In this document: positions 1-64,000 of the stretch, one piece after another | Numbering within the stretch: the first letter of the stretch is position 1 | Layout: each line of letters starts with the position of its first letter | Assembly (NCBI RefSeq): GCF_013155295.1 | Contig: NZ_JABJXT010000008.1 | Span: 124,001-188,000, forward strand | Length of the DNA: 64,000 nt | Direction of reading: 5' to 3' | DNA from: Pseudogemmobacter hezensis | Lineage (GTDB): Bacteria; Pseudomonadota; Alphaproteobacteria; Rhodobacterales; Rhodobacteraceae | Translations under genes and position numbers: made by a program | Notes under the pieces: generated by a model | Seen by the model: the letters and a program-made list of their open reading frames with translations, nothing else | Databases searched by the model: none | Told to the model about the DNA's origin: nothing

Positions 1-569
1 TCGGGATCTCGATCGTTGCGGCGGCCTATGGGATCGGCCTGATCTCCGGCGCCCATCTTAACCCCGCCGTCAGCCTTGGCATTTTGCTGGCCGGAAAAAT
101 GTCACCCGCAGATTTCGTGACCTATGTCATCGCCCAGGTCCTGGGCGCGGTGCTTGGCGCGGCGGTTCTCTACCTGATCATGAGCGGCAAGGCCGGCTTC
201 GTGATGGGGGAATATGCGCTTGGCTCGAACGGATTTGGCGAGAATTATCTTGGCAAGTTCAATATGACCTCGGCGCTGGTCTTTGAGATCGTGGCGACCT
301 TCGTGTTTGTGACGGTGATTTTGGGCGCGACCCAACCCGGCGCCTCGACCATCCTTGCGGCGCTGGCCATCGGTCTGACGCTGACCGGCATTCACCTGGT
401 CGGCATCCAGGTGACCGGGGTTTCGGTCAACCCGGCCCGCTCGATCGGTCCGGCTGTCTTTGCGGGCGGCGCGGCCCTCAGCCAGCTGTGGCTTTTCATC
501 GTGGCGCCGCTGGTCGGGGGGGCCCTGGCGGGCATCGTCCATAAGATCGGCCTGACCCGCGCTGACTGA
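1..569 (+). CDS. aqpZ: Aquaporin Z-like channel, 5' truncated by window edge
   Basis: MIP-family water channel of the inner membrane; only the 3' part is present, read in frame from base 3. Both signature loops are visible: HLNPAVSL near the window start and VNPARSIGP about 120 residues later, separated by hydrophobic helices, as in AqpZ. The ORF ends in TGA at 567-569, before a strong terminator. The true start lies outside the window; the internal TTG at 84 is not a start because the first NPA box precedes it. Glycerol transport (GlpF) cannot be fully excluded without the whole selectivity filter. Confidence 0.9.
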   Translation, partial: GISIVAAAYGIGLISGAHLNPAVSLGILLAGKMSPADFVTYVIAQVLGAVLGAAVLYLIMSGKAGFVMGEYALGSNGFGENYLGKFNMTSALVFEIVATFVFVTVILGATQPGASTILAALAIGLTLTGIHLVGIQVTGVSVNPARSIGPAVFAGGAALSQLWLFIVAPLVGGALAGIVHKIGLTRAD

Positions 570-591
570 GCAGCCCTCAGCTACGACATGA

Positions 592-622
592 ACGCGCGCC
601 CTGCCAAAGGGCGCGCGTTTTT
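592..622 (+). terminator. Rho-independent terminator after aquaporin
   Basis: An 11-bp perfect GC-rich stem (592-602 with 608-618) around a 5-nt loop, followed by a T run. It lies about 20 nt after the aquaporin stop and before the convergent DUF6456 gene. Confidence 0.85.
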
Positions 623-650
623 CATTCTGTCGGCGCTAAGCGGCCCGCGC

Positions 651-1907
651 CTAGCCGATCAGCGGCCCAGAGCGGCCATAGGTCTCATCATAATGGCGGC
701 GCAGGCGCAAAAGCGCGATCCGCAGCACGATTTTGCCAGAACGCGCTGCCCAGCCCATCCGCCGCTCGGCGCTTTCGACCCCTTCCAGGAAGCAGCACAC
801 CCTGAGCGCAATATCCCCCAGCCCCGGCCCCAGATCATCCAGAGCAGCCGCCACCCTGGCCCGCGCCCGGCCCGGCCCCTCAGCCGGCCCCGCGCCGCTC
901 TGAAAGCTGCCGCGCGAACCGGCGGTGAGGAAGTTCTCCCAGTTTTGCGCCACACGTGGCCCCATCTGCGCCAGCTCGAAATCCTCGCGCAGACGCTCGG
1001 CCGCGGCGACGAGGTCATGGCTGAGGAAGAGTTCACCATTCTTCTCGCGCCGCCGCCCCAGCACCGCGACCGGGCTTTCTGCGGTATTGAAACGGGTGCG
1101 GCGCGGTCCCTCATCGCTGGGAATGCTGCGCTCGACATAGGCGCGATGCGGTGTGGTGAAGGGGGCTGCTGCCTCGGAAAGGCCCGTTGCCGCGCCCCCG
1201 GATGCGGCGCGCCCCTCATCCATCTGGCGCCGCAATGCGGCCCGCCCGGCCTGGGTGATGCCATAGGTCGAGATCCGCCCCGTTTTGCGGCAGCTGATCC
1301 AGTCTTGCAGGCAAAAGGCCTGGGCGATCCCGCGTTCCAGCACCGCCGTTCTGACGGTGCGCCCATCGGGCAATTCGCGCAGCACGGCGGCCTTTTCCAT
1401 GTCATTTGCAAAGGCCAGAACTGCCCCCGGCTCTGCCAGACGGCGCAGGATCCGCAAGGCCTCACGGCCCAGCTCGCCCTCATCCGGCAGGGTTTCAGGG
1501 GACTGAGTTTCGGGCGACAGAGGTTCGTGATGTAACGCAGCACCCCGACCTGCAGGGGCTGCGGCCAATGCAGCTGCCCGGGCCGGGCTGACGGTGTGGG
1601 ACAGGGGTTGCGCGGGGATGGGTGTCATGCTTTGGGGCACCTTCTGGCCGTCAGGGGAAGAGGGAATACGCACCGACTGACTAAGCAGGCTGAGAGCTGC
1701 ATCCATCAGCGGATCGTCGCGGCGGCACTCGTATCGCCTGACCTGTCGCATCACGGTCGAGGCATGCACCCCCCGCGCCCGCGCCAGCGCCCTGAGCGAT
1801 ATCCCCTCTTCGGTATGGCCAAGATACAGCCTGACTGGTTCGGGCACCCAGCCGGGCAGATCCGGCAGCGAAACCATGGGGTCAAAGTCTGTGGTCTGTT
1901 CCATCAT
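651..1907 (-). CDS. DUF6456 helix-turn-helix protein
   Basis: 418-residue protein typical of Rhodobacterales. The N-terminus has a helix-turn-helix (GISLRALARARGVHASTVMRQ, residues about 35-55), so DNA binding is likely. The middle is low-complexity and Ala/Pro-rich. The C-terminal part (VLGRRREKNGELFLSHDLVAAAERLREDFE and AQMGPRVAQNWENF) matches the DUF6456 pattern as I know it. Two tandem ATGs are at 1907 and 1904. It is divergent from the DUF6477 gene, a pairing common in the group, and the 200 bp between them must hold both promoters. Its role is unknown; a transcriptional regulator is the best inference. Confidence 0.8.
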   Translation of the reverse strand: MMEQTTDFDPMVSLPDLPGWVPEPVRLYLGHTEEGISLRALARARGVHASTVMRQVRRYECRRDDPLMDAALSLLSQSVRIPSSPDGQKVPQSMTPIPAQPLSHTVSPARAAALAAAPAGRGAALHHEPLSPETQSPETLPDEGELGREALRILRRLAEPGAVLAFANDMEKAAVLRELPDGRTVRTAVLERGIAQAFCLQDWISCRKTGRISTYGITQAGRAALRRQMDEGRAASGGAATGLSEAAAPFTTPHRAYVERSIPSDEGPRRTRFNTAESPVAVLGRRREKNGELFLSHDLVAAAERLREDFELAQMGPRVAQNWENFLTAGSRGSFQSGAGPAEGPGRARARVAAALDDLGPGLGDIALRVCCFLEGVESAERRMGWAARSGKIVLRIALLRLRRHYDETYGRSGPLIG

Positions 1908-2105
1908 CTGTTCAGAACATCCGGCTGAGGTATCGGGCAGCTTAGCGGGAACATGGTTACTCAGGCGTTAACTGGTTACGATTTGTCCATAATTGTTTCC
2001 AAACCCTAAACAGTCTGAACCAAGGCGAACGATGAATCGCCATGCAGCGCAACAGCAACATTTTCTGCGCAAGACTGCCCTTCTCAACCGCAGAAGGAGC
2101 CAGAC

Positions 2106-2393
2106 ATGCCCGATTTCCGCGCAGCCCTTTCCGAAATCCGCAGACCAGGCCTTTTGATGCGCGCCGTGCGCTTTGCACTGAAAGACTATCGCAGGGCGAG
2201 CGTGCTGAAACGCCTGGCTCCGCATGAAAATCGCTCTGACCGCATCATATCGCGGCTGTTTGAAACCGAGGCCCGGCTGGAGGAAATCCGCCGCAGCGGC
2301 CATTCGACCTATGCGATTTCCGACCATATCGAGGTGCTGGTCGCCCTGATCGCGGAAACTCGTCTGCTGCAGCCCAAAGCCGTGCCCGGCTGA
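2106..2393 (+). CDS. DUF6477 family small protein
   Basis: 95-residue basic, helical protein beginning MPDFRAALSEIRRPGLLMRA. Spacing and arginine-rich helices fit the Rhodobacterales-restricted family DUF6477. Start ATG 2106 is supported by AAGGAG 8 nt upstream. No signal peptide or membrane segment is seen. It is divergent from the DUF6456 gene. No function is established; I infer only a cytosolic protein possibly linked to its neighbour. Confidence 0.7.
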   Translation: MPDFRAALSEIRRPGLLMRAVRFALKDYRRASVLKRLAPHENRSDRIISRLFETEARLEEIRRSGHSTYAISDHIEVLVALIAETRLLQPKAVPG

Positions 2394-2594
2394 CCGGAGC
2401 CCGAACCGGGAAACGAACCGGGGGGCAGGCCTTTCGGGGCCTGTCCGACACCGCCCGGGCAAGAATAAAACCACCTCCCAAGCAGGTTTTACGCAATCCG
2501 GCCAATAATCTGACGCATTCGACCTGCAACCAGAGAGTGGCCCAGTTTCGGGGGGCCCAATTTCTGCCAGGCGCGTTAATGAGTGAGGTGATCT

Positions 2595-3818
2595 ATGTTT
2601 TCATGGTTCGGGAAAAAAGCGGCACCAGCTGCTGCAGGCAAAGGTGGTAAACATGAAGGGGCGGCGGGCCAGTTCGCCGGGCCTTTGATCACGAAAATCA
2701 GTCTGCCCGAAACCGTATTCGCCCCTGATGCGCCCAATTATGCCGCTGCCGCAGCTTTGGTTGATTTCGCCAACAGCGCCATGCATGCGGCACTGATCCT
2801 GCCCACCGAAATCCCGGCAGAGCTGTTCTGGCTTTACTGGACCGATTACTACATCGCGCAGGTCAATAACGGCGGCCATTCGCAGTTTTTCGGCAATAGC
2901 GCCAAACAGCCCGGCAAGGCCAATATCCCGGTCCTTGCCTCTGAGGGCCTGTCACTGATCCAAAACACCGGGCTGACCCCGATTCTGAAACAGGCGCTGG
3001 CCTGGCATAAGGCCAATCTGCCAGAGGCCATGCTGCAAGACGGCTTCCAAAACCGGGCGGCCCCGCTGGAGGACCTGGACCAAGCCTTCTACAAGATCGG
3101 CAGCGACAGCTATTATGACGACCTGAACACCTGGCTGCGCCAGGCTGATATTGTTGAGATCCTGCCTGTCGCCAAATGGCAGGCGCTGCTTGCCGCCCTG
3201 CCCGAGCGCAACCCCTTCTACCAGTCCCGCAAACGGACCGCGAGGATCCTCACCCTCGACGCCGAGGCGGGCTCGGTCCCGCTTGGGGCGCTGCGGGCCT
3301 GTGCGGCGGCCATGATGATTGACGACAGCTACATTCAGATCAAACGCATCACGAGCGGCAGCTATCATGGAGCAGATCTGCTCTGGTCCCTTGAAACCAG
3401 TGCAGGGCCATTGCTGGGACTGGTGGATGACGAACAGGTCATGCTGTTGGCCCGCGAAAAACCGGATAACGCGATCCGTGGGGTGACCAGGGCACCGATG
3501 TCGCAGATCACACCGCTGCTGGAATCAGTCACCCTGTGGAAGCCAGGGCGCTACGCCTGGCACTTCTCGCAGAGCAATTTTCCGAATGATCCGGTCGTCC
3601 TTGTCGGATTTCCCAGCCGTGTCAGTGAAAAAAGTGACCCGCGCATCGGCAGAGGCTTTTTCTTTATCGGCACCCAAAGTGGCGCAACCTACACCCTCGT
3701 CATCGAAAACAAGCGCGCGGTGCTGTTTGAGGTGGTGGCGCATAAGCAGCTGGCGGAACTGTCCGGACGCGCGTTTGCGGCGCTGCGCGATGAGGTTATC
3801 GCCCCGCCACAGGCCTGA
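2595..3818 (+). CDS. DMP19/DUF4375-like N-terminal domain protein
   Basis: 407-residue protein. Residues about 75-110 (ELFWLYWTDYYIAQVNNGGHSQFFGN) carry the 'NNGG-x-x-QFF' signature of DUF4375/DMP19-like proteins; the Neisseria member is a DNA mimic that binds a transcription factor. The acidic flank and the C-terminal half, about 200 residues, are not recognised. Start ATG 2595 has a GAGGTG ribosome site. No signal peptide, so cytosolic. It stands alone, convergent with the mttB-type gene. A DNA-mimic role here is only inference from family membership. Confidence 0.6.
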   Translation: MFSWFGKKAAPAAAGKGGKHEGAAGQFAGPLITKISLPETVFAPDAPNYAAAAALVDFANSAMHAALILPTEIPAELFWLYWTDYYIAQVNNGGHSQFFGNSAKQPGKANIPVLASEGLSLIQNTGLTPILKQALAWHKANLPEAMLQDGFQNRAAPLEDLDQAFYKIGSDSYYDDLNTWLRQADIVEILPVAKWQALLAALPERNPFYQSRKRTARILTLDAEAGSVPLGALRACAAAMMIDDSYIQIKRITSGSYHGADLLWSLETSAGPLLGLVDDEQVMLLAREKPDNAIRGVTRAPMSQITPLLESVTLWKPGRYAWHFSQSNFPNDPVVLVGFPSRVSEKSDPRIGRGFFFIGTQSGATYTLVIENKRAVLFEVVAHKQLAELSGRAFAALRDEVIAPPQA

Positions 3819-3864
3819 GGTGGCGGCCAGACAGCTGGCAGGCTGAACGGGCCAGATCACTGAG

Positions 3865-3892
3865 AAAAACCCGGCCATTGTCCATGGCCGGG
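3865..3892 (-). terminator. Terminator of the MttB-family gene
   Basis: 9-bp stem (3870-3878 with 3884-3892) with a 5-nt loop. On the minus strand it is followed by TTTTT, 30 nt after the stop codon of the methyltransferase gene. Confidence 0.8.
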
Positions 3893-3923
3893 CCTGTCTG
3901 TCATGCGGTTCGGGCGCAATATC

Positions 3924-5465
3924 TTACATAAACGCGTCGGGCATCTCGGCCTTGCGACGTGCCACGTAATCCTCAAGTGCCTCACGCTTTGCCGCGTCAA
4001 GTTCCGGCGCGACATAATCGGCCAGCATCTTTTTGACCTTCAGCGAGGCCAGCGTCGCGGTGTCACGCGCGCCCTCTTCCTCCCAGGTTTCAAACGGCTT
4101 GTAATCCAGCACGTCCGAGCGCCAGAAGGCGGTCTTGAAATTGGCCTGGGTATGGGCACAGCCGAGGTAATGGCCGCCCGGACCAACCTCGCGGATCGCA
4201 TCCATAGCCTGGGCGTTTTCGTCAACCGAGACGCCCTTGGCCAGGCCATGCAAAGCGCCCAGCTGATCGGCATCCATCACGAATTTCTCATAGGATGAGA
4301 CCAGACCACCCTCAAGCCAGCCGCAGGCATGCAGCATGAAGTTCACGCCCGACAAAAGCCCCATATTCAGGCTGTTCGCCGTTTCATAAGCCGCCTGGGC
4401 ATCCGGCAGTTTCGAGCCACAGAACGACCCCGCCGAACGATACGGCAGCCCCAGACGGCGCACCAGCTGTCCGGTGCCATAGGTGATATGGCTGGCCTCA
4501 GGTGTCCCGAAAGTCGGCGCGCCCGAGTTCATGTCGATCGAGGTCACAAAGGCCCCCGCAATCACCGGCGAGCCTGCCCGCACCAGCTGGCTATAGGCCA
4601 CGCCCGCCAGGATCTCGGCCAGCACCTGCGTCAGCGTGCCCGCCACCGTCACCGGCGCCATCGCACCGCCGACGATAAAGGGAGACACAATCGAGGCCTG
4701 ATTGTTGGCGGCGTAAACCTCCAGAGCGCCCATCATGATGCCATCGAAAGTCATCGGCGAGTTGATGTTGATGAGGGACGTCATCACCGTGTTCTGATCG
4801 ACGAAATCCGACCCGAACAGGATCTTCGACATATCGACCGAATCCTGCGCCCGCGAGGGTTCAGTGACCGAGCCCATATAGGGCTTGTCGGACAGCGTCA
4901 TATGCGCCAGCAGCATGTCGAAATGGCGCTTGTTCACCGGGATATCGGTCGGCTCACAGACCGTTCCGCCGGAATGGTGCAGCCATTTCGACATATAGCC
5001 CAGCTTCACGAAATTGCGGAAATCCTCGATGGTCGCATAGCGGCGGCCGCCTTCCAGATCGCGCACGAAGGGCGGGCCATAAACCGGGGCCAGCACCAGG
5101 CTGTTGCCGCCGATATCGACATTGCGGGCCGGGTTGCGGGCGTGCTGGGTAAAGCTGGACGGCGCGGTCGAGCACAGCTTGCGCGCAAGGCCGCGCGGGA
5201 TATGCACGCGCTCGCCGCGCACATCGGCCCCGGCCTCACGCCAGCGCTGCAGGGCGGCGGGGTTCTCGACGAAATTCACGCCGATCTCTTCCAGCACCGT
5301 CTCGGCATTGTATTCGATGATCTGAAGCGCCTCTTCGTTCAGCACCTCAAAATTCGGGATATTGCGGCTGATGAATTTGGCGGTCTCAAAGCTGACAGCG
5401 GTGCGCTCTGCACGCCGTGCTGCACCACCACCCCGCGCCCGACGGCCTTCGGTCACATCCGACAT
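3924..5465 (-). CDS. Trimethylamine methyltransferase (MttB) family protein, non-pyrrolysine
   Basis: 513-residue TIM-barrel methyltransferase of the MttB superfamily, which moves methyl groups from quaternary amines such as glycine betaine to a corrinoid protein. Family-typical stretches include 'LEEIGVNFVENPAALQRWREAG' and 'LDPFQIVG'-equivalent barrel segments such as FIVGGAMAPVTVAGTL. The frame is uninterrupted, so no amber-encoded pyrrolysine; substrate is therefore unlikely to be trimethylamine itself. The start at 5465 (MSDVTEG) is chosen because AGGAGG lies 5 nt upstream; the open frame extends further without support. It is divergent from sitA. No corrinoid protein gene is adjacent. 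Confidence 0.85.
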   Translation of the reverse strand: MSDVTEGRRARGGGAARRAERTAVSFETAKFISRNIPNFEVLNEEALQIIEYNAETVLEEIGVNFVENPAALQRWREAGADVRGERVHIPRGLARKLCSTAPSSFTQHARNPARNVDIGGNSLVLAPVYGPPFVRDLEGGRRYATIEDFRNFVKLGYMSKWLHHSGGTVCEPTDIPVNKRHFDMLLAHMTLSDKPYMGSVTEPSRAQDSVDMSKILFGSDFVDQNTVMTSLININSPMTFDGIMMGALEVYAANNQASIVSPFIVGGAMAPVTVAGTLTQVLAEILAGVAYSQLVRAGSPVIAGAFVTSIDMNSGAPTFGTPEASHITYGTGQLVRRLGLPYRSAGSFCGSKLPDAQAAYETANSLNMGLLSGVNFMLHACGWLEGGLVSSYEKFVMDADQLGALHGLAKGVSVDENAQAMDAIREVGPGGHYLGCAHTQANFKTAFWRSDVLDYKPFETWEEEGARDTATLASLKVKKMLADYVAPELDAAKREALEDYVARRKAEMPDAFM

Positions 5466-5608
5466 CTCATCCTCCTGGATCTCTCTTAGTGACGGGATAC
5501 TCCTGCGGCCAGGCAGACCGCCAGGTGTTTGCGGCGCTTTTGCGCCATTTGCGACATTTCTGGCGGCCAGATGCGACAGCCCTGCCCCTTTGGCGCAAAA
5601 ATCAGCGG

Positions 5609-5640
5609 TTGACAGTTGAGAATGATTTGCATTTACATCT
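5609..5640 (+). promoter_or_regulatory. sitA promoter with Fur-family-like (Mur) box
   Basis: A perfect -35 TTGACA at 5609-5614 is followed by AATGATTTGCATT (5621-5633), an AATG-N5-CATT dyad with TTTACA/TACATC as -10 candidates at 5632-5639. A Fur-family operator lying in the spacer would block RNA polymerase. In alphaproteobacteria sitABCD is known to be controlled by Mur, the manganese-responsive Fur homologue. The assignment of this box to Mur is inferred. Confidence 0.55.
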
Positions 5641-5662
5641 AGGCAACAAGGAAGGACAAGCA

Positions 5663-6565
5663 ATGAACAGATTTCTGAGAGCTTCGGCCGCCACCATTTC
5701 GGCGCTTTTGCTGACCAGCGGCATGGCCCTGGCCGAGGACAGGCTGAAGGTGGTGACCACATTCACCGTCATCGCCGATATGGCGCAGCATGTGGCGGGA
5801 GATGCGGCAGAGGTGGTCTCGGTCACCCGCCCCGGCGCAGAGATCCACGGCTATGAGCCGACGCCCCAGGATCTGGTTCGTGCGATGGATGCCGATCTGA
5901 TCCTGTGGAACGGGCTGAACCTGGAACTCTGGTTCGCGGGGTTCCTGGAGAACCTGGGCGACATCCCCTCGGCCACCCTGACCGATGGCATTGATCCGAT
6001 TGCGATCTCGGCGGGCTCGTATCAGGGCAAGGCCAATCCGCATGCCTGGATGGGTCTGGATAACGCGCTGATCTATATCGACAATATCGAGAAGGCCCTG
6101 TCCGCCCAGGACCCCGAGAATGCCGCCACCTATGCCGCCAATGCCAGCGCCTATAAAGAGCAGCTGAAGGCCGCGATTGAGCCCCTTCGCGCCCGCATCA
6201 ATGCCATCCCCGAGGATCAGCGCTGGCTGGTCACCTGCGAAGGCGCCTTCTCTTACCTCGCGCGTGACTTCGGGATGAAAGAGCTTTATCTCTGGCCGAT
6301 GAACGCCGACCAGATGGGCACACCGCAACAGGTGCGCAGCGTGATTGACGGCGTGAAAGAGAACCATATCCCGGTGGTATTCTGCGAAAGCACCGTCAAT
6401 ACCGCCCCCGCCGAGCAGGTCGCGCGTGAGACCGGCGCGGCCTATGGCGGCGTGCTTTATGTCGACAGCCTTTCCACCGCAGATGGCCCGGTGCCGACCT
6501 ATCTGGATCTGCTGAAAACAACGTCAGAGACCATTGCAATCGGGCTGGAAGGCGCAGCCAACTGA
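5663..6565 (+). CDS. sitA: Manganese ABC transporter substrate-binding protein SitA
   Basis: 300-residue periplasmic cluster A-I metal-binding protein. A signal peptide (residues 1-24, cleavage after MALA) is clear. The expected metal ligands are visible: His62 in AEIHGYEPTP, His in NPHAWMG, Glu in VFCESTV and Asp in LYVDSL. There is no His-rich loop as in ZnuA, so Mn/Fe (SitA) is preferred over Zn. Start ATG 5663 follows AAGGA. First gene of sitABCD, with a hairpin before sitB. Expression is probably metal-repressed through the upstream dyad. Confidence 0.9.
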   Translation: MNRFLRASAATISALLLTSGMALAEDRLKVVTTFTVIADMAQHVAGDAAEVVSVTRPGAEIHGYEPTPQDLVRAMDADLILWNGLNLELWFAGFLENLGDIPSATLTDGIDPIAISAGSYQGKANPHAWMGLDNALIYIDNIEKALSAQDPENAATYAANASAYKEQLKAAIEPLRARINAIPEDQRWLVTCEGAFSYLARDFGMKELYLWPMNADQMGTPQQVRSVIDGVKENHIPVVFCESTVNTAPAEQVARETGAAYGGVLYVDSLSTADGPVPTYLDLLKTTSETIAIGLEGAAN

Positions 6566-6586
6566 GATTCGTTCTCAAAAGCACTT

Positions 6587-6612
6587 CTCTGCCGCGCAAT
6601 CGCGTGGCAGAG
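6587..6612 (+). terminator. Intercistronic hairpin between sitA and sitB
   Basis: CTCTGCC...GGCAGAG arms extended by GCG/CGC with one bulged T enclose a CAAT loop; only TTT follows. It is too weak for full termination and may set sitA expression above sitBCD by partial termination or 3'-end protection, as often seen after binding-protein genes. Confidence 0.5.
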
Positions 6613-6651
6613 TTTCCCCGTTAAGACCATTCCAGCAAAGCCAGGAAGATC

Positions 6652-7548
6652 ATGTCGCAAACTCCAGCCCCCCAGACCCAGGCCATAGCAGCCGGTGATC
6701 CGGGCGGCGGCATCACGGCCTCTGACGTGACGGTCACCTACCGCAACGGCCATACCGCGCTGCGCAATGCCGCATTCCGGATCCCGCGCGGCACGGTGAC
6801 GGCGCTGGTGGGTGTGAACGGGGCCGGAAAATCCACGCTTTTCAAGGCGATCATGGGTTTTGTGCCGCTGGCCAAAGGCGAGATCCGGCTGCTGGGTATG
6901 ACCGTGCGCGAGGCGCTGAAGAAAAACCTGGTGGCCTATGTGCCGCAGTCCGAGGATGTCGACTGGTCCTTCCCGGTGCTGGTCGAGGATGTGGTGATGA
7001 TGGGGCGCTATGGCCATATGGGCTTTTTGCGCATCCCCTCTGCGGCGGACAAGGCGGCGGTCGATCAGGCGCTGGCGCGGGTGAATATGCTCGACTACCG
7101 CCATCGCCAGATCGGCGAGCTGTCGGGCGGCCAGAAAAAGCGCGTCTTTCTGGCGCGGGCGCTGGCGCAGGATGGCCAGGTGATCTTGCTGGACGAGCCC
7201 TTCACCGGCGTCGATGTGAAGACCGAGGAACAGATCATCACCCTTCTGCGTGAGCTGCGCGATGAGGGGCGGGTGATGCTGGTTTCCACCCATAACCTGG
7301 GCTCGGTGCCCGAGTTTTGCGACCGGGTGGTGCTGGTCCGCGGCACGGTTCTGGCCTATGGCCCCACGGCCGAGACCTTCACCCATGACAATCTGGAAGA
7401 GGCCTTCGGCGGCGTATTGCGCCGCTTTACCCTCTCGGGCGATCAGCTGCATGACGATGACGATCCGCGCCATGTCTCAATCCTGACCGATGATGAGCGC
7501 CCGCTGGTGCAATACGGCCATGAGACCAAAACCCGGGGAGAGCCGTGA
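6652..7548 (+). CDS. sitB: Manganese ABC transporter ATPase SitB
   Basis: 298-residue ABC ATPase energising Mn uptake. Walker [10 protein letters not shown] (residues 54-62), Q-loop in [10 protein letters not shown] (the VDWxFP form usual for metal importers), signature LSGGQ and Walker B VILLDEP are all intact, with the switch His in STHNLG. Start ATG 6652 follows AGGAAG. The stop overlaps the start of sitC (TGATG), giving translational coupling. Confidence 0.92.
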
Positions 7549-8411
7549 TGTCCACCCTCTGGGAGCCCTTCACCTATTCCTATATGCTGAATGCGATGTG
7601 GGTCTCGGCGCTGGTGGGCGGCGTTTGCGCATTTCTCTCGGCTTATCTGATGCTTAAAGGCTGGTCTTTGATCGGCGATGCGCTGTCACACTCGGTGGTG
7701 CCAGGCGTCGCGGGGGCCTATATGCTGGGCCTGCCCTTCGCGCTTGGGGCGTTTTTGTCGGGTGGCCTTGCGGCGCTGGCGATGCTGTTTCTGTCAGACC
7801 GGACGGGGCTGAAATCGGACGTGGTGATCGGGCTGATCTTCACCTCGTTTTTCGGGCTGGGGCTTTTCATGGTCTCGCTGAACCCGATGTCGGTCTCGAT
7901 CCAGACCATCACCATGGGCAATATCCTGGCGATCACCCCCGGCGACACGCTGCAACTGGCGATCATCGGCTTTGTCACCCTGGCGGTGCTGATTGCAAAA
8001 TGGAAAGACCTGATGGTGGTGTTCTTTGACGAAAACCACGCGCGTTCGGTCGGGCTGCATCCGGGGCTGATGAAGGGTATTTTCTTCACGCTGCTTTCGG
8101 CCTCGGTCGTCGCTGCGATGCAGACGGTCGGGGCGTTTCTGGTGATTGCACTGGTGGTGACACCCGGCGCCACCGCCTGGCTGATTTGCGACCGTTTCGG
8201 GCGGCTGATCGCGCTTTCCGTGGCCATCGGCACCGTCACCAGCTTTGTCGGCGCCTATATCAGCTATTTCCTCAATGGCGCGACCGGGGGCGTGATCGTC
8301 TGCCTGCAAACCGCGATCTTCCTGCTGGTCTTCGTCTTTGCCCCCAAACACGGGCTGCTGGCCGCGAAACGCCGCGCGGCCCTGGCCCTGCGCGAAGAGG
8401 TGGCGAAATGA
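7548..8411 (+). CDS. sitC: Manganese ABC transporter permease SitC
   Basis: 287-residue ABC-3 family inner-membrane permease with about eight hydrophobic segments. The cytoplasmic loop motif LIGDALSHSVVPGVA is the family hallmark. ATG 7548 overlaps the sitB stop (an in-frame GTG at 7545 is less likely). The stop overlaps the sitD ATG. It is paralogous to sitD, and the two probably form the heterodimeric channel. Confidence 0.92.
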   Translation: MSTLWEPFTYSYMLNAMWVSALVGGVCAFLSAYLMLKGWSLIGDALSHSVVPGVAGAYMLGLPFALGAFLSGGLAALAMLFLSDRTGLKSDVVIGLIFTSFFGLGLFMVSLNPMSVSIQTITMGNILAITPGDTLQLAIIGFVTLAVLIAKWKDLMVVFFDENHARSVGLHPGLMKGIFFTLLSASVVAAMQTVGAFLVIALVVTPGATAWLICDRFGRLIALSVAIGTVTSFVGAYISYFLNGATGGVIVCLQTAIFLLVFVFAPKHGLLAAKRRAALALREEVAK

Positions 8412-9241
8412 TCGAGACGCTGACGCTGCCATTCCAGTTTCCCTTCATGCAAAAGGCCTTCCTGATTTCCGCCATGATTTCAGTGCCCTGCGCGCTGCTG
8501 TCATGCTTTCTGGTGCTGAAAGGCTGGGCGCTGATGGGCGATGCGGTCAGTCATGCGGTGCTGCCAGGCATCGTGCTGGCCTATATCTGGGGCTTTCCGC
8601 TGATCATCGGCGCCTTTGTCGCGGGCATGTTCACCTCGGTTGCCACCGGCTGGCTGTCGGAAAACAGCCGCATCAAGCCTGATACCGTGATGGGCGTGGT
8701 GTTTTCGGGGATGTTTGCTGCCGGAATCGTGCTTTACACCTCGATCGAAAGCGACGCCCATCTCGACCATATCCTGTTCGGGAATATGCTGCGGGTCAGC
8801 AGCCAGGATCTTTGGACCGCCGGGCTGATTGCGGGCTTTGTGACGCTGGCGCTGGTGATCAAATGGAAAGACCTGATGCTGCATGCCTTTGATCCGGCCC
8901 AGGCGCGGGCCTCGGGGCTGCGGGTTGGGATCTTGCATTACGGGCTGCTTGCGATCCTGTCGCTGACCATCGTCGCGACCCTTTCGGCGACCGGGCTGAT
9001 CCTGGCGGTCGGCCTGCTGATCGCCCCCGGCGCGATTGCCTTCCTGCTGGTCCGCCGCTTTGGCCAGATGCTGATCGTGGCCTCGCTTTGCTGCTTTGTG
9101 GCGATGATGACCGGGATCTGGGCCAGCTTCTGGCTGGACGCATCGCCCGCCGCGACAATCATCCTGGTGCTGACCGCGATGTTCCTGCTGGCCTTCTTAA
9201 GACGCAGCATTCAGATCCGCGCACAAAGCCGCGCCATATAA
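8408..9241 (+). CDS. sitD: Manganese ABC transporter permease SitD
   Basis: 277-residue ABC-3 permease homologous to the preceding gene, with the matching motif LMGDAVSHAVLPGIV. ATG 8408 overlaps the sitC stop (ATGA). The frame is open further upstream inside sitC but without translation signals. Followed within 5 nt by a strong terminator, so it is the last gene of the operon. Confidence 0.92.
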   Translation: MIETLTLPFQFPFMQKAFLISAMISVPCALLSCFLVLKGWALMGDAVSHAVLPGIVLAYIWGFPLIIGAFVAGMFTSVATGWLSENSRIKPDTVMGVVFSGMFAAGIVLYTSIESDAHLDHILFGNMLRVSSQDLWTAGLIAGFVTLALVIKWKDLMLHAFDPAQARASGLRVGILHYGLLAILSLTIVATLSATGLILAVGLLIAPGAIAFLLVRRFGQMLIVASLCCFVAMMTGIWASFWLDASPAATIILVLTAMFLLAFLRRSIQIRAQSRAI

Positions 9242-9244
9242 AGA

Positions 9245-9275
9245 AAAACGGGGATCAGCGATCCCCGTTTTTTTT
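9245..9275. terminator. Bidirectional terminator between sitD and gapR-like gene
   Basis: 8-bp stem CGGGGATC/GATCCCCG with a 3-nt loop, flanked by A-rich sequence on the left and T8 on the right. It serves sitD on the plus strand and the convergent DUF2312 gene on the minus strand. Confidence 0.9.
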
Positions 9276-9302
9276 ACTGAATGATCCTGACGACGGGCGG
9301 CC

Positions 9303-9548
9303 TCAGCTCATCCCGAGCGCGGTCATATAGACCTCAAGGATGGCATCCTCTTCCTGGCGCTCATTGGCATCTTTCTTGCGCAAAGACACGATCTTGCGCA
9401 GCGCTTTGGTGTCGAAACCGCGGCCCTTGGCCTCGGCATAGACCTCTTTCAGCTGCTCGGCGATGTCTTTCTTTTCGGCTTCGAATTGCTCGATCCGCTC
9501 GATCAGCTGGCGCAGCTCATCTGCGGTAACATTGAAGGCGTCGTTCAT
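9303..9548 (-). CDS. gapR: GapR-like DUF2312 nucleoid protein
   Basis: 81-residue protein with the DUF2312 core: [36 protein letters not shown] and [16 protein letters not shown]. Caulobacter GapR of the same family is a nucleoid-associated protein that clamps overtwisted, AT-rich DNA during replication and transcription. Length and order match GapR fully. The first half predicts a coiled coil. Gene symbol is by family; direct function in this strain is inferred. Confidence 0.85.
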
Positions 9549-9707
9549 TCTTCTCTCCGCTCTGGCCGTATTATTTGCCTCAGACGCAGAGATAGCCTGC
9601 CCAGCCCCCTGGATTCAAGCGCTGCCAGCGATCCGCCTGCCCCCTTGCGCCAGGCCCGCGCAGCGTTTAGCCAGCGGGCGAGTGAAAAACTGGCGGAGTT
9701 TCAGCGC

Positions 9708-9923
9708 ATGACCTATCTGATCTGGCCCGGGGCCTTCCTGTCGCTTCTGGGCGTGCTGGGGCTGGTCTGGTGTGTGATCAAAGGGCTGAGCATCCGCCGC
9801 TCAGGCGCCAGCGACGATCAGATGCGCCTTGAGCTGCGCAAGCTGTTCACGGTGAATTTCGCCTCGCTTGGGCTGTCGGTGCTGGGCCTTGCGCTGGTGA
9901 TCCTGGGGATCTCGCTGGGCTGA
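9708..9923 (+). CDS. Small two-helix membrane protein
   Basis: 71-residue protein with two hydrophobic helices (LIWPGAFLSLLGVLGLVWCVI and FASLGLSVLGLALVILGISLG) separated by a charged loop. The frame is open for 74 codons further upstream (RASEKLAEFQRMTYLIW), so a longer N-terminal soluble segment is possible, but no good start is seen there. Function unknown; similar short proteins are common in Rhodobacterales. Confidence 0.6.
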   Translation: MTYLIWPGAFLSLLGVLGLVWCVIKGLSIRRSGASDDQMRLELRKLFTVNFASLGLSVLGLALVILGISLG

Positions 9924-9939
9924 AGGTTTTCAGCTGGCT

Positions 9940-11847
9940 TCAGGCCGCAGCCCGCCGCCCACCTTTGGAGACCAGACGATCCAATACCGGATTCGGCTGC
10001 CAGATGGCATCGTCGCCCTGCCAGCGCCTGAGGTCGCTGCGCAAAACCATCGGCCCGCGACGATCCGCCTGATGCATCGGCCCGCCCTGCCAGCGCGGGA
10101 ATCCGTGGCCATGCACCATCAGGAAATCAATCGCCCGCACCGCGCTTTGCACCGTCACCGGCGCGTCGGGCGCATGGGTGCCGGGCACCACGCCCTCGCT
10201 GATCAGCCGATAGCCCTCATTCGCCATCGCGCCCAGCCAGCGGTGCAGCACCTCGGGGGCCTCCATACCGCGCGGCGGGGCCTCGCCGAATGGGTCTGGC
10301 AGATCGGGGATCTCCTGGCCAAAGCCGGTCAGAACCGAGGCCAGCAGGCGGCGCGGCACCCCCATGCCCAGCATAGCCTGCAAGGCGGCCTGCCCCGCGC
10401 CCACGACCTGGCGACCGATCTGCGGCAGCCCCGCGCTTAACACCGGCTGCAGCCCGAAACCACGCAAGAGCCGCCAGCTTGCCGCCAGCGCCTGCGGGCT
10501 GGCCGCGCCGGCCGTGCTGATCTCACAGACCCGCCCCGAAGGCGCGATCGTCAGCCCCGGCCTGCCCCTTGCGCCCCCGATCACCAGTTGCACGATCTGC
10601 GGAACCTGGCGCTGCATGCGGTCGATCAGATCACTGACCCGGCCATGCACCAAAAGCCCCGCCGCCTGAAGCGCGGCAATCGGCTGATGGGTCTGAAAGC
10701 GGGCCAGATCCGAATCCAGCTGCGCCGGGGTCAGCCGTCCGGCCCGCATATCCGCCGTCAGGCGCTCGCGCACCCAGCCGGTGATCCGCTCATGCGCGGC
10801 CATATCGCCCTCTTGTTCGGGCGCAGCCCAGATCACCCGCAAGCCGCGCCCAAGCGCCAGCAAAGCCAGCGCCGCCAGCTGCGGCCCGGCCCCGGCCAGC
10901 CCCAGCACGCGGATCTCTTCGGGCTGCAGGCGGGCGATCTCTGGCGGCAGCAGATGCGCGGCGCGTTCGGCCCGGGCGGCGGCGATCAGCCCCCGGCTTT
11001 CCGGGCTGGCCAGCAGATCCTCAAAGGCCACCGCCTCAAGCGCCAGCCCATTGCCGGGCGGCAGGTAAAGCGCGGCCTCTATGCAATCAATGATCCGCGC
11101 GGGCGCGGGCATCGGATTGCGCAGATGCGTCTCGCGGGCCTGCGCGATCACGGCGGCATATCCCGGCACATCGGCCAGACCCGCATCGCGGGCGATCACC
11201 GGGCGTGGCCCGCCCATGCGCAGCGCCCCGGCAATCGCGGCTGCACGAGGGTCACCCTCGGTCACCTGATCAGCCAGGCCAAGCGCCAGCGCCTCTTCGG
11301 CGCTGATCGTGCGGGCGTTGAGCAAAAGGTTCAGCGCCTCTTTCGGGCCGGTCAGCCGGGGCAGCCGCTGGCTTGATCCCGCCATCGGCGGCAAGCCCAG
11401 CCCGGCCTCGGGGAAAATGATCTTCGTGCCATTGGCGACCACCCTGGCATGGCAGGCCAGCGCCAGCTCGGCCCCGGGGCCTGCGGCCCGGCCATTCACG
11501 GCGGCCACCACCGGGGCGGACCAGGCGTCAAGCCTTTCGCAGATTGCGGCAAGCGTCGGCGCAGGCGTGATCGCATCCGCGCCCATCTCGACCAGGGTTG
11601 CCGCCGAGAAACAGCCACCCGCGCCTGAAATCACCACCGGGCGCAGGGCACGGTTTTCGGTCTCGGCAGCCATGATCTCTGCCTGCAGCGCGTCAAAGAG
11701 CGCCTGCCGGATCGCCGGCGTCAGGGCATTCAGCGGCGGATTGTTGATTTCCAGCAAAAGGACACGCCCATCCGGGCCGGCGTCACGCGAAACCAGCCCT
11801 GCGCCATCCGCATTCTCCCGCGCATCGCGCTCACCTGTCAGAGTCAT
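9940..11847 (-). CDS. Degenerate FadJ/FadB-like enoyl-CoA hydratase / 3-hydroxyacyl-CoA dehydrogenase
   Basis: 635-residue protein with the layout of a fatty-acid oxidation multifunctional enzyme: crotonase domain (about 20-210), 3-hydroxyacyl-CoA dehydrogenase-like region (about 280-480) and C-terminal helical domain (NEGYRLISEGV... GHGFPRWQGGPM). Key residues look lost. The oxyanion loop reads GCFSAATLVEMGAD, one crotonase Glu (PEAGLG) is kept but the second position is Asn in ALNLLLNA, the nucleotide loop is GAGPQL rather than GxGxxG, and the HFFxP motif is absent. ATG 11847 is chosen; upstream frame lacks signals. It may be a non-catalytic paralogue. Beta-oxidation activity should not be assumed. 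Confidence 0.7.
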   Translation of the reverse strand: MTLTGERDARENADGAGLVSRDAGPDGRVLLLEINNPPLNALTPAIRQALFDALQAEIMAAETENRALRPVVISGAGGCFSAATLVEMGADAITPAPTLAAICERLDAWSAPVVAAVNGRAAGPGAELALACHARVVANGTKIIFPEAGLGLPPMAGSSQRLPRLTGPKEALNLLLNARTISAEEALALGLADQVTEGDPRAAAIAGALRMGGPRPVIARDAGLADVPGYAAVIAQARETHLRNPMPAPARIIDCIEAALYLPPGNGLALEAVAFEDLLASPESRGLIAAARAERAAHLLPPEIARLQPEEIRVLGLAGAGPQLAALALLALGRGLRVIWAAPEQEGDMAAHERITGWVRERLTADMRAGRLTPAQLDSDLARFQTHQPIAALQAAGLLVHGRVSDLIDRMQRQVPQIVQLVIGGARGRPGLTIAPSGRVCEISTAGAASPQALAASWRLLRGFGLQPVLSAGLPQIGRQVVGAGQAALQAMLGMGVPRRLLASVLTGFGQEIPDLPDPFGEAPPRGMEAPEVLHRWLGAMANEGYRLISEGVVPGTHAPDAPVTVQSAVRAIDFLMVHGHGFPRWQGGPMHQADRRGPMVLRSDLRRWQGDDAIWQPNPVLDRLVSKGGRRAAA

Positions 11848-12096
11848 GCTTCCGCCCTTCATGCCCCGCCTTCGACCGGCATTCTTCGCCCGACATTTCC
11901 ATATTTGTAAACTTAACAGGAAATTACGGTTGCTTGACAAGAGGTTGCGCCGCCGGGGCGGCTCTTCGGGCGGAAAGATGTGCCAAAATGCCCGGTTCTG
12001 CGCTATCTGCGCACCCGCCTGCGCTGCCAGCAGGCCTGGCAATCCGTTCACGACATCAGAAACGGCCCCAGAAAACGGCAAAGCCCTTTGCGGCTG

Positions 12097-12279
12097 TTAC
12101 GCCTGCCCGCGCCTGGGATCGTTTTTGCTGCCGAAGGTGGCCTTCGGTAAGATCCCCGGCAGAATATCCGCAAGCGCACACATCTCGGCCCAAAGCGGGG
12201 CCAGATCGGCCTGCGCCGGGGCCGCGACGCCTTCAGGGGCGCGGCCCCTCGTCTCGCCTGTCGGACCATTTCGCAGCAT
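12097..12279 (-). CDS. Small hypothetical protein
   Basis: 60-residue ORF starting MLRNGPTGETRGRAPEG at 12279, after a GAAGGGA ribosome-site-like stretch, with an amphipathic segment LAPLWAEMCALADILPGIL. Codon use looks like the neighbours. No recognised domain. The frame is open up to 12405, so the start is uncertain. Confidence 0.4.
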   Translation of the reverse strand: MLRNGPTGETRGRAPEGVAAPAQADLAPLWAEMCALADILPGILPKATFGSKNDPRRGQA

Positions 12280-12451
12280 CGGATTTCCCTTCACCTCTGA
12301 CGCCCGAACGGTAGCTTCGGGCTTAACCTCTGCCCCGGATAGTGGATTTCTTCTGCTTTGGGATTGATCGAGGTCAAGTTGGCGCACAGGGCTTCCCCCC
12401 TGCATCCTGCCGCGCTAGTCTGGCGCCGGAATTTGCAATCAGGACGTCAAG

Positions 12452-12889
12452 ATGAATATCCGCCCGCTGAGTGAAACCTATGCCGTCTCGCCCCAGATCG
12501 ACCCCAGTGATCTGGGCGCGATCAAAGCTGCGGGCTATGCCGCCGTGATCGACAACCGCCCCGATGGCGAGATCCCCGATGAGCTGCAGACCGCGCAGAT
12601 GCGGGCCGCAGCCGAGGCCGCCGGCCTTGAATTCTTCGCCAATCCGGTGATCGGCGGCGCACTGACCATGGAAAATGTCACCGCCCAGGCCGAGGCAATC
12701 GCCGCCGCCAAAGGCCCGATCCTGGCCTATTGCGCCAGCGGCAACCGCTCTTCCATCGTCTGGGCGCTGTCGCAGGCGGGCACCCGCCCCGCCGCAGAGC
12801 TGATCGCCGCCGCCGAGGCGCATGGCTATCACCTGGCGCATCTGGCCCCCCAGATCGAGGCGCTGGCCGCCCATAAAGCCGAAGGCTGA
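12452..12889 (+). CDS. DUF442 / TIGR01244-type phosphatase or sulfurtransferase
   Basis: 145-residue protein beginning MNIRPLSETYAVSPQI. It carries the dual-specificity-phosphatase-like fold of the Blh/DUF442 family; the active loop YCASGNRSS has the C-x-x-G-x-R form between rhodanese and phosphatase loops. Family members are linked to sulfide metabolism or protein dephosphorylation. AGGACG precedes ATG 12452. It stands alone before metG. Substrate unknown. Confidence 0.8.
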   Translation: MNIRPLSETYAVSPQIDPSDLGAIKAAGYAAVIDNRPDGEIPDELQTAQMRAAAEAAGLEFFANPVIGGALTMENVTAQAEAIAAAKGPILAYCASGNRSSIVWALSQAGTRPAAELIAAAEAHGYHLAHLAPQIEALAAHKAEG

Positions 12890-12982
12890 GACAGCTTTAC
12901 AGGGGCCGGATGCGCAAAGCTCTGGCCCTTGCGGCTTTGTCACGTTAAACCCCCGATCCGAACCGGTCGAAAGGCGCATTTG

Positions 12983-14701
12983 ATGGCACGGATCCTGATC
13001 ACTTCAGCCATTCCATATATCAATGGAATCAAGCACCTGGGCAATCTTGTCGGCTCTCAGCTGCCGGCGGATCTTTTCGCCCGCTATATGCGGGGGCGCG
13101 GCAATGAGGTGATGTTCATCTGCGCGACCGACGAACATGGCACCCCTGCCGAGCTGGCGGCGGCCAAAGCCGGAAAGCCCGTCGAGGACTATTGCCGCGA
13201 GATGCATGAAGTCCAGGCAGAGCTGGCCAAAGGCTTCCGGCTGAGCTTTGATCATTTCGGCCGCTCTTCCAGCCCGCAAAACCACCATCTGACCCAGGCT
13301 TTCGCCGGGGTGCTGGCCGACAACGGCTATATCCGCGAAGTGGCCGAGCAGCAGTTCTACTCGGTCGATGATGGCCGCTTCCTGCCCGACCGCTATATCG
13401 AGGGCACCTGCCCCAATTGCGGCTTTGAATCGGCGCGGGGCGATCAGTGCGACAACTGCACCAAGCAGCTGGACCCGACCGATCTGATCAATCCGCATTC
13501 GACCATCTCTGGCTCGACCAATCTCGAGCTGCGCGAAACCAGGCATCTTTACCTGCGCCAGTCAGAGCTGAAAGATCAGATCGAGGCCTGGATCGACAGC
13601 AAGAAAGACTGGCCGATCCTGACCACCTCGATTGCGAAGAAATGGCTGCATGACGGTGACGGGCTGCAGGATCGCGGCATTACCCGCGATCTGAAATGGG
13701 GCATTCCGGTCAAACGCGGCGACCAGCCCTGGCCCGGAATGGAGGGCAAGGTCTTCTACGTCTGGTTCGACGCCCCCATCGAATATATCGCCTGCACTGC
13801 CGAATGGGCTGACGCACATGGCCGCCCGGCTGCCGACTGGCTTCGCTGGTGGCGCACCGACAAAGGTGCCGATGACGTCACCTATTATCAGTTCATGGGC
13901 AAGGACAACGTCCCCTTCCATACGCTGTCTTTCCCGGCGACCATCCTTGGCTCGGGGCAGCCCTGGAAGCTGGTCGACTACCTTAAGTCGTTCAATTACC
14001 TGAATTATGACGGCGGCCAGTTCTCGACATCGCGCGGGCGCGGCGTGTTCATGGACCAGGCGCTTTCCATCCTGCCCTCGGATTACTGGCGCTGGTGGCT
14101 CTTGTCACACGCCCCCGAAAGCGCCGATTCGGAATTCACATGGGAGAATTTCCAGGTCTCGGTGAACAAGGATCTGGCCGATGTGCTGGGGAATTTCGTC
14201 AGCCGCATCACCAAATTCGCAAAGTCGAAATTCGGTGATACGGTTCCGGCAGGCGGCGCTTATGGCCCGCAAGAGACCGCGCTGATCGCCGATCTGACCA
14301 CCCGCATCCGCGAGTATGAGCGGCTGATGGACGCGATCGAGGTGCGCAAAGCTGCGGCAGAGCTGCGGGCGATCTGGGTTGCCGGCAATGAATATCTGCA
14401 ATCCGCCGCCCCCTGGTCGGTGGTGAAAACCGATCCCGATGCTGCCCAGGCGATTGTGCGTTTCGGCTTTAACCTGATCCGGCTTTACGCGGTTCTGTCG
14501 CGCCCCTTCATCCCGGATGCGGCGGCGGCAATGATGGCCTCGCTGGCCAAAGAGGACTGGTCCTGGCCTGATGATGTGGCTGCAGCCATGGCGGCGGTCG
14601 CGGCAGATGACGCCTTCACCGTTCCCGAAAACCTCTTCGGCAAAATCACTGATGAGGAACGGGCCGAGTGGCAGCAGCGCTTTGCAGGCATCCGCAGCTA
14701 A
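12983..14701 (+). CDS. metG: Methionyl-tRNA synthetase
   Basis: 572-residue class I aminoacyl-tRNA synthetase charging tRNA-Met. The HIGH box appears as HLGN (residues about 19-22), the zinc knuckle as [17 protein letters not shown], and the KMSKS loop as FSTSRG. The C-terminal EMAP/dimerisation domain is absent, as in short MetRS1 forms. ATG 12983 starts the conserved [21 protein letters not shown] bidirectional terminator follows. Confidence 0.95.
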
Positions 14702-14760
14702 GCGCGCCAGCCCCCTGATAAATCACTGATGGTAAATCACTGATTTTTCGCAAATCATTC

Positions 14761-14799
14761 CTGACTGCGCCCCCACAGATATGGGGGCGCAGTCAGTTT
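14761..14799. terminator. Bidirectional terminator between metG and DUF2218 gene
   Basis: Perfect 14-bp inverted repeat (14761-14774 and 14783-14796) with an 8-nt loop, followed by TTT. It separates two convergent genes. Confidence 0.75.
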
Positions 14800-14809
14800 G
14801 GCGGCAGCC

Positions 14810-15106
14810 TCAGGCGGCCTCGTCCATCTTCCAGGCAAAGCCCGAAAAGCCATCGCGGAAGGCAAAGGTCACCAGGTGTTTGTCGACGATGTAGCGCGCC
14901 TCGATGATGCTGCGCACATCCTCGCCCGAGACGCGGACTGACAGCCCGGTTTCATCGGCGCTGATCTCCATCGGGCCCGGGCCCAGCACAGCGCGGCCCT
15001 GATGGGCGTCAAATTCCACCTCGATCTTATGGGCGAAATGCTTGCACAGTTGTTGCAGATATTTCGAGCCACTTGCGGTTTCAAAGCGGGCGGAAGAGGT
15101 CAGCAT
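14810..15106 (-). CDS. DUF2218 domain protein
   Basis: 98-residue protein with the DUF2218 order: N-terminal A-x-F-x-T...YLQQLCKHFAHKIEVEF, central GPGPMEISADETGLSVRVSG and C-terminal FAFRDGFSGFAWKM. ATG 15106 follows AAGGATG. Family members often sit near iron-uptake genes, but none is here. Molecular role unknown. Confidence 0.85.
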   Translation of the reverse strand: MLTSSARFETASGSKYLQQLCKHFAHKIEVEFDAHQGRAVLGPGPMEISADETGLSVRVSGEDVRSIIEARYIVDKHLVTFAFRDGFSGFAWKMDEAA

Positions 15107-15236
15107 CTGTTCATCCTTACATGTTCACCGTCTGATCCTGGAATGTCGCGGCGCTGCGGGCAAGGGCAGGCTGCGCAGATCACGCTGGCGATACGGTTCA
15201 GGAATGCACAGCCAAAGCCTGGCAAAGCGGAATGCG

Positions 15237-15800
15237 CTAATGCACCAGGCGCAGATGCCGCCCGCCCGGCCGATGCGTCGGCCGCAATGAGGGCCTTTGC
15301 GGCAGATCGTCCTGCCTGCCACTTTGGCAGCCCGGGGCGATGTCGTGCCTTTCCTCGGCCGCCGGAAAGCGCGCGCAGAAAGACAGCGCGACCTGGATCA
15401 GCATCGGATCCATCCGCCCGCCCGTCACCTCCAGCACCGGGGTGCGGGCCAGATCGGCGCGGTCACGGCGCATGGCATGCAGCATCAGGCAAAAGGCTGC
15501 CTCTTCCGGGGTCGCCTGCTCGCGACACGAAATGCACAGCGGATTGGCATAGTGGAAATCCTCTTGCCGGGCCTGGCGCAGGGCCTGGATCACCGCCAGC
15601 AGGCCATGGGCGATCTGCGGCCCCCGCGCCTGCCCCCAGCGTTCAGCCGCAATCGCATAGGCGTTCTGCCAGGCCTGGCTCTCGGGCCGCGCAAAGGCGG
15701 TCATGAAATGCCGCGTCACCGCAAGCAGCCCGGTCTCAAACACATCGAGACCCAAGGTGGAAAGCGCCACAGCATCGGCAGAGGCAATATGGTCAGACAT
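15237..15800 (-). CDS. Conserved hypothetical protein with possible CxxC site
   Basis: 187-residue helical protein. ATG 15800 (MSDHIASADAV) is preferred over the upstream frame. A central NPLCISCREQATPEE suggests a metal or redox CxxC site, and the rest is Ala-rich helix. The last 30 or so residues (RPSLRPTHRPGGRHLRLVH) are atypical and may reflect a lost stop codon. It resembles uncharacterised Rhodobacterales proteins. No function assigned. Confidence 0.55.
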   Translation of the reverse strand: MSDHIASADAVALSTLGLDVFETGLLAVTRHFMTAFARPESQAWQNAYAIAAERWGQARGPQIAHGLLAVIQALRQARQEDFHYANPLCISCREQATPEEAAFCLMLHAMRRDRADLARTPVLEVTGGRMDPMLIQVALSFCARFPAAEERHDIAPGCQSGRQDDLPQRPSLRPTHRPGGRHLRLVH

Positions 15801-16263
15801 CGGGGCAACGGGCTCCGGTCGGGCCGCATGTGAGCGGTCAGCAAGACAGGGCTGCCTGTCAGACAATGCCCCGGATGGCGCATCGCCGACACCCCCGCGT
15901 GCAATCACAAGGCGGCACAGGTGTGGGGATCAGAGGGATCCAGTTTTCAGTCAGGTGGCAGAAATGCCCGGTGATCGAAAACAGCCAACCGGGCCATACA
16001 CTGCGGGGGCGCATCCATATCGCGCCGGACGGCAGAGTTTTAACGCCTGATCGGGCATGTTCCGGATCTGGCGATAGCTGGATCCCCCATTCCCTACTGA
16101 AACAGTCGCCAATAAGCAAGCCCCAATCGCCCCACCACGGGATCAGGCACAGAGGTGCACATGGCGGCGCATATGGAGGCGCACAATCCCAGGCCATACG
16201 CTGCTGCGTGCAGGCTGAAACCTGTCACCGGCAGGTTGCGCACTCATCCGGCTGCGGCCTGCC
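15801..16263. other. Stretch without a supported gene
   Basis: About 460 bp between two minus-strand genes. Open frames here lack ribosome sites and have skewed composition; no repeat, RNA or terminator is evident. Confidence 0.5.
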
Positions 16264-16503
16264 TCAGTTCTGATTTGCCGCGACATGATTGCGGGCCATA
16301 TCCGGCGCCTTTTCGCCCGGCACCGGCGGCGTCATCGTGGCGCTGTCATAGGGCGCCAGCCCGGCAGAGGCCCTGCCCTCGCTCAACAGATCACGCGGCA
16401 GAATCAAAAGCAGCATCACAAAGCCATAGGCCAGCCCGAAAAGCACTATCGAAAGCCTTGATGCCCGCGGCAAAACGCTGCGCTTTCGCAAGGATACAGT
16501 CAT
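16264..16503 (-). CDS. Small single-pass membrane protein
   Basis: 79-residue ORF. ATG 16503 sits 6 nt after GAGGGG; ATG 16509 is an alternative. The N-terminus is basic and leads to one hydrophobic helix (LSIVLFGLAYGFVMLLLIL), followed by a polar, Pro-rich tail predicted outside. Function unknown. Confidence 0.5.
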   Translation of the reverse strand: MTVSLRKRSVLPRASRLSIVLFGLAYGFVMLLLILPRDLLSEGRASAGLAPYDSATMTPPVPGEKAPDMARNHVAANQN

Positions 16504-16921
16504 TGTCATCCCCCTCGACAATAGCAGAACCAGGATCAGGCGAGTCCCCCTCAGTATCGCATATTATCCTGGTGCTGCGGTCCTCAGTTCCGGCCAGGAC
16601 CGGGAACAATGTTCCGCCCCCCCAGTAAAGATCGAAATGATGAGAAAACCGTGAAGGAAAATTGCGGCATTGCAGAAAATTTTTCGCGGCCGCAGCATAG
16701 ATGTGCTCAGGCCCGACCTGCTTTAATCTGCCCCTGTTCCGGTGCCGCGCAGCCTGCCGCCGTGGTGCGCGTTTCAAGCAATGACAGGGGCAATGACAGG
16801 GGAAGTGAGAACTTCCCCACCTTTACAACAGGATGAACCGCATTATCGTCAAAGATCACGCGATGCAGCAAATGCGGACGTGGCTCAAAGGCCCATCAAC
16901 GGGCCACCAGACAAGGGGATT

Positions 16922-17026
16922 ATGATGGCTGCCGGACCGAATATTCTGGAAATTTTGGTCAAGCTGACCATCGCTTGCCCCCCCGTAGGGATCGTGCTGT
17001 CCTACTTTGGGCTGGCTCTGATCTGA
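16922..17026 (+). CDS. Possible 34-residue hydrophobic peptide
   Basis: ATG 16922 preceded by AGGGGATT; the product is a single hydrophobic helix rich in Ile/Leu ending SYFGLALI. It could be a small membrane peptide, but length alone makes it uncertain. Confidence 0.25.
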   Translation: MMAAGPNILEILVKLTIACPPVGIVLSYFGLALI

Positions 17027-17046
17027 ACGCGCGGCCCAGAGTCCAC

Positions 17047-17107
17047 GATCTGCGCCCACGATCTGCGCCCGCGATCTGCGCCCGCGATCTGCGCCTCCCC
17101 CCCCCCC
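17047..17107. repeat. 13-bp tandem repeat (4 copies) plus C11 tract
   Basis: Four copies of a unit based on GATCTGCGCCCRC start at 17047, 17060, 17073 and 17086, followed by eleven C at 17097-17107. It is a slippage-prone microsatellite between convergent transcription units. Confidence 0.85.
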
Positions 17108-17146
17108 GTAAGCGCGCAGCAAAAGCAGATGCAAAACCCCGGTTCC

Positions 17147-17183
17147 AAAAAATAAGGGCCAGAAGGGAAACCCCTTCTGGCCC
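17147..17183 (-). terminator. Terminator of the RidA gene
   Basis: Perfect 12-bp stem (17156-17167 with 17172-17183) with a 4-nt loop; on the minus strand it is followed by TTATTTTTT. It lies 20 nt after the ridA stop. Confidence 0.9.
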
Positions 17184-17203
17184 ATCATTCTGACCGCTGT
17201 TGA

Positions 17204-17557
17204 TTACTTCAGCGCGGCGGTCACGATCACTTCGACGCGGTAATCCGGCGTCGCCAGTTTGGCCTCGCCGGTTGCGCGGGCCGGGGTGTTCCCCTGCGGC
17301 ACCCAGGCATCCCAGACCGCATTCATCTCGGCGAAATCGGCCATATCGGCCAGCCAGATCTGGGTCGAAAGGATGCGGGTCTTGTCGGTTCCAGCCTCGG
17401 CAAGGATCCGGTCAACCTCGGCAAGGCAGGTGCGGGTCTGATCGGCCACGCTGTCGCCCGGATTGCCGACCTGCCCGGCCAGCCAGATGATGCCGTTGTA
17501 GGAAACGCCTTCCGACATGCGGGCACCAACGCCGTAACGCTTGATTTCTGAAGTCAT
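17204..17557 (-). CDS. RidA family reactive-intermediate deaminase
   Basis: 117-residue YjgF/YER057c/UK114 protein. RidA enzymes hydrolyse 2-aminoacrylate and similar enamines in the cytosol as trimers. The key Arg is seen in NTPARATGEAKL, the signature region near residues 93-105, with YNGIIWLAGQVG at the N-terminal part. ATG 17557 (MTSEIKRYG) matches the family start. Substrate subtype is not predictable. Confidence 0.88.
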   Translation of the reverse strand: MTSEIKRYGVGARMSEGVSYNGIIWLAGQVGNPGDSVADQTRTCLAEVDRILAEAGTDKTRILSTQIWLADMADFAEMNAVWDAWVPQGNTPARATGEAKLATPDYRVEVIVTAALK

Positions 17558-17679
17558 TCTGATCTCCCTGATCGCTGGACCTGTGACATGAATAGCGCTG
17601 GAAGGTCTGGATGAAAAGCATCGCCGGCCAGAAGTCAGCCGCATGCGCCCCGGCCAGGCCAGGCATCCAGGGCGGCCGC

Positions 17680-18018
17680 CTAATCTTTACGGCGGCACAG
17701 GTAGCTGTCGCCACTGACCGGAGAGAACCAGGTCATGGTGCCATCAGGATTCATCGCCAGCGAAAGCTGGTAATCATCGGCGAATGTCAGGGTGAAGGTA
17801 TCGCCCTCAGCCGCGACATCCACAATCTCCATCAGATCATCACCGGCTTCGTAGGCCGTATCTGAAAAGCTGAAGGTGCCGACATCGCAGTCCCAGACCC
17901 CTTCAAAGGCCCAGTTTCCAGCCTGCGCAGCAAGCGGAAAGCAGGCCAGAGATGCGGCAAAGAATGTGGCGCGCAGCGCGGCGACAGCAGTCTGGCGGGC
18001 TTTCACTGAAGGCTGCAT
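17680..18018 (-). CDS. Small secreted hypothetical protein
   Basis: 112 residues with a clear signal peptide (cleavage near AAQAG, residues 33-34), then a beta-rich domain (WAFEGVWDCDVGTFSFSDTAYEAG...TMTWFSPVSGDSYLCRR) with two Cys that may form a disulphide. ATG 18018 follows GGAGAG. It resembles periplasmic small-domain proteins of Rhodobacterales; no function assigned. Confidence 0.7.
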   Translation of the reverse strand: MQPSVKARQTAVAALRATFFAASLACFPLAAQAGNWAFEGVWDCDVGTFSFSDTAYEAGDDLMEIVDVAAEGDTFTLTFADDYQLSLAMNPDGTMTWFSPVSGDSYLCRRKD

Positions 18019-18227
18019 AGATCGCTCTCCGATTCCTCTGGCAGGAAAAGATACCGCCCCGGGCACCGAACGGCCAGCGCCCGGGGCATGATGTCACGGG
18101 TTCCCGCCGATCGTGCCGCCCCAGAAACTTCGGCCCATACAGGCGCGGCGCGGACCTCATCCGGATGCCCCTCCGGGCGCCCGGCGCGGGCGGATCGGCG
18201 CGGCCAGAGCGGCGCGGGCAGACTGGC

Positions 18228-19103
18228 TCAGGCGCCGATCAGGGTTACGCCCGGCAGGCTGCGGATCAGCTCGATATCTTCGTGATAGGTCATGGTCAGC
18301 TGATCGACGGTGTCCTGGGTCCAGCCGGGCAGCGAAAACTCCATATTCAGCTGCTCGCTGAGGCCGAATTTGTCCAGGAATGCCGAGACGACACGCCGCC
18401 TTTGGCTGACCGAGGCGGGCGGGTGGCTGGCCAGATAGCCGCGCATGCGCGCCACCCCATCGCCCGCCATGATCATCGAAAGCAATTCGTCGGTGTCCGC
18501 AAGAACCGTGTCGTCTTTGAAGCCTGCCACCGCCTGCAGCACCTCTGGCCAGATCAGCGGCGTATCCTCGTCACACCAGATCGTCAGCGGCGCATCGGGG
18601 TTTTCAGCGATGATCTGCTGCACCACATCCGACCAGCGCAGCTGCGTGACATCGGTGCCCTCGATGAACTCTTCAAAGCTGCGGGTGGCCTTTTGCTTTT
18701 CATAAAGCGCCGGAAGCCAGGTGGCCGGGTTGCGGATCGCCAGGAAGAAAGAGGCCTCGATATGCGGGAAGATCTGGGTGAAGGCCCGAATCCGCTCGCC
18801 CGCGAAACCATAAAGACGGCCGCGCAAAGCCCATTGCGGGAAGGCAAGGAAACTGTCCCAGCTAAGGATCATCCGGGATGCATTCTCATCATCCATGATC
18901 TGCCCCAGCACCAGCGCCTGGGTCTCGACATTGGCCGGAGCACCGCGCAGCTGCACCGCGGTATCCCGCAAAAGCCTGCGATAGCGGGTCGGGGCAGGCA
19001 CAAGAATGCCCTCTGCGGCCAGGGTCGCGCGGTTTTTTAACAGGCAACGGATCAGTCGCTCTTCATCGGTGCAATGCACACCCAGATGATAAACAATGCG
19101 CAT
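18228..19103 (-). CDS. Sulfotransferase-like conserved hypothetical protein
   Basis: 291-residue cytosolic protein. The start MRIVYHLGVHCTDEERLIRCLLKNRATLAAEGILVP has the spacing of sulfotransferase-like PAPS-binding starts (H-x-G...NR..L...G), but the canonical PxxG-T-S loop is changed to VHCTDEE. A later segment ASFFLAIRNPATWLPALYE matches the second PAPS-contact region (RNP). Activity is uncertain. Confidence 0.55.
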   Translation of the reverse strand: MRIVYHLGVHCTDEERLIRCLLKNRATLAAEGILVPAPTRYRRLLRDTAVQLRGAPANVETQALVLGQIMDDENASRMILSWDSFLAFPQWALRGRLYGFAGERIRAFTQIFPHIEASFFLAIRNPATWLPALYEKQKATRSFEEFIEGTDVTQLRWSDVVQQIIAENPDAPLTIWCDEDTPLIWPEVLQAVAGFKDDTVLADTDELLSMIMAGDGVARMRGYLASHPPASVSQRRRVVSAFLDKFGLSEQLNMEFSLPGWTQDTVDQLTMTYHEDIELIRSLPGVTLIGA

Positions 19104-19429
19104 TACGTTAAAATACCCCCGCTAAAAACCTTCCCCCCTGCTGTCAGGAGAGAGGGCCACTACCTCATATACGCCCCGATAAGCACTGGCAAATCCGTTT
19201 GTAAGCTGCAGAGAATAACCGGGACAGCCCTAATAGCATCCGGTTAAGATAGTCCTGGCGTCAAAGCCCCCCGCAGACGCCATCAAACATGCTGCAGCAG
19301 AAAGATCGGGGGCGATGCCCGTCGCGCCCCTCGCCCCGGTTCGCCCCCGGTCCGTCGCGCCCGGTCCGTCGCGCCCGGTCCGTCGCCCCTGCCCGGCCGT
19401 CATATCGGCCTTCGGATCGGCAAAGATGC
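19104..19429. repeat. Gene-free spacer with 14-bp tandem repeat
   Basis: About 325 bp without a supported gene. It contains three near-perfect copies of CCGGTCCGTCGCGC at 19347-19388 within a very GC-rich tract just beyond the mnmA stop. No terminator is clear. Confidence 0.7.
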
Positions 19430-20569
19430 TCAGTACCCGCGCCAGATCCAGCCGCCGCCAAAGATCCGGCTGCCTTCATTTTCGTAGAAAACGCAGGCCT
19501 GGCCGGGGCTGACGCCATCCTCTGGCTCGATCAGTTCGACCTGGGCCTCGGTTTCCGAGAGCGGCCGGATGATCGCCGGGCGCGGCGCCCGGGTCGAGCG
19601 CACCTTGGCCATCACATGCCATTCGGGCTGGCTGGTCAGCGGCGCGTCGCCCAGCCAGTTGATCTCACGCACCGGGATGACCCGGGTCGAAAGCGCCTCT
19701 TTCGGCCCCACGATCACCTGGCGCTTGTCCGCATCCAGCTTCACCACATAAAGCGGCTCTCCGAGGCCACCGATGCCCAGGCCCTTGCGCTGACCGATGG
19801 TGTAATGGATCACGCCGCGATGCTCACCGAGGACCCGCCCCGAAAGATCGACGATCTCGCCGGGCGAGGCCGCATCGGGGCGCAGCTTCTCGATCACGCT
19901 GGCATAATTGCCATTCGGCACGAAGCAGATGTCCTGGCTGTCGGGCTTATCCGCGACCGGCAGGCCGTATTTCGCGGCCAGCGCACGGGTTTCCGCCTTG
20001 GACTGCAGATGCCCCAGCGGGAAGCGCAGGTAAGACAGCTGCTCTGGCGTGGTCGAGAACAGGAAATAGCTTTGGTCGCGGGCGGCATCGGCGGCTGAGT
20101 GCAGCTCTGGCCCGCCATTGCCCAGCTTGCGCTGGATATAATGGCCGGTCGCCATGCAATCGGCATCCAGCTCTTTGGCAGTCGCCAGCAGATCCTTGAA
20201 CTTCACCCGCTCGTTGCAGCGGATACAGGGCACCGGGGTCGCGCCGGCCAGATAGGCCTCGGCGAATTCCTCGATAACCGCCTCGCGGAAGGTGTTCTCG
20301 TAATCCAGCACGTAATGCGGAAAGCCCATCGCCTCGGCCACGCGCCTTGCGTCATGGATGTCGCGGCCCGCACAGCAGGCGCCCTTTTTCGCCAGCGCCG
20401 CCCCGTGGTCATAAAGCTGCAGCGTGACGCCGACAACATCATAGCCCTCTTCCTTCAGCTGGGCCGCCACGACCGAGCTGTCGACGCCGCCGGACATGGC
20501 GACAACGACACGGGTGTCTTTCGGGGCCCGGGCAAAGCCGAGCGAGTTAAGGCTGGTATCAAAGGGCAT
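19430..20569 (-). CDS. mnmA: tRNA 2-thiouridylase MnmA
   Basis: 379-residue enzyme that thiolates U34 of tRNA-Lys/Glu/Gln. The PP-loop SGGVDSS (about residues 26-32), the catalytic Cys in [11 protein letters not shown] and the second catalytic Cys in [11 protein letters not shown] are all present, as is [14 protein letters not shown] 20569 (MPFDTSLN) is preferred to a GTG at 20578; neither has a strong ribosome site. It is divergent from sciP. Confidence 0.95.
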
Positions 20570-20696
20570 GAGGGTCACCGATCCGGGATATGCCGGAATA
20601 TATGAAAATCTTCCATACTCTCAAGGGCGCGGTTCAGCAATGTTTAAGCGTAACGCGTCAGGCTGGGGTCTGTAACCCTGTTGAACGGAAACCGCG

Positions 20697-20975
20697 ATGT
20701 ATCTCAGACGTGTTGACGGGCCTCGTCAGGTGACCTTGCCGGATGGCTCGATCCTGACCCGTGCCGACCTTCCCGCGCCCGAAACCCGGCGATGGGTGGC
20801 CAGCCGCAAGGCGCTGGTCGTTCGTGCCGTCGTTTATGGCCTGATCACCACCGAAGAGGCACGCGAACGCTATGCCCTTTCGGAAGAGGAATTCGGCCTT
20901 TGGTGCGAGGCCGTCGAAAAACATGGCGAGAAGGCCCTGAAGGTCACCTCAATTCAAAAATTCAGACAACTTTAG
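20697..20975 (+). CDS. sciP: SciP-like CtrA inhibitor (DUF1153)
   Basis: 92-residue DUF1153 protein. It starts MYLRRVDGPRQVTLPDGSILTRADLP and has the HTH-like RWVASRKALVVRAV...GLITTEEARERYALS. In Caulobacter SciP binds CtrA and represses its promoters. Immediately upstream of ctrA here, so regulator and target are linked. Confidence 0.88.
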   Translation: MYLRRVDGPRQVTLPDGSILTRADLPAPETRRWVASRKALVVRAVVYGLITTEEARERYALSEEEFGLWCEAVEKHGEKALKVTSIQKFRQL

Positions 20976-21011
20976 ATTGCATTGAGAAATCGGTCTGCCA
21001 CTGTGGGAAAA

Positions 21012-21026
21012 GTAACCCTGCCTTAA
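21012..21026 (+). promoter_or_regulatory. CtrA-type box upstream of ctrA
   Basis: GTAA-N7-TTAA (21012-21015 and 21023-21026) matches the CtrA consensus TTAA-N7-TTAA with one mismatch, 60 nt before the ctrA start; another GTTAAC is at 21045-21050. It suggests autoregulation of ctrA. Confidence 0.5.
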
Positions 21027-21086
21027 CCAGTGGCTGGCAGTCTCGTTAACGAAGAAGCCTGACAGCCCGGACCGGAGATTTCAAAT

Positions 21087-21800
21087 ATGCGTATTTTGCT
21101 TGTCGAAGATGACCCTACCACCTCGCGCAGCATCGAGCTGATGCTGACCCATGCCAATCTGAACGTCTATTGCACCGATATGGGCGAGGACGGGATCGAT
21201 CTTGCCCGTCTTTATGACTACGATCTGATTTTGCTTGACCTGAACCTTCCTGACATGAGCGGGCATGAGGTATTGCGCCAGATCCGCCTGTCGCGGGTTG
21301 AGACGCCCATTCTTATCCTTTCCGGCTCTGACGATACCGAAAGCAAGCTGCGCGGCTTTGGCTTTGGGGCAGACGATTATCTGACCAAACCCTTCCACCG
21401 CGAGGAGCTGGTTGCACGGATCCATGCGATTATCCGGCGATCAAAAGGGCACAGCCAGTCGACGATCCGCACCGGCCTTGTCACGGTGAACCTTGATGCA
21501 AAAACTGTTGAGAGTGAAGGCAAAACCATCCACCTGACCGGCAAGGAATACCAGATGCTCGAGCTGCTTTCGCTGCGCAAGGGCACGACGCTGACGAAGG
21601 AAATGTTCCTCAACCATCTTTATGGCGGCATGGATGAGCCAGAGCTGAAAATCATCGACGTATTCATCTGCAAATTGCGCAAAAAGCTGTCCGAAGCCAC
21701 CGGCGGCAACAACTATATCGAAACGGTCTGGGGCCGCGGTTACGTGCTGCGTGACCCCGAACCGCTGGAGGCGGCGGTTGGCGGAACGGCAGTAGCCTAA
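21087..21800 (+). CDS. ctrA: Cell-cycle response regulator CtrA
   Basis: 237-residue OmpR-type regulator. Receiver domain 1-120 with acidic pocket VEDD, phospho-acceptor Asp51 ([10 protein letters not shown]) and TKPF switch Lys; C-terminal winged helix with FICKLRKKL...VWGRGYVLR. Near-identical layout to Rhodobacter/Caulobacter CtrA. In Rhodobacterales it controls motility and gene transfer agent rather than viability. Confidence 0.95.
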
Positions 21801-21822
21801 GCATTCGTCGCCGCTGTCTTGC

Positions 21823-21875
21823 TGATATAATTCCGCCTTTGGACCCGAAGGCGCGCTTCCGGGGCGGGTTATATC
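21823..21875. other. Imperfect stem-loop after ctrA
   Basis: GATATAA..CCGCC at 21823-21837 can pair with GGCGGGTTATATC at 21863-21875, with an internal GC-rich part. It could be the ctrA terminator, though no T run follows. Confidence 0.35.
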
Positions 21876-22035
21876 ACAGCAGCAGCCCGGCCAGGCAGGC
21901 GGCCCAGTCATGCTGTCGGCCCAGTCAGCGGAGGACAGAACGAAGTGATCGGGGTTCAAGCCTCCGCCAGAGGTTTTGATCGGCCTCATTGTCGCCTTCG
22001 GCACATTGTCGTTTCTGGCGCGTCGCAGCTGGCGA

Positions 22036-22345
22036 CGAGGGCGAGCCTCATACCGTCTCTCGCGCGAAAAAGCGGCTGCTTTCTTCAGAATGTCACGCTC
22101 CACCCGCAGCCGGGCGACCTCTTTCTTCTATCGGCCAGTTCGGCCCGGATCGGCCCATTCCCGGGAAATGCATCAGGCGGTGTTGCAGTCAACTCCCGCA
22201 CCCAGCGGCGCAAAACACTCTCCGCCAGATCGAGGTCACCCGCCGCCTGCGCCACCGCCCCCACCGGCCCGTCATCAGCCTCACGGCATCTGCTTTGAAC
22301 TCGCGACGGCACTTCCGGCTCGTCATATCTGCACTCCAGTTCCAT
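22036..22345 (-). pseudogene. IS3-family transposase OrfA/OrfB remnant
   Basis: Minus-strand frames carry FKADAVRLM, then GPVGAVAQAAGDLDLAESVLRRWVRELT and ERDILKKAAAF, the typical OrfA order, but spread over different frames by at least two frameshifts (one a lost T in AAAFF). About 20 codons resembling an OrfB start (MRLALVA) follow and then decay. Terminal inverted repeats are not identifiable. Rest of 21,880-22,683 shows no gene; a palindrome GGCATGGCGCGCCATGCC is at 22495-22512. Confidence 0.65.
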
Positions 22346-22683
22346 GGTCACGATCTTATCTTCGTGTCCAGGAAACCAGCAGCAACTCATATGTAGCCCC
22401 TTAACCATGGGAAGGTTTCCCGTCTGATCTCCTGGCTGCATCATAAGGCCTTGCGTCAGGGTTTCATTCGCAGCCGCCGCCCTGCTCCGGTGCTGGCATG
22501 GCGCGCCATGCCGCCACTCTCAGGCTGACCAATCAACCTGGGCCGATTACTCTGCTTCGAAATAGTTCATCACAGCCAGAACGACCCGGCGAAGGTCACG
22601 CGTAGCAGCCACGATACACAATTGCAGAGCGATCAGCCCCGTGTTAGGAAACCCGACAGCTATCAGGATGTCGTCAGGACAAA

Positions 22684-22759
22684 GCCCCTATAGCTCAGCT
22701 GGTAGAGCATCTGATTTGTAATCAGAGGGTCGGCGGTTCAAGTCCGTCTGGGGGCACCA
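22684..22759 (+). tRNA. tRNA-Thr(TGT)
   Basis: 76 nt with CCA encoded. Acceptor GCCCCTA pairs with TGGGGGC; D arm contains AGCTCAGCTGGTAGAGC; anticodon loop TTTGTAA gives TGT (codon ACA); T arm holds GGTTCAAGTCC. It is the integration site of the prophage; its 3' 49 nt are duplicated at 61605. Confidence 0.95.
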
Positions 22760-22765
22760 TAAAAT
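22711..22765 (+). repeat. attL, 55-bp core repeat
   Basis: Bases 22711-22765 (anticodon loop to 6 nt past CCA) are identical to 61605-61659. The crossover preserves the tRNA at this side. Confidence 0.95.
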
Positions 22766-22780
22766 CAAACACTTAGACGC

Positions 22781-22809
22781 AAAAAGCCCCGCCCATTCGG
22801 CGGGGTTTT
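22781..22809 (+). terminator. tRNA-Thr terminator (phage-provided)
   Basis: GC-rich stem AGCCCCGCC/GGCGGGGTT with a CATTC loop and TTTT after it, 22 nt past the tRNA; it lies inside the prophage, so the phage replaces the tRNA's native 3' context. Confidence 0.8.
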
Positions 22810-22815
22810 GCTTTG

Positions 22816-22856
22816 GGGGAACACCGGGGGAACAGCCTCACGCCGCCAGGGGAACA
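22816..22856 (+). repeat. Left-arm GGGGAACA repeats (3 copies)
   Basis: GGGGAACA at 22816, 22827 and 22849. The same octamer occurs twice at the other end (61457, 61469). Spacing of about one helical turn fits arm-type binding sites of a tyrosine integrase or excisionase. Confidence 0.55.
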
Positions 22857-23043
22857 CCCGCCAGAATCACCACCACACCGCATAGAAGCGGGCGCCGGTG
22901 AGGCGCATCTGCTCATAGTTCAGTCTGACGTTAGAGCGGCGAACACTGCCCATGCCGATCCCTGCCGAGTGCGGCATCCCTGACATGGCCCCCGGCCCGC
23001 ACCCATGATAGCCCTGCCGCTCAACAAGAAGGCGAGCAGCACT

Positions 23044-23322
23044 ATGCCTCAGGAAGAGCAGCATTTCACGCAGATTGACGACGACGATATCCGCTTCCTC
23101 AGCACACAGCTGCGAGGTGTGAAGCAGGCCCGGGTCCGGTTCCTCGCAGGAACGCCCGAATTTCAGCTTGAGGTGATCGAGGTGCTGCTGGCGCTCGGCG
23201 TCTCGGCGACCTCTGAACGCATGGGCATGATCGCCCCCTATCCAAAGCGCAGGTTCAGCATCCGCTACAAGGGCGACAGCGCGATCGTTACCGTCGCGCA
23301 GGATGCGGAACTGATGGGGTGA
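23044..23322 (+). CDS. Hypothetical prophage-edge protein
   Basis: 92-residue soluble protein (MPQEEQHFTQIDDDDIRFLSTQLRGV...) starting at 23044 after AAGGCGAG; an ATG 39 nt upstream is an alternative. The central part FLAGTPEFQLEVIEVLLALGVSATSERMG looks like a folded alpha/beta domain. First gene inside attL, on the plus strand unlike the phage core. Function unknown. Confidence 0.5.
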   Translation: MPQEEQHFTQIDDDDIRFLSTQLRGVKQARVRFLAGTPEFQLEVIEVLLALGVSATSERMGMIAPYPKRRFSIRYKGDSAIVTVAQDAELMG

Positions 23323-23635
23323 ACGCCCGTCCACACTGGACAGCGAACTTGTTTCCCAGACCGGAGGTCCCCGGTCTGGCTTGCGGTCCCCAGGTTCGGG
23401 GAGTGCAAATCCCTTTCCCGACGAAGTGGGATTCCCCACTTCCGGGGGATAACTTCCACCGATGGTAGACGTTGTTTTGAGCCAAAAGTGGACGGTCGGG
23501 CACGTCTTATAACTCGCTGAATGGCAGCTTTGTACCGGCAACGCCGAAGAAGACGCCAAGCGTTATCGGGATTGAGGGGCGGGCCTTAGAATAGGCGCGG
23601 ATCATGGTCGGTGTCGAGAAGGCCAGAGCCGCACC

Positions 23636-24074
23636 GTGTCAGATGCCGTGGCTGCACCTGGACAAACCCCGGAACCGGAATCCTCCCGCGGCCTGGCCGA
23701 GCGACTACGGGAGGCCGCGCAGGGGATCGACCGGGGAACGCTGGCCGAGGCGGTAGTGCGGCTGCTGGAAAGCCGAGGAACGCTAGCGGGTGCAGGATGC
23801 CGAACGCCTGAAGGAGCAAGAGCGGCAGCAGGAACAGTTGCGGGAGCGGTAACCGGCACTGCGGGCTTACCCACTGATCCGGCCCGCCGCTCGCCGTGGT
23901 CTACTGTCCCAACTCACGGTCGCCAAAATAGCAGCGTTTGGTGTGAAGGCAGCTCATCCCATTAGCTCAACACATGAAGAATACCCTGGGGGTCTGCTAA
24001 TCAAATCTTCTGTGCTAGGTTTCCTCGAGAATCGAGAGGCAACCGACGCCACCGAAGCTTTGGAGGATCTATGA
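23636..24074 (+). pseudogene. Possible decayed ORF upstream of conversion operon
   Basis: A frame reading RGLAERLREAAQGIDRGTLAEAVVRLLESRGTLA and, after stops or shifts, DAERLKEQERQQEQLRER and KSSVLGFLENREATDATEALEDL, ends in a TGA that overlaps the ATG of the lipoprotein gene (ATGA). The helical, charged character resembles the C-terminus of mobilisation proteins, but I cannot name it. The 750 bp from 23,323 have no intact gene. A CTCGA-GAA-TCGAG dyad at 24024-24036 lies 35 nt before the next gene. Confidence 0.35.
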
Positions 24075-24313
24075 AACGCGCCTACATGCCGCTGATCGCC
24101 GTTCTCACAATATCTGGCTGCCAATCAGCTGCGACTCTAAACGTCTATAGCAACAATATTGTCGGTGTGAGCAGACCGGGGATCAGTGCCAGTTCCTATG
24201 TCACAGAGGATGATTTCGCACTCGCGACGCAGGCATGCCGCACGAGACCCGTGCATGTGGTGGGGCGCTATACCCCAAGCGGTGGCGGTGAATACCTCTT
24301 CCAGTGCCGCTGA
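24071..24313 (+). CDS. Small lipoprotein, conversion operon gene 1
   Basis: 80-residue lipoprotein: lipobox LTISGC puts the acylated Cys at residue 17. Mature part has two more Cys (QACRTRP and LFQCR at the end) that may pair. GGAGG 6 nt before ATG 24071. First of four plus-strand genes encoding envelope proteins; expression from the lysogen is inferred because the phage core is on the other strand. Confidence 0.7.
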   Translation: MKRAYMPLIAVLTISGCQSAATLNVYSNNIVGVSRPGISASSYVTEDDFALATQACRTRPVHVVGRYTPSGGGEYLFQCR

Positions 24314-24359
24314 TACGCTCCCCCTTACAGTGGTGAAACGCCCCAATCACAGGCCAGAA

Positions 24360-25070
24360 ATGCGCAACTATCTCAAACCTGCAATCGCCCTCATCCTTGG
24401 GATTCTGCCCGCATGGGTCTTCATCGGAACCTCGAACCGTCTGGTCGTGAATGGCGATGTCGTTTCGGAGAGTCACTTCAATCTTGGCGGCATCGTGCTC
24501 GCCTTGATCGGGATCGGATTGGCCATAGGCGTCATCAAAGCAAGAACCCATGGTGCCCTTGGCCCCAAGCTGCTGGCGGGCATTGCCGCTGTGGTCTGCG
24601 CCCTGCAGATCCTCCACTCGTCCGAGGTCTTGCGCATCCAGCCGTTGGATTGGCTCTGGCCGGATCGTCATATTCCAAACTCAACTTATACAGGCCTTGC
24701 CGCGGATGAACGCTTCCCGGTTTCCAACCGCTCGAACGAAGGATTCGAAGACTTGATGGTGTTCTTGAAAGACTACATCATCGGGCGGGCACGCCTGCAT
24801 CATGCCTATGCCGAACAGTGCCACGGCGGACGGGATAGGATCGAACTTGCACGGGCTGAGGCGCTCCCGGATCTCTTTTCCGAAGAGATGCGCGCGAAAC
24901 TCAATTCGGGATTGCGGCGGTTCGACGCGGACCCCTTACCGCCCTGTTCGCGCAAGAATTCAATCCATCTGATGGGCAAGATGGCCGATGCCACCAATCG
25001 TGATCTTGATATCTATGATCGGCTTGTGGACGACTACCGCGCCTTCCTTGCCAACTCGCGACCCGACTGA
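24360..25070 (+). CDS. Membrane-anchored hypothetical protein, conversion operon gene 2
   Basis: 236 residues from ATG 24360. Three hydrophobic helices occupy residues 6-100 (YLKPAIALILGILPAWVFIG, GGIVLALIGIGLAIGVI, LLAGIAAVVCALQIL), followed by a soluble domain of about 130 residues with Cys in AEQCHGG and PPCSRKN. A longer open frame upstream overlaps the lipoprotein gene and is not supported. Not recognised. Confidence 0.7.
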   Translation: MRNYLKPAIALILGILPAWVFIGTSNRLVVNGDVVSESHFNLGGIVLALIGIGLAIGVIKARTHGALGPKLLAGIAAVVCALQILHSSEVLRIQPLDWLWPDRHIPNSTYTGLAADERFPVSNRSNEGFEDLMVFLKDYIIGRARLHHAYAEQCHGGRDRIELARAEALPDLFSEEMRAKLNSGLRRFDADPLPPCSRKNSIHLMGKMADATNRDLDIYDRLVDDYRAFLANSRPD

Positions 25071-25105
25071 GCACCTCCGTTTTCGCCCTGATCACAGGAC
25101 TTCTA

Positions 25106-25588
25106 ATGCGTCTTTTGCTCGCCTCCGCCTTGATCCTCTCCGCCAGCGCGGCTCAGGCCCAGTTACGTGAACTGATCGACCCCGAGCGTATCCTCTATGT
25201 GGATCTTCCCCATGGGCAAGTCGAGATCTCGCGCGTCACTGTGGGCGATGCCTATGGCTATTGGGCCCAAACCCCCGGCACGGTCGAAGTGATCCTCGAT
25301 GGCGACAGTATTCCCCAATGGATCGAAACCCATGAGAACAGCGCCTTGCTGCGGCTCTATATGGGCACGGCGGCCTGCGGCGTGATGTATGCTTGGATCA
25401 CACTCGACGAAAACGGGCTGCGCAGCTCGGGCACTTTTGGCACCTGCGCCTATGAGGGCGTTTACGAGGTCACCGAAGAAGGAGCCAGTTATACAATGGA
25501 GAACACACTCGAAGGCGACCCGACGATCACCTATGTGCTCGATCCGGTGAGCGGCCAGGTCAGCAATTTCGATGCACCGTGGAAGTGA
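25106..25588 (+). CDS. Secreted hypothetical protein, conversion operon gene 3
   Basis: 160 residues with a signal peptide (cleavage after SAAQAQ region, about residue 19). Mature domain is beta-rich with a likely disulphide (TAACGVMYAWI and GTFGTCAYEG). AGGAC precedes ATG 25106. 35 nt after gene 2. Function unknown; a periplasmic domain. Confidence 0.7.
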   Translation: MRLLLASALILSASAAQAQLRELIDPERILYVDLPHGQVEISRVTVGDAYGYWAQTPGTVEVILDGDSIPQWIETHENSALLRLYMGTAACGVMYAWITLDENGLRSSGTFGTCAYEGVYEVTEEGASYTMENTLEGDPTITYVLDPVSGQVSNFDAPWK

Positions 25589-25592
25589 GCCG

Positions 25593-26075
25593 ATGATGCC
25601 TTTCAACTTCAAAAGCGCGCGGTTTTGCCTCCTCTTGTCCGCGCTTTCCGCCCCATCCCTCGCCCACGCGAGCGAGCTTTCGGCCTATATAGGCCTGCAC
25701 CCCGCCAACCCACTCAACGGCACCTCCTTTCTCGACGATAAACGGGTGGTGGCACTTGTCGAGGACGCGCTGAGCGATCCTTCTCTGCGCGCTCTTGTGC
25801 TCGCCCAAACCCGCGACCATGCCTTCTCCACGTCCCTTTTCGAAAGTCAGGGGCGGATCGCCTTCAATGCCTATGATCCCTCGCCTGGCAGTATGGACAA
25901 TTGGGGTATCAGTATCGCTGAGGATGGATCGGATGGTGCCGTTTGTCTTGCACTGAACGGCAGCGGTGATTTCTCTCCGCCGGGCGAATGGTATCGCGCG
26001 GGTCAGCTGATCGGCACGAGCCCCGATGGTTGTCCCCAGGATGCAGCCGCGCTTGCACGCGCTTTTGGGGGCTGA
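25593..26075 (+). CDS. Secreted hypothetical protein, conversion operon gene 4
   Basis: 160 residues from ATG 25593, only 4 nt after gene 3, so co-translated. Signal peptide ends near LAHASE. Mature part has two Cys (GAVCLALNG, DGCPQD). The phrase NWGISIAEDGSDGAVCLALNGSGDFSPPG suggests a small beta domain. Not recognised. Followed by a bidirectional terminator at 26188. Confidence 0.7.
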   Translation: MMPFNFKSARFCLLLSALSAPSLAHASELSAYIGLHPANPLNGTSFLDDKRVVALVEDALSDPSLRALVLAQTRDHAFSTSLFESQGRIAFNAYDPSPGSMDNWGISIAEDGSDGAVCLALNGSGDFSPPGEWYRAGQLIGTSPDGCPQDAAALARAFGG

Positions 26076-26187
26076 ACTGGCCCTCGTGGGCCTCGCGCGT
26101 TAAGCTCTTGCGCGAAGGGATCGGCATGTTTGCGCCGAGGCTTAACGGCAGCAATGTCCCGCATAGCTGCCGCCCGCAGAAACGAAA

Positions 26188-26216
26188 TGAGCCGCCCACG
26201 GCATCCCGGGGCGGCT
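26188..26216. terminator. Bidirectional terminator between conversion operon and late operon
   Basis: GAGCCGCCC/GGGCGGCTC-type stem (with one extra base) and a 9-11-nt loop; T-rich on the minus-strand side. It closes the plus-strand operon (stop 26075) and the minus-strand late operon (stop 26275). Confidence 0.65.
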
Positions 26217-26274
26217 CTGAACTTGGACGGCATGTGGGTTTCGTTACAACTCCGCGATTAGCCCCGCGCCGCCC

Positions 26275-26481
26275 CTACCCCGCGCACCCCGCATCCAGCA
26301 GCCGGATCAGCCGCGCCCCGCTCACCACCGCCCGATCATCCGCCGAATCGGCCAGGGCCGCCGCATGCTCTGCCCGCGCCGCACGTGTCCCGTCGCAGAG
26401 CGCGTCACCGCTGGTGCGGGGGCCGATCACGCAGCCAGCGGCGGGCATCATCAGGCACAGCGCCGTGATCATCCTGAACAT
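26275..26481 (-). CDS. Outer-membrane spanin (Rz1-like lipoprotein)
   Basis: 68 residues with lipobox MMPAAGC (Cys17) and a short Ala-rich periplasmic part. It overlaps the 3' end of the upstream small membrane gene in another frame by 77 bp, the usual Rz/Rz1 arrangement. Last gene of the late operon. With Rz it would fuse inner and outer membranes in the last lysis step. Confidence 0.6.
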   Translation of the reverse strand: MFRMITALCLMMPAAGCVIGPRTSGDALCDGTRAARAEHAAALADSADDRAVVSGARLIRLLDAGCAG

Positions 26482-26626
26482 CGGTCATTCTCCCCATGGT
26501 GTCCTGATAGGCGACGGCGTCCTTTGCCGCCGCCTGTTGCCTTGCCCCCGACCTGCCCCGCCACCAGGCGGCCAGCAGCGCCAGCAGCAGGGCGGCGGGC
26601 TTCCACAGCCAGCGCAGCGCGGTCAT
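26405..26626 (-). CDS. Inner-membrane spanin candidate (Rz-like)
   Basis: 73 residues: one N-terminal membrane helix (LWKPAALLLALLAAWW) then a basic/polar periplasmic part (GRSGARQQAAAKDAVAYQDTMG). ATG overlaps the holin stop (ATGA). It is shorter than typical Rz; assignment rests on position and overlap with the lipoprotein gene. Confidence 0.5.
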   Translation of the reverse strand: MTALRWLWKPAALLLALLAAWWRGRSGARQQAAAKDAVAYQDTMGRMTDVQDDHGAVPDDARRWLRDRPPHQR

Positions 26627-26832
26627 TTGCGCCCCCAGCCCCGGATCAGCGCAATCGAGGCCAGCGCCGACGAGATCACCCCGGCCAGCGCCCCGACAGC
26701 GGCATAGAGATTGAACGGGTGAATCGCGAGGTGCCCGGTGGCCGGATCGAAATCGGCCAGCCCGAGCATCGCCAGGATCGCGGCAATGAAGGTGGCGACA
26801 TAGGTCAGGCCCCGGACTAAGTTCCAGTTCAT
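26623..26832 (-). CDS. Holin candidate
   Basis: 69 residues with two membrane helices (YVATFIAAILAMLGLA and LYAAVGALAGVISSALASIALI) and a basic C-terminus (RGWGRK), the class II holin plan. Between endolysin and spanins. The second phage membrane gene at 29547 could share or replace the role. Confidence 0.65.
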   Translation of the reverse strand: MNWNLVRGLTYVATFIAAILAMLGLADFDPATGHLAIHPFNLYAAVGALAGVISSALASIALIRGWGRK

Positions 26833-26834
26833 GA

Positions 26835-27377
26835 TCAGGCTCCTTGTTTGAGAGATTGCAGGCAGAGCGTCTGCTCAGCGGCGCGGCGGTTGGTCAGGCC
26901 CCGGATCACCTTGCCGCCCGCCTTGTCCCACCTGGGCAGTTGATTGCAGGCCCCGCGCCAGTCGCCCGCGTTGGCCCGCTTCGCCAGCGTCGAGCTACAG
27001 GCCGCGCCCGCCCCGACGTTATAGGTCCAGCTGGTCAACATGGCCTGCACGTCTCGCGGCTGCTGGTGAAGCGTCGGGATGCATTTGGCCAGCTGGGCGT
27101 GATAGACTGACAGCGAGGCAATCAGCATATCTGCGCATTGCTGCGACGTGTATTTGTCGCCCTGCTTCACGCCTTTGGTCTCGCCATAGCAGACGGTCCA
27201 GACCGGCGGGCTGGCGATGCGGTCGAGGTAAGCCTCAAGCCGCTCACCTTCCCAGGGGCCGACGAAAGCAGCCGCGGCGATCAGCACGGCGGCGGTGCCC
27301 GTGGCGGCCGAGGATTTCGGGCGGGCAGCAAAAAGCCCCCCGAACCAGGCGAAAAGCCCGGTCAGGAATTTCAACAT
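26835..27377 (-). CDS. GH24 endolysin with N-terminal membrane segment
   Basis: 180-residue muramidase cutting peptidoglycan. The phage lysozyme catalytic pattern is seen in EGERLEAYLDRIASPPVWT with Glu, Asp and Thr in order, then VCYGETKGV and the downstream LTSWTYNVGAGAACSSTL. Residues 1-40 contain two hydrophobic stretches, which suggests a SAR/anchor type release. ATG 27377 follows GGAGAACGAC. A truncated 95%-identical copy is at 63703-63990. Confidence 0.88.
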   Translation of the reverse strand: MLKFLTGLFAWFGGLFAARPKSSAATGTAAVLIAAAAFVGPWEGERLEAYLDRIASPPVWTVCYGETKGVKQGDKYTSQQCADMLIASLSVYHAQLAKCIPTLHQQPRDVQAMLTSWTYNVGAGAACSSTLAKRANAGDWRGACNQLPRWDKAGGKVIRGLTNRRAAEQTLCLQSLKQGA

Positions 27378-27390
27378 GTCGTTCTCCAAT

Positions 27391-27416
27391 GAAAAAGGGC
27401 CCGCAAAAGCGAGCCC
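27391..27416 (-). terminator. Terminator before the endolysin gene
   Basis: Imperfect hairpin GGGCTCGC/GCGGGCCC with TTTTC after it on the minus strand, just upstream of the endolysin ribosome site. It and its flanks resemble 27,890-27,985, a partial duplication. Confidence 0.55.
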
Positions 27417-27614
27417 GTGGGGTGGATGTGAAAACCGGCGCGGCGGCCAGGCGTGATGTGGAAGAGTAACCCACCACCCACGCCCTTCAAGCCCGCGCTG
27501 ATTGGGAATTCCCGAACCGCAGAAGCGTGGCGGGCAAGGTCTTTGGTATAGATCCAAGGGCCGTTAATGTTTCGTTAATCAGTCTCACTCAGGGTGGCGA
27601 GAAGGAGGCGGCCC

Positions 27615-27791
27615 ATGCAGTCGAATGAGTATCTACACGCGCGGATCGTCCAGCTTGAAACGGCGCTGGCCGATTACGTACATCGCTACGGGATGACCGA
27701 ACTTGCCCGGCAAGCCTTCATACCCACTCAGCAGGCCCAGCCCCAGTCGAACGCGACACAGCGACAGAGCGGAGCGAGGCGAGATCCCTAA
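27615..27791 (+). CDS. Small hypothetical protein
   Basis: 58 residues from ATG 27615 after GGAGGCGGCCC. Predicted helical (YLHARIVQLETALADYVHRYGMTELARQAF) with a Gln/Arg-rich tail. On the strand opposite the late genes. Its 3' end overlaps the convergent short minus-strand ORF. Function unknown. Confidence 0.4.
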   Translation: MQSNEYLHARIVQLETALADYVHRYGMTELARQAFIPTQQAQPQSNATQRQSGARRDP

Positions 27792-27888
27792 TCGCCACAG
27801 CGAGGGAATAGTCGGTGCGCCAATCCGTTACGCGGACCGCCCCCTGCGACTGGGCGTTATGCCCGATCATCAGAGCGATGCTGAGCAT
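27718..27888 (-). CDS. Short phage ORF with endolysin-like leader
   Basis: 56 residues (MLSIALMIGHNAQSQGAVRVTDWRTDY...) starting at 27888 behind GGAGAATGAC, almost the same leader as the endolysin gene. May be a genuine short late gene or a by-product of the duplicated leader. Overlaps a plus-strand ORF by 74 bp, so one of them may not be expressed. Confidence 0.35.
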   Translation of the reverse strand: MLSIALMIGHNAQSQGAVRVTDWRTDYSLAVAIRDLASLRSVAVSRSTGAGPAEWV

Positions 27889-27902
27889 GTCATTCTCCAC
27901 TG

Positions 27903-27925
27903 AAAAAGGCTCGCAAGAGCGAGCC
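27903..27925 (-). terminator. Terminator after chrA
   Basis: Perfect 7-bp stem GGCTCGC/GCGAGCC, 4-nt loop and TTTTT on the minus strand, 145 nt after the chrA stop. Confidence 0.8.
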
Positions 27926-28069
27926 CGCGAGTTGGAGGTGGAAGAGCCCGGCGCGATGGCCGGGGGTGATGGGAAGTTCTGGCGTCTCAGGGTTGGCGGA
28001 TGTCAGCTATGCGGGACAAAGCAGGCATCGGGTGCACTGCTTCCGTCTTAGCTGCGGGGCGGTGTGCTA

Positions 28070-29260
28070 TCACAGTAGCGACAATGCCACTCCCCCAATT
28101 GCACCGACCAGCACAACCAGCCAGGGCGCTGCTCTCCACATCACCAGCGCAACGAAACATGCCAAAGCGAGGGCGAAGTCTTGCATGTTCCCAAGCGCAT
28201 TGGTGAACACGGGCGAATACAGCGCGGCACCCAGGATGCCGACGACAGCGGCATTTGCGCCCTGCATCGCAGATTGTGCCTGCGGTTTCACCCGAAGGTC
28301 GTCCCAAAAAGGCAGCACGGCAACGAGGAGCAAAAAGCCTGGCAAGAATACGGCCAGCAAGGCGAGAGTGGCGCCGACAACGCCATTTGGTACTGGTCCG
28401 AGAATCGCACCGAGATAGGCCGCGAAGGTGAAAAGCGGGCCCGGCACAGCCTGTGTTGCGCCGTAGCCTGCAAGGAACTGATCAGGCGTCACCCAGCCCG
28501 AAGCCACAACCTCCGTCTCCAGCAGAGGCAAAACGACATGGCCTCCTCCGAAGACAAGTGAACCTGCGCGATAGAAGCTGTCCAGAAGGGCCCACCATTG
28601 GGAAAGACCCGCCAGCAGAGGCAAACCCAGCAGAAGCACTGAGAATGCAACCAACGCGATGCCGGCCTGAATTTTTGTGACAGGCACTTTTATGTGCCCG
28701 GCCACAGGGCTGCCAGTTCCTCGGCTCAACACCAGGCCTGTCAATCCCCCCATTGCAATTGCGCCCATCATGCCAGCTGCACCAGGAAGAAAGGCCAGCA
28801 TGGCGACTGCAATCACCGCTATGGTCGCTCTTTCACGGTCAGGGCACAGGCCGCGCGCCATGCCCCAGACTGCCTGCGCAACTATGGCAACAGCTACGAC
28901 CTTCAGGCCATGTAAAGCGCCAGCTCCGATAGGACCGGATACAGACGACGCAGTTAGTGCAAATGCGAGCAGGATCAGGGCAGACGGCAAGGTAAAGGCT
29001 ACGAAGGCCGCGAGTGCCCCCAGCCATCCGGCGCGCATCATTCCCAGGGCAAAGCCGACCTTAGACGAAGCGGGGCCAGGCATGAACTGGCAAAGAGCCA
29101 CAAGATCCGCGTAGTCAGCGTCAGAGAGCCAGCGCCTGCGCGTGACAATTTCGTCGCGGAAGTATCCCAAGTGTGCGATTGGCCCACCGAAAGAGGTTAG
29201 GCCCAGCTTGAGGAAGGCACCAAACACCTCTGTGGGAGTGCCTTTAGGATGAAGCGTCAT
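28070..29260 (-). CDS. chrA: Chromate transporter ChrA (prophage cargo)
   Basis: 396-residue two-domain CHR-family efflux protein of the inner membrane that exports chromate. Each half carries the CHR motif: SFGGPIAHLGYFRDE near residue 24 and VFGGGHVVLPLLE in the second half, with about ten membrane helices. Length is standard. No ChrB regulator is beside it. The 195 nt upstream (29,261-29,455) hold no gene but an imperfect TAGAT..ATCTA dyad at 29323-29354 that could be an operator. It is a host-benefit gene between lysis and tail genes of the phage. Other CHR-family substrates cannot be excluded. Confidence 0.88.
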   Translation of the reverse strand: MTLHPKGTPTEVFGAFLKLGLTSFGGPIAHLGYFRDEIVTRRRWLSDADYADLVALCQFMPGPASSKVGFALGMMRAGWLGALAAFVAFTLPSALILLAFALTASSVSGPIGAGALHGLKVVAVAIVAQAVWGMARGLCPDRERATIAVIAVAMLAFLPGAAGMMGAIAMGGLTGLVLSRGTGSPVAGHIKVPVTKIQAGIALVAFSVLLLGLPLLAGLSQWWALLDSFYRAGSLVFGGGHVVLPLLETEVVASGWVTPDQFLAGYGATQAVPGPLFTFAAYLGAILGPVPNGVVGATLALLAVFLPGFLLLVAVLPFWDDLRVKPQAQSAMQGANAAVVGILGAALYSPVFTNALGNMQDFALALACFVALVMWRAAPWLVVLVGAIGGVALSLL

Positions 29261-29455
29261 GTGTCAGTCTCGGTTTGCGTGGCAACAAGCCTTTGCGGAC
29301 GGAAGAAAGCCATCGTCCACATTAGATGATCGATCTTGCTTAGTATCTGATCTATGACGAGAGCATGACTAGCGAAGATTGACCCACGACCACACCTTTG
29401 CCAGCACTGATGTGGTCTGGTGAATGGCAGCTTTGGGCTCAAAGCGCCGAGCCGC

Positions 29456-29560
29456 TCACAGCCCCGCAATCAGGCCGGCCACAATCAGCGCAAAGACCAC
29501 CCGCACGATCAGCGCATGCACCGGACAGGCGACAACGGGGCGAGGATCACGGATTATCAC
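29456..29560 (-). CDS. 34-residue membrane peptide
   Basis: GTG-start ORF (MIIRDPRPVVACPVHALIVR then VVFALIVAGLIAGL) overlapping the 3' end of the upstream membrane gene by 14 nt, which suggests coupling. One C-terminal membrane helix. Could be an accessory lysis peptide. Confidence 0.35.
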   Translation of the reverse strand: MIIRDPRPVVACPVHALIVRVVFALIVAGLIAGL

Positions 29561-29900
29561 GGGGCAGCCTCCCTGCACGGATGCGCTGGATAATCACCTC
29601 AAAGATCGCGGCCCCCAGCGAGCCCGTCAGATAGGCAACCGATCCGCCCGCCGCCCCGCTGCCCGCGCCAAGCGTATCAGGCGGCAGGCCCAGCCAATGG
29701 CCGATCAGCGGCGCACCGAGGCCGCCCAGCCCCGCCGCGATTGCCGCGCCAAGGGCGATATGGCGCAGGGCTTCCCGCGCCGTCACCCGGATCACCAGCG
29801 CATTGGTCGCGCCCCCAAGCGCCCCCCAGACCACAGCCGCCATAACCGACCCGGCCAGGACCGCGGCCTTGATCTCGGCCCAGAGATTGGTGTCAGTCAT
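29547..29900 (-). CDS. Phage membrane protein, possible holin or antiholin
   Basis: 117 residues with three or four Ala/Gly-rich helices (AAVLAGSVMAAVVWGALGGA, HIALGAAIAAGLGGLGA, GSVAYLTGSLGAAIFEVII) and a basic end RIRAGRLPRDNP. Such proteins commonly lie between tail fibre and lysin in Rhodobacterales phages. Now separated from the lysis module by chrA. Confidence 0.5.
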   Translation of the reverse strand: MTDTNLWAEIKAAVLAGSVMAAVVWGALGGATNALVIRVTAREALRHIALGAAIAAGLGGLGAPLIGHWLGLPPDTLGAGSGAAGGSVAYLTGSLGAAIFEVIIQRIRAGRLPRDNP

Positions 29901-29940
29901 AAAGCCTCCTGGGCATTGTCAGTATCTGGCGGAAGATTGC

Positions 29941-29965
29941 AAAAGGCCGCCCCGAAGGACGGCCC
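29941..29965 (-). terminator. Terminator of the two-gene cassette
   Basis: 8-bp stem GGCCGTCC/GGGCGGCC with a TTCG tetraloop followed by TTTT on the minus strand, 25 nt after the stop at 29990. Confidence 0.85.
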
Positions 29966-29989
29966 TGGTTCAGCGTGGTGTGAGGCGGG

Positions 29990-30604
29990 TCAGAGGCCGG
30001 CGGCTGCATTCAAATCGAGTAGCCGAATGGTCGCGGACATCTCGGTACGGTTTTGCTCAAGCTCTGCGAGCAACTCATCGACGTGGTCACCCTCTGGAAG
30101 CTCAATATTTTCTCCAAGCTTGAAAGGCATGCCCGCAGACTTGATCGCCTGCACAAGAGCGGCGTCGATTTCGTTCTGCCTATGCGTCAATGCGATCAGG
30201 ACTTCTGCAGGTTGACACTCTTTTAGCAGGAAAAAATGCGACTTGATGAAGATCGGGAAATCCCTAGGTGGGATTACGCTATCGTCTCGCAAAAAGCCGA
30301 TCTTGTCACCAGTGCCCACTCGAGAGCTGGTAACATCCAAGAGTGATCCGTCGGGCATCTCCACAACTGCGTGGTGAACGGCTTCGGCAAGAATGCCCCA
30401 GCGTTGGAATACGAGCCAGCCATAAGCTGCCTTTCCCCCAAATTTTTCCACGAATTTATCGACGTTCCAATAGCATTGCCCAAATGCACCGTCACAAGTG
30501 CTCGGAACAACCTGAAGTGTACTTCCAACGACTTTCTCGAAATGCTTGACCGCCGGACTATCTGAACTGAGTGGTACCATTTGTGCCAATGCGATTCTCC
30601 TCAA
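29990..30604 (-). CDS. Unknown cassette protein with possible Cys-His-Asp site
   Basis: 204 residues, lower in GC than neighbouring tail genes. The segment QCYWNVDKFVEKFGGKAAYGW, then EAVHHAVVEMPDGSLLDVT has a Cys ... His-His ... Asp order like papain/transglutaminase-fold enzymes, but this is an inference from spacing only. Start overlaps the upstream 71-residue gene by 47 nt. Own terminator downstream, so an independent moron is likely. Confidence 0.6.
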   Translation of the reverse strand: MRRIALAQMVPLSSDSPAVKHFEKVVGSTLQVVPSTCDGAFGQCYWNVDKFVEKFGGKAAYGWLVFQRWGILAEAVHHAVVEMPDGSLLDVTSSRVGTGDKIGFLRDDSVIPPRDFPIFIKSHFFLLKECQPAEVLIALTHRQNEIDAALVQAIKSAGMPFKLGENIELPEGDHVDELLAELEQNRTEMSATIRLLDLNAAAGL

Positions 30605-30773
30605 TCAACCCGACCGAGTATCCTGCAGCGGCACCCATGGAGTCCATCTTAGTGGCGCAATTCGGCGACCAGTCGTCACGCATCCCAGCAGGCAGTGTGG
30701 CGCCTGCGAGATAGATGACACGAGGTCGGGCTGTGAGATCGGCGAAATCAGGTTGGTCGCAAGCAGATGACAT
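30558..30773 (-). CDS. Small partner of the cassette
   Basis: 71 residues (MSSACDQPDFADLTARPRVIYLAGATLPAGM...) with a perfect AGGAGG 7 nt before ATG 30773. No membrane segment. Its 3' end overlaps the next gene. Not recognised; could be an antitoxin, immunity or accessory protein of the 204-residue product. Confidence 0.55.
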   Translation of the reverse strand: MSSACDQPDFADLTARPRVIYLAGATLPAGMRDDWSPNCATKMDSMGAAAGYSVGLIEENRIGTNGTTQFR

Positions 30774-30821
30774 ACAAGCCTCCTAAGCATTGTCTTTAGG
30801 TGATCGGGTGAGCGCGAACCC

Positions 30822-31871
30822 TTACAGCGAAACCGTCCTGACGCTTTCCAGCGGCAGGCCCGGCTCTCCCGGGAACACCGGGTCAGCCGGGTTGTTCAGG
30901 CGGATGATATTGGTGATGTCGTGCGGGCGGTCGGAGCGGGCCGGATAGCGCATCGTCGCAGGTGTGCCGCCTGCGGTGATCGTCAGCGTGTTGCCTGTCC
31001 AGCCAAAGCCCGTGATCGGCAGGCGGGTGCCGCTGGCATCCCACAGCCCGAAGAAATCGGGGCGATCCGGTCTGACCAGCGCCACATCTCCCGGCGTGGT
31101 GATTGGGACCGTGACCGTCGCCCCGCTGCGGGTGACGGCCCCGATCTGCGGGCCGCGCAGCTCGCCCAGGTCGCTCATCCATTTGGCCACCTTGCGCCCC
31201 GCCCATGCGCCAAGCCGGGCATAGCCGCTGAAATCCTCGGCCGGGTGGGTGGTCGCATCGAGGTTGGCCGCGTATTTCTCGGCCCCGCGAAAGGTGCGGG
31301 TGTCGCCCCCGATCATATCCAGCATCGCATCGCGCAGGCGGTATTCGTTCATCTCATGCAGGGTGAAGCGCGGGCCAAGCAGATCGACAAACCACGGGAT
31401 CCCATTGGGGTTGCCGGGGTTGATCGCGGTCCTGACCGCCTGGCGGATCGCTTCCATCCCGGCCCGGACTTCATTGGCAAGGGCTGTAGTGGTGGTGAAG
31501 GCCGCATCCTGTTCGCCGTGGGAATAGCAGAGTGCGCCATAGCCCACGCCAGCCCCAGCCATGGCCGCCAGCGCCGCAATCAGGCGCGGGCCTGCCGTGG
31601 TGCCATCGTTCTCCAGCCAGTAATTGTCAGCCGCGCCCGTGTTCTTTTGCAAAACCGCCGAGCCATCCCAGGCGCAGTTGAGGTTCTGGAAGGTCTGGGT
31701 GGCGGCAATGGCCGGGCTGCCGCCGATCCGGCTCTGGATCAGTGTCGGATCGCTGTCGATCAGGCGGCGGATCGACTCGATGAAGGCCGCCCAGGCCCCG
31801 CCGACCTGGAAGCCCTCACGCCCATAGGACTGGCCGAAGAAAGCCGCATAGCGGGTGCGCTCAAAAGCCAT
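30822..31871 (-). CDS. SGNH/sialate-O-acetylesterase-like tail protein
   Basis: 349 residues. Ser nucleophile region FFGQSYGREG near the N-terminus, CYSHGEQDA as the GxxE-D block, and a C-terminal D-x-x-H candidate (NLDATTHPAED) fit carbohydrate O-acetylesterases. The last 100 residues form a beta domain. Start overlaps the tail fibre stop by one base (TGATG). Likely deacetylates capsular or LPS sugar during adsorption. Confidence 0.65.
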   Translation of the reverse strand: MAFERTRYAAFFGQSYGREGFQVGGAWAAFIESIRRLIDSDPTLIQSRIGGSPAIAATQTFQNLNCAWDGSAVLQKNTGAADNYWLENDGTTAGPRLIAALAAMAGAGVGYGALCYSHGEQDAAFTTTTALANEVRAGMEAIRQAVRTAINPGNPNGIPWFVDLLGPRFTLHEMNEYRLRDAMLDMIGGDTRTFRGAEKYAANLDATTHPAEDFSGYARLGAWAGRKVAKWMSDLGELRGPQIGAVTRSGATVTVPITTPGDVALVRPDRPDFFGLWDASGTRLPITGFGWTGNTLTITAGGTPATMRYPARSDRPHDITNIIRLNNPADPVFPGEPGLPLESVRTVSL

Positions 31872-33262
31872 CAGAGAACCTCGTTCAGATCGGTGACGTT
31901 GGTGAAAGTGATCCGGATCCGGTGATCCCAGACTGCCGCATTCGGGTTCCGCAGCGTGAACTGATGCGCCAGCAGACCATGCTGGGTGCCCTGCTTGAGC
32001 ATCCGAGGAGGCTCGCCCGTCCAGTCGGTACCAGCCTCATTTGGAATGGGCGTCAGACCCATGTAATAGGCCCCGTCGAGCGAGAAACGGGTGCCAATCG
32101 TGTTCAGGCCCTCAGCACCGGCACTCAGCGGGTCAGATCTGACAAGCGAATAGGTCCAGAGGCCGTTGGGCTGGCGATAATAATGGGTGCCGTTGGTATT
32201 GGTCCAGAGAAAGGGCGCAACCCGGCGATCAACGAGGATCTGGCCCGCGAAGATCCGGCGCAAAACTGCTGTCTCGCCCGGCGCAAGGTAGAAGCGGCGC
32301 AAGGCTGTCTGGTTGGGAGAAAGCCAGCGCGCCTTGAAATAGGCGCTGGCCCCACAATCAACGATGACGCCCGTCGTGGTGTTCCCATTGTTGACGATCT
32401 CATATTCCCGATCCAGCGCGATCCCGGACACATCCATCATGATCGTGCCGTTCGTGTTGGGCAGCACCTGGTGGTAGGCGGGCGCGAAATCCGCCGCATG
32501 CACGGCATAGACCCGGTTTGCCCCTGTGACCGCGATCCGGCGCGCTGCAGCCCCAAGCGCGGCCTGCGCTTCCTGCATACTCTTGGCGCTGGCGAGACTG
32601 CCCGGGGGCGAACTGGGGGCCTCAACAGTCGTGGCGGCGGGACGGTCGAAGAAGGTCCAGCCTGGCAGATGGCTCAGCCCACCCGGATGCACCCGCGTAT
32701 AAGCCACGCCGCCCGCCCGGACCGTGGTGCCCACCGGCAGCGTATTCAGCCAGGCCAGATCCGCCGCCATGTCCTCAGCGGTCGGATAGGTGATCACGGT
32801 GGATTGCGCGATGATCGCTGCACCCTCGGATGCCAGGCGGTCGCTTTCCGTCTGGCTGGCATCGGCTCTGGCTGCGGCCGCCGCGCCGAGGGCCTGCGCC
32901 ACCGCGTCGGGGGTGTTCGGGATCGGCGCGGGCAAGAGCAGAAGATCGGCCAGCGAGACGGGACCAGCGCCCGTCAGCGAGATCGAGCCCATCTGATCCT
33001 CGACCCAGGCCCCCCGCATCGCGGCATTCGGATAGGCATAGACTACGTCGTAAAGCGTGCCCCGCTCACCGCTCGAGGTCCGCTCAAGCAGGCAGTCAAT
33101 CGCGCCCCCGATCACCGGGGCCTCAACCGGGCCCTTCATGATCAAAGCGCCCGCCTGCCGATCCCAGCTGCGCAGGCGAAAGATGATCTTGCCGCCCGAG
33201 GGGGCCGCCGATCCATCGGGCAGCATAACAGGTCCGGTGACCCGGGTGCGAAGTACAGCCAT
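31871..33262 (-). CDS. Tail fibre protein
   Basis: 463 residues from ATG 33262 (MAVLRTRVTGPVMLPDGSAAPSGGKIIF, a common fibre/spike start domain). A helical linker ALGAAAAARADASQTESDRLASEGAA suggests trimeric coiled coil, followed by a beta-rich distal domain with repeated small turns. Between host-specificity protein and esterase, so probably receptor binding. Confidence 0.7.
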   Translation of the reverse strand: MAVLRTRVTGPVMLPDGSAAPSGGKIIFRLRSWDRQAGALIMKGPVEAPVIGGAIDCLLERTSSGERGTLYDVVYAYPNAAMRGAWVEDQMGSISLTGAGPVSLADLLLLPAPIPNTPDAVAQALGAAAAARADASQTESDRLASEGAAIIAQSTVITYPTAEDMAADLAWLNTLPVGTTVRAGGVAYTRVHPGGLSHLPGWTFFDRPAATTVEAPSSPPGSLASAKSMQEAQAALGAAARRIAVTGANRVYAVHAADFAPAYHQVLPNTNGTIMMDVSGIALDREYEIVNNGNTTTGVIVDCGASAYFKARWLSPNQTALRRFYLAPGETAVLRRIFAGQILVDRRVAPFLWTNTNGTHYYRQPNGLWTYSLVRSDPLSAGAEGLNTIGTRFSLDGAYYMGLTPIPNEAGTDWTGEPPRMLKQGTQHGLLAHQFTLRNPNAAVWDHRIRITFTNVTDLNEVL

Positions 33263-33281
33263 ATTTGAGGCCCTCAGATTG

Positions 33282-35507
33282 TCAGGTTGTGGTAGTTGCC
33301 GAGGCCATAGCCGACCATGGCGAGGCATTGCCAAAGCTGTCGCGGGCGCGCAGCCAGTAATAACGGGTCACACCATTACCAAGGCCGCTCTCGGTCTGAG
33401 CAACCGTCACATTCGATCCGGCCGGAACCGTGGCGATGATCGCCGATGCCGCCACATTGGGGGTCAGGCTGGCCGCCAGCTGCATGGTGACCGCATTGGC
33501 ATCGTTCGACTGGCGCAGGGTCAGATCCACGCGACCAATACCGCCCGTCGCCATCAGGATCGACGGCGCAAGGATAACCCGCTCTGGCGCCGAGGCGACA
33601 ATGTCATCAGAGGTCACCCAATCGCTTTCGCCGTAGATCCCGACCGAGCGAACCCGCGCCCGGTAGCCATGCCCCAGATCGACCATCGGCACATAGTAAT
33701 AGAGCCGGGCCTCTGCGCTGTCCTCGACCCCGACGATAGCGCGGTCATTCCACCGCGCAGGCCATACCAGGACAAAATCGTCGCCCTGTCGCCGAAGGGT
33801 TTGCGCCATGATCTGAACTTCGTAGCGCAGCACCGACGAGCTGGCCGCGCGATCCCAGGACACCTGTACCCGTGGTGTGATCGTGCCGCTGGCAGAGATA
33901 TCCGCCGCCTCACCACCGCTGATGATCGAGACGCCCGTTGGCGGCGACAGGGTTGCAACCCATGGGTCCAGCACCGCCCCCTCGACGAATTGCTCTTCAG
34001 TCTCGGCATCCCAGGCATAGATCGCGGGCGAGGTCTCGCGCAGGCTGCAAGGCAGCCGCATGGTGATCGAAAGATCATCATTCACCCCGGCGGCGGGCTG
34101 GATCTGCTCAACCTCATAAAGGCCATTCCAGGCGGTATAGGGCGCGGGCACGTCAAGCGCTGCGACAGATCCGGCAACCAGCACCATCGCGTCGGGGAAC
34201 AGCTCGCATGAGACCGTGCGCTGCATGCGCGAGCGCATGGCCACGATCTTGGCCAGCCGCTGCGCCTGCCTATGATCCACCACAAAATCCAGCGATAGAT
34301 CGAGCCTGCGCACAAGGCCGCCATCCTCGGCTGCAGCACCGGGCACGATATAGACCGGGGCCTCGGCCATCTCATAGGCCCGGTCGGGCGCAACGTAAGA
34401 GGCCACCGCCTCGCTATAGATGTCGTCGCCAGGCTGCCAGCGCACCATCTCGACCGATTGCCCATCGGTCCAGTCGGTGATGGTGTGAACCGCGGGGCGG
34501 GCAATGGCCGGCACAATGCCCAGCTGGCCGCCGATGCGGATCAGCCTTGAAGCCCCGGCATCGAGCAAGGGGTTGATCTGATCTTCCAGCTCGGCCCCGT
34601 CTGACCAGACCAGAACCCCATCGGCACGATACCGCGGCAGGGTGCCGCCGCCTTTTGCAGGCACCGCCTGGTCCGCCACATCTGCTGCCCAGGCGAAGGT
34701 ATCAAGCCGCAAATAGGTTTCCGCATAGGGCCGGATCGGATTGTTCATCGGCGCATCCAGCGTGATCAGCGCCTGGTTGCTGCTGGGCGTGAGACTGTCG
34801 TCGCGCGGATCCCAGATCAGCGACCAGTCGCCCTCGACATTCAGTTCTGGCGGGGTTGAGGGCCAGCGCTCGCGCATCTGACCATTGTCACCGCAATGCA
34901 GCCGGGCCCAGACGACGGTGCGGCCCTGCCAGGCGTCGGTTGCCTTGAAATACCCCTCAGACCCGGTGACCATCGCGTCCGGGCAGGTGGTCTGATCGCC
35001 GCGCCCGATCCAATAGCGCACATGGCCGTTGCCAAAGACAGAATTGACCCCCGTCGCGCCAGGGCCTGCGAAGTCAAAGGGATCGCCCTCAGGCGTCACG
35101 CCGCGCTTGTCAAAAAGGATCGTATGCGTGCTCAGCGCTGAGGGGCGCGAGTTCACCAGCCAGCCGATATAGAGAACGTCACCGAGAACCGTCCAGGCGA
35201 CAGGCGTGCCCGGGGCCCAGCCCTTGCCATAGATATAGCGATAGGCTGGCAAAGCGCCGGGGCGGGTCAGTTCCGCCCGCTGCTTGTCCTGCTTGGGCTT
35301 GCCCGGCGCGACCGCCATGCTCAACAGGATCGAGAGGCCTAGCTGCATCGCCGCCACGCCGAAGGTGCCAAAGACCGCCGTCATGGCCGCGCCAAAGCTC
35401 GCGCCCCCCGACATCAGCGCCACCACGGTCGCCACGGGCGCGGCCTCGACCGGGCTGGCAGTCAGGGTGCCGATGATTGCGGTGGTGATCAGGAAAAGCT
35501 TACGCAT
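33282..35507 (-). CDS. Host-specificity / tail tip protein (gpJ-like)
   Basis: 741 residues. The N-terminus has hydrophobic stretches (residues 5-70), the middle resembles baseplate hub/tip domains (RYIYGKGWAPGTPVAWTVLGDVLYIGWLVN; DGAELEDQINPLLDAGASRLIRIGGQLGIVP), and the C-terminal 200 residues look like two fibronectin-III-type repeats (YEVQIM...YYYVPMVDLGHGYRARVRSV; YYWLRARDSFGNASPWS). Forms the tip complex that contacts the host. Confidence 0.75.
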   Translation of the reverse strand: MRKLFLITTAIIGTLTASPVEAAPVATVVALMSGGASFGAAMTAVFGTFGVAAMQLGLSILLSMAVAPGKPKQDKQRAELTRPGALPAYRYIYGKGWAPGTPVAWTVLGDVLYIGWLVNSRPSALSTHTILFDKRGVTPEGDPFDFAGPGATGVNSVFGNGHVRYWIGRGDQTTCPDAMVTGSEGYFKATDAWQGRTVVWARLHCGDNGQMRERWPSTPPELNVEGDWSLIWDPRDDSLTPSSNQALITLDAPMNNPIRPYAETYLRLDTFAWAADVADQAVPAKGGGTLPRYRADGVLVWSDGAELEDQINPLLDAGASRLIRIGGQLGIVPAIARPAVHTITDWTDGQSVEMVRWQPGDDIYSEAVASYVAPDRAYEMAEAPVYIVPGAAAEDGGLVRRLDLSLDFVVDHRQAQRLAKIVAMRSRMQRTVSCELFPDAMVLVAGSVAALDVPAPYTAWNGLYEVEQIQPAAGVNDDLSITMRLPCSLRETSPAIYAWDAETEEQFVEGAVLDPWVATLSPPTGVSIISGGEAADISASGTITPRVQVSWDRAASSSVLRYEVQIMAQTLRRQGDDFVLVWPARWNDRAIVGVEDSAEARLYYYVPMVDLGHGYRARVRSVGIYGESDWVTSDDIVASAPERVILAPSILMATGGIGRVDLTLRQSNDANAVTMQLAASLTPNVAASAIIATVPAGSNVTVAQTESGLGNGVTRYYWLRARDSFGNASPWSAMASATTTT

Positions 35508-35868
35508 GCCAGCCCCTTGCTGCGGATCGCAGGATTGCGAAGCCGCGCCTTGTCTTGCCCGCCCATTGGCCGGGTGTGATGCAAATCAGCAGCGAGCGCC
35601 CATCCGTGGACAGCGCCAGCCCCCCGGTCTGATGCCCTGGCCGCAATCGCGCCTCTGCCGCCAGCCGATCCGCCAATGCGCCAAGATCCCCGCCGATCAC
35701 GCCAAGGGCCTGACGCGGGCCGATATAGCCGCGCACAGGGGCCATTGGGTCAAAGCCCCACAACCGCAGAAACACATCGCAAGAGGCAGAGCAGCAATCG
35801 CAGGGCCCCCATTCGAAGGGCTGCGACATGACCGCCTCCACGGTCTCCAGCACATGCTCAGGGGTCAT
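35500..35868 (-). CDS. DUF6950 / NlpC-like tail assembly protein
   Basis: 122 residues with the NlpC-type start PFEWGPCDCCSASCDVFLRLWGFDP, then RGYIGPRQAL. Cys in CDCC would be the nucleophile; catalytic His is not obvious. In phages and GTAs this protein precedes the tip protein and may cleave peptidoglycan or act in tail assembly. Overlaps the next gene by 8 bp. Confidence 0.65.
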   Translation of the reverse strand: MTPEHVLETVEAVMSQPFEWGPCDCCSASCDVFLRLWGFDPMAPVRGYIGPRQALGVIGGDLGALADRLAAEARLRPGHQTGGLALSTDGRSLLICITPGQWAGKTRRGFAILRSAARGWHA

Positions 35869-36083
35869 GGCGCGGGCCAGAGCTTCATGCCGACAGGGAT
35901 GCTCTTGGCCTCAATGACAAGGCCAGGCAAATTCTGAGGGAGATCGGCAGCCTCGCCGATGAGCTCGACAGCTCGAACCAGTGTGGGAAAACTCTTGCTT
36001 GCACGCAGAGCTATAGCATCTGGCAGCGGTCGCACTGACTTCATGCGAATGGCTGCGGCAATGGATGTGCGCTTGATCGACAT
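35865..36083 (-). CDS. Inserted 72-residue gene in tail module
   Basis: Basic, helical protein (MSIKRTSIAAAIRMKSVRPLPDAIALRASKSF...) with AGGAGG before its ATG. Its end (KLWPAP-stop) copies the end of the upstream tail gene (TLWPAP-stop) because a 17-bp repeat flanks the insert. Lower GC than neighbours. Function unknown. Confidence 0.55.
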   Translation of the reverse strand: MSIKRTSIAAAIRMKSVRPLPDAIALRASKSFPTLVRAVELIGEAADLPQNLPGLVIEAKSIPVGMKLWPAP

Positions 36084-36114
36084 TTTAAGAGCCTCCTATG
36101 GCGCGGGCCAGAGC
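35867..36114. repeat. 17-bp direct repeat flanking a small gene insert
   Basis: ATGGCGCGGGCCAGAGC occurs at 35867-35883 and again at 36098-36114, each over the last codons of a gene. The 231-bp period between them is exactly one small-gene unit. Confidence 0.85.
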
Positions 36115-36692
36115 GTCTTTTCGGCGCGGGCATTGGCCAGCACCAGCTTTTTGCCCGCCGTGTCATTGGGATAGTGCCGCGACTGATCCTCATGGCTATG
36201 GGCCACCGCCGCCGAGGTCCGATAGCCCGGCCCGGTGGTCAGGCCAGCGGTCAGGCGGTAGAGGATCGCAGTCGCGCCGTCCGCCCCCTCGATCTCGGTG
36301 GTCAGAACCAGCGTATCCATGGTGCCCCGCGCCAGCTCAAACGGCTCGCCGATCAGGACATTGCCGCCCGGGGCGCTGGTGACGCCCATCCAGATCGCGC
36401 CGGGGCGCTGCCGGATCACCGCATCGGCATGTTCGGCCAGCATCGGCAGATCGCAGACCAGCGACAGCGAGACATCGACCGGAACGCCCGAGCTGCTTTC
36501 TTCAGGCACCTCGACCGCGCCGAACTTGCCGACGCCCTGCCAGACCTCGCCGCCCCAGGTGATCGGCCCTGTGCCGCTATGCGCCCGCAAGGTCTCGCCC
36601 GGCCAGTCAAGCCAGACCATCATCACCGGATAGAAGGCCGGGCCAGACAGCACGCCAAGTGTGTCTGGGTGGATGTTGCGCCTCAGGTCCAT
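36096..36692 (-). CDS. Minor tail protein
   Basis: 198 residues (MDLRRNIHPDTLGVLSGPAFYPVMMVWLDWPGETLRAHSGTGPITWGGEVWQGVG...). The pattern of a short beta domain with 'WGGEVWQGVG' occurs in tail proteins located between tape measure and the NlpC-like protein. Exact role (distal tail or baseplate) is inferred from order. Confidence 0.6.
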   Translation of the reverse strand: MDLRRNIHPDTLGVLSGPAFYPVMMVWLDWPGETLRAHSGTGPITWGGEVWQGVGKFGAVEVPEESSSGVPVDVSLSLVCDLPMLAEHADAVIRQRPGAIWMGVTSAPGGNVLIGEPFELARGTMDTLVLTTEIEGADGATAILYRLTAGLTTGPGYRTSAAVAHSHEDQSRHYPNDTAGKKLVLANARAEKTLWPAP

Positions 36693-36834
36693 GGATCACC
36701 CTATGATTGACTCGGTCATTGGCTTTCTCACTCAATGGCTGCGCAAATACGCGGATTATGCGGCATCATCGCAGCCAGGGAAGATGGCGCCCCCGATTAC
36801 GCGGGGATCACCCAACTTCACGAAGAAACAGGCA

Positions 36835-37068
36835 TCAATTCTCGACAATATCCGTGGCTGAGGATTGGCCATAGAAGCGCTGTTTCAGCGTCGGGACCAG
36901 CCCCGTGCCGGGCTTGGTCCCTTTTCTGACTGCATGGCGGAAGCCGTCATCTCCGCCATGCCAGACATAACGGGGCACACCCCATATCGCCTCATAGATG
37001 TGCCTCTGGAAATACCAGCGGCGCACCAGGTGGATCGCTATGACGATCAGAAGAATGTCTCTCCACAT
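36835..37068 (-). CDS. Small membrane protein inserted in tail module
   Basis: 77 residues with an N-terminal membrane helix (DILLIVIAIHLVRRWYF) and a basic tail. AAGGAGA before ATG 37068. The 140 nt on its far side (36,693-36,834) hold no gene and are AT-richer. Not part of standard tail order, so probably cargo. Confidence 0.5.
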   Translation of the reverse strand: MWRDILLIVIAIHLVRRWYFQRHIYEAIWGVPRYVWHGGDDGFRHAVRKGTKPGTGLVPTLKQRFYGQSSATDIVEN

Positions 37069-37090
37069 ATTCAGTCTCCTTTGATGGATC

Positions 37091-37756
37091 TCAGACCCAT
37101 GGGTTGCGCTCCGTGAAACCGCCGACCTCATCGGCAAAGACCTCGCGGAAGGTCCAGCTATAGGACCAATCGGCCCCGGTGGGTTGCTGCCCGGTCGGAA
37201 TGCCGCCGCTGGGTCGGAAAACCCGGCTTTCCTGCGCCGAGAAATCAATGACGCCCGAGCCGCTGACCGGGGTCATGACGCGGATCAGCGCGGTTCCGGC
37301 CGCATCGGCCTGCGCATTGTTCAGCGCCTGATAGACGGTGCCATTGACCGAAAAGCGCTCGCCCGGGCGGATCACCTGCAGATAGGGCGGCAGATCCGCG
37401 ATCCGCCAGGCCGGAAAGCCGTTCGAGGTCGCGGCCACCGCCGTCATCGGGATCGAGTACCAGTGAAACCCCTGATCCGGTTCGGCATCGAGGTGCCAGT
37501 TGGGCGAGAAGCTGGTCAGCCTGACGGCATTGATCCCGCCGCGCAGCAGCTGGGCCAGCATTTCCATATAGCCCCCGCCAATCCGGCCACGCGCCAGCGC
37601 TGAAACATCCAGCTCGACCCAACGCCGCTGGCGCTGGCTGGCCTGCAGCTGCTCGCGCCCCGTCAGGGCAGAGCGCAGACCCGCGACCGGATCCTCGACC
37701 TTCCAGCTGCGCCCCTGCACCCCAACCGGAGGCCAGGCGAAAACGTCAATGCTCAA
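37091..37756 (-). CDS. Minor tail protein after tape measure
   Basis: 221 residues (MSIDVFAWPPVGVQGRSWKVEDPVAGLRSALTGREQ...QRQRRWVELDVSAL). Position just after the tape measure, and the repeated beta content, fit a distal tail (Dit-type) protein. Start overlaps the tape measure stop (ATGA). Confidence 0.6.
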   Translation of the reverse strand: MSIDVFAWPPVGVQGRSWKVEDPVAGLRSALTGREQLQASQRQRRWVELDVSALARGRIGGGYMEMLAQLLRGGINAVRLTSFSPNWHLDAEPDQGFHWYSIPMTAVAATSNGFPAWRIADLPPYLQVIRPGERFSVNGTVYQALNNAQADAAGTALIRVMTPVSGSGVIDFSAQESRVFRPSGGIPTGQQPTGADWSYSWTFREVFADEVGGFTERNPWV

Positions 37757-40002
37757 CGGCCCCTCCCAAAGAAGGATTTGGATTGCCGGGCCGCGCGGGA
37801 GGAGGCCTGCACGGAACCGCTGATGATCGACGGGCTGGCCCGGCGGATGCGGCCATCGACGACCGTGTCGAAATACGGGCTGGGCACCACCTGAACATTC
37901 GTGGTGCCGCCGCCCCAGGTCTGGCCTTTGGTGTGGTCGATCACCGTTTCCTGCGGGTGCAGGATGGCCGGAAAGCCGCCCTTGCCATCGACGCCGCCCG
38001 TGCGCGGGCCGCTGCCCGTATAGCCGCCGCCATCGAAGCCAAGAAGCGAGAGGAAGCCGCCGACTTTCCCGCCGCCGCCAAAGCCTGCGAACAGCTTGTC
38101 AAAGGCCGAATTGGCCAGCATCTCGGCCAGCTTCCCAATGATCTGCCCGATCATATCCTTGAAGCTGCTAGCCCCGGTCACAAAGCTGGCGAATGCGCCC
38201 TTCATGCTGTCGCGCCATTCGTCGGTCGAGGACTTGAGGCTCTTCATCCGGTCGATCAGCGTCATGGTGCCTGCGATCTGCTGCCCTTGGACACTGGTCG
38301 CCTGCACGCCCGCCTCGCGCTGCTTGGCCCAGATTTCGGCATCCAGATCCGACATGCCAAAGGTGGCCCGCAGCAGCGATGCCTCTTCGCGCAGGGACTT
38401 CATGATTTCCTGCAGCTTTGTCAGCTTGGCCGCACCGCCGCCCGCCTTATTCGCCAGGGCGTCGAGGCCGCCACCCAATCCGCCCGCTGTATCAGTCGCC
38501 TCATCCATGGCGCTTTTGGTTTTCTCAGTGCCCGCCCAAAGTTCAGCGAGGGCCTCCTGGGCGGGCTTGAAGCCATCAGCAATGGCACCCTTGAAGCTTG
38601 CGCCCAGCGTTTCAGCCTCATCTGCCGCATCGATCTCTGCCTGCTTGAAAATCGTCAGACCGGCGGAAGCCGAATTCATGGCGTTCCGCAGCAGATCCAT
38701 TTCAATCGGCGTTCCGGCGGTGGTGTTGTACATCATGGTCACAAATTCTGACCATTTCTGCATGAGCATAAACATCAGGCCAAAGAAGCTGGCCTTGACC
38801 GATGCCCATATCGATTGGAGGCCGGTTGGAATTGCCTTTGCGGTTTCAACGATACCATTCCAGACGCCAGAGGCGATCTTTCCCAAAAGCACAAAGGCGT
38901 TGCCGATACCGCCCACAGCATCAAGAAGATTGCTGATGCGCCCAACCAGTTTGCCGAGAGCGCCGAAAGTCCAATCCCAAACAGTCTGCAAGGCCGTGCC
39001 GATGCCAGTGGTCTGATTTATCCAGGCTGCGCCTGCCTTGACCGCCTCCCAAATCCCCGTCCAGACATGGATTGTAATGTTCGCAATCGCAGATAGCCCG
39101 CTGGCCAGCCATCCGATTGCACCCGTCAGGCCGTCAATCACTATACGCAGCGGTGATCCGACCTCGAGGAGCTTCACCAGCCATTTCGCAGCCGCCTCAA
39201 CAATAGGGGCAAAGGCCGTGCCGATCTGATTTTTCAGCCCGGTCATCACCACGCCGACTTCACCAAGCGCGGTTTTCATTGCTGCAAGTCTGGCGACAGT
39301 CTCGTTGCTTCGCACACCACCGAGGGCTGCCAGCCGATCACCATATTCCTGCGCCAGCTTTCCGCCATTCCGCAAAACGGGCAGCAGCGCCGTGCTGTCC
39401 GATGCCATCGCTTCCATAAAGAAGGTGAAGTCCTGCTGATTGACATTGGCCTTTTCAAGGCTGTCCACATAGAGTTGGAGCGCCTGGGGGCCGGACAATT
39501 TTCGAAAATGATCCGCTGTCACCCCCACCTTTGGGGCGATCCTTTCGAAGAAATCCGCCATCGGCCCGCCACCTGTGGCAACGAAATCGCCGACGCGGTC
39601 ATTCACATCCTTCAGGATGTCTGAGAACTTCTCCTGGCTGATCCCGACCTGATCAGCGGCATAGGCCATACGCTGAAACTCCTCAGGGGTGGCATTGGCC
39701 AGCCGTGAGAGGTTCTGCAGCTCCTTCGCTGAATTGATGGCGCTGATCGACATGACCCCAAGCGCAGCCGTCGCAGTACCTGCCATCGCGCCAAACGCTG
39801 CCGCAGCATTTGCGCTGATGCCGGAAAGCGCACCCTGCAGCTGCCGGATACCAGGGATATTGCCCAGCCCTCCAAGGCGCTTATTCAGACTGTCGGCAAG
39901 CGCACCGACGCGGGTCTGGACCTGTTTAACGCCACGGGAAAACTGAGCGCTGTCCAGGCCAAGGTTAACGCGGAGCGCGCCTATGATCGAGGATGCGGCC
40001 AT
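37753..40002 (-). CDS. Tail length tape measure protein
   Basis: 749 residues. N-terminal LRVNLGLDSAQFSRGVKQVQTRVGALADSLNKRLG and following long helices, an Ala-rich hydrophobic centre (SGLSAIANITIHVWTGIWEAVKAG) and Gly-rich C-terminus (GFGGGGKVGGFLSLLGFDGGGYTG) are typical of siphovirus tape measures. AGGTAG before ATG 40002. Its length would imply a tail of roughly 110 nm. Confidence 0.9.
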   Translation of the reverse strand: MAASSIIGALRVNLGLDSAQFSRGVKQVQTRVGALADSLNKRLGGLGNIPGIRQLQGALSGISANAAAAFGAMAGTATAALGVMSISAINSAKELQNLSRLANATPEEFQRMAYAADQVGISQEKFSDILKDVNDRVGDFVATGGGPMADFFERIAPKVGVTADHFRKLSGPQALQLYVDSLEKANVNQQDFTFFMEAMASDSTALLPVLRNGGKLAQEYGDRLAALGGVRSNETVARLAAMKTALGEVGVVMTGLKNQIGTAFAPIVEAAAKWLVKLLEVGSPLRIVIDGLTGAIGWLASGLSAIANITIHVWTGIWEAVKAGAAWINQTTGIGTALQTVWDWTFGALGKLVGRISNLLDAVGGIGNAFVLLGKIASGVWNGIVETAKAIPTGLQSIWASVKASFFGLMFMLMQKWSEFVTMMYNTTAGTPIEMDLLRNAMNSASAGLTIFKQAEIDAADEAETLGASFKGAIADGFKPAQEALAELWAGTEKTKSAMDEATDTAGGLGGGLDALANKAGGGAAKLTKLQEIMKSLREEASLLRATFGMSDLDAEIWAKQREAGVQATSVQGQQIAGTMTLIDRMKSLKSSTDEWRDSMKGAFASFVTGASSFKDMIGQIIGKLAEMLANSAFDKLFAGFGGGGKVGGFLSLLGFDGGGYTGSGPRTGGVDGKGGFPAILHPQETVIDHTKGQTWGGGTTNVQVVPSPYFDTVVDGRIRRASPSIISGSVQASSRAARQSKSFFGRGR

Positions 40003-40081
40003 GATTCTACCTTGAGGTGATTACTTTGGCTTTTGCGGCCGTGATGTTTGAGAACAAGAGAGCAGGGCAAATTCGGCAGGC

Positions 40082-40384
40082 CTAACGCCCGCGCGCCAGT
40101 GCCCGATCAATCCTGTCCCAGGCGTCGTGGAAGTCTCTGGCCTGGTCCTTCGGGTCAGGCCTTGCACCCATAAACTTTTCAAGCGGCATTGGTTTTTTCA
40201 GGTAAGGCATCATTGCACCCCACCAGACCATAGCGCGCTGATCTGCCGCCCTGTCTTCTGCCGCCTCCATTTCCAGGAATGCGAGGCGCAGCGTGATTTC
40301 CCAAAATCGGGCCGGGTCCAGCCCGGCCCTGATATAGGCCTTACAGATCGCCCCGAGGTCTAGCGCTTGCGCTTCGTTCCCGGG
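40082..40384 (-). CDS. Tail assembly chaperone, T part (reached by -1 frameshift)
   Basis: The frame from 40384 has no stop and reads NEAQALDLGAICKAYIRAGL, DPARFWEITLRLAFLEMEAA, then on to the stop at 40082. This is the usual helical C-terminal half of tail assembly chaperones. It has no start codon or ribosome site before Met at 40270, so it is best read as the fusion product made by slippage from the upstream gene at CCCGGGA. Total fusion about 205 residues. Confidence 0.75.
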   Translation of the reverse strand, partial: PGNEAQALDLGAICKAYIRAGLDPARFWEITLRLAFLEMEAAEDRAADQRAMVWWGAMMPYLKKPMPLEKFMGARPDPKDQARDFHDAWDRIDRALARGR

Positions 40385-40698
40385 GCTTTTCCGTTTCCCT
40401 CAGCGTCCGGAAACGCAGCGACAATGATCTGCCCGACAATGCTTTGATCCGCCGTCACAATATCGTCGGCGAGCTCATAAGCTTCCGCCTGTGGCATCTT
40501 CTCCCCTTTGACCAGGGCCTCGGCCACGACACTGACCAGCAAGCCCATCGGGGGAATTCCCTCGATGCCGCCGGTCAAAAGCCCGCCCACGTCATTCCCG
40601 TATTTGTCCTGCAGCTTAGCAATACCCCCAAGCGTCAGGCGGAGAGTGTACGTTTTGCCACCAAAAGCATGATGCAGCGCACCGGTTACGTCGGCCAT
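40360..40698 (-). CDS. Tail assembly chaperone, G part
   Basis: 112 residues (MADVTGALHHAFGGKTYTLRLTLGGIAKLQDKYG...). 'GALHHAFGGKTYTLRLTLGGI' is the start of the GTA/phage tail chaperone family (Phage_TAC_11 type). Ends GKAPGTKRKR after the slippery site. The short form should be in excess over the fusion, as in lambda gpG/gpGT. Confidence 0.8.
   Translation of the reverse strand: MADVTGALHHAFGGKTYTLRLTLGGIAKLQDKYGNDVGGLLTGGIEGIPPMGLLVSVVAEALVKGEKMPQAEAYELADDIVTADQSIVGQIIVAAFPDAEGNGKAPGTKRKR
40378..40384 (-). promoter_or_regulatory. Programmed -1 ribosomal frameshift site CCCGGGA
   Basis: X XXY YYZ heptamer with zero-frame codons CCG GGA, six codons before the zero-frame stop. After a -1 slip the next codons are AAC GAA GCG, which open the T frame. 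Confidence 0.75.
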
Positions 40699-40711
40699 AT
40701 CTCAGCCCTCC

Positions 40712-41188
40712 TTATGGGGTGACCGGCAGCGCCGGGTTCGGGGTGATGCGGTTGAGGATCTTGAAGGAGGCTGCCGCAGTGCGCTTTTCGGCGACAGTGC
40801 CAGCCGGGGTGAAGGAATTCACATAGCCCCGGTAGGTCCGCTGCCGTCCACCGACGACAAAGGCGATCTGAACGAACTCCGGCGTGCCGGCCTCTGTGAG
40901 GGCCGCGAGGTCATCCAGCAATTCGAGAAATTCCTCATCCTCGCCCCAGTCCTGCAGATCCTGACTGTAATCTGCGGACTCCATGAAGCCGGGGACATCC
41001 TCATGGGCCCGCCCAGGCGATTGCATATGGGTAACGCGGATGCTTTCAGGGACGCGATCCGGCATCGCAATAGTCTCGATACCAAGGATCTGCACCCAGT
41101 CCGGGCCGCCTCCGCCGGTGGCAGTCCGGCCGATCCAGAGTTCGTCCTGCCATGCCACACGGGCACGGCTTGCTACTTCGACGCCCAT
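40712..41188 (-). CDS. Major tail (tube) protein
   Basis: 158 residues from ATG 41188. Beta-rich, with FVVGGRQRTYRGYVNSFTPAGTVAEKRTAAASFKI as the tail-tube 'SFTP' loop and strand typical of lambda gpV-like tube proteins. Precedes the chaperone genes as expected. Confidence 0.8.
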   Translation of the reverse strand: MGVEVASRARVAWQDELWIGRTATGGGGPDWVQILGIETIAMPDRVPESIRVTHMQSPGRAHEDVPGFMESADYSQDLQDWGEDEEFLELLDDLAALTEAGTPEFVQIAFVVGGRQRTYRGYVNSFTPAGTVAEKRTAAASFKILNRITPNPALPVTP

Positions 41189-41189
41189 T

Positions 41190-41582
41190 TCAGGCCCTCC
41201 GATAGTTGATGATGAAATCAAGTCCGATCCGGTAAGGCCGATCTGCGGCCCCGGTATCGTGATGATCGCGGCGGGCATCCATAAGGATGAGCGCGAAGGG
41301 GGCTGCCCGGTGCCCGTGCAGCAAAGCGATAGCCGCATCGGCCAGAGCCAGGGCATCGGCATAGACCGCGCCGTAGCAATCGATCTGGACCCGCCCCTGC
41401 CACAGGCCACCCGTGCCCTGCATGTGCAGGCTGTTGTCGCGGTCGCTGATCACGTTCAGCACCAGCGCGGGCAAGGCTACACCCTGCGGATGGACGCCCC
41501 AGTTGATCTGGAGGCGGGTGTCGGAAATGAGCGCAGACACCGCTGGCGAGGATGCCAGCAGCGCCCGGAGTGCGGTTTCCAT
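41190..41582 (-). CDS. DUF3168 tail completion protein
   Basis: 130 residues with DUF3168 features: METALRALLASSPAVSALI start, ALPALVLNVISDRDNSLHMQG, and RVQIDCYGAVYADALALADAAI. Caps the tail tube at the head side in HK97-like phages. Confidence 0.85.
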   Translation of the reverse strand: METALRALLASSPAVSALISDTRLQINWGVHPQGVALPALVLNVISDRDNSLHMQGTGGLWQGRVQIDCYGAVYADALALADAAIALLHGHRAAPFALILMDARRDHHDTGAADRPYRIGLDFIINYRRA

Positions 41583-41585
41583 AGG

Positions 41586-42161
41586 TCAGCCCCTCGCGGC
41601 CTTGGCGGCCTTGTTTGCGGCGCGCCGCGCAGCCTTGGTGATTTCCTTGCCGAGCTCTTCGCCGATACGCTTCAGGACGGCCTCTTTGTCCTCGTCCCAG
41701 GCCGGGCGCGCAAAGGGCTGTGGCGCGGTGCCGGGGTGTTTGGTTCCCGCGAACTTTCCGCCGTTGATGTGCGGCGCGGTGCCGAACTCCACCAGATGGG
41801 CGTGAGGCGCTTTGACAGTCGGCCCGACATACATAAACACCGGCGGCACGGTTCCTTTGGCAGCGCGGCGAGCATCGCGCATTGCCGAGAGCGCGGTTTC
41901 CTTATCGATCCCGCCGCTGTCACGCATCACCCTCGCATAGGCCGCATTCCCCACTTCGTTTTTGATCCTGGTGCTGACCGCGATATTGTCCTGCAACTGA
42001 CCGTCATCGCGCGGAGCCTTCTGCCGCATTTTCGCAGCCAGCGGCTCGCCACCCTTTTTCAGCGCGCGGCGTGCGACCGCCTTCTGGGTGGATTGCTTCT
42101 CAATCTGGGCAAGGGCCTGTTCCAACTCTTTGAAGCCCGTCAGGCTGACCGTGGTTTTCAC
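41586..42161 (-). CDS. HK97 gp10-type head-tail connector/minor tail protein
   Basis: 191 residues with LTGFKELEQALAQIEKQS at the N-terminus and HAHLVEFGTAPH in the middle, the HK97-gp10 signature (VEFGT). Probably a neck/tail completion component. ATGA overlap with the upstream gene. Confidence 0.85.
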   Translation of the reverse strand: MKTTVSLTGFKELEQALAQIEKQSTQKAVARRALKKGGEPLAAKMRQKAPRDDGQLQDNIAVSTRIKNEVGNAAYARVMRDSGGIDKETALSAMRDARRAAKGTVPPVFMYVGPTVKAPHAHLVEFGTAPHINGGKFAGTKHPGTAPQPFARPAWDEDKEAVLKRIGEELGKEITKAARRAANKAAKAARG

Positions 42162-42505
42162 AGGTCAGCCCTCGCCGTGGCCGTGATCTCCAGCTCAGAC
42201 CGGCCGATTTCCTTGATACCCTGAATATCAAAGGTCAGACCGCCGCAGATCAGGCGGTCCTTCGCGGTCAGGCCCCGGGTGAACTCGCTGGAGCGCACTG
42301 TGAAGCGACTGACGACGGTGGCCTCTATCCAGCCCGCCTGCGCGCGCTCTGCGTCCGAAACATCCTTGCGGGCCGCCCAGCGTGGGGCGCCGTGATTGTC
42401 CTGGGATGGGTCAGTTTTATTCCAGCGCAGGTGTGCTTGCAGGCCGTCATCAACCAGCGTGCCACGCTGAAACTGGACGCGACGGTTGAACTCCCCGGCC
42501 TTCAT
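42158..42505 (-). CDS. Head closure / head-tail adaptor protein
   Basis: 115 residues (MKAGEFNRRVQFQRG...), the SPP1 gp16 / Phage_H_T_join pattern: LNRRVxFQR start, PRWAARKDVSDAERAQAG centre, KDRLICGGLTFDIQGIKEIG end. ATG 42505 overlaps the upstream stop. Confidence 0.85.
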   Translation of the reverse strand: MKAGEFNRRVQFQRGTLVDDGLQAHLRWNKTDPSQDNHGAPRWAARKDVSDAERAQAGWIEATVVSRFTVRSSEFTRGLTAKDRLICGGLTFDIQGIKEIGRSELEITATARADL

Positions 42506-43050
42506 GCCCACGCTCCCCGGCGATGATTTGCGAGAAGAGCATCCACCGCCGTCCAGACTGGACGTGCGACATTCTCGCGGATGGTGAAGCCGTCGCCGAT
42601 AAGGAGGAGCATGGCGTGCTTCACATCAGGCGGGCAATCACCACCGAAGGTGCCAGTGACAGTGATGCGCGATCCATGTTTCGCGGCAGGCCACGGCCTC
42701 CCGTCAGCATGCGCTATCCACGGGCTCAGACCGTCAGCGCGCAGGATGTAGGCCTGAGCTTCGATCATCTGTTCTTCGCCAGCAACATCCACATAGCTGA
42801 TTGCGGTGATATCTTTCGCCGGAGCAGCAGGCAGGCGGCGCAGATCGGTGAAGCTGTCACAGGCCCAGACCATCGCATGCTCTGCGAACTGTCGGTTGCA
42901 ATATGCTTCGACATGAGCGCGGGCCGCCGCGATCAGCATGGCTATGCTTGCTGCAAAATCGGTATCGTCAGGATCAAGCTGCGCCTGCGCCAGAGCTTCG
43001 GCATCCGTTACCGACTCGACCGTGACCTCATCCGCGACCGGATACCACAT
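42502..43050 (-). CDS. Head-tail connector (HK97 gp6-like)
   Basis: 182 residues with VTDAEALAQAQLDPDDTDFAASIAMLIAAARAHVEAYCNRQF, the adaptor N-terminal helix set, then a beta part and PPDVKHAMLLLIGDGF. Forms the ring below the portal. Confidence 0.85.
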   Translation of the reverse strand: MWYPVADEVTVESVTDAEALAQAQLDPDDTDFAASIAMLIAAARAHVEAYCNRQFAEHAMVWACDSFTDLRRLPAAPAKDITAISYVDVAGEEQMIEAQAYILRADGLSPWIAHADGRPWPAAKHGSRITVTGTFGGDCPPDVKHAMLLLIGDGFTIRENVARPVWTAVDALLANHRRGAWA

Positions 43051-43052
43051 AA

Positions 43053-43238
43053 TCAGCCCTTTGCTCGCGTCTCTGCCGCAGGCTTCTTCACGGCCGTCTC
43101 GCGCTTCTCGCCGGAAGCAGCAACAGCAAATCCCGCATCGATCAGGCGCTTGGCCTCCTCGTTCGGGAAATCCCGTTCATCGCCAGGGGTGAGGTTGTAT
43201 TCAGAGCCGCTCAGGCCCGTCAGCATCTTGATCTTCAT
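43053..43238 (-). CDS. Small head-region protein
   Basis: 61 residues (MKIKMLTGLSGSEYNLTPGDERDFPNEEAKRLIDAGFAVAA) with GGAGG before ATG 43238. This short beta protein is found after capsid genes in many phages and helps no known step; function unknown. Confidence 0.7.
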   Translation of the reverse strand: MKIKMLTGLSGSEYNLTPGDERDFPNEEAKRLIDAGFAVAASGEKRETAVKKPAAETRAKG

Positions 43239-43296
43239 GGCATCCTCCATATCGGCTTGAGAAAGGGGGCAGTTGCCCGCCCCCTCGGAAAGCCGA

Positions 43297-44571
43297 TCAG
43301 GCCTGGATCAGGTGCTTGACGGCAGCGGTGTCGCCCAGCTCGCCGTCGAAGCGGATCAAGCCAGCCATCCCCAGATCAGGCCAGAAGCGCTCGCGCAGCA
43401 CACCGATGATCGGCGATCCGACCTTGCGGACGAAGTATTTGCCGAAGTCACCGAAGATCATCGAGCGCTGGCCAGTCGCCACGCCTGCCATCGCCTGGTT
43501 GATGCTGTAGCGATAGCCAAGCAGTGTGCCCGGAACACCGTTCTGAATATCGCCACCGCTCCAGATATAGCGGCCCTCGCTGTCCTTCAGCTTGCGGATC
43601 GCCGCCAGCGTCAGGTCATTGAACATGAAGCGCACTTTCGGCGACTGGCGATAAGCCGGGTTCACCGAGTGGATCAGGTCGATGATTTCGTCCGAGGTGA
43701 TCGCAGCAGCAGCGGCAGTGGTTTTGCCCAGGGACGACGCGGTTACGATGCCGTGCGGGTTGGTGGTGCCAGCGCCGATGGTCAGTTCACGATTGGAGAT
43801 CCGGCCAAGGCGCTCGCCAAGCAATTCACCCAAAAGCTGCTCGAAGTTGAAGATGCTGTCCTGCCCGAGTTCCATCGACCAGCGCACGAACTCCGTGTCG
43901 TAGACATAGGCGTCGAGCGATTTCTGACCGAAGGTCACATCCTTGCCGCCATCGTCGGTCAGCGCTTCACCTTCGGTATGCGGCTCAGCGGTCACGGCGG
44001 TGTCGTCCACAGTCGGGATCTTGATCGGGTTACCCGAGGCCGTGGTCATGGTGGTGGTGATGTCCTCGTCGTACATCGGCCCCCAGGCTGCCATCGACTT
44101 GATGATCTGGTTCGCCAGCTCGGTCGGCACCGTGAAGCCGCCCGCAGTGTTGGTGCCGGTGCTTTGTGCCCGGAACTCCTTGGCCGACTGCACCCCGGCT
44201 TTCAGAACCGCACGCTCTTCCGCCGAAAGCTCATTCACATCGCCGCCCCGCGTGATGAAGCGGTGAAACACCTCACGATATTCCAGATCGTCGCCGCCGT
44301 CCTGGCCGCGGCCTTCCGCGCCGGGGGTGATCGGGCGGTTCTTTGCGCGCTGCTCTTCATCCTCGTCAGCGTGGCGCTTTTCAGCTTCTGCCAGCGCTTT
44401 GGTGCGCTTGATCAGGGCCTCGGTCTTGTCGAAGTCAGTCATGATGTCGTCATGACGCTTTTCAAGTTCGGCCGCGCGGGATTCGTCGGTGTTCTTGGTG
44501 ATCTCGTCCAGGGCGGCGCGTGCATCAGCGACCAGCTTACCCCGTTTTTCGATAAGTGCTTTCAGAGCCAT
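43297..44571 (-). CDS. Major capsid protein, HK97 fold
   Basis: 424 residues. Residues 1-110 are a charged coiled-coil delta/scaffold domain (LEKRHDDIMTDFDKTEALIKRTKALAEAE) normally removed by the protease; the mature domain begins around GGFTVPTELANQI and includes FMFNDLTLAAIRKLKDSEGRYIW and GTLLGYRYSIN. AAGGAGG before ATG 44571. Confidence 0.92.
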   Translation of the reverse strand: MALKALIEKRGKLVADARAALDEITKNTDESRAAELEKRHDDIMTDFDKTEALIKRTKALAEAEKRHADEDEEQRAKNRPITPGAEGRGQDGGDDLEYREVFHRFITRGGDVNELSAEERAVLKAGVQSAKEFRAQSTGTNTAGGFTVPTELANQIIKSMAAWGPMYDEDITTTMTTASGNPIKIPTVDDTAVTAEPHTEGEALTDDGGKDVTFGQKSLDAYVYDTEFVRWSMELGQDSIFNFEQLLGELLGERLGRISNRELTIGAGTTNPHGIVTASSLGKTTAAAAAITSDEIIDLIHSVNPAYRQSPKVRFMFNDLTLAAIRKLKDSEGRYIWSGGDIQNGVPGTLLGYRYSINQAMAGVATGQRSMIFGDFGKYFVRKVGSPIIGVLRERFWPDLGMAGLIRFDGELGDTAAVKHLIQA

Positions 44572-44663
44572 GTCGGCCTCCTTTTAAGATACACGCAGAG
44601 AGACCCGCGCGAGGCGGGCGAAAGGCAGATGCGCGCTGCCGACTCCTGAAAATCAGGGTGTTC

Positions 44664-45269
44664 TCAGATGATGCCGCGAAACCGGGCTTCGGCATTGGCG
44701 CGGCGGGCGGACACCCGGCGCTCGGCGGCCGTAAAGTTTTGGGCCCGGCGTTCCTTGCGGGCTTCGTCCAGCGAGCGCAGGGCGATAGAGGTGCCGTCAT
44801 AGGCAGGCTCGGATACGATACTGACTTCGCGCAGCTCCACCTCATGGATGGTGCGCTTCGGCGTGGTGCCGGTTTCGTCCCATTCCTCGCGGGTGACGCG
44901 GAAACCGAAGGACATGCCCCGGATATCGCCGCGCTCGATCAGGGTGCGCACGTCGCGCCCGTCCGAGGTGTCGGGAAGGTCGATCTCGACCGCCAGACCC
45001 TTGTCGTCCTCCGTCAGGCGCAGGGTGCCACTGATCGAGCGCCCGAGGATGCGGCCCCGGTCATGGTCGAAGTACGCCAGAACATCAGCGGTTTTCAGGG
45101 TCTTGGTAAAGGCGCCGCGCGCAAGGACTTCATCGAAATAGCCGCCGATGCTGGTGACCTCACCGAAGACAGCGGCATAGCCCGCCACCGTCACCTTGCC
45201 ATCCTCGCCCGCCCGGCGCTCGACCGGCAGGACAAGCGAGCGCTTTTCAGCCTCAGGCTTTGTCGTCAT
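44664..45269 (-). CDS. HK97-type prohead protease (S78)
   Basis: 201 residues from ATG 45269, overlapping the portal end. Catalytic His in AYFDHDRGRILGR, Ser in RGMSFGFRV and Glu in VELREVSIVSEPAYDGT match the S78 triad. It matures capsid delta domains. Confidence 0.9.
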   Translation of the reverse strand: MTTKPEAEKRSLVLPVERRAGEDGKVTVAGYAAVFGEVTSIGGYFDEVLARGAFTKTLKTADVLAYFDHDRGRILGRSISGTLRLTEDDKGLAVEIDLPDTSDGRDVRTLIERGDIRGMSFGFRVTREEWDETGTTPKRTIHEVELREVSIVSEPAYDGTSIALRSLDEARKERRAQNFTAAERRVSARRANAEARFRGII

Positions 45270-46566
45270 TGCTCTCTCCTGCGCCTTGCGCCTCTGTCTT
45301 ACCCTGTTCGCCATCAGGATCATCCCCGAGCAGCGGCATAACCTCGGGAGCCGCCGCAGGGGCGCTGCCCAGCACCACCGTAGCGCCCTGCACCAGCAGC
45401 TCATCGGCCGCCGGGTTCGCATGCCGGGGGCGGTTATCCAGTTCGCGCGCCTCATTCGGGGTGATCTGTCCGGTCTGGATGCCGCGTGCGATACCCTCGA
45501 TCCGGGTCTTGAAGTCGCCGCGCATCAGGCCTGAGAGGTTGTGCTCGACATAGCGCCCGCCGATCTCGCGCGAGGATTTGCGCCCGAAGAGCTTGAGGTT
45601 CATCTCACCCTCAAGAGCCTTCACCCACTGGCCGAGAAGGTGTTTTACCAGGTTGAGGTCTTGCTGCTCGACATTGGCGAAGGTGCCTTTGCTGAGGTCA
45701 TGCAGGAAGGCCGGCGGCAGTTGCCAGACCCTGCTGAACTCTTGGATCTGGAAAAGCCGCGCCTCGGTCATCTGCCCCTTGGCCGGATCGAATCCGACCT
45801 GCGTCAGCTTATGCCCGGGCGGGATCGGGAAGACGGGCTTCTGTGACGCCTTGGCACCGTCAATCGCCCGCCACATATCCTCAAGCCCTGTCTTCATCGC
45901 CTGAGCGCCCTGAGGAAGTGGGCCTTCCAGCGCCAAAGGCGGGACGCCACCGCCCGCAAAGAAGTTCGACCCATAGTCGCCCATGGCAAGGGCAAGCTGG
46001 ATCGCCTTGCGGGCTTTGCTGATCGGGTCGTCATGCCCGACCATGTCCTCTTTCAGCATGAACGGCACGTCGATGATATCGGCCGCCGGATAGCGCTTGC
46101 CGTCGAAGGTGTAGATCAGTTCAAACCCGACCCGTTTCACCGTGACTTTACGCGGGTCCATCGGCCAGATCGCCATCACCTCGTCGCCGTCACGCTCGAT
46201 CCAGGCGAGACCCCGGCCACCGGTGAACACCTGCTGCCAGAAGAACTGGCGCATCTTGAAGCTGTCCATACCCGAATTTGGGAACTCATGGACGGTGATC
46301 GCGGTCGGTCCGGTCAGCTTTTCAGCCCCGTCGGCGGTCTTGCGATAAGCATGAAGCGGGATCGCGGCCAGTGTCCGGGACAGGAATGCAACGGCACAAA
46401 GCACCCCCGGCACCGTAAGCGCATTGCTGATCGTGACATGAGGCAGGCTCGCCTTCTCGATCCCGAAGAAGGCCAGAACATTCTCTGAACTGATCGGAAC
46501 AGCCGGGCTTTCAATGGTTGCATCGCGCTCTTCAGCGCGGCGGACTTCCATGCCGAGAAATTTCAT
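45253..46566 (-). CDS. Portal protein, HK97 family
   Basis: 437 residues; conserved AVAFLSRTLAAIPLHAYRK, IWPMDPRKVTVKR, FFAGGGVPPLALEGP and WQLPPAFLHDLSKGTFANVEQQDLNLVKHLLGQW. It forms the dodecameric ring at the packaging vertex. Overlaps terL (ATGA) and the protease. Confidence 0.92.
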   Translation of the reverse strand: MKFLGMEVRRAEERDATIESPAVPISSENVLAFFGIEKASLPHVTISNALTVPGVLCAVAFLSRTLAAIPLHAYRKTADGAEKLTGPTAITVHEFPNSGMDSFKMRQFFWQQVFTGGRGLAWIERDGDEVMAIWPMDPRKVTVKRVGFELIYTFDGKRYPAADIIDVPFMLKEDMVGHDDPISKARKAIQLALAMGDYGSNFFAGGGVPPLALEGPLPQGAQAMKTGLEDMWRAIDGAKASQKPVFPIPPGHKLTQVGFDPAKGQMTEARLFQIQEFSRVWQLPPAFLHDLSKGTFANVEQQDLNLVKHLLGQWVKALEGEMNLKLFGRKSSREIGGRYVEHNLSGLMRGDFKTRIEGIARGIQTGQITPNEARELDNRPRHANPAADELLVQGATVVLGSAPAAAPEVMPLLGDDPDGEQGKTEAQGAGESNDDKA

Positions 46567-48269
46567 TCACGCCACACAAGGCTAAATTCGGGATCATCCC
46601 AAGGCGAAGCAGGCGCGCTGGTATCTTCATCCAGCAGCCATCGGCCCAGGGCCATGATGCAGGCCACCGGCCCGTCGATCTTGTTGCCCGGCTTTTGCTT
46701 GGCCGGGCTGTGCAGGTCGCCGTTGCGGGTGCGGTTGACCACATTGGACAGCATCCACGCGAAGAACGGATCCCCGTCATGGTGCAGTTGCCGATCCGCG
46801 ATCAGGGCGTCCATCTTGCGGGTCGGCTCATTCATCAGCGAAGGCTTGTTCGCGAAGTCGATGCAGTTGACGCCCTGTTCCATCAGCTCGACCGACATCT
46901 GCCGGGAGTGTGCCGGGTCAAAGGCGACCTCGCGCACATCGAAGCGCTTCACGAAATCAAGGATATCCTCAAGTATCTCGCGATCATCCGTAACCGCGCC
47001 ATCGGTCTGGATCAGCCGGCCCTCATCCCGATAGCGCCGCATGTGCTCATTCTCGGGCAGTTCAATCGTTTCCTCGGGCAGGTAATAGCGACCGAACCGC
47101 GCATAGCCTTTGCCAAATCGGAACAGCAGCTCAACCGCAGCAAGGTCGCGCTTTTCGGCAAGGTCGATCCCGATGATGCATTCCTGATTTTCGAACTGTT
47201 CCAGGAACACCGGGGCGCCGCCCGCCTTAGGGTCGGCTGTCTCCTGATACCGCAGCACGTTGAAATAGGCGTCCCGCGCCTGCACCCAGACGTTCAGGTG
47301 CTTGGTCTTGAATGCGCCCGCCTTGCGCGGCGTCGTCATGGCTCCGGTCTGCTGGGTCAGCAGAAAATCTTCAAAGACCGATACGCCGAAATTCGGGTTG
47401 GCCTTTTGCAGCGTGGCCCGGTCCGTCCAGTCGTCCTCCGGGTCGATGCCGTAGATCAGGGCAAAAGTCTCATCGTCGCGGCGCGTGCCTTCCAGCGCCT
47501 GCTGGGCCTCTTCCTGCATCTGATAGCAGGGCCCGGCGATGTTATCTCCGGCGGTGGTTATCACCAGCAGCATCGGCTGCTCACGCGCCCCCATCCCTGT
47601 TTCCATGGTCGAAACCAGCGCGTCGGTCTGGTGTTCGTGATATTCGTCGGCAATGGCGCAGGACGGTGAGGCCCCGTCACCCGGGTTGCCGATCACAGGC
47701 TCGAACCGCGACCCGTTCCCGAGGATGTGGATGTTCTTCGCATTCACCTCGACGCCGAAGTGAGACAGCAGCGCCGGGCTCTTCTGGGCCATCAGCTTCG
47801 CGGGCCGGAACACCTCCAGCGCCTGTTTCTCAGTGGTTGCACCGGAATAGACCTCGGCCCCGTGCTCGCCATCGGCGCAGAGCATATAGAGACCGATCCC
47901 CGCCGCCAGTGCGCTCTTGCCGTTCTTCCGGGGCACCAGCAGCAGCACCTTGCGATAGCGCCGCAGCCCGTCCTTCTTCCTGACCCACCCGAAGGCGGCC
48001 ATGATGAAAAACACTTGCCAGGGCTCCAGTTTCAGCCTTTCGCGCTTCGCCGCCCATTTCCCCTTGGTGTGCGGCAGGTTCTCGATAAAGGCGCAGACCT
48101 TCGCGCCCTTCTTCGCTTCGAACCGGAATGCAAAACTGTCGTCGCCCTGCCAATCCAGATCGTCCAGATGCCGCTGGCAGGCGAGGCGAATATACTTCCC
48201 GGCGAGGATGCGTCCCGCCACCACGTCCCGGGCGTAGGCCTCAGCGGTGGCGGTGAAGCTGGGTTTCAT
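46563..48269 (-). CDS. Terminase large subunit
   Basis: 568 residues; ATPase with Walker A VPRKNGKSA (about residue 112), Walker B CAIADEYHEHQ and coupling motif ITTAGDN; C-terminal RNase H-like nuclease with Asp in IIGIDLAEKRDL and AFDPAHSR. Terminase_1/HK97 type. Overlaps both neighbours. Confidence 0.93.
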   Translation of the reverse strand: MKPSFTATAEAYARDVVAGRILAGKYIRLACQRHLDDLDWQGDDSFAFRFEAKKGAKVCAFIENLPHTKGKWAAKRERLKLEPWQVFFIMAAFGWVRKKDGLRRYRKVLLLVPRKNGKSALAAGIGLYMLCADGEHGAEVYSGATTEKQALEVFRPAKLMAQKSPALLSHFGVEVNAKNIHILGNGSRFEPVIGNPGDGASPSCAIADEYHEHQTDALVSTMETGMGAREQPMLLVITTAGDNIAGPCYQMQEEAQQALEGTRRDDETFALIYGIDPEDDWTDRATLQKANPNFGVSVFEDFLLTQQTGAMTTPRKAGAFKTKHLNVWVQARDAYFNVLRYQETADPKAGGAPVFLEQFENQECIIGIDLAEKRDLAAVELLFRFGKGYARFGRYYLPEETIELPENEHMRRYRDEGRLIQTDGAVTDDREILEDILDFVKRFDVREVAFDPAHSRQMSVELMEQGVNCIDFANKPSLMNEPTRKMDALIADRQLHHDGDPFFAWMLSNVVNRTRNGDLHSPAKQKPGNKIDGPVACIMALGRWLLDEDTSAPASPWDDPEFSLVWRE

Positions 48270-48724
48270 ACCGCATCGTCAAGCCCGGCAAAGGGATTGC
48301 CCTCGGCAGGCTTGCCCGCGCTGACTTTCGACCGTGCCGCCGGGGTCAAACCAAACTCGGCCAGAAGGCTCTGGGCGTGGCGCATCGCCTCATTGCGCAT
48401 GGCGACCTCAGGACGGGCTTTCCATAGCCCCGCCTCGGTCTGATAGGTGCAGCCGGCATCCTCGATTACGGCGGTCAGGATCTCGACCTCTTCGATCCGC
48501 GATGCCGCCAGCGCCAGCACGTGCATGTCGTCGGGTGAGGCGATCCCCATCCCGAGCAGCGTGGCGCTGATCTGGTCGAAGAGCTCCGCCGCACGTTCCG
48601 ATAGCCAGGCCGGAGCCGTGGCGGTTCCGGTGTTTGCCGCCGGGGCCTCCGGGTTCATCCGGCACTTCTGAGCGGTGCCTTTCACCAGTTTCAGGTGGTC
48701 GGGCGTCTTTTTGCGGCCTGCCAT
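48266..48724 (-). CDS. Terminase small subunit, P27 family
   Basis: 152 residues; start MAGRKKTPDHLKLVKGTAQ is the P27/Terminase_4 hallmark, followed by PAWLSERAAELFDQISATLLGMG. Recognises the packaging site. Overlaps terL by 4 bp. Confidence 0.9.
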   Translation of the reverse strand: MAGRKKTPDHLKLVKGTAQKCRMNPEAPAANTGTATAPAWLSERAAELFDQISATLLGMGIASPDDMHVLALAASRIEEVEILTAVIEDAGCTYQTEAGLWKARPEVAMRNEAMRHAQSLLAEFGLTPAARSKVSAGKPAEGNPFAGLDDAV

Positions 48725-48875
48725 CGCGGCACCTCGTCATAGCTATGCGGCAGGTTCATGGGTGGCCGGAAAAAACCTCTCCATTTTGCACGCATGAAAA
48801 TTCACTGAACCCCGCCGGTCTCCCGCTGAATCCCTCTGGAGTTCGACCCTCCCCCCGTCATGCACCTGATGCATG
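48725..48875. other. Candidate cos/packaging region
   Basis: About 130 bp between HNH and terS genes, the usual place of cos in HK97-like phages with an HNH next to P27-type terminase. A CATGCA-CCTGA-TGCATG dyad at 48859-48875 overlaps the HNH gene end. No cos sequence can be named. Confidence 0.3.
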
Positions 48876-49703
48876 GCTCCCGGCGACCTCGTCGGCCCAC
48901 GCCCTGACTGCCTCGATCTGACGCGCGGCGACCGGGGCGCGGTCGGGGTCCCGGCCTATCCGTTCGATGCAGACGTCCTCGGGGGTGTCCATCACCTTGA
49001 CTGAGGACAGCGGGCCAAGGGCTGCCTGCCATGTGTCCCGCTCTGTCTGTGTCGGTGCCATGACGATGAACCAGCATCGGCCCTCTGTGCGAGTGGCGAG
49101 GCTGTGGAGCATCTCACCCCGGCGGGTGAAAGCGGCAGCGATGATCTCGGGCCTGTCGTCCCATTTGCTTCCACCCACGGCGCGGCGGATCACGTCGAAG
49201 TCGATCACCAGATCACCGGGGCGGGATTGCTGCCTGGCCCATGTGGATTTTCCTGAGGCAGGCGGGCCGCTGATGATCGTGACCGGGATGGCCGAGGGTT
49301 GCAGGCCATGAGGGATAGAGAAGCCCCAGACCTTGCGGGGATGCTTGCGGCGCTGGACCCATGCCAGCAATTCATCGCCTGACAGGGTGGCCTCGGCGCG
49401 TTGCTTCTCTCCACTGTGGTGTGAGGCGCAGAGGCTGGTGAAGGTGTTAGCCCAGAAGAGCGCCGGGTCGTGCTCGTGCGGCAGATCGTGGTCCACGACT
49501 GAGGCTGCAGTGGTGCGGCCATCAGCCAGACAGTATTCGCAGAGCGGGTGGCGCTTCAGGTGCTGGTCGCGGAACCGTTCCCAGGCCTTGGTGTATCCAC
49601 GTTCCCGGGCGTTGGCTCTGTTCTCACAGCGGCGGGCCTGGTGCTTGGGTGCCGGGGCGCGGGTGGTGCTCGGCAGGCCGTGCTTACCGGGGGCTGGGGG
49701 CAT
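48858..49703 (-). CDS. HNH endonuclease fused to P-loop kinase-like domain
   Basis: 281 residues. Residues 40-105 form a phage HNH: HPLCEYC, DHDLPHEHD, LCASHH with Zn Cys 55, 58 and 92. Residues 135-281 have a P-loop GPPASGKST (146-153), FDVIRRAVGG and a terminal helix, like polynucleotide-kinase/zeta-type ATPases. HNH next to terminase normally stimulates cos cleavage. The fusion to a kinase-like domain is unusual. Confidence 0.8.
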   Translation of the reverse strand: MPPAPGKHGLPSTTRAPAPKHQARRCENRANARERGYTKAWERFRDQHLKRHPLCEYCLADGRTTAASVVDHDLPHEHDPALFWANTFTSLCASHHSGEKQRAEATLSGDELLAWVQRRKHPRKVWGFSIPHGLQPSAIPVTIISGPPASGKSTWARQQSRPGDLVIDFDVIRRAVGGSKWDDRPEIIAAAFTRRGEMLHSLATRTEGRCWFIVMAPTQTERDTWQAALGPLSSVKVMDTPEDVCIERIGRDPDRAPVAARQIEAVRAWADEVAGSHASGA

Positions 49704-50040
49704 CAGCTTTCACCAGCGACCCAGCCTTGAATGTCTTGCGGTGCAGTTGATGCTGCCAGTCGAACCAAACACAATGCGCCATCGCGCCATGAATATACTC
49801 GACCGTCATCAGGATCGGGACTTTGGCTTGATCAAAGCGATCGGTCACCACATCGCCGGAGCGGATCTCACCATCCCGCCGCATCTCGATCTCGCACTGC
49901 ACATCCATCACGCGACCAGCCAGGCCGATCAGCCAGCAGGCGATGCGGGTGCGGATGGTGAAGCTGCGCGGCACGCTAATGATGATGGTGTGACCCTTTA
50001 TCAGCTCCCTGTAGCCAAGAAATTCAATAGGGTCAGTCAT
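49684..50040 (-). CDS. Small protein with DUF2158-like C-terminus
   Basis: 118 residues; N-terminal half MTDPIEFLGYRELIKGHTIIISVPRSF is not recognised; C-terminal GDVVTDRFDQAKVPILMTVEYIHGAMAHCVWFDWQHQLHRKTF resembles DUF2158 (YodC-like: MTV...CxWFD). Overlaps the HNH gene by 20 bp. Its promoter region faces the Hint gene. Confidence 0.5.
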   Translation of the reverse strand: MTDPIEFLGYRELIKGHTIIISVPRSFTIRTRIACWLIGLAGRVMDVQCEIEMRRDGEIRSGDVVTDRFDQAKVPILMTVEYIHGAMAHCVWFDWQHQLHRKTFKAGSLVKADAPSPR

Positions 50041-50127
50041 ATTTTTGCCTCAATTAGCCTCAAACCTTAAACAATCACAGGTTGATTTGGTGACCATTGC
50101 ACGTTGGGAGAATTGAGGAGAAGTGCT

Positions 50128-51111
50128 TTGGACTTTCAGATACCGAGCGGAGGGGGAACCTTAGTAAGGTTGAACACCCTTATATCAATTTCTGCAGGAG
50201 GTGACGCTAATATACTTTTGGCGGGCCTAGTCAGCCCGCAAGTGAGCGCCACACTTTCTGATAATGACGGCATTTTAAACCCAGGCGATGCACCCGGCTG
50301 GTTGGGCTCTGACGACTCATCAAACGCCGTTTTCGTCGGCTATGGCGAGGTAGTTTTTATTGATGTCTTCGGAGTTGACATCGGTGTTCCACGAACAGTG
50401 CTTGTCTTTCAGGCTTATTACCCTGGTGGCGCGTTTGGTATTGGCGCAGGAACGAGCACATACCTCTATTACCCTGATGGCGCACCGCTGCTTTCCGGAA
50501 TTAGCATGAGTATATCGCTCACCACCATCGGATACGACCTCAACGAGGAAATGCCCATATGCTTCACAAAGGGTACCTTGATTCAAACATGTTCCGGCCT
50601 GCGTAGTGTGGAAGACCTTGCAGCCGGAGATCTGGTGATAACCAAAGACGACGGACCGCAGGAAATACGCTGGATAGGCTCCAAGGTTATGCCAGCACGG
50701 GGGCCAATGGCGCCCGTATTGTTCGACATAGGAGCTATTGGAAATGAAAGGCCCCTGCGAGTATCCCAACAGCACCGTATGCTAATCAGCGGATGGAAAG
50801 CGCAATTATTGTTCGGTGAGGAAGAGGTGTTGGTACCAGCGCGTCACCTGATCAATGATCACTCGATCCGGATACAGCCCGGCGGTGTTGTCGAATACTT
50901 TCACGTGATGTTCGACAGGCATCAGATAATTTTCGCCGAAGGTGTCCCTGCAGAAAGCTTTCACTTGGGCGATACCGCGATGAGTGCACTGGATCAGGCG
51001 GCCAGACTTGAGATACTTACCGTATTTCCGGAGTTGGAAGTAGCAGCCTATCACGGAACGCTGTGCAGAAGGCATATAAAGGCTTTTGAAGCACGTCTGA
51101 TCAGGAATTAG
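50128..51111 (+). CDS. Hint-domain protein (prophage cargo)
   Basis: 327 residues from TTG 50128, with GAGGAG 7 nt before it. N-terminal 140 residues: Gly/Ser/Ile-rich beta-type domain of unknown role. From CFTKGTLIQTCSGLRSVEDLAAGDLV (Cys start) to FAEGVPAESFHLGD the Hint_2 domain is complete, with LVSPQHR-type LRVSQQHRMLIS and FDRHQIIFAEG. Lower GC than the flanks and opposite strand. Hint_2 proteins are common in Rhodobacterales, sometimes autoproteolytic. Confidence 0.8.
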   Translation: MDFQIPSGGGTLVRLNTLISISAGGDANILLAGLVSPQVSATLSDNDGILNPGDAPGWLGSDDSSNAVFVGYGEVVFIDVFGVDIGVPRTVLVFQAYYPGGAFGIGAGTSTYLYYPDGAPLLSGISMSISLTTIGYDLNEEMPICFTKGTLIQTCSGLRSVEDLAAGDLVITKDDGPQEIRWIGSKVMPARGPMAPVLFDIGAIGNERPLRVSQQHRMLISGWKAQLLFGEEEVLVPARHLINDHSIRIQPGGVVEYFHVMFDRHQIIFAEGVPAESFHLGDTAMSALDQAARLEILTVFPELEVAAYHGTLCRRHIKAFEARLIRN

Positions 51112-51330
51112 TTATCCGGATAAAACACAGATATGCGCTATAGCCAATTCTGGAGCAAGTAGTGCAATCGGCAATCCGGGGGCGTTTCTGGTTTGGTCAT
51201 AGCTTCGCTGACGTGCGCACAGGGTGGCCCGTCCGGGCAGTCCTGCGGCTGAGGGGCTGGGCGTCCAGCTCTCGCCTCGCCTCAGGTCGCCCCCACCTGA
51301 CTGCCAACATACTGGCTCTGGCGGTGATCG

Positions 51331-52233
51331 TCAACAGGATGGTCGGCTCAGCATCGCGATCAGCCCGGCCCCATCGAATGCGAGAGGCTTGGTGATTCGG
51401 TATCTCGCAATCCCCTCGCCGGGCTGGAAAATATGCAGCTCGGCGGCTTCCCCTTTGGCTTTGAACGATATAGACGCCCCATCGGCGGGCAGGCTCCGAT
51501 GGAACTCGGCGAGGTGCCAGAGATTTTCCGCCTGCATGAAGTGGTCCATTTCAGCGAAATAGTCGGACAGTTCCTCAATCAAGCGGATCAATCGCGCCCG
51601 GGTGTCTATCGCGCGTTTCAGGATGGTATCCGAGAGGCCGAGCCCCATAGCATTCTCCATATGGCGCAGCATTGCTTGCAGGCGTGGCACGCGCGGGCTC
51701 GCAGTCCAAAGGGTGAGGAGCCGACCGTTCACGCCGGGCACATCGCCAGCACGGATGCGGGTTTGAGCTCGTTCGTCGAGGATCAAAGCCAGCACCAGTG
51801 TCAAGTCGAGGCTGCGCGCCTCTCTGTCTACCAGCACTTGGGTAATTTGCGCACGTACCTCAGGGATGCCCGCGAAAGTCCTGGCGATGGTCTCGCGCTG
51901 CTTTTCGCGATCCTGTCTCCGTTCCAGATCGGCGCGCAACGCTCGCGCTGTGTCGGCGCCAAAGAAACCTTCGGCGCACTTGTTACCGCATAGGGCTATG
52001 CTTCCATCCTCCAGCCCAACCGTGAAGCCGCGATTGTGACGCTGGTGGCTGTCGCAAAAGGCGCAATGCACCTGATCCGCGACATTGTAGCTGTTCAGAT
52101 AGGTCACCGGCTTCGTGCCCTTGGCCACGACCGGCACCAACCCCTCCTGTACTGCCGGATCAGCGATGAAGAGCTTTCCCGATTTCTGGCTGAAATCCTT
52201 CGCATCGAAGCCGACATGAATGGTCACGGTCAT
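51331..52233 (-). CDS. Zinc-binding hypothetical phage protein
   Basis: 300 residues. CAFC (residues 56-59) and CGNKC (about 81-85) suggest one zinc site, followed by a long charged helix RALRADLERRQDREKQRETIARTF and a helical body. The 220 bp beyond its stop (51,112-51,330) have no gene. It lies in the same operon as the NusG-like gene (3-nt gap). Function unknown. Confidence 0.6.
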   Translation of the reverse strand: MTVTIHVGFDAKDFSQKSGKLFIADPAVQEGLVPVVAKGTKPVTYLNSYNVADQVHCAFCDSHQRHNRGFTVGLEDGSIALCGNKCAEGFFGADTARALRADLERRQDREKQRETIARTFAGIPEVRAQITQVLVDREARSLDLTLVLALILDERAQTRIRAGDVPGVNGRLLTLWTASPRVPRLQAMLRHMENAMGLGLSDTILKRAIDTRARLIRLIEELSDYFAEMDHFMQAENLWHLAEFHRSLPADGASISFKAKGEAAELHIFQPGEGIARYRITKPLAFDGAGLIAMLSRPSC

Positions 52234-52236
52234 TAC

Positions 52237-52956
52237 TCACCCTTTCCGCATATGAATGTCTGACGCCGGGATCCGGATCTTGCGCGCGGCGCCCAGCATT
52301 GAAAGCTCGCCCTCAATCATCTGGCCGCGCAGGGCCATGAAGGCGACACGCCAGCCCGAGAGAGGGCCGAACAGGATCTCCAGCTCATCACCGGGCATCA
52401 GGCGCCCCTCGACACCGGTATCGTCGAAGGCACCGGCAGAGGCGGCGTTCTGAAGCTTGCGGAGCTGATGCTCGCTGGCGACCGGCAACGGCCCCTTGTC
52501 GTCTGCGATCCAGCCGATCACCCGATTGCAGGCGCGGACCTGCGGCCATTGCGCCGGCTGGATGAACGCGAAGACATAGCTCGGGCACAGCGGGCGCTCC
52601 ACGATCACGGAGCGGCGCTTTTTCCGGGGCCAAGTCCGGGTGCGATAGGTCAGCGGGCAGACCTCAACCCCCATCTCCTCCAGTTCTTCTCGTGCCTCGT
52701 TCTCCTTGCCGGTCAGGCAGCGGATGCCGAACCATCCGGGAGATGGAGCCTTGCCGATGGTGCGCAGATCGCGGTCAGACGACCAGACTTCGAAAGCCAG
52801 AATGTCGTCGGCTCCCCCGTCATGGTGCCAGCGGAGCAGATCCGCCCGGGAAGTGCGCCGCCGGTCGCCGGTCGCCGGGCCGCGATATACCGGCCTGACC
52901 AGCGCTCCATTCGGGCCGGTATATTCGCCGCCTTGGTGCTCGTGTCGTGTCCACAT
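52237..52956 (-). CDS. NusG/RfaH-like transcription elongation factor
   Basis: 239 residues. NGN domain at 74-150 (GWFGIRCLTGKENEAREELEEMGVEVCPLTYR...VERPLCPSYVFAFI) and a KOW domain at 187-213 (MPGDELEILFGPLSGWRVAF). The first 70 residues are extra. It sits upstream of the packaging and structural genes, so an antiterminator of the late operon is likely. Sequence differs from host NusG proteins, which start near the NGN. Confidence 0.8.
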   Translation of the reverse strand: MWTRHEHQGGEYTGPNGALVRPVYRGPATGDRRRTSRADLLRWHHDGGADDILAFEVWSSDRDLRTIGKAPSPGWFGIRCLTGKENEAREELEEMGVEVCPLTYRTRTWPRKKRRSVIVERPLCPSYVFAFIQPAQWPQVRACNRVIGWIADDKGPLPVASEHQLRKLQNAASAGAFDDTGVEGRLMPGDELEILFGPLSGWRVAFMALRGQMIEGELSMLGAARKIRIPASDIHMRKG

Positions 52957-52968
52957 TGGATATGTGCC

Positions 52969-53148
52969 TCAATCGTTTTCAGGGTTGGCGATGGCAATGT
53001 GCTTGCCCCCGCAGGTCGGGCACTTGGCCCGCATTGAAAGCCGCGCGACCTGATCCATAGGCATCGGCAGGCTGGCGACGTTGAACACCTTGCCGCAGCC
53101 TTTGCAGCGCCCATTCAGAGTGCTTGTGCTCTGGTCAGTTGAGGCCAT
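52969..53148 (-). CDS. Zinc-ribbon small protein
   Basis: 59 residues from ATG 53148: CKGCGKVF...KCPTCGGKHI has two CxxC pairs 30 residues apart, a zinc ribbon. It overlaps the upstream gene by 14 bp and ends 12 nt before the NusG-like start. Possibly a DNA or protein contact factor. Confidence 0.65.
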   Translation of the reverse strand: MASTDQSTSTLNGRCKGCGKVFNVASLPMPMDQVARLSMRAKCPTCGGKHIAIANPEND

Positions 53149-53329
53149 GCTGTCCCCCGATCAGAGGGGGCTGACAACCGAGGGCCAGCAGCTCGTCGCG
53201 CGCGAAATCGGCAATGACCTGATCCGCCCATTCCAGACTGCCGGACGAGCGAAGCAGCATCCCCTCCAGGACAGAGACGCGCCATTCGATCAGTTCGGCC
53301 AGGGTGACATCATCGCGGCGGCGGATCAT
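53135..53329 (-). CDS. Small early phage protein
   Basis: 64 residues from ATG 53329 (MIRRRDDVTLAELIEWRVSVLEGMLLRSS...). Helical, acidic C-terminal half. ATGA overlap with the upstream gene. Not recognised. Confidence 0.55.
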   Translation of the reverse strand: MIRRRDDVTLAELIEWRVSVLEGMLLRSSGSLEWADQVIADFARDELLALGCQPPLIGGQHGLN

Positions 53330-53466
53330 GCCTGACCCTCCCACCACGCGGCCCAGCCGCCGACTGCAGCAACACCGATGGCCGTCCAGATAATACCCAC
53401 GTCGCCATCGGCGCTCGCACAGAGGGCACCGGCCAAGCACCAGATGATATGAGAGGGGCGGATCAT
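53326..53466 (-). CDS. Short membrane protein
   Basis: 46 residues (MIRPSHIIWCLAGALCASADGDVGIIWTAIGVAAVGGWAAWWEGQA) with two hydrophobic stretches. ATGA overlap on both sides. Unknown. Confidence 0.5.
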   Translation of the reverse strand: MIRPSHIIWCLAGALCASADGDVGIIWTAIGVAAVGGWAAWWEGQA

Positions 53467-53642
53467 TTGCGCCCCCGCTTTGCCTTCTGGATCGCGCCCA
53501 GAACCCAGATCACTGGCCATGCAAAGAACAGCGCGAAATGCAGGCCGAAGCTGACCCGATCCGCCATGCCGTGCGCGATTCCACAGCTAAACGCTCCAAC
53601 GCAGATGTAGCCCCAGATCAGGTGGGGAATGATGTCAGGCAT
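53463..53642 (-). CDS. Short membrane protein
   Basis: 59 residues from ATG 53642 with two membrane helices (LIWGYICVGAFSCGIAHGMA and FGLHFALFFAWPVIWVLGAI) and a basic tail KAKRGRK. Overlaps the 318-residue gene by 8 bp and the next by 4 bp. Unknown; possible host-membrane effector. Confidence 0.5.
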   Translation of the reverse strand: MPDIIPHLIWGYICVGAFSCGIAHGMADRVSFGLHFALFFAWPVIWVLGAIQKAKRGRK

Positions 53643-54591
53643 GGGATCTCTCCATCTTGCGCCGCTGCTTGCCCACGGTGGTCGGGCTGACCCCGGTGCG
53701 GCGGGCGATCTCGCGGTCTGTCAGTTCGAAGTGCTGGCGCAGCAGATCGAGGACGGCGGCGCGGCGCTGTGTCTCGGTCTGGGGTTGCGGCTGTCCGGTC
53801 TGGACGCTGACGGATAGGATGGCGAAGTCGGCTTTCAGGGCGGCCAGCACCACCTCATCGCGCTCGGCCCCACGAGAGAAATCCCGCTTCGCCAAGTCCA
53901 GCATCCAGTCGATGCGAGCAGCGACACCTTCCGCAGTCGGATCAGCAAGCGTGTCCAGCAGATGCTCCAGCGCACCGCGCCAGGCCTCGGACCAGTGCCC
54001 GGGCGTCCAATGGTCATCGACGGTGTAGCGGTCGGTTCCAAGGGCCTCCTGAGCCCGGTGCAGGGCCAGCAGCTCGGGCAGTGTCGTCGGCACGTGAACA
54101 GCCGCCCGGATGGCCTCCCACATGGCGGGCGTGGGTTCGTTGGCGCGATAGTCTTCATATCCCCAAATGCGGTTCGCAGGATCTTCCAGATGCGCGAGGG
54201 CTTCGCGCAACGCCGCCTCGATCTCGGTATCTTCGAACACTGCCTCCAGGCTGCCGTATTGCGCAGCGAGGGCGTCGCAGCGCGCACGGCGCTTCGCTTC
54301 CTTCTCGGCCCGCTCCTTGGCCTGACGAGCCTTGTGCCCGGGGTTCTTGCGTTCCTCCTCATCCTCCATCGCGCCGAAGATGTCAGCGAAGGACGGCGAG
54401 GCGGTTCTGACGATCCCGACAGGCGCGTCCAGCTTGGACATGGCCTGCCAGAGCGTAAGCCCGGCCCGGGTGGCGAGGGTTTCGGCTTTACGCTTGGCGG
54501 CCTGTCGCTCGCCCAGCGTCTTGCCGCCCTCCATCAGCGCCTTGAATTTGCGCAGCTTGTCGGTGTCCAGTGTGGATGCGTGGGCGTTCAT
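53635..54591 (-). CDS. DUF2786-like protein with C-terminal HTH
   Basis: 318 residues. N-terminal LRKFKALMEGGKTLGERQAAKRKAETLATRAGL resembles DUF2786. C-terminal VLDLLRQHFELTDREIARRTGVSPTTVGKQRRKME is a clear helix-turn-helix. Probable phage regulator or replication accessory. Part of the early operon with tight overlaps. Confidence 0.65.
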   Translation of the reverse strand: MNAHASTLDTDKLRKFKALMEGGKTLGERQAAKRKAETLATRAGLTLWQAMSKLDAPVGIVRTASPSFADIFGAMEDEEERKNPGHKARQAKERAEKEAKRRARCDALAAQYGSLEAVFEDTEIEAALREALAHLEDPANRIWGYEDYRANEPTPAMWEAIRAAVHVPTTLPELLALHRAQEALGTDRYTVDDHWTPGHWSEAWRGALEHLLDTLADPTAEGVAARIDWMLDLAKRDFSRGAERDEVVLAALKADFAILSVSVQTGQPQPQTETQRRAAVLDLLRQHFELTDREIARRTGVSPTTVGKQRRKMERSHA

Positions 54592-54782
54592 GCTGCCCTC
54601 GCTTTCAGGTCTGCGATTTTCGCCTCGGCCTCATCCGCGCTGCCGTGCCAAATTTCCGCTTTGCCACTGTCAGCAGATTTGACCGCAAGATAGTGCCAGC
54701 CGCCTTGAGCGAAGACTTCCACGGTATGGGTCAAGTCGCCGGTTTCAAGGTTTACGAGAGGTTTGCCAAATTGAGCTTTCAT
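54588..54782 (-). CDS. Small early phage protein
   Basis: 64 residues from ATG 54782 (MKAQFGKPLVNLETGDLTHTVEVFAQGGWHYLAVKS) with a small beta domain. ATGA overlaps both sides. Unknown. Confidence 0.55.
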   Translation of the reverse strand: MKAQFGKPLVNLETGDLTHTVEVFAQGGWHYLAVKSADSGKAEIWHGSADEAEAKIADLKARAA

Positions 54783-55393
54783 GCGGCCCCCACGCGCTGG
54801 TCGATGAAATTGCGAAGAGACACTCGGCCGGATGCGCCCAGCTTGTCGAAGGCGGGCCGGTACATCTCGCGCAGATGGCCGATTGCCTGCTTGCCGATGG
54901 TGGCGGCCCCGAACCCGTCCTCGGTGTCCAAGGGCAGCGCGGGGGCGGCTGCGAGAAGCCCGTGCGCCTCGGCGATCACCCCCAGCAGGCAATCAATCAT
55001 CGGATCGCCTTCGTTTGGCGTGTGCAGCCATTCTGCGAGCATATCGCGCGCGCGGCTGATCGCCCCACCATCGGGGTTGGTGCTGGCCTGGCCGGTTGCG
55101 CCGGAGGTCACCACCGTTTCCGCCCTATTCTGCTGGCCGTATGGGGTGCCGGTGGCTGGTGCTGTCACCGCGTCCTGCGGGTTGGGGGCCAGCAGGGGCG
55201 CGAGGGCCTTTGGCAAAGCATCAGCTGCAGCCCAGCATGCATTTGCCCGGCTCCAGAAGCCCTGATCGTTGAAGGTATCGCCAGAATAGCGAAGGCGCTG
55301 CTCTGCCTCGATGACGGCCTCGATCAGGCGGGTGAATGCCTGGGCGATGCGATTGGCGGCGACCTGGAAATCGTGTTCAATCGGCGTGCTCAT
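54779..55393 (-). CDS. Hypothetical phage protein
   Basis: 204 residues: helical start (FQVAANRIAQAFTRLIEAVIEAEQRLRYS), Ala/Pro-rich linker, and a helical end (LLGVIAEAHGLLAAAP...MYRPAFDKLGASGRVSLRNFIDQRV). Early operon. Not recognised. Confidence 0.55.
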   Translation of the reverse strand: MSTPIEHDFQVAANRIAQAFTRLIEAVIEAEQRLRYSGDTFNDQGFWSRANACWAAADALPKALAPLLAPNPQDAVTAPATGTPYGQQNRAETVVTSGATGQASTNPDGGAISRARDMLAEWLHTPNEGDPMIDCLLGVIAEAHGLLAAAPALPLDTEDGFGAATIGKQAIGHLREMYRPAFDKLGASGRVSLRNFIDQRVGAA

Positions 55394-55617
55394 ACGCGGA
55401 TCTCCTTCATTTCAGCCCGCAGGACCGCGATCACCATCTCAGCGCGGGTCAGATCCTTGCGGGGCGTGGGGCGGATAAGGGTGAAGCCGGGCCGGGTTTC
55501 TTCCCTGGCGTCAGGCTCGGTGACCGGGGCGTCCCAGGGTGCACGGGAGAGCGTGACCGCTTCCAGCGCACCAGTGGTGCCAGTGGCCCGGACGAGGGCT
55601 TTGCGGGAGGGAGTCAT
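55390..55617 (-). CDS. Small early phage protein
   Basis: 75 residues (MTPSRKALVRATGTTGALEAVTLSRAPW...). ATGA overlaps with helicase stop and next gene. Unknown. Confidence 0.5.
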   Translation of the reverse strand: MTPSRKALVRATGTTGALEAVTLSRAPWDAPVTEPDAREETRPGFTLIRPTPRKDLTRAEMVIAVLRAEMKEIRV

Positions 55618-57110
55618 GCTGATGCCTTTCCGCTGGTGTATCGGGCGTTGCTCTCGAATTTGCTGTAGGTCATGCCGTGCTCGTGGAAGCGCAGGCGCAT
55701 GTTGCCGGGCGAGAAGCCGTAAAGCTGGGTTTCGCGCACCTTCCAGGTCATGATCTGGACGAACTCGTCTCCGTCGCCGTCCTCGTCCTTATGGACGCTG
55801 AAACCCAGCGCGGGCTTGTTGAAGAACGCCGCACTGTCGGCGATATCGTAGCCTGTCGGGCACTTCATCTTGCCTTCGGTGCTCATCTTCCGGGGGTGAG
55901 CGATCACGCAGATATGCGTGTCGTACTGCTCGGCCCAACTGCGGATCTGCTGGAGGGCGAAGTTGATATAGGCGGTCATGCTCTCGCCCTTCTCGGGCAG
56001 GTGCTCCAATTCGTTCCATGGGTCGATGATGATCAGCTTGCAGTTGTCGCGGACCGCGAGGATTTTGATATTGGCCCGGAGCCACGCGAGATGGTGCTGC
56101 ACGTCAGCACTGTAACGCCGATGAACGATACGAATATGCCGATCACCGAACGTATGGACCTGAGCCAGTTCCGAATTCGTCAGTTCGGCAAATGGCTTTC
56201 GACAGAGCAGCCGAGCGATCTGATCGCGGATCCGGTAAGAGTGGGTCTCGAATGGCAGCAGGCCGACCCTGATGTTCTCGTGTCGGGCGATGTGATAGGC
56301 GGCAAAGGTCGTGAAGGTGGATTTCCCCGCCCCGGGCGTTCCCGTGCCGACTGACATTGCGCCGACCTCGAATGCGAGACCGTGATCGTATGGCGACATT
56401 CCAAGGCGAAGGACACGACGCTCCGGCATCGGTGGAAGATCGTGCAGGCTGGTGATGAAACCGCCAGCCGGGTCCATCTGGACAGCATCGGCCAGGCACC
56501 CCGCCAATTCGCCTTCACCGAAGCGCATCAGCACATCATTGGCATCCTTGCAACCGTCGGGCCAGGTGACATAGCGCACGTCGTGACCGTCGAGGATGTT
56601 GGAGACCGTCCTCGGCAGGCTCGCCCCGGCTTCATCGGCGTCGCCTGCCACGATGATGTAGGGCGCCGTGCGTAGCAAAGGCTCGGCCTCGATCAGCACG
56701 TCCCGCTTGCCGCCGTCCACCGTCCAGCCATCTGGCAGAGAAACCGCCCGGGAATACCCCGCCTGGATCACGCTCAGCGCGTCAATCTCGCCCTCGGTGA
56801 TGACCACCGGACCATCGCCCTCGCGCAGTGCGTCCTCATTGAACAGACCACGCGAAACACCCTGCGTTGAGCGCCAGTCTTTCTTCTCAATCGCGCGGAA
56901 CTTCCCAGCGTAAGGCTTTCCGTCCCGGCGATAGGGCAGCGCGATCACCGGCCCGAGTTGAGGATGCACATCCGCCCGAACCCCCATGTGCTCCAAAAGC
57001 ACGGCGTCCAGCTTGCGCACCTCGATAAGATACCTGATCGGCCCCGCGATCTTCGAAGAAGGCTCCCCCCGCGAAATCGCAGTGCCAGCATTTCCATTGG
57101 ATTCCGTCAT
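55614..57110 (-). CDS. Toprim-DnaB-type primase-helicase (T7 gp4-like), zinc domain split
   Basis: 498 residues. Toprim: VITEGEIDALSVIQAG and VAGDADEAG. Helicase: Walker A GTPGAGKST and LIIIDPWNE, then ICVIAHPRK. Like gp4B of T7 it lacks the N-terminal zinc domain, which is encoded just upstream in another frame (56887-57249). A six-G run at 57065-57070 separates the frames: with one G less, the two would join as CDFAGEPSSKIAGPIRY. Replication fork helicase and primase. Confidence 0.85.
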   Translation of the reverse strand: MTESNGNAGTAISRGEPSSKIAGPIRYLIEVRKLDAVLLEHMGVRADVHPQLGPVIALPYRRDGKPYAGKFRAIEKKDWRSTQGVSRGLFNEDALREGDGPVVITEGEIDALSVIQAGYSRAVSLPDGWTVDGGKRDVLIEAEPLLRTAPYIIVAGDADEAGASLPRTVSNILDGHDVRYVTWPDGCKDANDVLMRFGEGELAGCLADAVQMDPAGGFITSLHDLPPMPERRVLRLGMSPYDHGLAFEVGAMSVGTGTPGAGKSTFTTFAAYHIARHENIRVGLLPFETHSYRIRDQIARLLCRKPFAELTNSELAQVHTFGDRHIRIVHRRYSADVQHHLAWLRANIKILAVRDNCKLIIIDPWNELEHLPEKGESMTAYINFALQQIRSWAEQYDTHICVIAHPRKMSTEGKMKCPTGYDIADSAAFFNKPALGFSVHKDEDGDGDEFVQIMTWKVRETQLYGFSPGNMRLRFHEHGMTYSKFESNARYTSGKASA

Positions 57111-57249
57111 GTTTGAACGTCACGCTGAGGCAGGGATCCGTCTTGTTCCGTCGGGTCGGGCTGCACTGCGGACAGGTGGTCCGCGTGGTGCCCGACCATC
57201 GGCGAACCGTGATCCTGTGCTCCCTGAGAATTTCCGTTGCGGTCGGCAT
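56887..57249 (-). pseudogene. Primase zinc-binding domain in shifted frame
   Basis: From ATG 57249, MPTATEILREHRITVRRWSG then TTCPQCSPTRRNKTDPCLSV and IQWKCWHCDFAGG give a four-Cys/His primase zinc domain. After the G6 tract the frame reads shadow sequence to a stop at 56887. A complete primase needs a +1 (or -2) shift here. Either a real frameshift, a slippage-controlled switch, or a sequencing error. Confidence 0.7.
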
Positions 57250-57394
57250 TGCGCACCTCCAGCATTGCCTGCCATCTGCTGCGGCCCTGGGCGCGAGCCG
57301 CCCGGGTTTCAGCCTCGAAGCGAGAGAGCCCACCGTTGAACTCCATGATCGCGGCCCGCTCTTCAAAAGCATAAATGTCGAACGGCTCAGTCAT
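57107..57394 (-). CDS. Small early phage protein (ERAAIMEFNGG type)
   Basis: 95 residues from ATG 57394 (MTEPFDIYAFEERAAIMEFNGGLSRFEAETRAARAQG). 'ERAAIMEF(D/N)GG' is a recurrent phage motif of unknown role. Its C-terminal part overlaps the zinc-domain ORF. Confidence 0.55.
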   Translation of the reverse strand: MTEPFDIYAFEERAAIMEFNGGLSRFEAETRAARAQGRSRWQAMLEVRNADRNGNSQGAQDHGSPMVGHHADHLSAVQPDPTEQDGSLPQRDVQT

Positions 57395-58142
57395 GGAGGA
57401 CCACCCAGCCCACGCCACCGACATATTGCCTGCGGACGCCATCACGCTCTCTGATTTCGCCAACCTCGGTGCCACCACCGCTGCTGCGCTTTGGTTTCAG
57501 AGCTGCCGTGATGTACGGGATCGGATCCTCGGTTCTCGCCCGGTCGGCCGCCTCAATGGCCACCAGCAGCTCCGAAGCTGTCGCCGTCTTGAGCCAGTTA
57601 CCAATCAGAGGACCAGGCTTCTCGACACCGTGCTTTGCCAAAAACGCCTTGCCGATGGCCCAGACGGCGGCCAGTGGCGAGGACAGATCTACCACCTTTT
57701 CAGGATCAGAAATCGGCGACGCGGAAGCGTCTTCCGAAGGAAGTATTTGTTCCCTTGTTTTTTTTGTGTGCCCTTGCTGTGCCCTTGCCGTGCCCTCGAC
57801 TGTGCCCCTCTTGTTGTCGGGGTTCTGATATTTCTCATAATTACGAATAGTTATAAGAAGGCGACCCGTGCCCTTATCTGTGCCGATTGCGTCCTCGGTG
57901 CGAAGCTGGTCGATCAGGCCGCGAACGACCTTGATTGGAACACCTGTGGCGGCTTCAAGCTGCCGGAAAGAGGTGAGAAGCTGTCCACGATGGACAGCCA
58001 CGGGGCGGCCATTGGCGTCCTGTCGCGTGTCCTGCCAGGCCGCCGTTTCCAGCAGATACATCCACACATAGAGGCGGTCGGGGCGCTTGTGAAAAATGGG
58101 GTGATCCGTCACCCCCCGCTTGACGGAGAACCAGCCGCTCAT
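57387..58142 (-). CDS. Replication initiator/organiser (lambda O-like)
   Basis: 251 residues. N-terminal winged-helix (GWFSVKRGVTDHPIFHKRPDRLYVWMYLLETAAW...VAVHRGQLLTSFRQLEAATGV) as in phage replisome organisers; linker with the iterons; C-terminal LIGNWLKTATASELLVAIEAADRARTEDPIPYITAAL contacts helicase in the family. Helicase follows downstream. The likely origin is inside the gene. Confidence 0.7.
   Translation of the reverse strand: MSGWFSVKRGVTDHPIFHKRPDRLYVWMYLLETAAWQDTRQDANGRPVAVHRGQLLTSFRQLEAATGVPIKVVRGLIDQLRTEDAIGTDKGTGRLLITIRNYEKYQNPDNKRGTVEGTARAQQGHTKKTREQILPSEDASASPISDPEKVVDLSSPLAAVWAIGKAFLAKHGVEKPGPLIGNWLKTATASELLVAIEAADRARTEDPIPYITAALKPKRSSGGGTEVGEIRERDGVRRQYVGGVGWVVLHD
57767..57885. 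other. Candidate phage replication origin (iterons plus AT-rich stretch)
   Basis: 11-bp repeats TGTGCCCTTGC at 57767 and 57778, CGTGCCCTCGA at 57789, TGTGCCCCTCT at 57801, then an AT-rich 57827-57860, then CGTGCCCTTAT at 57867 and TGTGCCG at 57879. A T8 run precedes. Position inside the initiator gene matches the lambda origin. Confidence 0.6.
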
Positions 58143-58432
58143 CCCTCAGCCTCACTTGATTGGTGATCCTGGCGGCCTGCACGGCCGTCCATTCGCTTCT
58201 CGGCCTGGCGCATGCGCCATTCAGCACTCACAAGGTCGTCGTGCGCGTTATCTGCGGCGATCTCGTCCCCTCGATGGTAGGCCAGTTCCACAGTGCGTTT
58301 CAGGCGCTGCACAGCTGTGCTGAGGGGCTGCCAGTGGGTTTCTTCATGCCAGGGCTTCTGCTGCCCACCACGCGTGCATCCAGAGCCCTCTGGCGCTGGG
58401 CCAGAGGAGCGGTTTGAAAAAAGGTCGTGCAT
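58139..58432 (-). CDS. Small early phage protein
   Basis: 97 residues from ATG 58432 (MHDLFSNRSSGPAPEGSGC...). A helical segment TAVQRLKRTVELAYHRGDEIAADNAHDDLVSAEWRMRQ. ATGA overlap with the O-like gene. Unknown. Confidence 0.5.
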   Translation of the reverse strand: MHDLFSNRSSGPAPEGSGCTRGGQQKPWHEETHWQPLSTAVQRLKRTVELAYHRGDEIAADNAHDDLVSAEWRMRQAEKRMDGRAGRQDHQSSEAEG

Positions 58433-58433
58433 G

Positions 58434-58625
58434 TCAGCCTGCCTCCGCCCGCTGCGAGGCGTACAGCATTGAGATCCCAGCATTCAGCCGAGCCAGTGCA
58501 GCTTCACAGCCCGCCCCCAGCGCTTTCCGGTCGTTGTCAGGCTGGTAGCGGGTGGTCATTTCGAGAAGCTGCAGCATATCGCGGGCGCTTGCGAGTTCAT
58601 CCAAAGCGTCGAGGATGTCGCTCAT
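58434..58625 (-). CDS. Small early phage protein
   Basis: 63 residues (MSDILDALDELASARDMLQLLEM...). All-helical. Stop one base before the next start; start overlaps the previous stop (ATGA). Unknown. Confidence 0.55.
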   Translation of the reverse strand: MSDILDALDELASARDMLQLLEMTTRYQPDNDRKALGAGCEAALARLNAGISMLYASQRAEAG

Positions 58626-58996
58626 TCCGACACCCCCACCAATGCGCGGGCTTCGGCCCAGATTTCCTCGCCCCTTGCCCCGTCGCCGATTTCATGCTGG
58701 CCGTGGTAACTGTAGGCCATGATCTTCCAGATCAGATCCATCGGCCCTTCCGAGGGAATATCCAGAATGTCGTCAGCAAGCTTAAAGGTTGCCATGCACC
58801 AACGGTCGCCATTCTCGTCGCTGCTGTCGCGCTCCATATCGGCAGTCCAGCCGTCGAGGCTACGCTTCCAAGCCAGATAGGCCTGCTGGACGGGGGTCTC
58901 CTCAAAATTGAGGACACATGCGGCCTTTACAGCCTGGGTGCCAAGGGATGCCGTGAGCGCGGCACCTGAGGCGATAAGAAGGTCACGACGCTGCAT
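58622..58996 (-). CDS. Phage-encoded exported protein with Tat-like leader
   Basis: 124 residues. The leader MQRRDLLIASGAALTASLGTQAVKA has twin Arg, a hydrophobic core and an AxA cleavage site. Mature part is helical with one Cys near the start and one in RWCMATF. Located in the early operon, strange for a secreted protein. Function unknown. Confidence 0.55.
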   Translation of the reverse strand: MQRRDLLIASGAALTASLGTQAVKAACVLNFEETPVQQAYLAWKRSLDGWTADMERDSSDENGDRWCMATFKLADDILDIPSEGPMDLIWKIMAYSYHGQHEIGDGARGEEIWAEARALVGVSE

Positions 58997-59228
58997 GGCT
59001 GGCCTCCTCCTTAGCCTCCCGGAGCGCCGCCCAGGTCGTCAACTGCTGGCGCTCGGCGACTTCGACGCAATGCTCGATCATGCGGATCATCACATTGATG
59101 CTCAGGGCATCGGGGTGCGTTTGCGTGATGCAGGCGCTCTCCATGCTGATCTGATAGAGGGCGTTCACCAGTCCCTTGATGTCGGAAAGGTGGCCGTCTG
59201 TGGCGTTGAGGCCGTCATAAACGCTCAT
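58983..59228 (-). CDS. Small early phage protein
   Basis: 81 residues from ATG 59228 (MSVYDGLNATDGHLSDIKGLVNALYQISMESACITQTHPDALSINVMIRMIEHCVE). Helical. Overlaps both neighbours. Unknown. Confidence 0.55.
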   Translation of the reverse strand: MSVYDGLNATDGHLSDIKGLVNALYQISMESACITQTHPDALSINVMIRMIEHCVEVAERQQLTTWAALREAKEEASHAAS

Positions 59229-59422
59229 GCCGCCACCTCCCGGCTTGCCAGCCATGCGAGGATTTCGGCCTGCACCCAGAACCGGCGCTGACCGATCATG
59301 CGGGCCTTCGGGAAGCCGAGTTCCGGGCGGCGGGTCCAGCGTTCCAGCGCCGAGAGCGAGATATCGCCACACAGGACGCGAACGCGCTGCGAGGGGATCA
59401 GTTGAATATTATTCGGCTGCAT
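59225..59422 (-). CDS. AlpA/Xis-like HTH, candidate excisionase
   Basis: 65 residues; core SLSALERWTRRPELGFPKARMIGQRRFWVQAEILAWLASR is the AlpA/MerR-type winged helix common in excisionases. 1.9 kb from the integrase on the same strand. Assigned by fold pattern. Confidence 0.7.
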   Translation of the reverse strand: MQPNNIQLIPSQRVRVLCGDISLSALERWTRRPELGFPKARMIGQRRFWVQAEILAWLASREVAA

Positions 59423-59642
59423 GCGAGGGTGCCTCCGAATGGTCTTTGTGGGCCTTCACGGCAGCGGGGGTCGCGTCGCCAAACTCAGCCCCCGTTGCCT
59501 CTTCCAGCACCTTGACCAGATGCGCGTTGAACGTCCGCCCGGCGCGGATCGCTTGGATTTTTGCCTCAGTCACGAGACTGCGAGGCAGGCGCATGGTTGT
59601 AACCACGACCTCCTCTTTCGCCAGAGTTTGCCTAGAATTCAT
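59409..59642 (-). CDS. Ribbon-helix-helix regulator A
   Basis: 77 residues. RHH core VVVTTMRLPRSLVTEAKIQAIRAGRTFNAHLVKVLEEAT. AGGAGG before ATG 59642. First gene of the leftward early operon, so position corresponds to Cro. Divergent from another RHH gene. Confidence 0.7.
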   Translation of the reverse strand: MNSRQTLAKEEVVVTTMRLPRSLVTEAKIQAIRAGRTFNAHLVKVLEEATGAEFGDATPAAVKAHKDHSEAPSHAAE

Positions 59643-59719
59643 GATCTAGCCTCCTTGATGCCAACTTAGCACCATATTTGGCCGCCTCGGTCATGATGTC
59701 AATTCGGAATACATGCCCC

Positions 59720-59737
59720 TTTGGCATTAATTGCAAA
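59720..59737. promoter_or_regulatory. 18-bp dyad operator between the RHH genes
   Basis: TTTGGCATTAATTGCAAA: 14 of 18 positions are symmetric (TTTG..ATTAAT..CAAA). Nearby direct repeats CTAACAGTGC (59753) and CTAACGAGTGC (59763) may be further half sites. It lies in the 144-bp divergent region. Confidence 0.55.
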
Positions 59738-59786
59738 TCGGCATAACATCGTCTAACAGTGCCTAACGAGTGCGGAGAAAAAAATC

Positions 59787-60188
59787 ATGGCAGAGCGCGA
59801 GCTTTATCCGAGCGAGAAGCAAGAGCGGTTCATTGTTCGGTTTCCGGACGGGATGCGCGACCGAATCAAAGCCGCCGCGGAAGCCAACAACCGCTCGATG
59901 AACGCCGAGATAGTGGCGACGCTTGAAGAAAAGTATCCTTCTGAGCCTCCAGATCTCGGAACAATCTTTCATGAACTCGCACAGCTCTCAGGCGTCCTGA
60001 ACATGATGACTGAGAAGGACAGGCGTGACGCCGTTGCCACCAAGCTAAAAGACCTTGAGCGTCGGGGCGCTCAGGACATCAACATCTTCATAGATAATAA
60101 CGCACTGGAGCTTGTAGTTGGCAACGGAGGCATAAGGTCCATCATTGGCCTTGATGACCCAGCAGAGGATTATGGCGAGGAAGCCTGA
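59787..60188 (+). CDS. Arc/Mnt-like ribbon-helix-helix regulator B (repressor candidate)
   Basis: 133 residues. N-terminal Arc pattern RFIVRFPDGMRDRIKAAAEANNRSMNAEIVATLEEKY; C-terminal 80 residues are an unknown oligomer or sensor domain (GTIFHELAQLSGVLNMMTEKDRRDAVATKLKDLERRG). Only plus-strand gene in the control region. Overlaps the integrase 3' end by 47 bp on the opposite strand. Likely prophage repressor. Confidence 0.65.
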   Translation: MAERELYPSEKQERFIVRFPDGMRDRIKAAAEANNRSMNAEIVATLEEKYPSEPPDLGTIFHELAQLSGVLNMMTEKDRRDAVATKLKDLERRGAQDINIFIDNNALELVVGNGGIRSIIGLDDPAEDYGEEA

Positions 60189-61419
60189 CCACATTCCCAG
60201 ATTTTCCAGGACTGCCCTCGACCAGCTCGGCGACAAACCGCGCCCATGCCTCCAGCGCCTCGCGCTTCTCGTCGGCATAGTCGTGCCGCTGGTAGACCGC
60301 GACGATACCGCCGCCCGTGCCTGAAACGTGGTTCAGCACCGCCTCTGTGACGCGCACGGGGATGCCGAGCCGGGCCATGCCGGTCGCAGCTGTGCGGCGC
60401 AGATCGTGCCAGGTCCAGTGCGGGATATCGACCGCCTCGCCGCGCTCTTTCTCGGCCGCTGCCAGCATCCGGGCATGAAGATGGTCACGCCCCTTTGAAA
60501 AGCCCGAGACAGGCGTGGTGCCGGTGGTGGTGAAGATCCAGCGCACCCGGCCAGCTTCATCCGCGATCCGGTCAATGCCCTCCAGAACCGCCGCAGCAGC
60601 GCCAGAGAGGGGCAGGACATGCGCTCGCCCGTTCTTGGTGCGCTCTGCGGTCATGTGCCACTCGCCAGCCCTAATTTCAGCGTCTGTGATTTCCGCGACC
60701 TCGTTGCGACGCTGTCCTGTCAGCAGCAACATCTTGCCGAATGGCCCCCAGGGGAAAAGCTCCGCCTCACAGGCAGCCCAGAGCCAGCGGATCTCGTCGT
60801 CAGTCAGAACGCGCTCGCGGACCTTCTCTTTCGCGGGGGCCTTGACGGACAGGGTCGGCGGCACCTCGATCACGTCCCGGTCAGCGCACCAGTTGAAAAA
60901 CTTACTCAGATAGGCGCGGATGCGGTTGGCGGTCGTGGCCTTTCCCTGGTCTGTGATGCCGTCCAGCAAGTCGAGAACATCGCGCTTTGTGATGGTCTGG
61001 ATCTCGCGCTCGCCCCATACCGGGATGATGTAGCTCTGGAACTGGCGCATCACCTCGTCACCGGATCGCAGGCCGCGAAGGTGGCGCTTCTCAAACAGCT
61101 CGATCTGGACGCGGACCTTGTTCTTATCGTCCGCCTCCTTGGGGGCTTTGGCGGCCTTGACCTCTGCCGAAGGGTCGCGGCCCTCAGAGGCGGCAGCCAG
61201 AGCATCGCGGGCGCGTTGGCGGGCCTCGGCCAGCAGCAGGACGGGGTATGGGCCCAGCGTCATTCTGCGGTGTGTTCCCCCGTGCCGATATCGGACCTGC
61301 CAGCCCTTCTTTCCTGTCGGCTGCACAATGAAATAAAGGCCGGTGCAGAGGTCGTCAGGGATTTCCTGGCGGCGATCTGTCGGCTGAAGCCTGTCCACGT
61401 TCTGCGCCGTCAGCTTCAT
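60142..61419 (-). CDS. int: Tyrosine integrase (P4-type)
   Basis: 425 residues. N-terminal DUF4102-like arm domain (KLTAQNVDRLQPTDRRQEIPD...LGPYPVLLLAEARQRA), core-binding domain and catalytic domain with Arg in TGQRRNEV, His-x-x-Arg in HDLRRT, His in LNHVSG and Tyr in VYQRHDY. ATG 61419 follows AAAGGA. Adjacent to attR. Confidence 0.93.
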   Translation of the reverse strand: MKLTAQNVDRLQPTDRRQEIPDDLCTGLYFIVQPTGKKGWQVRYRHGGTHRRMTLGPYPVLLLAEARQRARDALAAASEGRDPSAEVKAAKAPKEADDKNKVRVQIELFEKRHLRGLRSGDEVMRQFQSYIIPVWGEREIQTITKRDVLDLLDGITDQGKATTANRIRAYLSKFFNWCADRDVIEVPPTLSVKAPAKEKVRERVLTDDEIRWLWAACEAELFPWGPFGKMLLLTGQRRNEVAEITDAEIRAGEWHMTAERTKNGRAHVLPLSGAAAAVLEGIDRIADEAGRVRWIFTTTGTTPVSGFSKGRDHLHARMLAAAEKERGEAVDIPHWTWHDLRRTAATGMARLGIPVRVTEAVLNHVSGTGGGIVAVYQRHDYADEKREALEAWARFVAELVEGSPGKSGNVVRLPRHNPLLGHQGQ

Positions 61420-61456
61420 AATCAAATGGTCCTTTCGGCAATCAAAAGGTCGCTCT

Positions 61457-61588
61457 GGGGAACAAACTGGGGAACAGAGTAGACCGTAGCGCCCGATATT
61501 GAGCGATACGGAATGACACTGATATTGTCAATAAATGTCGCAAAAATAATGGCTTGCAGGACTGGCTTCGATATTGTCCGATATTGAC
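61457..61588. repeat. Right-arm sites: 2 GGGGAACA and 4 GATATTG repeats
   Basis: GGGGAACA at 61457 and 61469; GATATTG at 61495, 61521, 61570 and 61580 (consensus CGATATTGWC). They lie between int and the core, where arm-type integrase and excisionase sites are expected. Confidence 0.55.
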
Positions 61589-61604
61589 CGAAATACGACC
61601 CGGC

Positions 61605-61659
61605 CTGATTTGTAATCAGAGGGTCGGCGGTTCAAGTCCGTCTGGGGGCACCATAAAAT
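61605..61659 (+). repeat. attR, 55-bp core with 49-nt tRNA-Thr 3' fragment
   Basis: Identical to 22711-22765. Bases 61605-61653 are the tRNA tail from the anticodon arm to CCA; no 5' half precedes, so it is not a tRNA gene. Confidence 0.95.
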
Positions 61660-62445
61660 ACAAACAAGAATTTGCGCGAAGCCCGCGGATTTTCAGAAAA
61701 ATCAGTGTGCCATGCCTGGCGTGTCACGCATAATTTATTTGGCAAATGTGCCATAGCTTTCCGCAACTCCTGGCCGGATTAGCTAGCCCGAATCATTGTT
61801 GCGCGACTTAGATTCTGGACAAATGCAGTCCAGCTTCCGGACAAAATTTTCCCCGTCAGGTTTCAGGGAATCGATCCAGACGCCTGACTGCTGACAGGCA
61901 AAACGCCCAGCAAAGCCCTGATGACGGTTTTCACGCCCCCATCAGCGCGAGGGCTTCATCAGCCTCGACCACGTCATCTTCCGGGTGGATGATTGGATTA
62001 CGATAGCTGGGGGAACTGGTTTAAAAACCGCCGCCTCCTGAGGCCGACCGAGAACGCCCCGCCCACTGAAGCAAAGGCGAACGCCTAAAGCAGAGGCAAA
62101 CTTCTATGCCGCTCAGGAAACTGAGCCCATGGCCGCGTAACGAACCATAATCAGCCTCGGGCAAACACCGCGCGGTTCGCCCTACCCTGAGAACCAGACC
62201 AGACAGATCATCCAACCTGGCACAGAAATCGGCCCTCGGCGTCGATCCCTGAGAGGAACGCGGCCCGCCTGCACTTTCCCCATCCCCGGCTTTCGCTTAT
62301 TTACCAAAGCCTCGCCCCTGTCGATGCAGGAGCACAGGTATCCTGATGCTGATGTAAATAACTGGTTGGCATCCGGTTCAGCAATCAGTAATCAGGTTCT
62401 CGCAGAGCACATGATCGCTGTCAGCGCGGTTGTGCAAGCAAAGAC
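61660..62445. other. Gene-poor flank after attR
   Basis: 785 bp with no intact gene. A minus-strand frame near 61,935-62,010 reads SYRNPIIHPEDDVVEADEAL then ALMGA and a stop, which looks like the C-terminal remnant of a lost gene. No RNA gene seen. Confidence 0.5.
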
Positions 62446-62533
<88 letters not shown>

Positions 62534-62712
62534 AACATCCCTGAAATCGTTAGATAATTTCACGGATCGGGCGATATACCCGCCTATAATCCCGCCATCC
62601 TATTTGCGATTGGGTGCTATCCGTTGCAATAATGGACGGGCCGTTCACCAGCCACCCCGGCACCTTTCCGAAAATCTCCAATTAAGTCATATCTTGTAAA
62701 AAGGCCCACACG

Positions 62713-63237
62713 CTAGTCTCCCCTGATGGGCCAAAGTCGGAGCCCCCCCGGTGCCCGCGCTCGCTCCGGCCCCCGCTGGGCGTTCGATCCGGCCTCACGC
62801 ATCGGCCTGCACCTTCTGCCACGAGGCCCCCCCCCCGGCATGTCCAGCGAGGCCTTGAGCCGTGACAGCGCCAATGCTCGGGCCGCCTCATGGGCAAGCC
62901 CGCGGCTCTTATCCTTGGCGCACTGCATAGAATAGGCGGCGCGGCCTGACACGTCGACACCCACGGCCAGCCATGTCACGCCACCGAGCAGCACTCTCTT
63001 CTCTCCCTCATGACGCGGGAAGGCGCTGGCCTCTGCCTCAGACAAGGGCACGGCCATAGGTTCGCCACCTGCCTGCATAATGCGGTTGAAGGCCCGTTCA
63101 AGCACCGCGATGGCAATGGGATCGGTCACGGGCAGCATGGCGTTCCCGTCATAGTCGAAGCAGCAGTGGGCCAGCATGGCAGCATTGGCTGCGGCATTGC
63201 GCTTCATAGCGCGGCGCTGGTTGCGGTTCTTGTTCAT
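62713..63237 (-). CDS. Phage-related protein of second element, C-terminus probably shifted
   Basis: 174 residues; 1-138 read well (MNKNRNQRRAMKRNAAANAAMLAHCCFDYDGNAMLPV...ARALALSRLKASLDM) and then a ten-C run at 62827-62836 leads to Arg/Pro/Gly-rich sequence untypical of a real end. Function unknown. Confidence 0.45.
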   Translation of the reverse strand: MNKNRNQRRAMKRNAAANAAMLAHCCFDYDGNAMLPVTDPIAIAVLERAFNRIMQAGGEPMAVPLSEAEASAFPRHEGEKRVLLGGVTWLAVGVDVSGRAAYSMQCAKDKSRGLAHEAARALALSRLKASLDMPGGGPRGRRCRPMREAGSNAQRGPERARAPGGLRLWPIRGD

Positions 63238-63290
63238 GCGGCGGCCCTCGTTTCCCGGCGCTCGGCAAGCTGCACCTCGTCAAGCACCTG

Positions 63291-63461
63291 TTAACCCAGA
63301 GCGGTGGCAAGGGCCATTACCTCGCACAGGTGGCCCAGAGCCTCGGCCTGGCTGCGTTGGCTGCCCCCGATCTGACGCAGGACGGTGGCGCTCATGGCGA
63401 CCAGAGCGATGCACTGGCGCATGTTCATGACAGCATCGCCGGAAAACGTGGCGTCCCTCAT
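63291..63461 (-). CDS. Small phage protein of second element
   Basis: 56 residues from ATG 63461 (MRDATFSGDAVMNMRQCIALVAMSATVLRQIGG...). Helical. ATGA overlap with upstream gene. Unknown. Confidence 0.45.
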   Translation of the reverse strand: MRDATFSGDAVMNMRQCIALVAMSATVLRQIGGSQRSQAEALGHLCEVMALATALG

Positions 63462-63685
63462 GCCCGGCCCCCCAGCCCTGCGGATGCCTGATACCCGGCG
63501 ATGCGGGCCTGTCCCTCGGCCACCAACTGGCGCACCTCGGCGTCACAACCCAGCCTCTCGGCCAAGAGCAGGAGGGAGCCGCCAGCGAGGGCCGCATGTT
63601 CATGCACCGAAACGAGGGTCTGGGTCACATCGGTGCGGTTGGTCCGGTCGGTAGCCTCGATCAGGGTCCGGTTGATAAGGCTCAT
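63458..63685 (-). CDS. Small phage protein of second element
   Basis: 75 residues (MSLINRTLIEATDRTNRTDVTQTLVSVHEHAALAGGSLLLLAERLG...). Helical. Lies just after the truncated endolysin. Unknown. Confidence 0.45.
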   Translation of the reverse strand: MSLINRTLIEATDRTNRTDVTQTLVSVHEHAALAGGSLLLLAERLGCDAEVRQLVAEGQARIAGYQASAGLGGRA

Positions 63686-63702
63686 GCCGATGGCGGTGGC
63701 GA

Positions 63703-63990
63703 TCAGTTCGGGGTTGGCGGCCGGTTCGGCCAGAGCCTTTCCAGACCCATCCGGGCGCAGATAGGTGCGATGCCCCGCTTCACGCCTTTGGTCTCGCCAT
63801 AGCAGACGGTCCAGACGGGCGGGCTGGCGATGCGGTCAAGGTTAGCCTCAAGCCACTCACCCTCCCAGGGGCCGACGAAGGCAGCCGCATCGATCAGCAC
63901 GGCGGCGGCGCCGGTGGCGGCCGAGGATTTCGGGCGGGCAGCAAAAAGCCCCCCGAACCAGGCGAAAAGCCCGGTCAGGAATTTCAGCAT
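63703..63990 (-). pseudogene. Truncated second copy of the GH24 endolysin
   Basis: From ATG 63990 the first 75 or so codons match the endolysin at 26835-27377, including the leader GGAGAACGAC and the motif TVCYGETKGVK. About 11 mismatches over 220 bp by eye. Homology stops near 63777; downstream codons read unrelated sequence. Catalytic His/Trp region lost, so inactive. Marks a deletion in a related prophage. Confidence 0.8.
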
Positions 63991-64000
63991 GTCGTTCTCC

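Follow-up and report, generated by a model that had tools for sequence, protein, structure and literature searches.

A divergent pair of ribbon-helix-helix genes as the putative lysis–lysogeny switch of a Pseudogemmobacter hezensis prophage

In phage lambda, lysogeny is decided at O_R, where CI/Cro lie between the integrase side and the early operon with divergent promoters and operator dyads on both sides. The mnt and arc genes of phage P22 are divergent as well, its immI region includes sar, an antisense RNA directed at ant, and in Arc, a ribbon-helix-helix (RHH) protein, Gln9 is a contact residue. According to the accessible part of PMC11016777, the primary repressor of P22 is C2, which is modulated by immI; further facts on immI (mnt, arc, ant) are given in the available text of PMC7549136. 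P22 is therefore no instance of RHH-only lysogeny control, contrary to what a sequence-only reading of the locus described here had supposed. In turn, the RHH protein F55 of SSV1 is described as the main viral keeper of the lysogenic state, with sensing via RadA proposed (PMC9608457, available excerpt), and in Pf prophages insertion of an Arc gene replaces repressor C in 12 of 182, with a role that is only suggested (PMC7549136, available excerpt). Among the best-ranked titles and abstract beginnings of our literature search, no divergent RHH pair was reported as the sole lysogeny switch of a tailed phage.

We analyzed a stretch of 64,000 nucleotides of the P. hezensis genome (4.6 Mb), hereafter the window, in which 55-bp direct repeats flank a 38.9-kb prophage at tRNA-Thr. 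Its structural set comprises small and large terminase, portal, S78 protease, HK97-type capsid, tail genes and lysozyme, while the early genes encode a primase/helicase, a DnaD-like loader and a NusG-like antiterminator. The features that frame the locus are:

22711..22765, plus strand: 55-bp repeat, one attachment site, overlapping the tRNA-Thr 3' end (repeat comparison)
55614..57110, minus strand: primase/helicase of the early operon (domain/PHROG matches)
57387..58142, minus strand: DnaD-like helicase loader of the early operon (PHROG match)
59225..59422, minus strand: AlpA/HTH_17-like small protein of excisionase type, overlapping the end of B (Pfam matches below cut-off)
59409..59642, minus strand: gene B, RHH protein of 77 aa, proposed Cro/Arc-like early regulator at the head of the leftward operon (profiles, AF2, fold search)
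59787..60188, plus strand: gene A, Arc/Mnt-type RHH protein of 133 aa, proposed lysogenic repressor (Pfam, PHROG, profile, AF2)
60142..61419, minus strand: tyrosine integrase, convergent with A (domain match)
61605..61659, plus strand: 55-bp repeat, other attachment site (repeat comparison)

Judging by its sequence context, the A-B pair is probably the lysis–lysogeny switch of this prophage, with A as a Mnt-like lysogenic repressor and B as a Cro/Arc-like early regulator, both acting on dyads between the two genes. Our home-made gene caller places all genes from 26405 to 59642 on the minus strand, and A is the sole gene it calls on the plus strand in the 26.1–60.2 kb interval. The leftward early operon begins with B and runs on one strand from the AlpA-like gene to the replication genes; on the other side, the 3' ends of A and the integrase overlap by 47 bp. 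This overlap, together with that of B and the AlpA-like gene, could indicate that the pair controls integration and excision only (int, AlpA/xis), the lytic genes being under separate control, and small integrative elements of the L038–L045 type indeed carry A|B adjoining the integrase without phage genes in the visible stretch. We consider this improbable, since the operon of the window continues from AlpA into replication genes on the same strand and no separate early repressor was found in the prophage.

Several other features were observed in and around the prophage. The NusG-like antiterminator lies in the early operon at 52237–52956 (Pfam NusG 5.6e-10, PHROG 6386), and a chromate transporter domain (1.8e-38) is encoded within the prophage at 28070–28861, adjoining the lysis end. 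Just beyond the right repeat, the segment 62713–63990 repeats the beginning of the prophage lysozyme (26835–27377), holds other short frames, and is possibly a neighbouring second prophage or a remnant. Small proteins with a twin-arginine-like N-terminus are encoded a few genes from B in loci of both classes defined below (58622–58996 in the window; L003 4332–4673; L051 10283–10678; L057 5262–5627; L095 3563–3919). They share, as judged by eye, a P-V/I..L-F/Y.W-like stretch; Pfam gave nothing at 0.01 for the four sampled outside the window and only one sub-threshold match for 58622.

As the sequence-only reading had it, an Arc-like gene (59787) faces another RHH gene (59642), and the two are divergent over 144 bp. 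Gene A belongs to the Arc family by its match to Pfam PF03869 (4.2e-13, 49.3 bits, cut-off 20.4), and a profile of 20 A-type proteins matches AmrZ (1.3e-12), Mnt (4.9e-7) and also Arc in PDB. Its AF2 model consists of an RHH at residues 10–49 and two predicted C-terminal helices (57–73 and 77–109), a layout of RHH plus helical C-terminal part which we take to resemble that of P22 Mnt. As for gene B, we detected no Pfam match at E ≤ 1 for the protein alone, only weak PHROG matches (0.0075–0.0098), nothing by tblastn at E ≤ 0.01 across 50,697 phage records, and no match to its peptide patterns in the viral contigs searched. The profile of B and 11 relatives (12 B-type proteins) aligns with the A profile (hhalign, 98.3%, 1.5e-14) and matches Mnt (1.9e-7), Arc (1.8e-5) and also AmrZ in PDB; because this profile includes plainly Arc-like B proteins, its matches are not independent proof for B of the window. 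The AF2 model of B has the two RHH helices (block-mean pLDDT 84–93), and Arc is its top fold match in Foldseek (E 0.22), with other RHH proteins also nearest. A reading of the pair as orphan antitoxin or partition-type RHH proteins with no tie to phage control would draw on weak FitA-like/ParD matches of A, below cut-off, and on the label of PHROG 795, partition protein. It seems very improbable, as no toxin or ParA family occurs among the scanned neighbours, the genes are divergent rather than operonic, and the same placement recurs in phages of several genera.

The claim that no CI-like peptidase repressor is visible in the prophage was borne out by a six-frame HMM search of the own genome. 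HTH_3 was found at 31 places (E ≤ 0.1), of which one lies in the prophage and scores 16.3 bits against a cut-off of 23, so that none there exceeds the cut-off. Likewise, none of the places found for Peptidase_S24 (two), Rha (two, one below cut-off) and ANT (one) is in the prophage. Rha and ANT over cut-off occur only on contig C26, and the gene following B in the window is AlpA-like. Contig C26 (29 kb, phage genes) carries, at 1.4–2.1 kb, a CI-type frame of 240 aa with HTH_3 and S24 and a Cro-type frame; at 27.6–29 kb it has an RHH pair (L030) with a Rha-ANT antirepressor after it. The contig probably represents a single prophage of the same cell, equipped with a P22-like double system, and its CI, Cro and antirepressor genes provide a positive control for the repressor search.

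We then compared the gene context of A homologs. The A-family search covered 295 genomes of the family, with matches in 19; 20 viral-contig and 22 genome-contig loci came next, and 36 loci, the window included, were tabulated after removal of duplicates, and a search with alignment A1 gave two records only, both already known. An upstream RHH frame on the opposite strand is present in 32 of the 36, including L082, L084 and L086, in which the two RHH frames are 442, 274 and 689 nt apart; no RHH partner was found in L073, L077, L091 and L096. Hence such pairs are not rare, contrary to what had been claimed from the sequence alone. Among the maps listed, RHH-pair loci are of two main kinds, class I (antirepressor) and class II (integrase-A|B-AlpA), and in other A-family loci the pair lies near terminase/portal genes or in small integrative elements. 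Class I corresponds to a P22 immI-like accessory module: the first or second gene past B encodes an antirepressor domain over cut-off (Rha, ANT, ORF6N, AntA). This holds for 14 of the 32 pairs (L003, L057, L058, L059, L061, L065, L068, L071, L075, L079, L080, L083, L094, L095); L063, outside this count, reaches only a below-cut-off score, and the downstream genes of L064, L082, L089 and L092 were left out of the test; L030 of the own genome, L113 and L127 are further members found otherwise. Class II comprises the window, L056, L088 (Szabonella alba), L090 (Sinirhodobacter ferrireducens) and L089 (Gemmobacter nectariphilus). The integrase-A|B-AlpA order without CI in view is thus represented by five loci, of which the window alone is complete, and is rarer than antirepressor-type RHH pairs. 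The rarer feature here is an immI-type pair standing at the CI/Cro position.

HTH_3 over cut-off was detected in 7 of 11 class I-type records (L003, L057, L058, L059, L061, L063, L068), in 4 of the 11 within a frame of at least 200 aa, and was missing from L065, L066, L071 and L075, the records being mostly fragments; L064, L073 and L074, which belong to neither class, were left out of this comparison. In L061, CI-like and Cro-like frames stand beside the RHH-Rha module. None of three class II viral fragments has HTH_3 over cut-off, but the class II loci other than the window are viral fragments of 13.7–16.8 kb or lie near contig ends, so that CI absence weighs little there. The genome of L088, G026, has HTH_3 over cut-off on the contig of the pair itself, at a distance of 19 kb towards the integrase, and further HTH_3 matches are found elsewhere in G026, G046 and G323.

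These contexts bear on the possibility that the pair of the window is an accessory immI-type module minus its antirepressor, with lysogeny held by an unrecognised regulator: the AlpA-like protein, a host factor, or the protein encoded at 53635–54591, which has a C-terminal HTH (HTH_23, 7.8e-5, just below cut-off). The 14 of 32 related pairs that stand before an antirepressor fit such an origin, as do the own-genome copy that shares contig C26 with CI/Cro and the HTH of 53635–54591 itself. We nevertheless hold it to be unlikely: six-frame searching revealed no CI-type regulator in the prophage, the gene at 53635–54591 belongs to the replication operon and is encoded by the lytic strand, A is the only opposing gene called, and the integrase-A|B placement recurs in four further loci. 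Two other observations concern the surroundings of such loci. AlpA was considered as a marker of the switch and rejected, since in L104–L108 an AlpA-like gene comes after the integrase with no RHH gene seen by eye; AlpA alone is thus no marker. In L117, L118 and L158, the A place of divergent pairs is taken by a small protein of another type, marked by a VYALPAEMVDRI-like stretch, which may represent a second RHH family.

In our preferred reading, A and B form the switch and act on operators between the genes; the following candidate elements were found there:

59643..59786, no strand: switch region between A and B, 144 bp (divergent genes either side)
59659..59671, no strand: dyad O1, TGCCAACTTAGCA, operator-like, at the B promoter, centre −33 from the GTCAA anchor (dyad comparison)
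59697..59702, minus strand: candidate B (early) promoter −35, TTGACA (GTCAA conservation)
59714..59726, no strand: dyad O3, TGCCCCTTTGGCA, operator-like, centre +22 from the anchor (dyad comparison)
59721..59749, plus strand: candidate A promoter, TTGGCA, 17 nt, TAACAT (promoter scan)
59731..59743, no strand: extra dyad-like site, TTGCAAATCGGCA, similar in L056 (comparison with L056)

The promoter scan found no −10 for the B promoter. The 18-bp dyad proposed earlier is present, yet imperfect (19-nt arms 59713–59731 and 59726–59744, 79% complementary), and neither dyads (p 0.34) nor repeats (p 0.14) of the window are significant against shuffles of the switch region alone, start positions in these shuffle tests being set by pattern. 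The dyads gain weight from relatives only. GTCAA, that is, TTGAC of the B promoter −35 reversed, occurs in 40 of 49 related regions (missing as anchor in 9) and its reverse complement in 4, while five control words occur in 1–13 of the 49. In the 40 anchored regions, dyad centres cluster at −33, −14 and +22, two of which are occupied in the window by O1 (−33) and O3 (+22); O2 (−14), which many relatives have, cannot be made out by eye in the window. Against dinucleotide shuffles, the clusters reach z values of 3.9, 6.7 and 4.8 in 34 non-redundant regions, which overstate the case because the position windows were chosen on the same loci. A test of the most-repeated 5-mer, free of chosen positions, gave a Fisher p of 1.8e-15 over 43 regions, with 19 of the 43 below 0.05 and the window at 0.14. 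TGCC-type dyads occupy the same places in the window and L056, i.e., O1, O3 and the third site. Searches of the window for other operator copies gave no more than chance, both for TGCCN5GGCA (5 against 3.5 expected) and for a longer operator pattern with 3 mismatches (31 against 42 expected).

We found that the dyad motifs are associated with residues of the A β-strand. By sequence, the contact positions of A in the window are Arg14, Ile16 and Arg18. Of the 6 A genes that have Arg at the place of Arc Gln9, 4 are preceded by TGCCN5GGCA, against 0 of 34 others, the motif having been first noticed in two of its four positives. In turn, GTC[AC]N3[GT]GAC accompanies 8 of the 10 A genes that read DKFML and 0 of 30 others; the underlying table has 40 hand-labelled rows, uncorrected for relatedness, and L047, which reads DKFIL, is counted outside the DKFML set. 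The operator sequence differs among phages and follows the A β-strand. The corresponding residues of B are V, T and R as opposed to R, I and R of A, so that an operator common to both is not implied by sequence here.

A mosaic relationship with relatives is seen in the same block. By blastn, the window matches L088 at 59225–59374 (70%), 59413–59499 (83%), 59844–59939 (81%) and, within the integrase, at 75%. The shared DNA thus includes the B tail and the A helices; no match was found at 59500–59843, which covers the RHH half of B, the operators and the A β-strand; L056 matches across the whole block (59456–59939, 72%). Matching flanks around a differing 59500–59843 are as expected of swapped immunity specificity, although the L088 pattern might also result from strong selection that acts on the flanks only.

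In the resulting model, A would be made from its own promoter in the lysogen and would bind the TGCC-N5-GGCA type dyads O1 and perhaps O3, blocking the leftward early promoter and thereby keeping B, the AlpA-like gene and the replication operon silent. Upon infection or induction, B would be made first and would repress A, and itself, from the same region, after which the AlpA-like protein and the integrase would excise the phage. The module may have arisen as a P22 immI-type pair whose antirepressor was lost or never present, placed at the usual CI/Cro position. The sequences show the gene order, the folds, a six-frame lack of S24, Rha and ANT and of any HTH_3 exceeding its cut-off, the comparative operator plan and the association of operators with the A β-strand; who represses whom, bistability, the role in immunity and the induction signal are inferred. 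The earlier proposal of a genetic switch accordingly stands as the best-supported reading, given the integrase-A|B-AlpA-replication order, A as sole opposing gene called, no CI and the comparative operator plan, once its statements on rarity and P22 are corrected.

A further conserved element lies within the B gene:

59460..59499, minus strand: HP1, conserved 40-nt hairpin in the 3' part of the B coding sequence (inverted repeat, covariance model)

The boundary of the 83% block shared with L088 coincides exactly with this inverted repeat. The HP1 core (0–2 mismatches) has two copies in the 4.6-Mb genome, each in the B gene of an RHH pair. Exact matches occur in 21 viral stretches, 19 of them in the tail of an RHH-type frame, with L158 read by eye, L142 at only E 0.08 and L157 carrying the hairpin inverted relative to the gene; as for the remaining ones, L140 has it before an antirepressor but outside the RHH frame, and L154 was not placed. 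Five of the 21 were already known through A, and L150/L155 and L146/L160 are identical in sequence. A covariance model applied to 390 genomes of the order identified six strong places (E 4e-12 to 2e-11) in 5 genomes, all B genes of RHH pairs, and a weaker one in G269 (1e-5) with no RHH gene in sight. HP1 is a newly noticed, covarying RNA hairpin almost confined to RHH switch modules. Its inner 2-bp stem, which was outside the selection criteria, is complementary in 20 of 22 distinct copies. Paired cells amount to 96.8% versus 87.0% in shuffles and covariation to 0.337 versus 0.139, 0 of 500 shuffles reaching either value, with the outer stem used for copy selection; the 6 pairs with two-sided changes were reached by 40 of 500 shuffles and the 12 further pair types by 163 of 500. 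HP1 of the window with flanks is no more stable than shuffles (z −0.79; L059 −2.98, L144 −2.40), and Rfam returned no match at gathering score and only an unrelated sub-threshold match at E ≤ 1. An intrinsic terminator was rejected, as no T run follows the hairpin.

The next gene, which has a Shine-Dalgarno site, starts 61–67 nt past HP1 in 16 of 16 loci where it encodes an antirepressor-type domain over cut-off, and 34–40 nt past it in the five class II loci. L090 has two starts, at 40 and 79, of which the upstream one was taken. Of the 24 loci listed, three are counted neither among the 16 nor among the five: L092, with a GTG start at 59, and L154 and L157, which lack a start in that orientation. 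In L089, which has integrase-A|B and HP1, the AlpA-like frame overlooked by the gene caller starts 34 nt past the hairpin. Class I loci have a second covarying hairpin, HP2 (82% of cells paired), and a hairpin over the Shine-Dalgarno site, HP3, stands just before the start in 16 of 16 antirepressor-type loci. HP3 scores at least 6 in 14 of these 16 compared with 40% of 155 control starts (p 4e-4), while the five class II loci score 0–4.5; in the window, HP1 is the only clear hairpin of the three. HP1 is inverted relative to B in L078 (1441–1480) and L157 (10256–10295), and in L078 a ParB-like gene (below cut-off) follows B in the place of the antirepressor. HP1 may plausibly serve to couple the regulated gene to translation of B; alternatively, it may be a recombination joint.

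More broadly, and only tentatively, Rhodobacterales phages may carry a portable immunity cassette, unreported in the literature covered here, composed of two divergent RHH genes, a dyad plan varying with the A β-strand and a covarying RNA leader (HP1, HP2 and the Shine-Dalgarno hairpin) before antirepressors, which in the lineage of the window and in L088–L090, of another specificity, would have displaced CI/Cro as the only immunity system. If the switch model is true, an RHH pair can take over completely from CI/Cro, and the resulting lysogens have no repressor that RecA could cleave and would therefore need another induction signal. The many natural variants in which the A β-strand and operator change together would form a data set on DNA choice by RHH proteins and on changes of phage immunity type, and the hairpin family offers a concrete new RNA target.

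Compared with described systems, the locus shares with Pf prophages an Arc-family gene where a phage repressor gene is missing; Pf, however, are filamentous phages, and a divergent RHH pair is not mentioned in the available part of PMC7549136. As in SSV1, an RHH protein would keep lysogeny, but SSV1 is an archaeal virus with one RHH gene, and no divergent RHH partner is reported in the accessible text of PMC9608457. With lambda CI/Cro, the pair has in common its position, divergent promoters and operator-like dyads; the regulators, in contrast, are RHH rather than HTH proteins and carry no S24 auto-cleavage domain, and hence have no direct RecA route to induction. The locus also resembles P22 immI, in which two RHH repressors are likewise divergent and a longer Mnt-like protein is opposed to a shorter Arc-like one at the operon head, and whose antirepressor is also found in relatives of the window (L003, L030, L061 and others). 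Yet, unlike in P22, no antirepressor follows B in the window and no CI/C2-type repressor was found in it, so that the module would here provide primary rather than secondary immunity.
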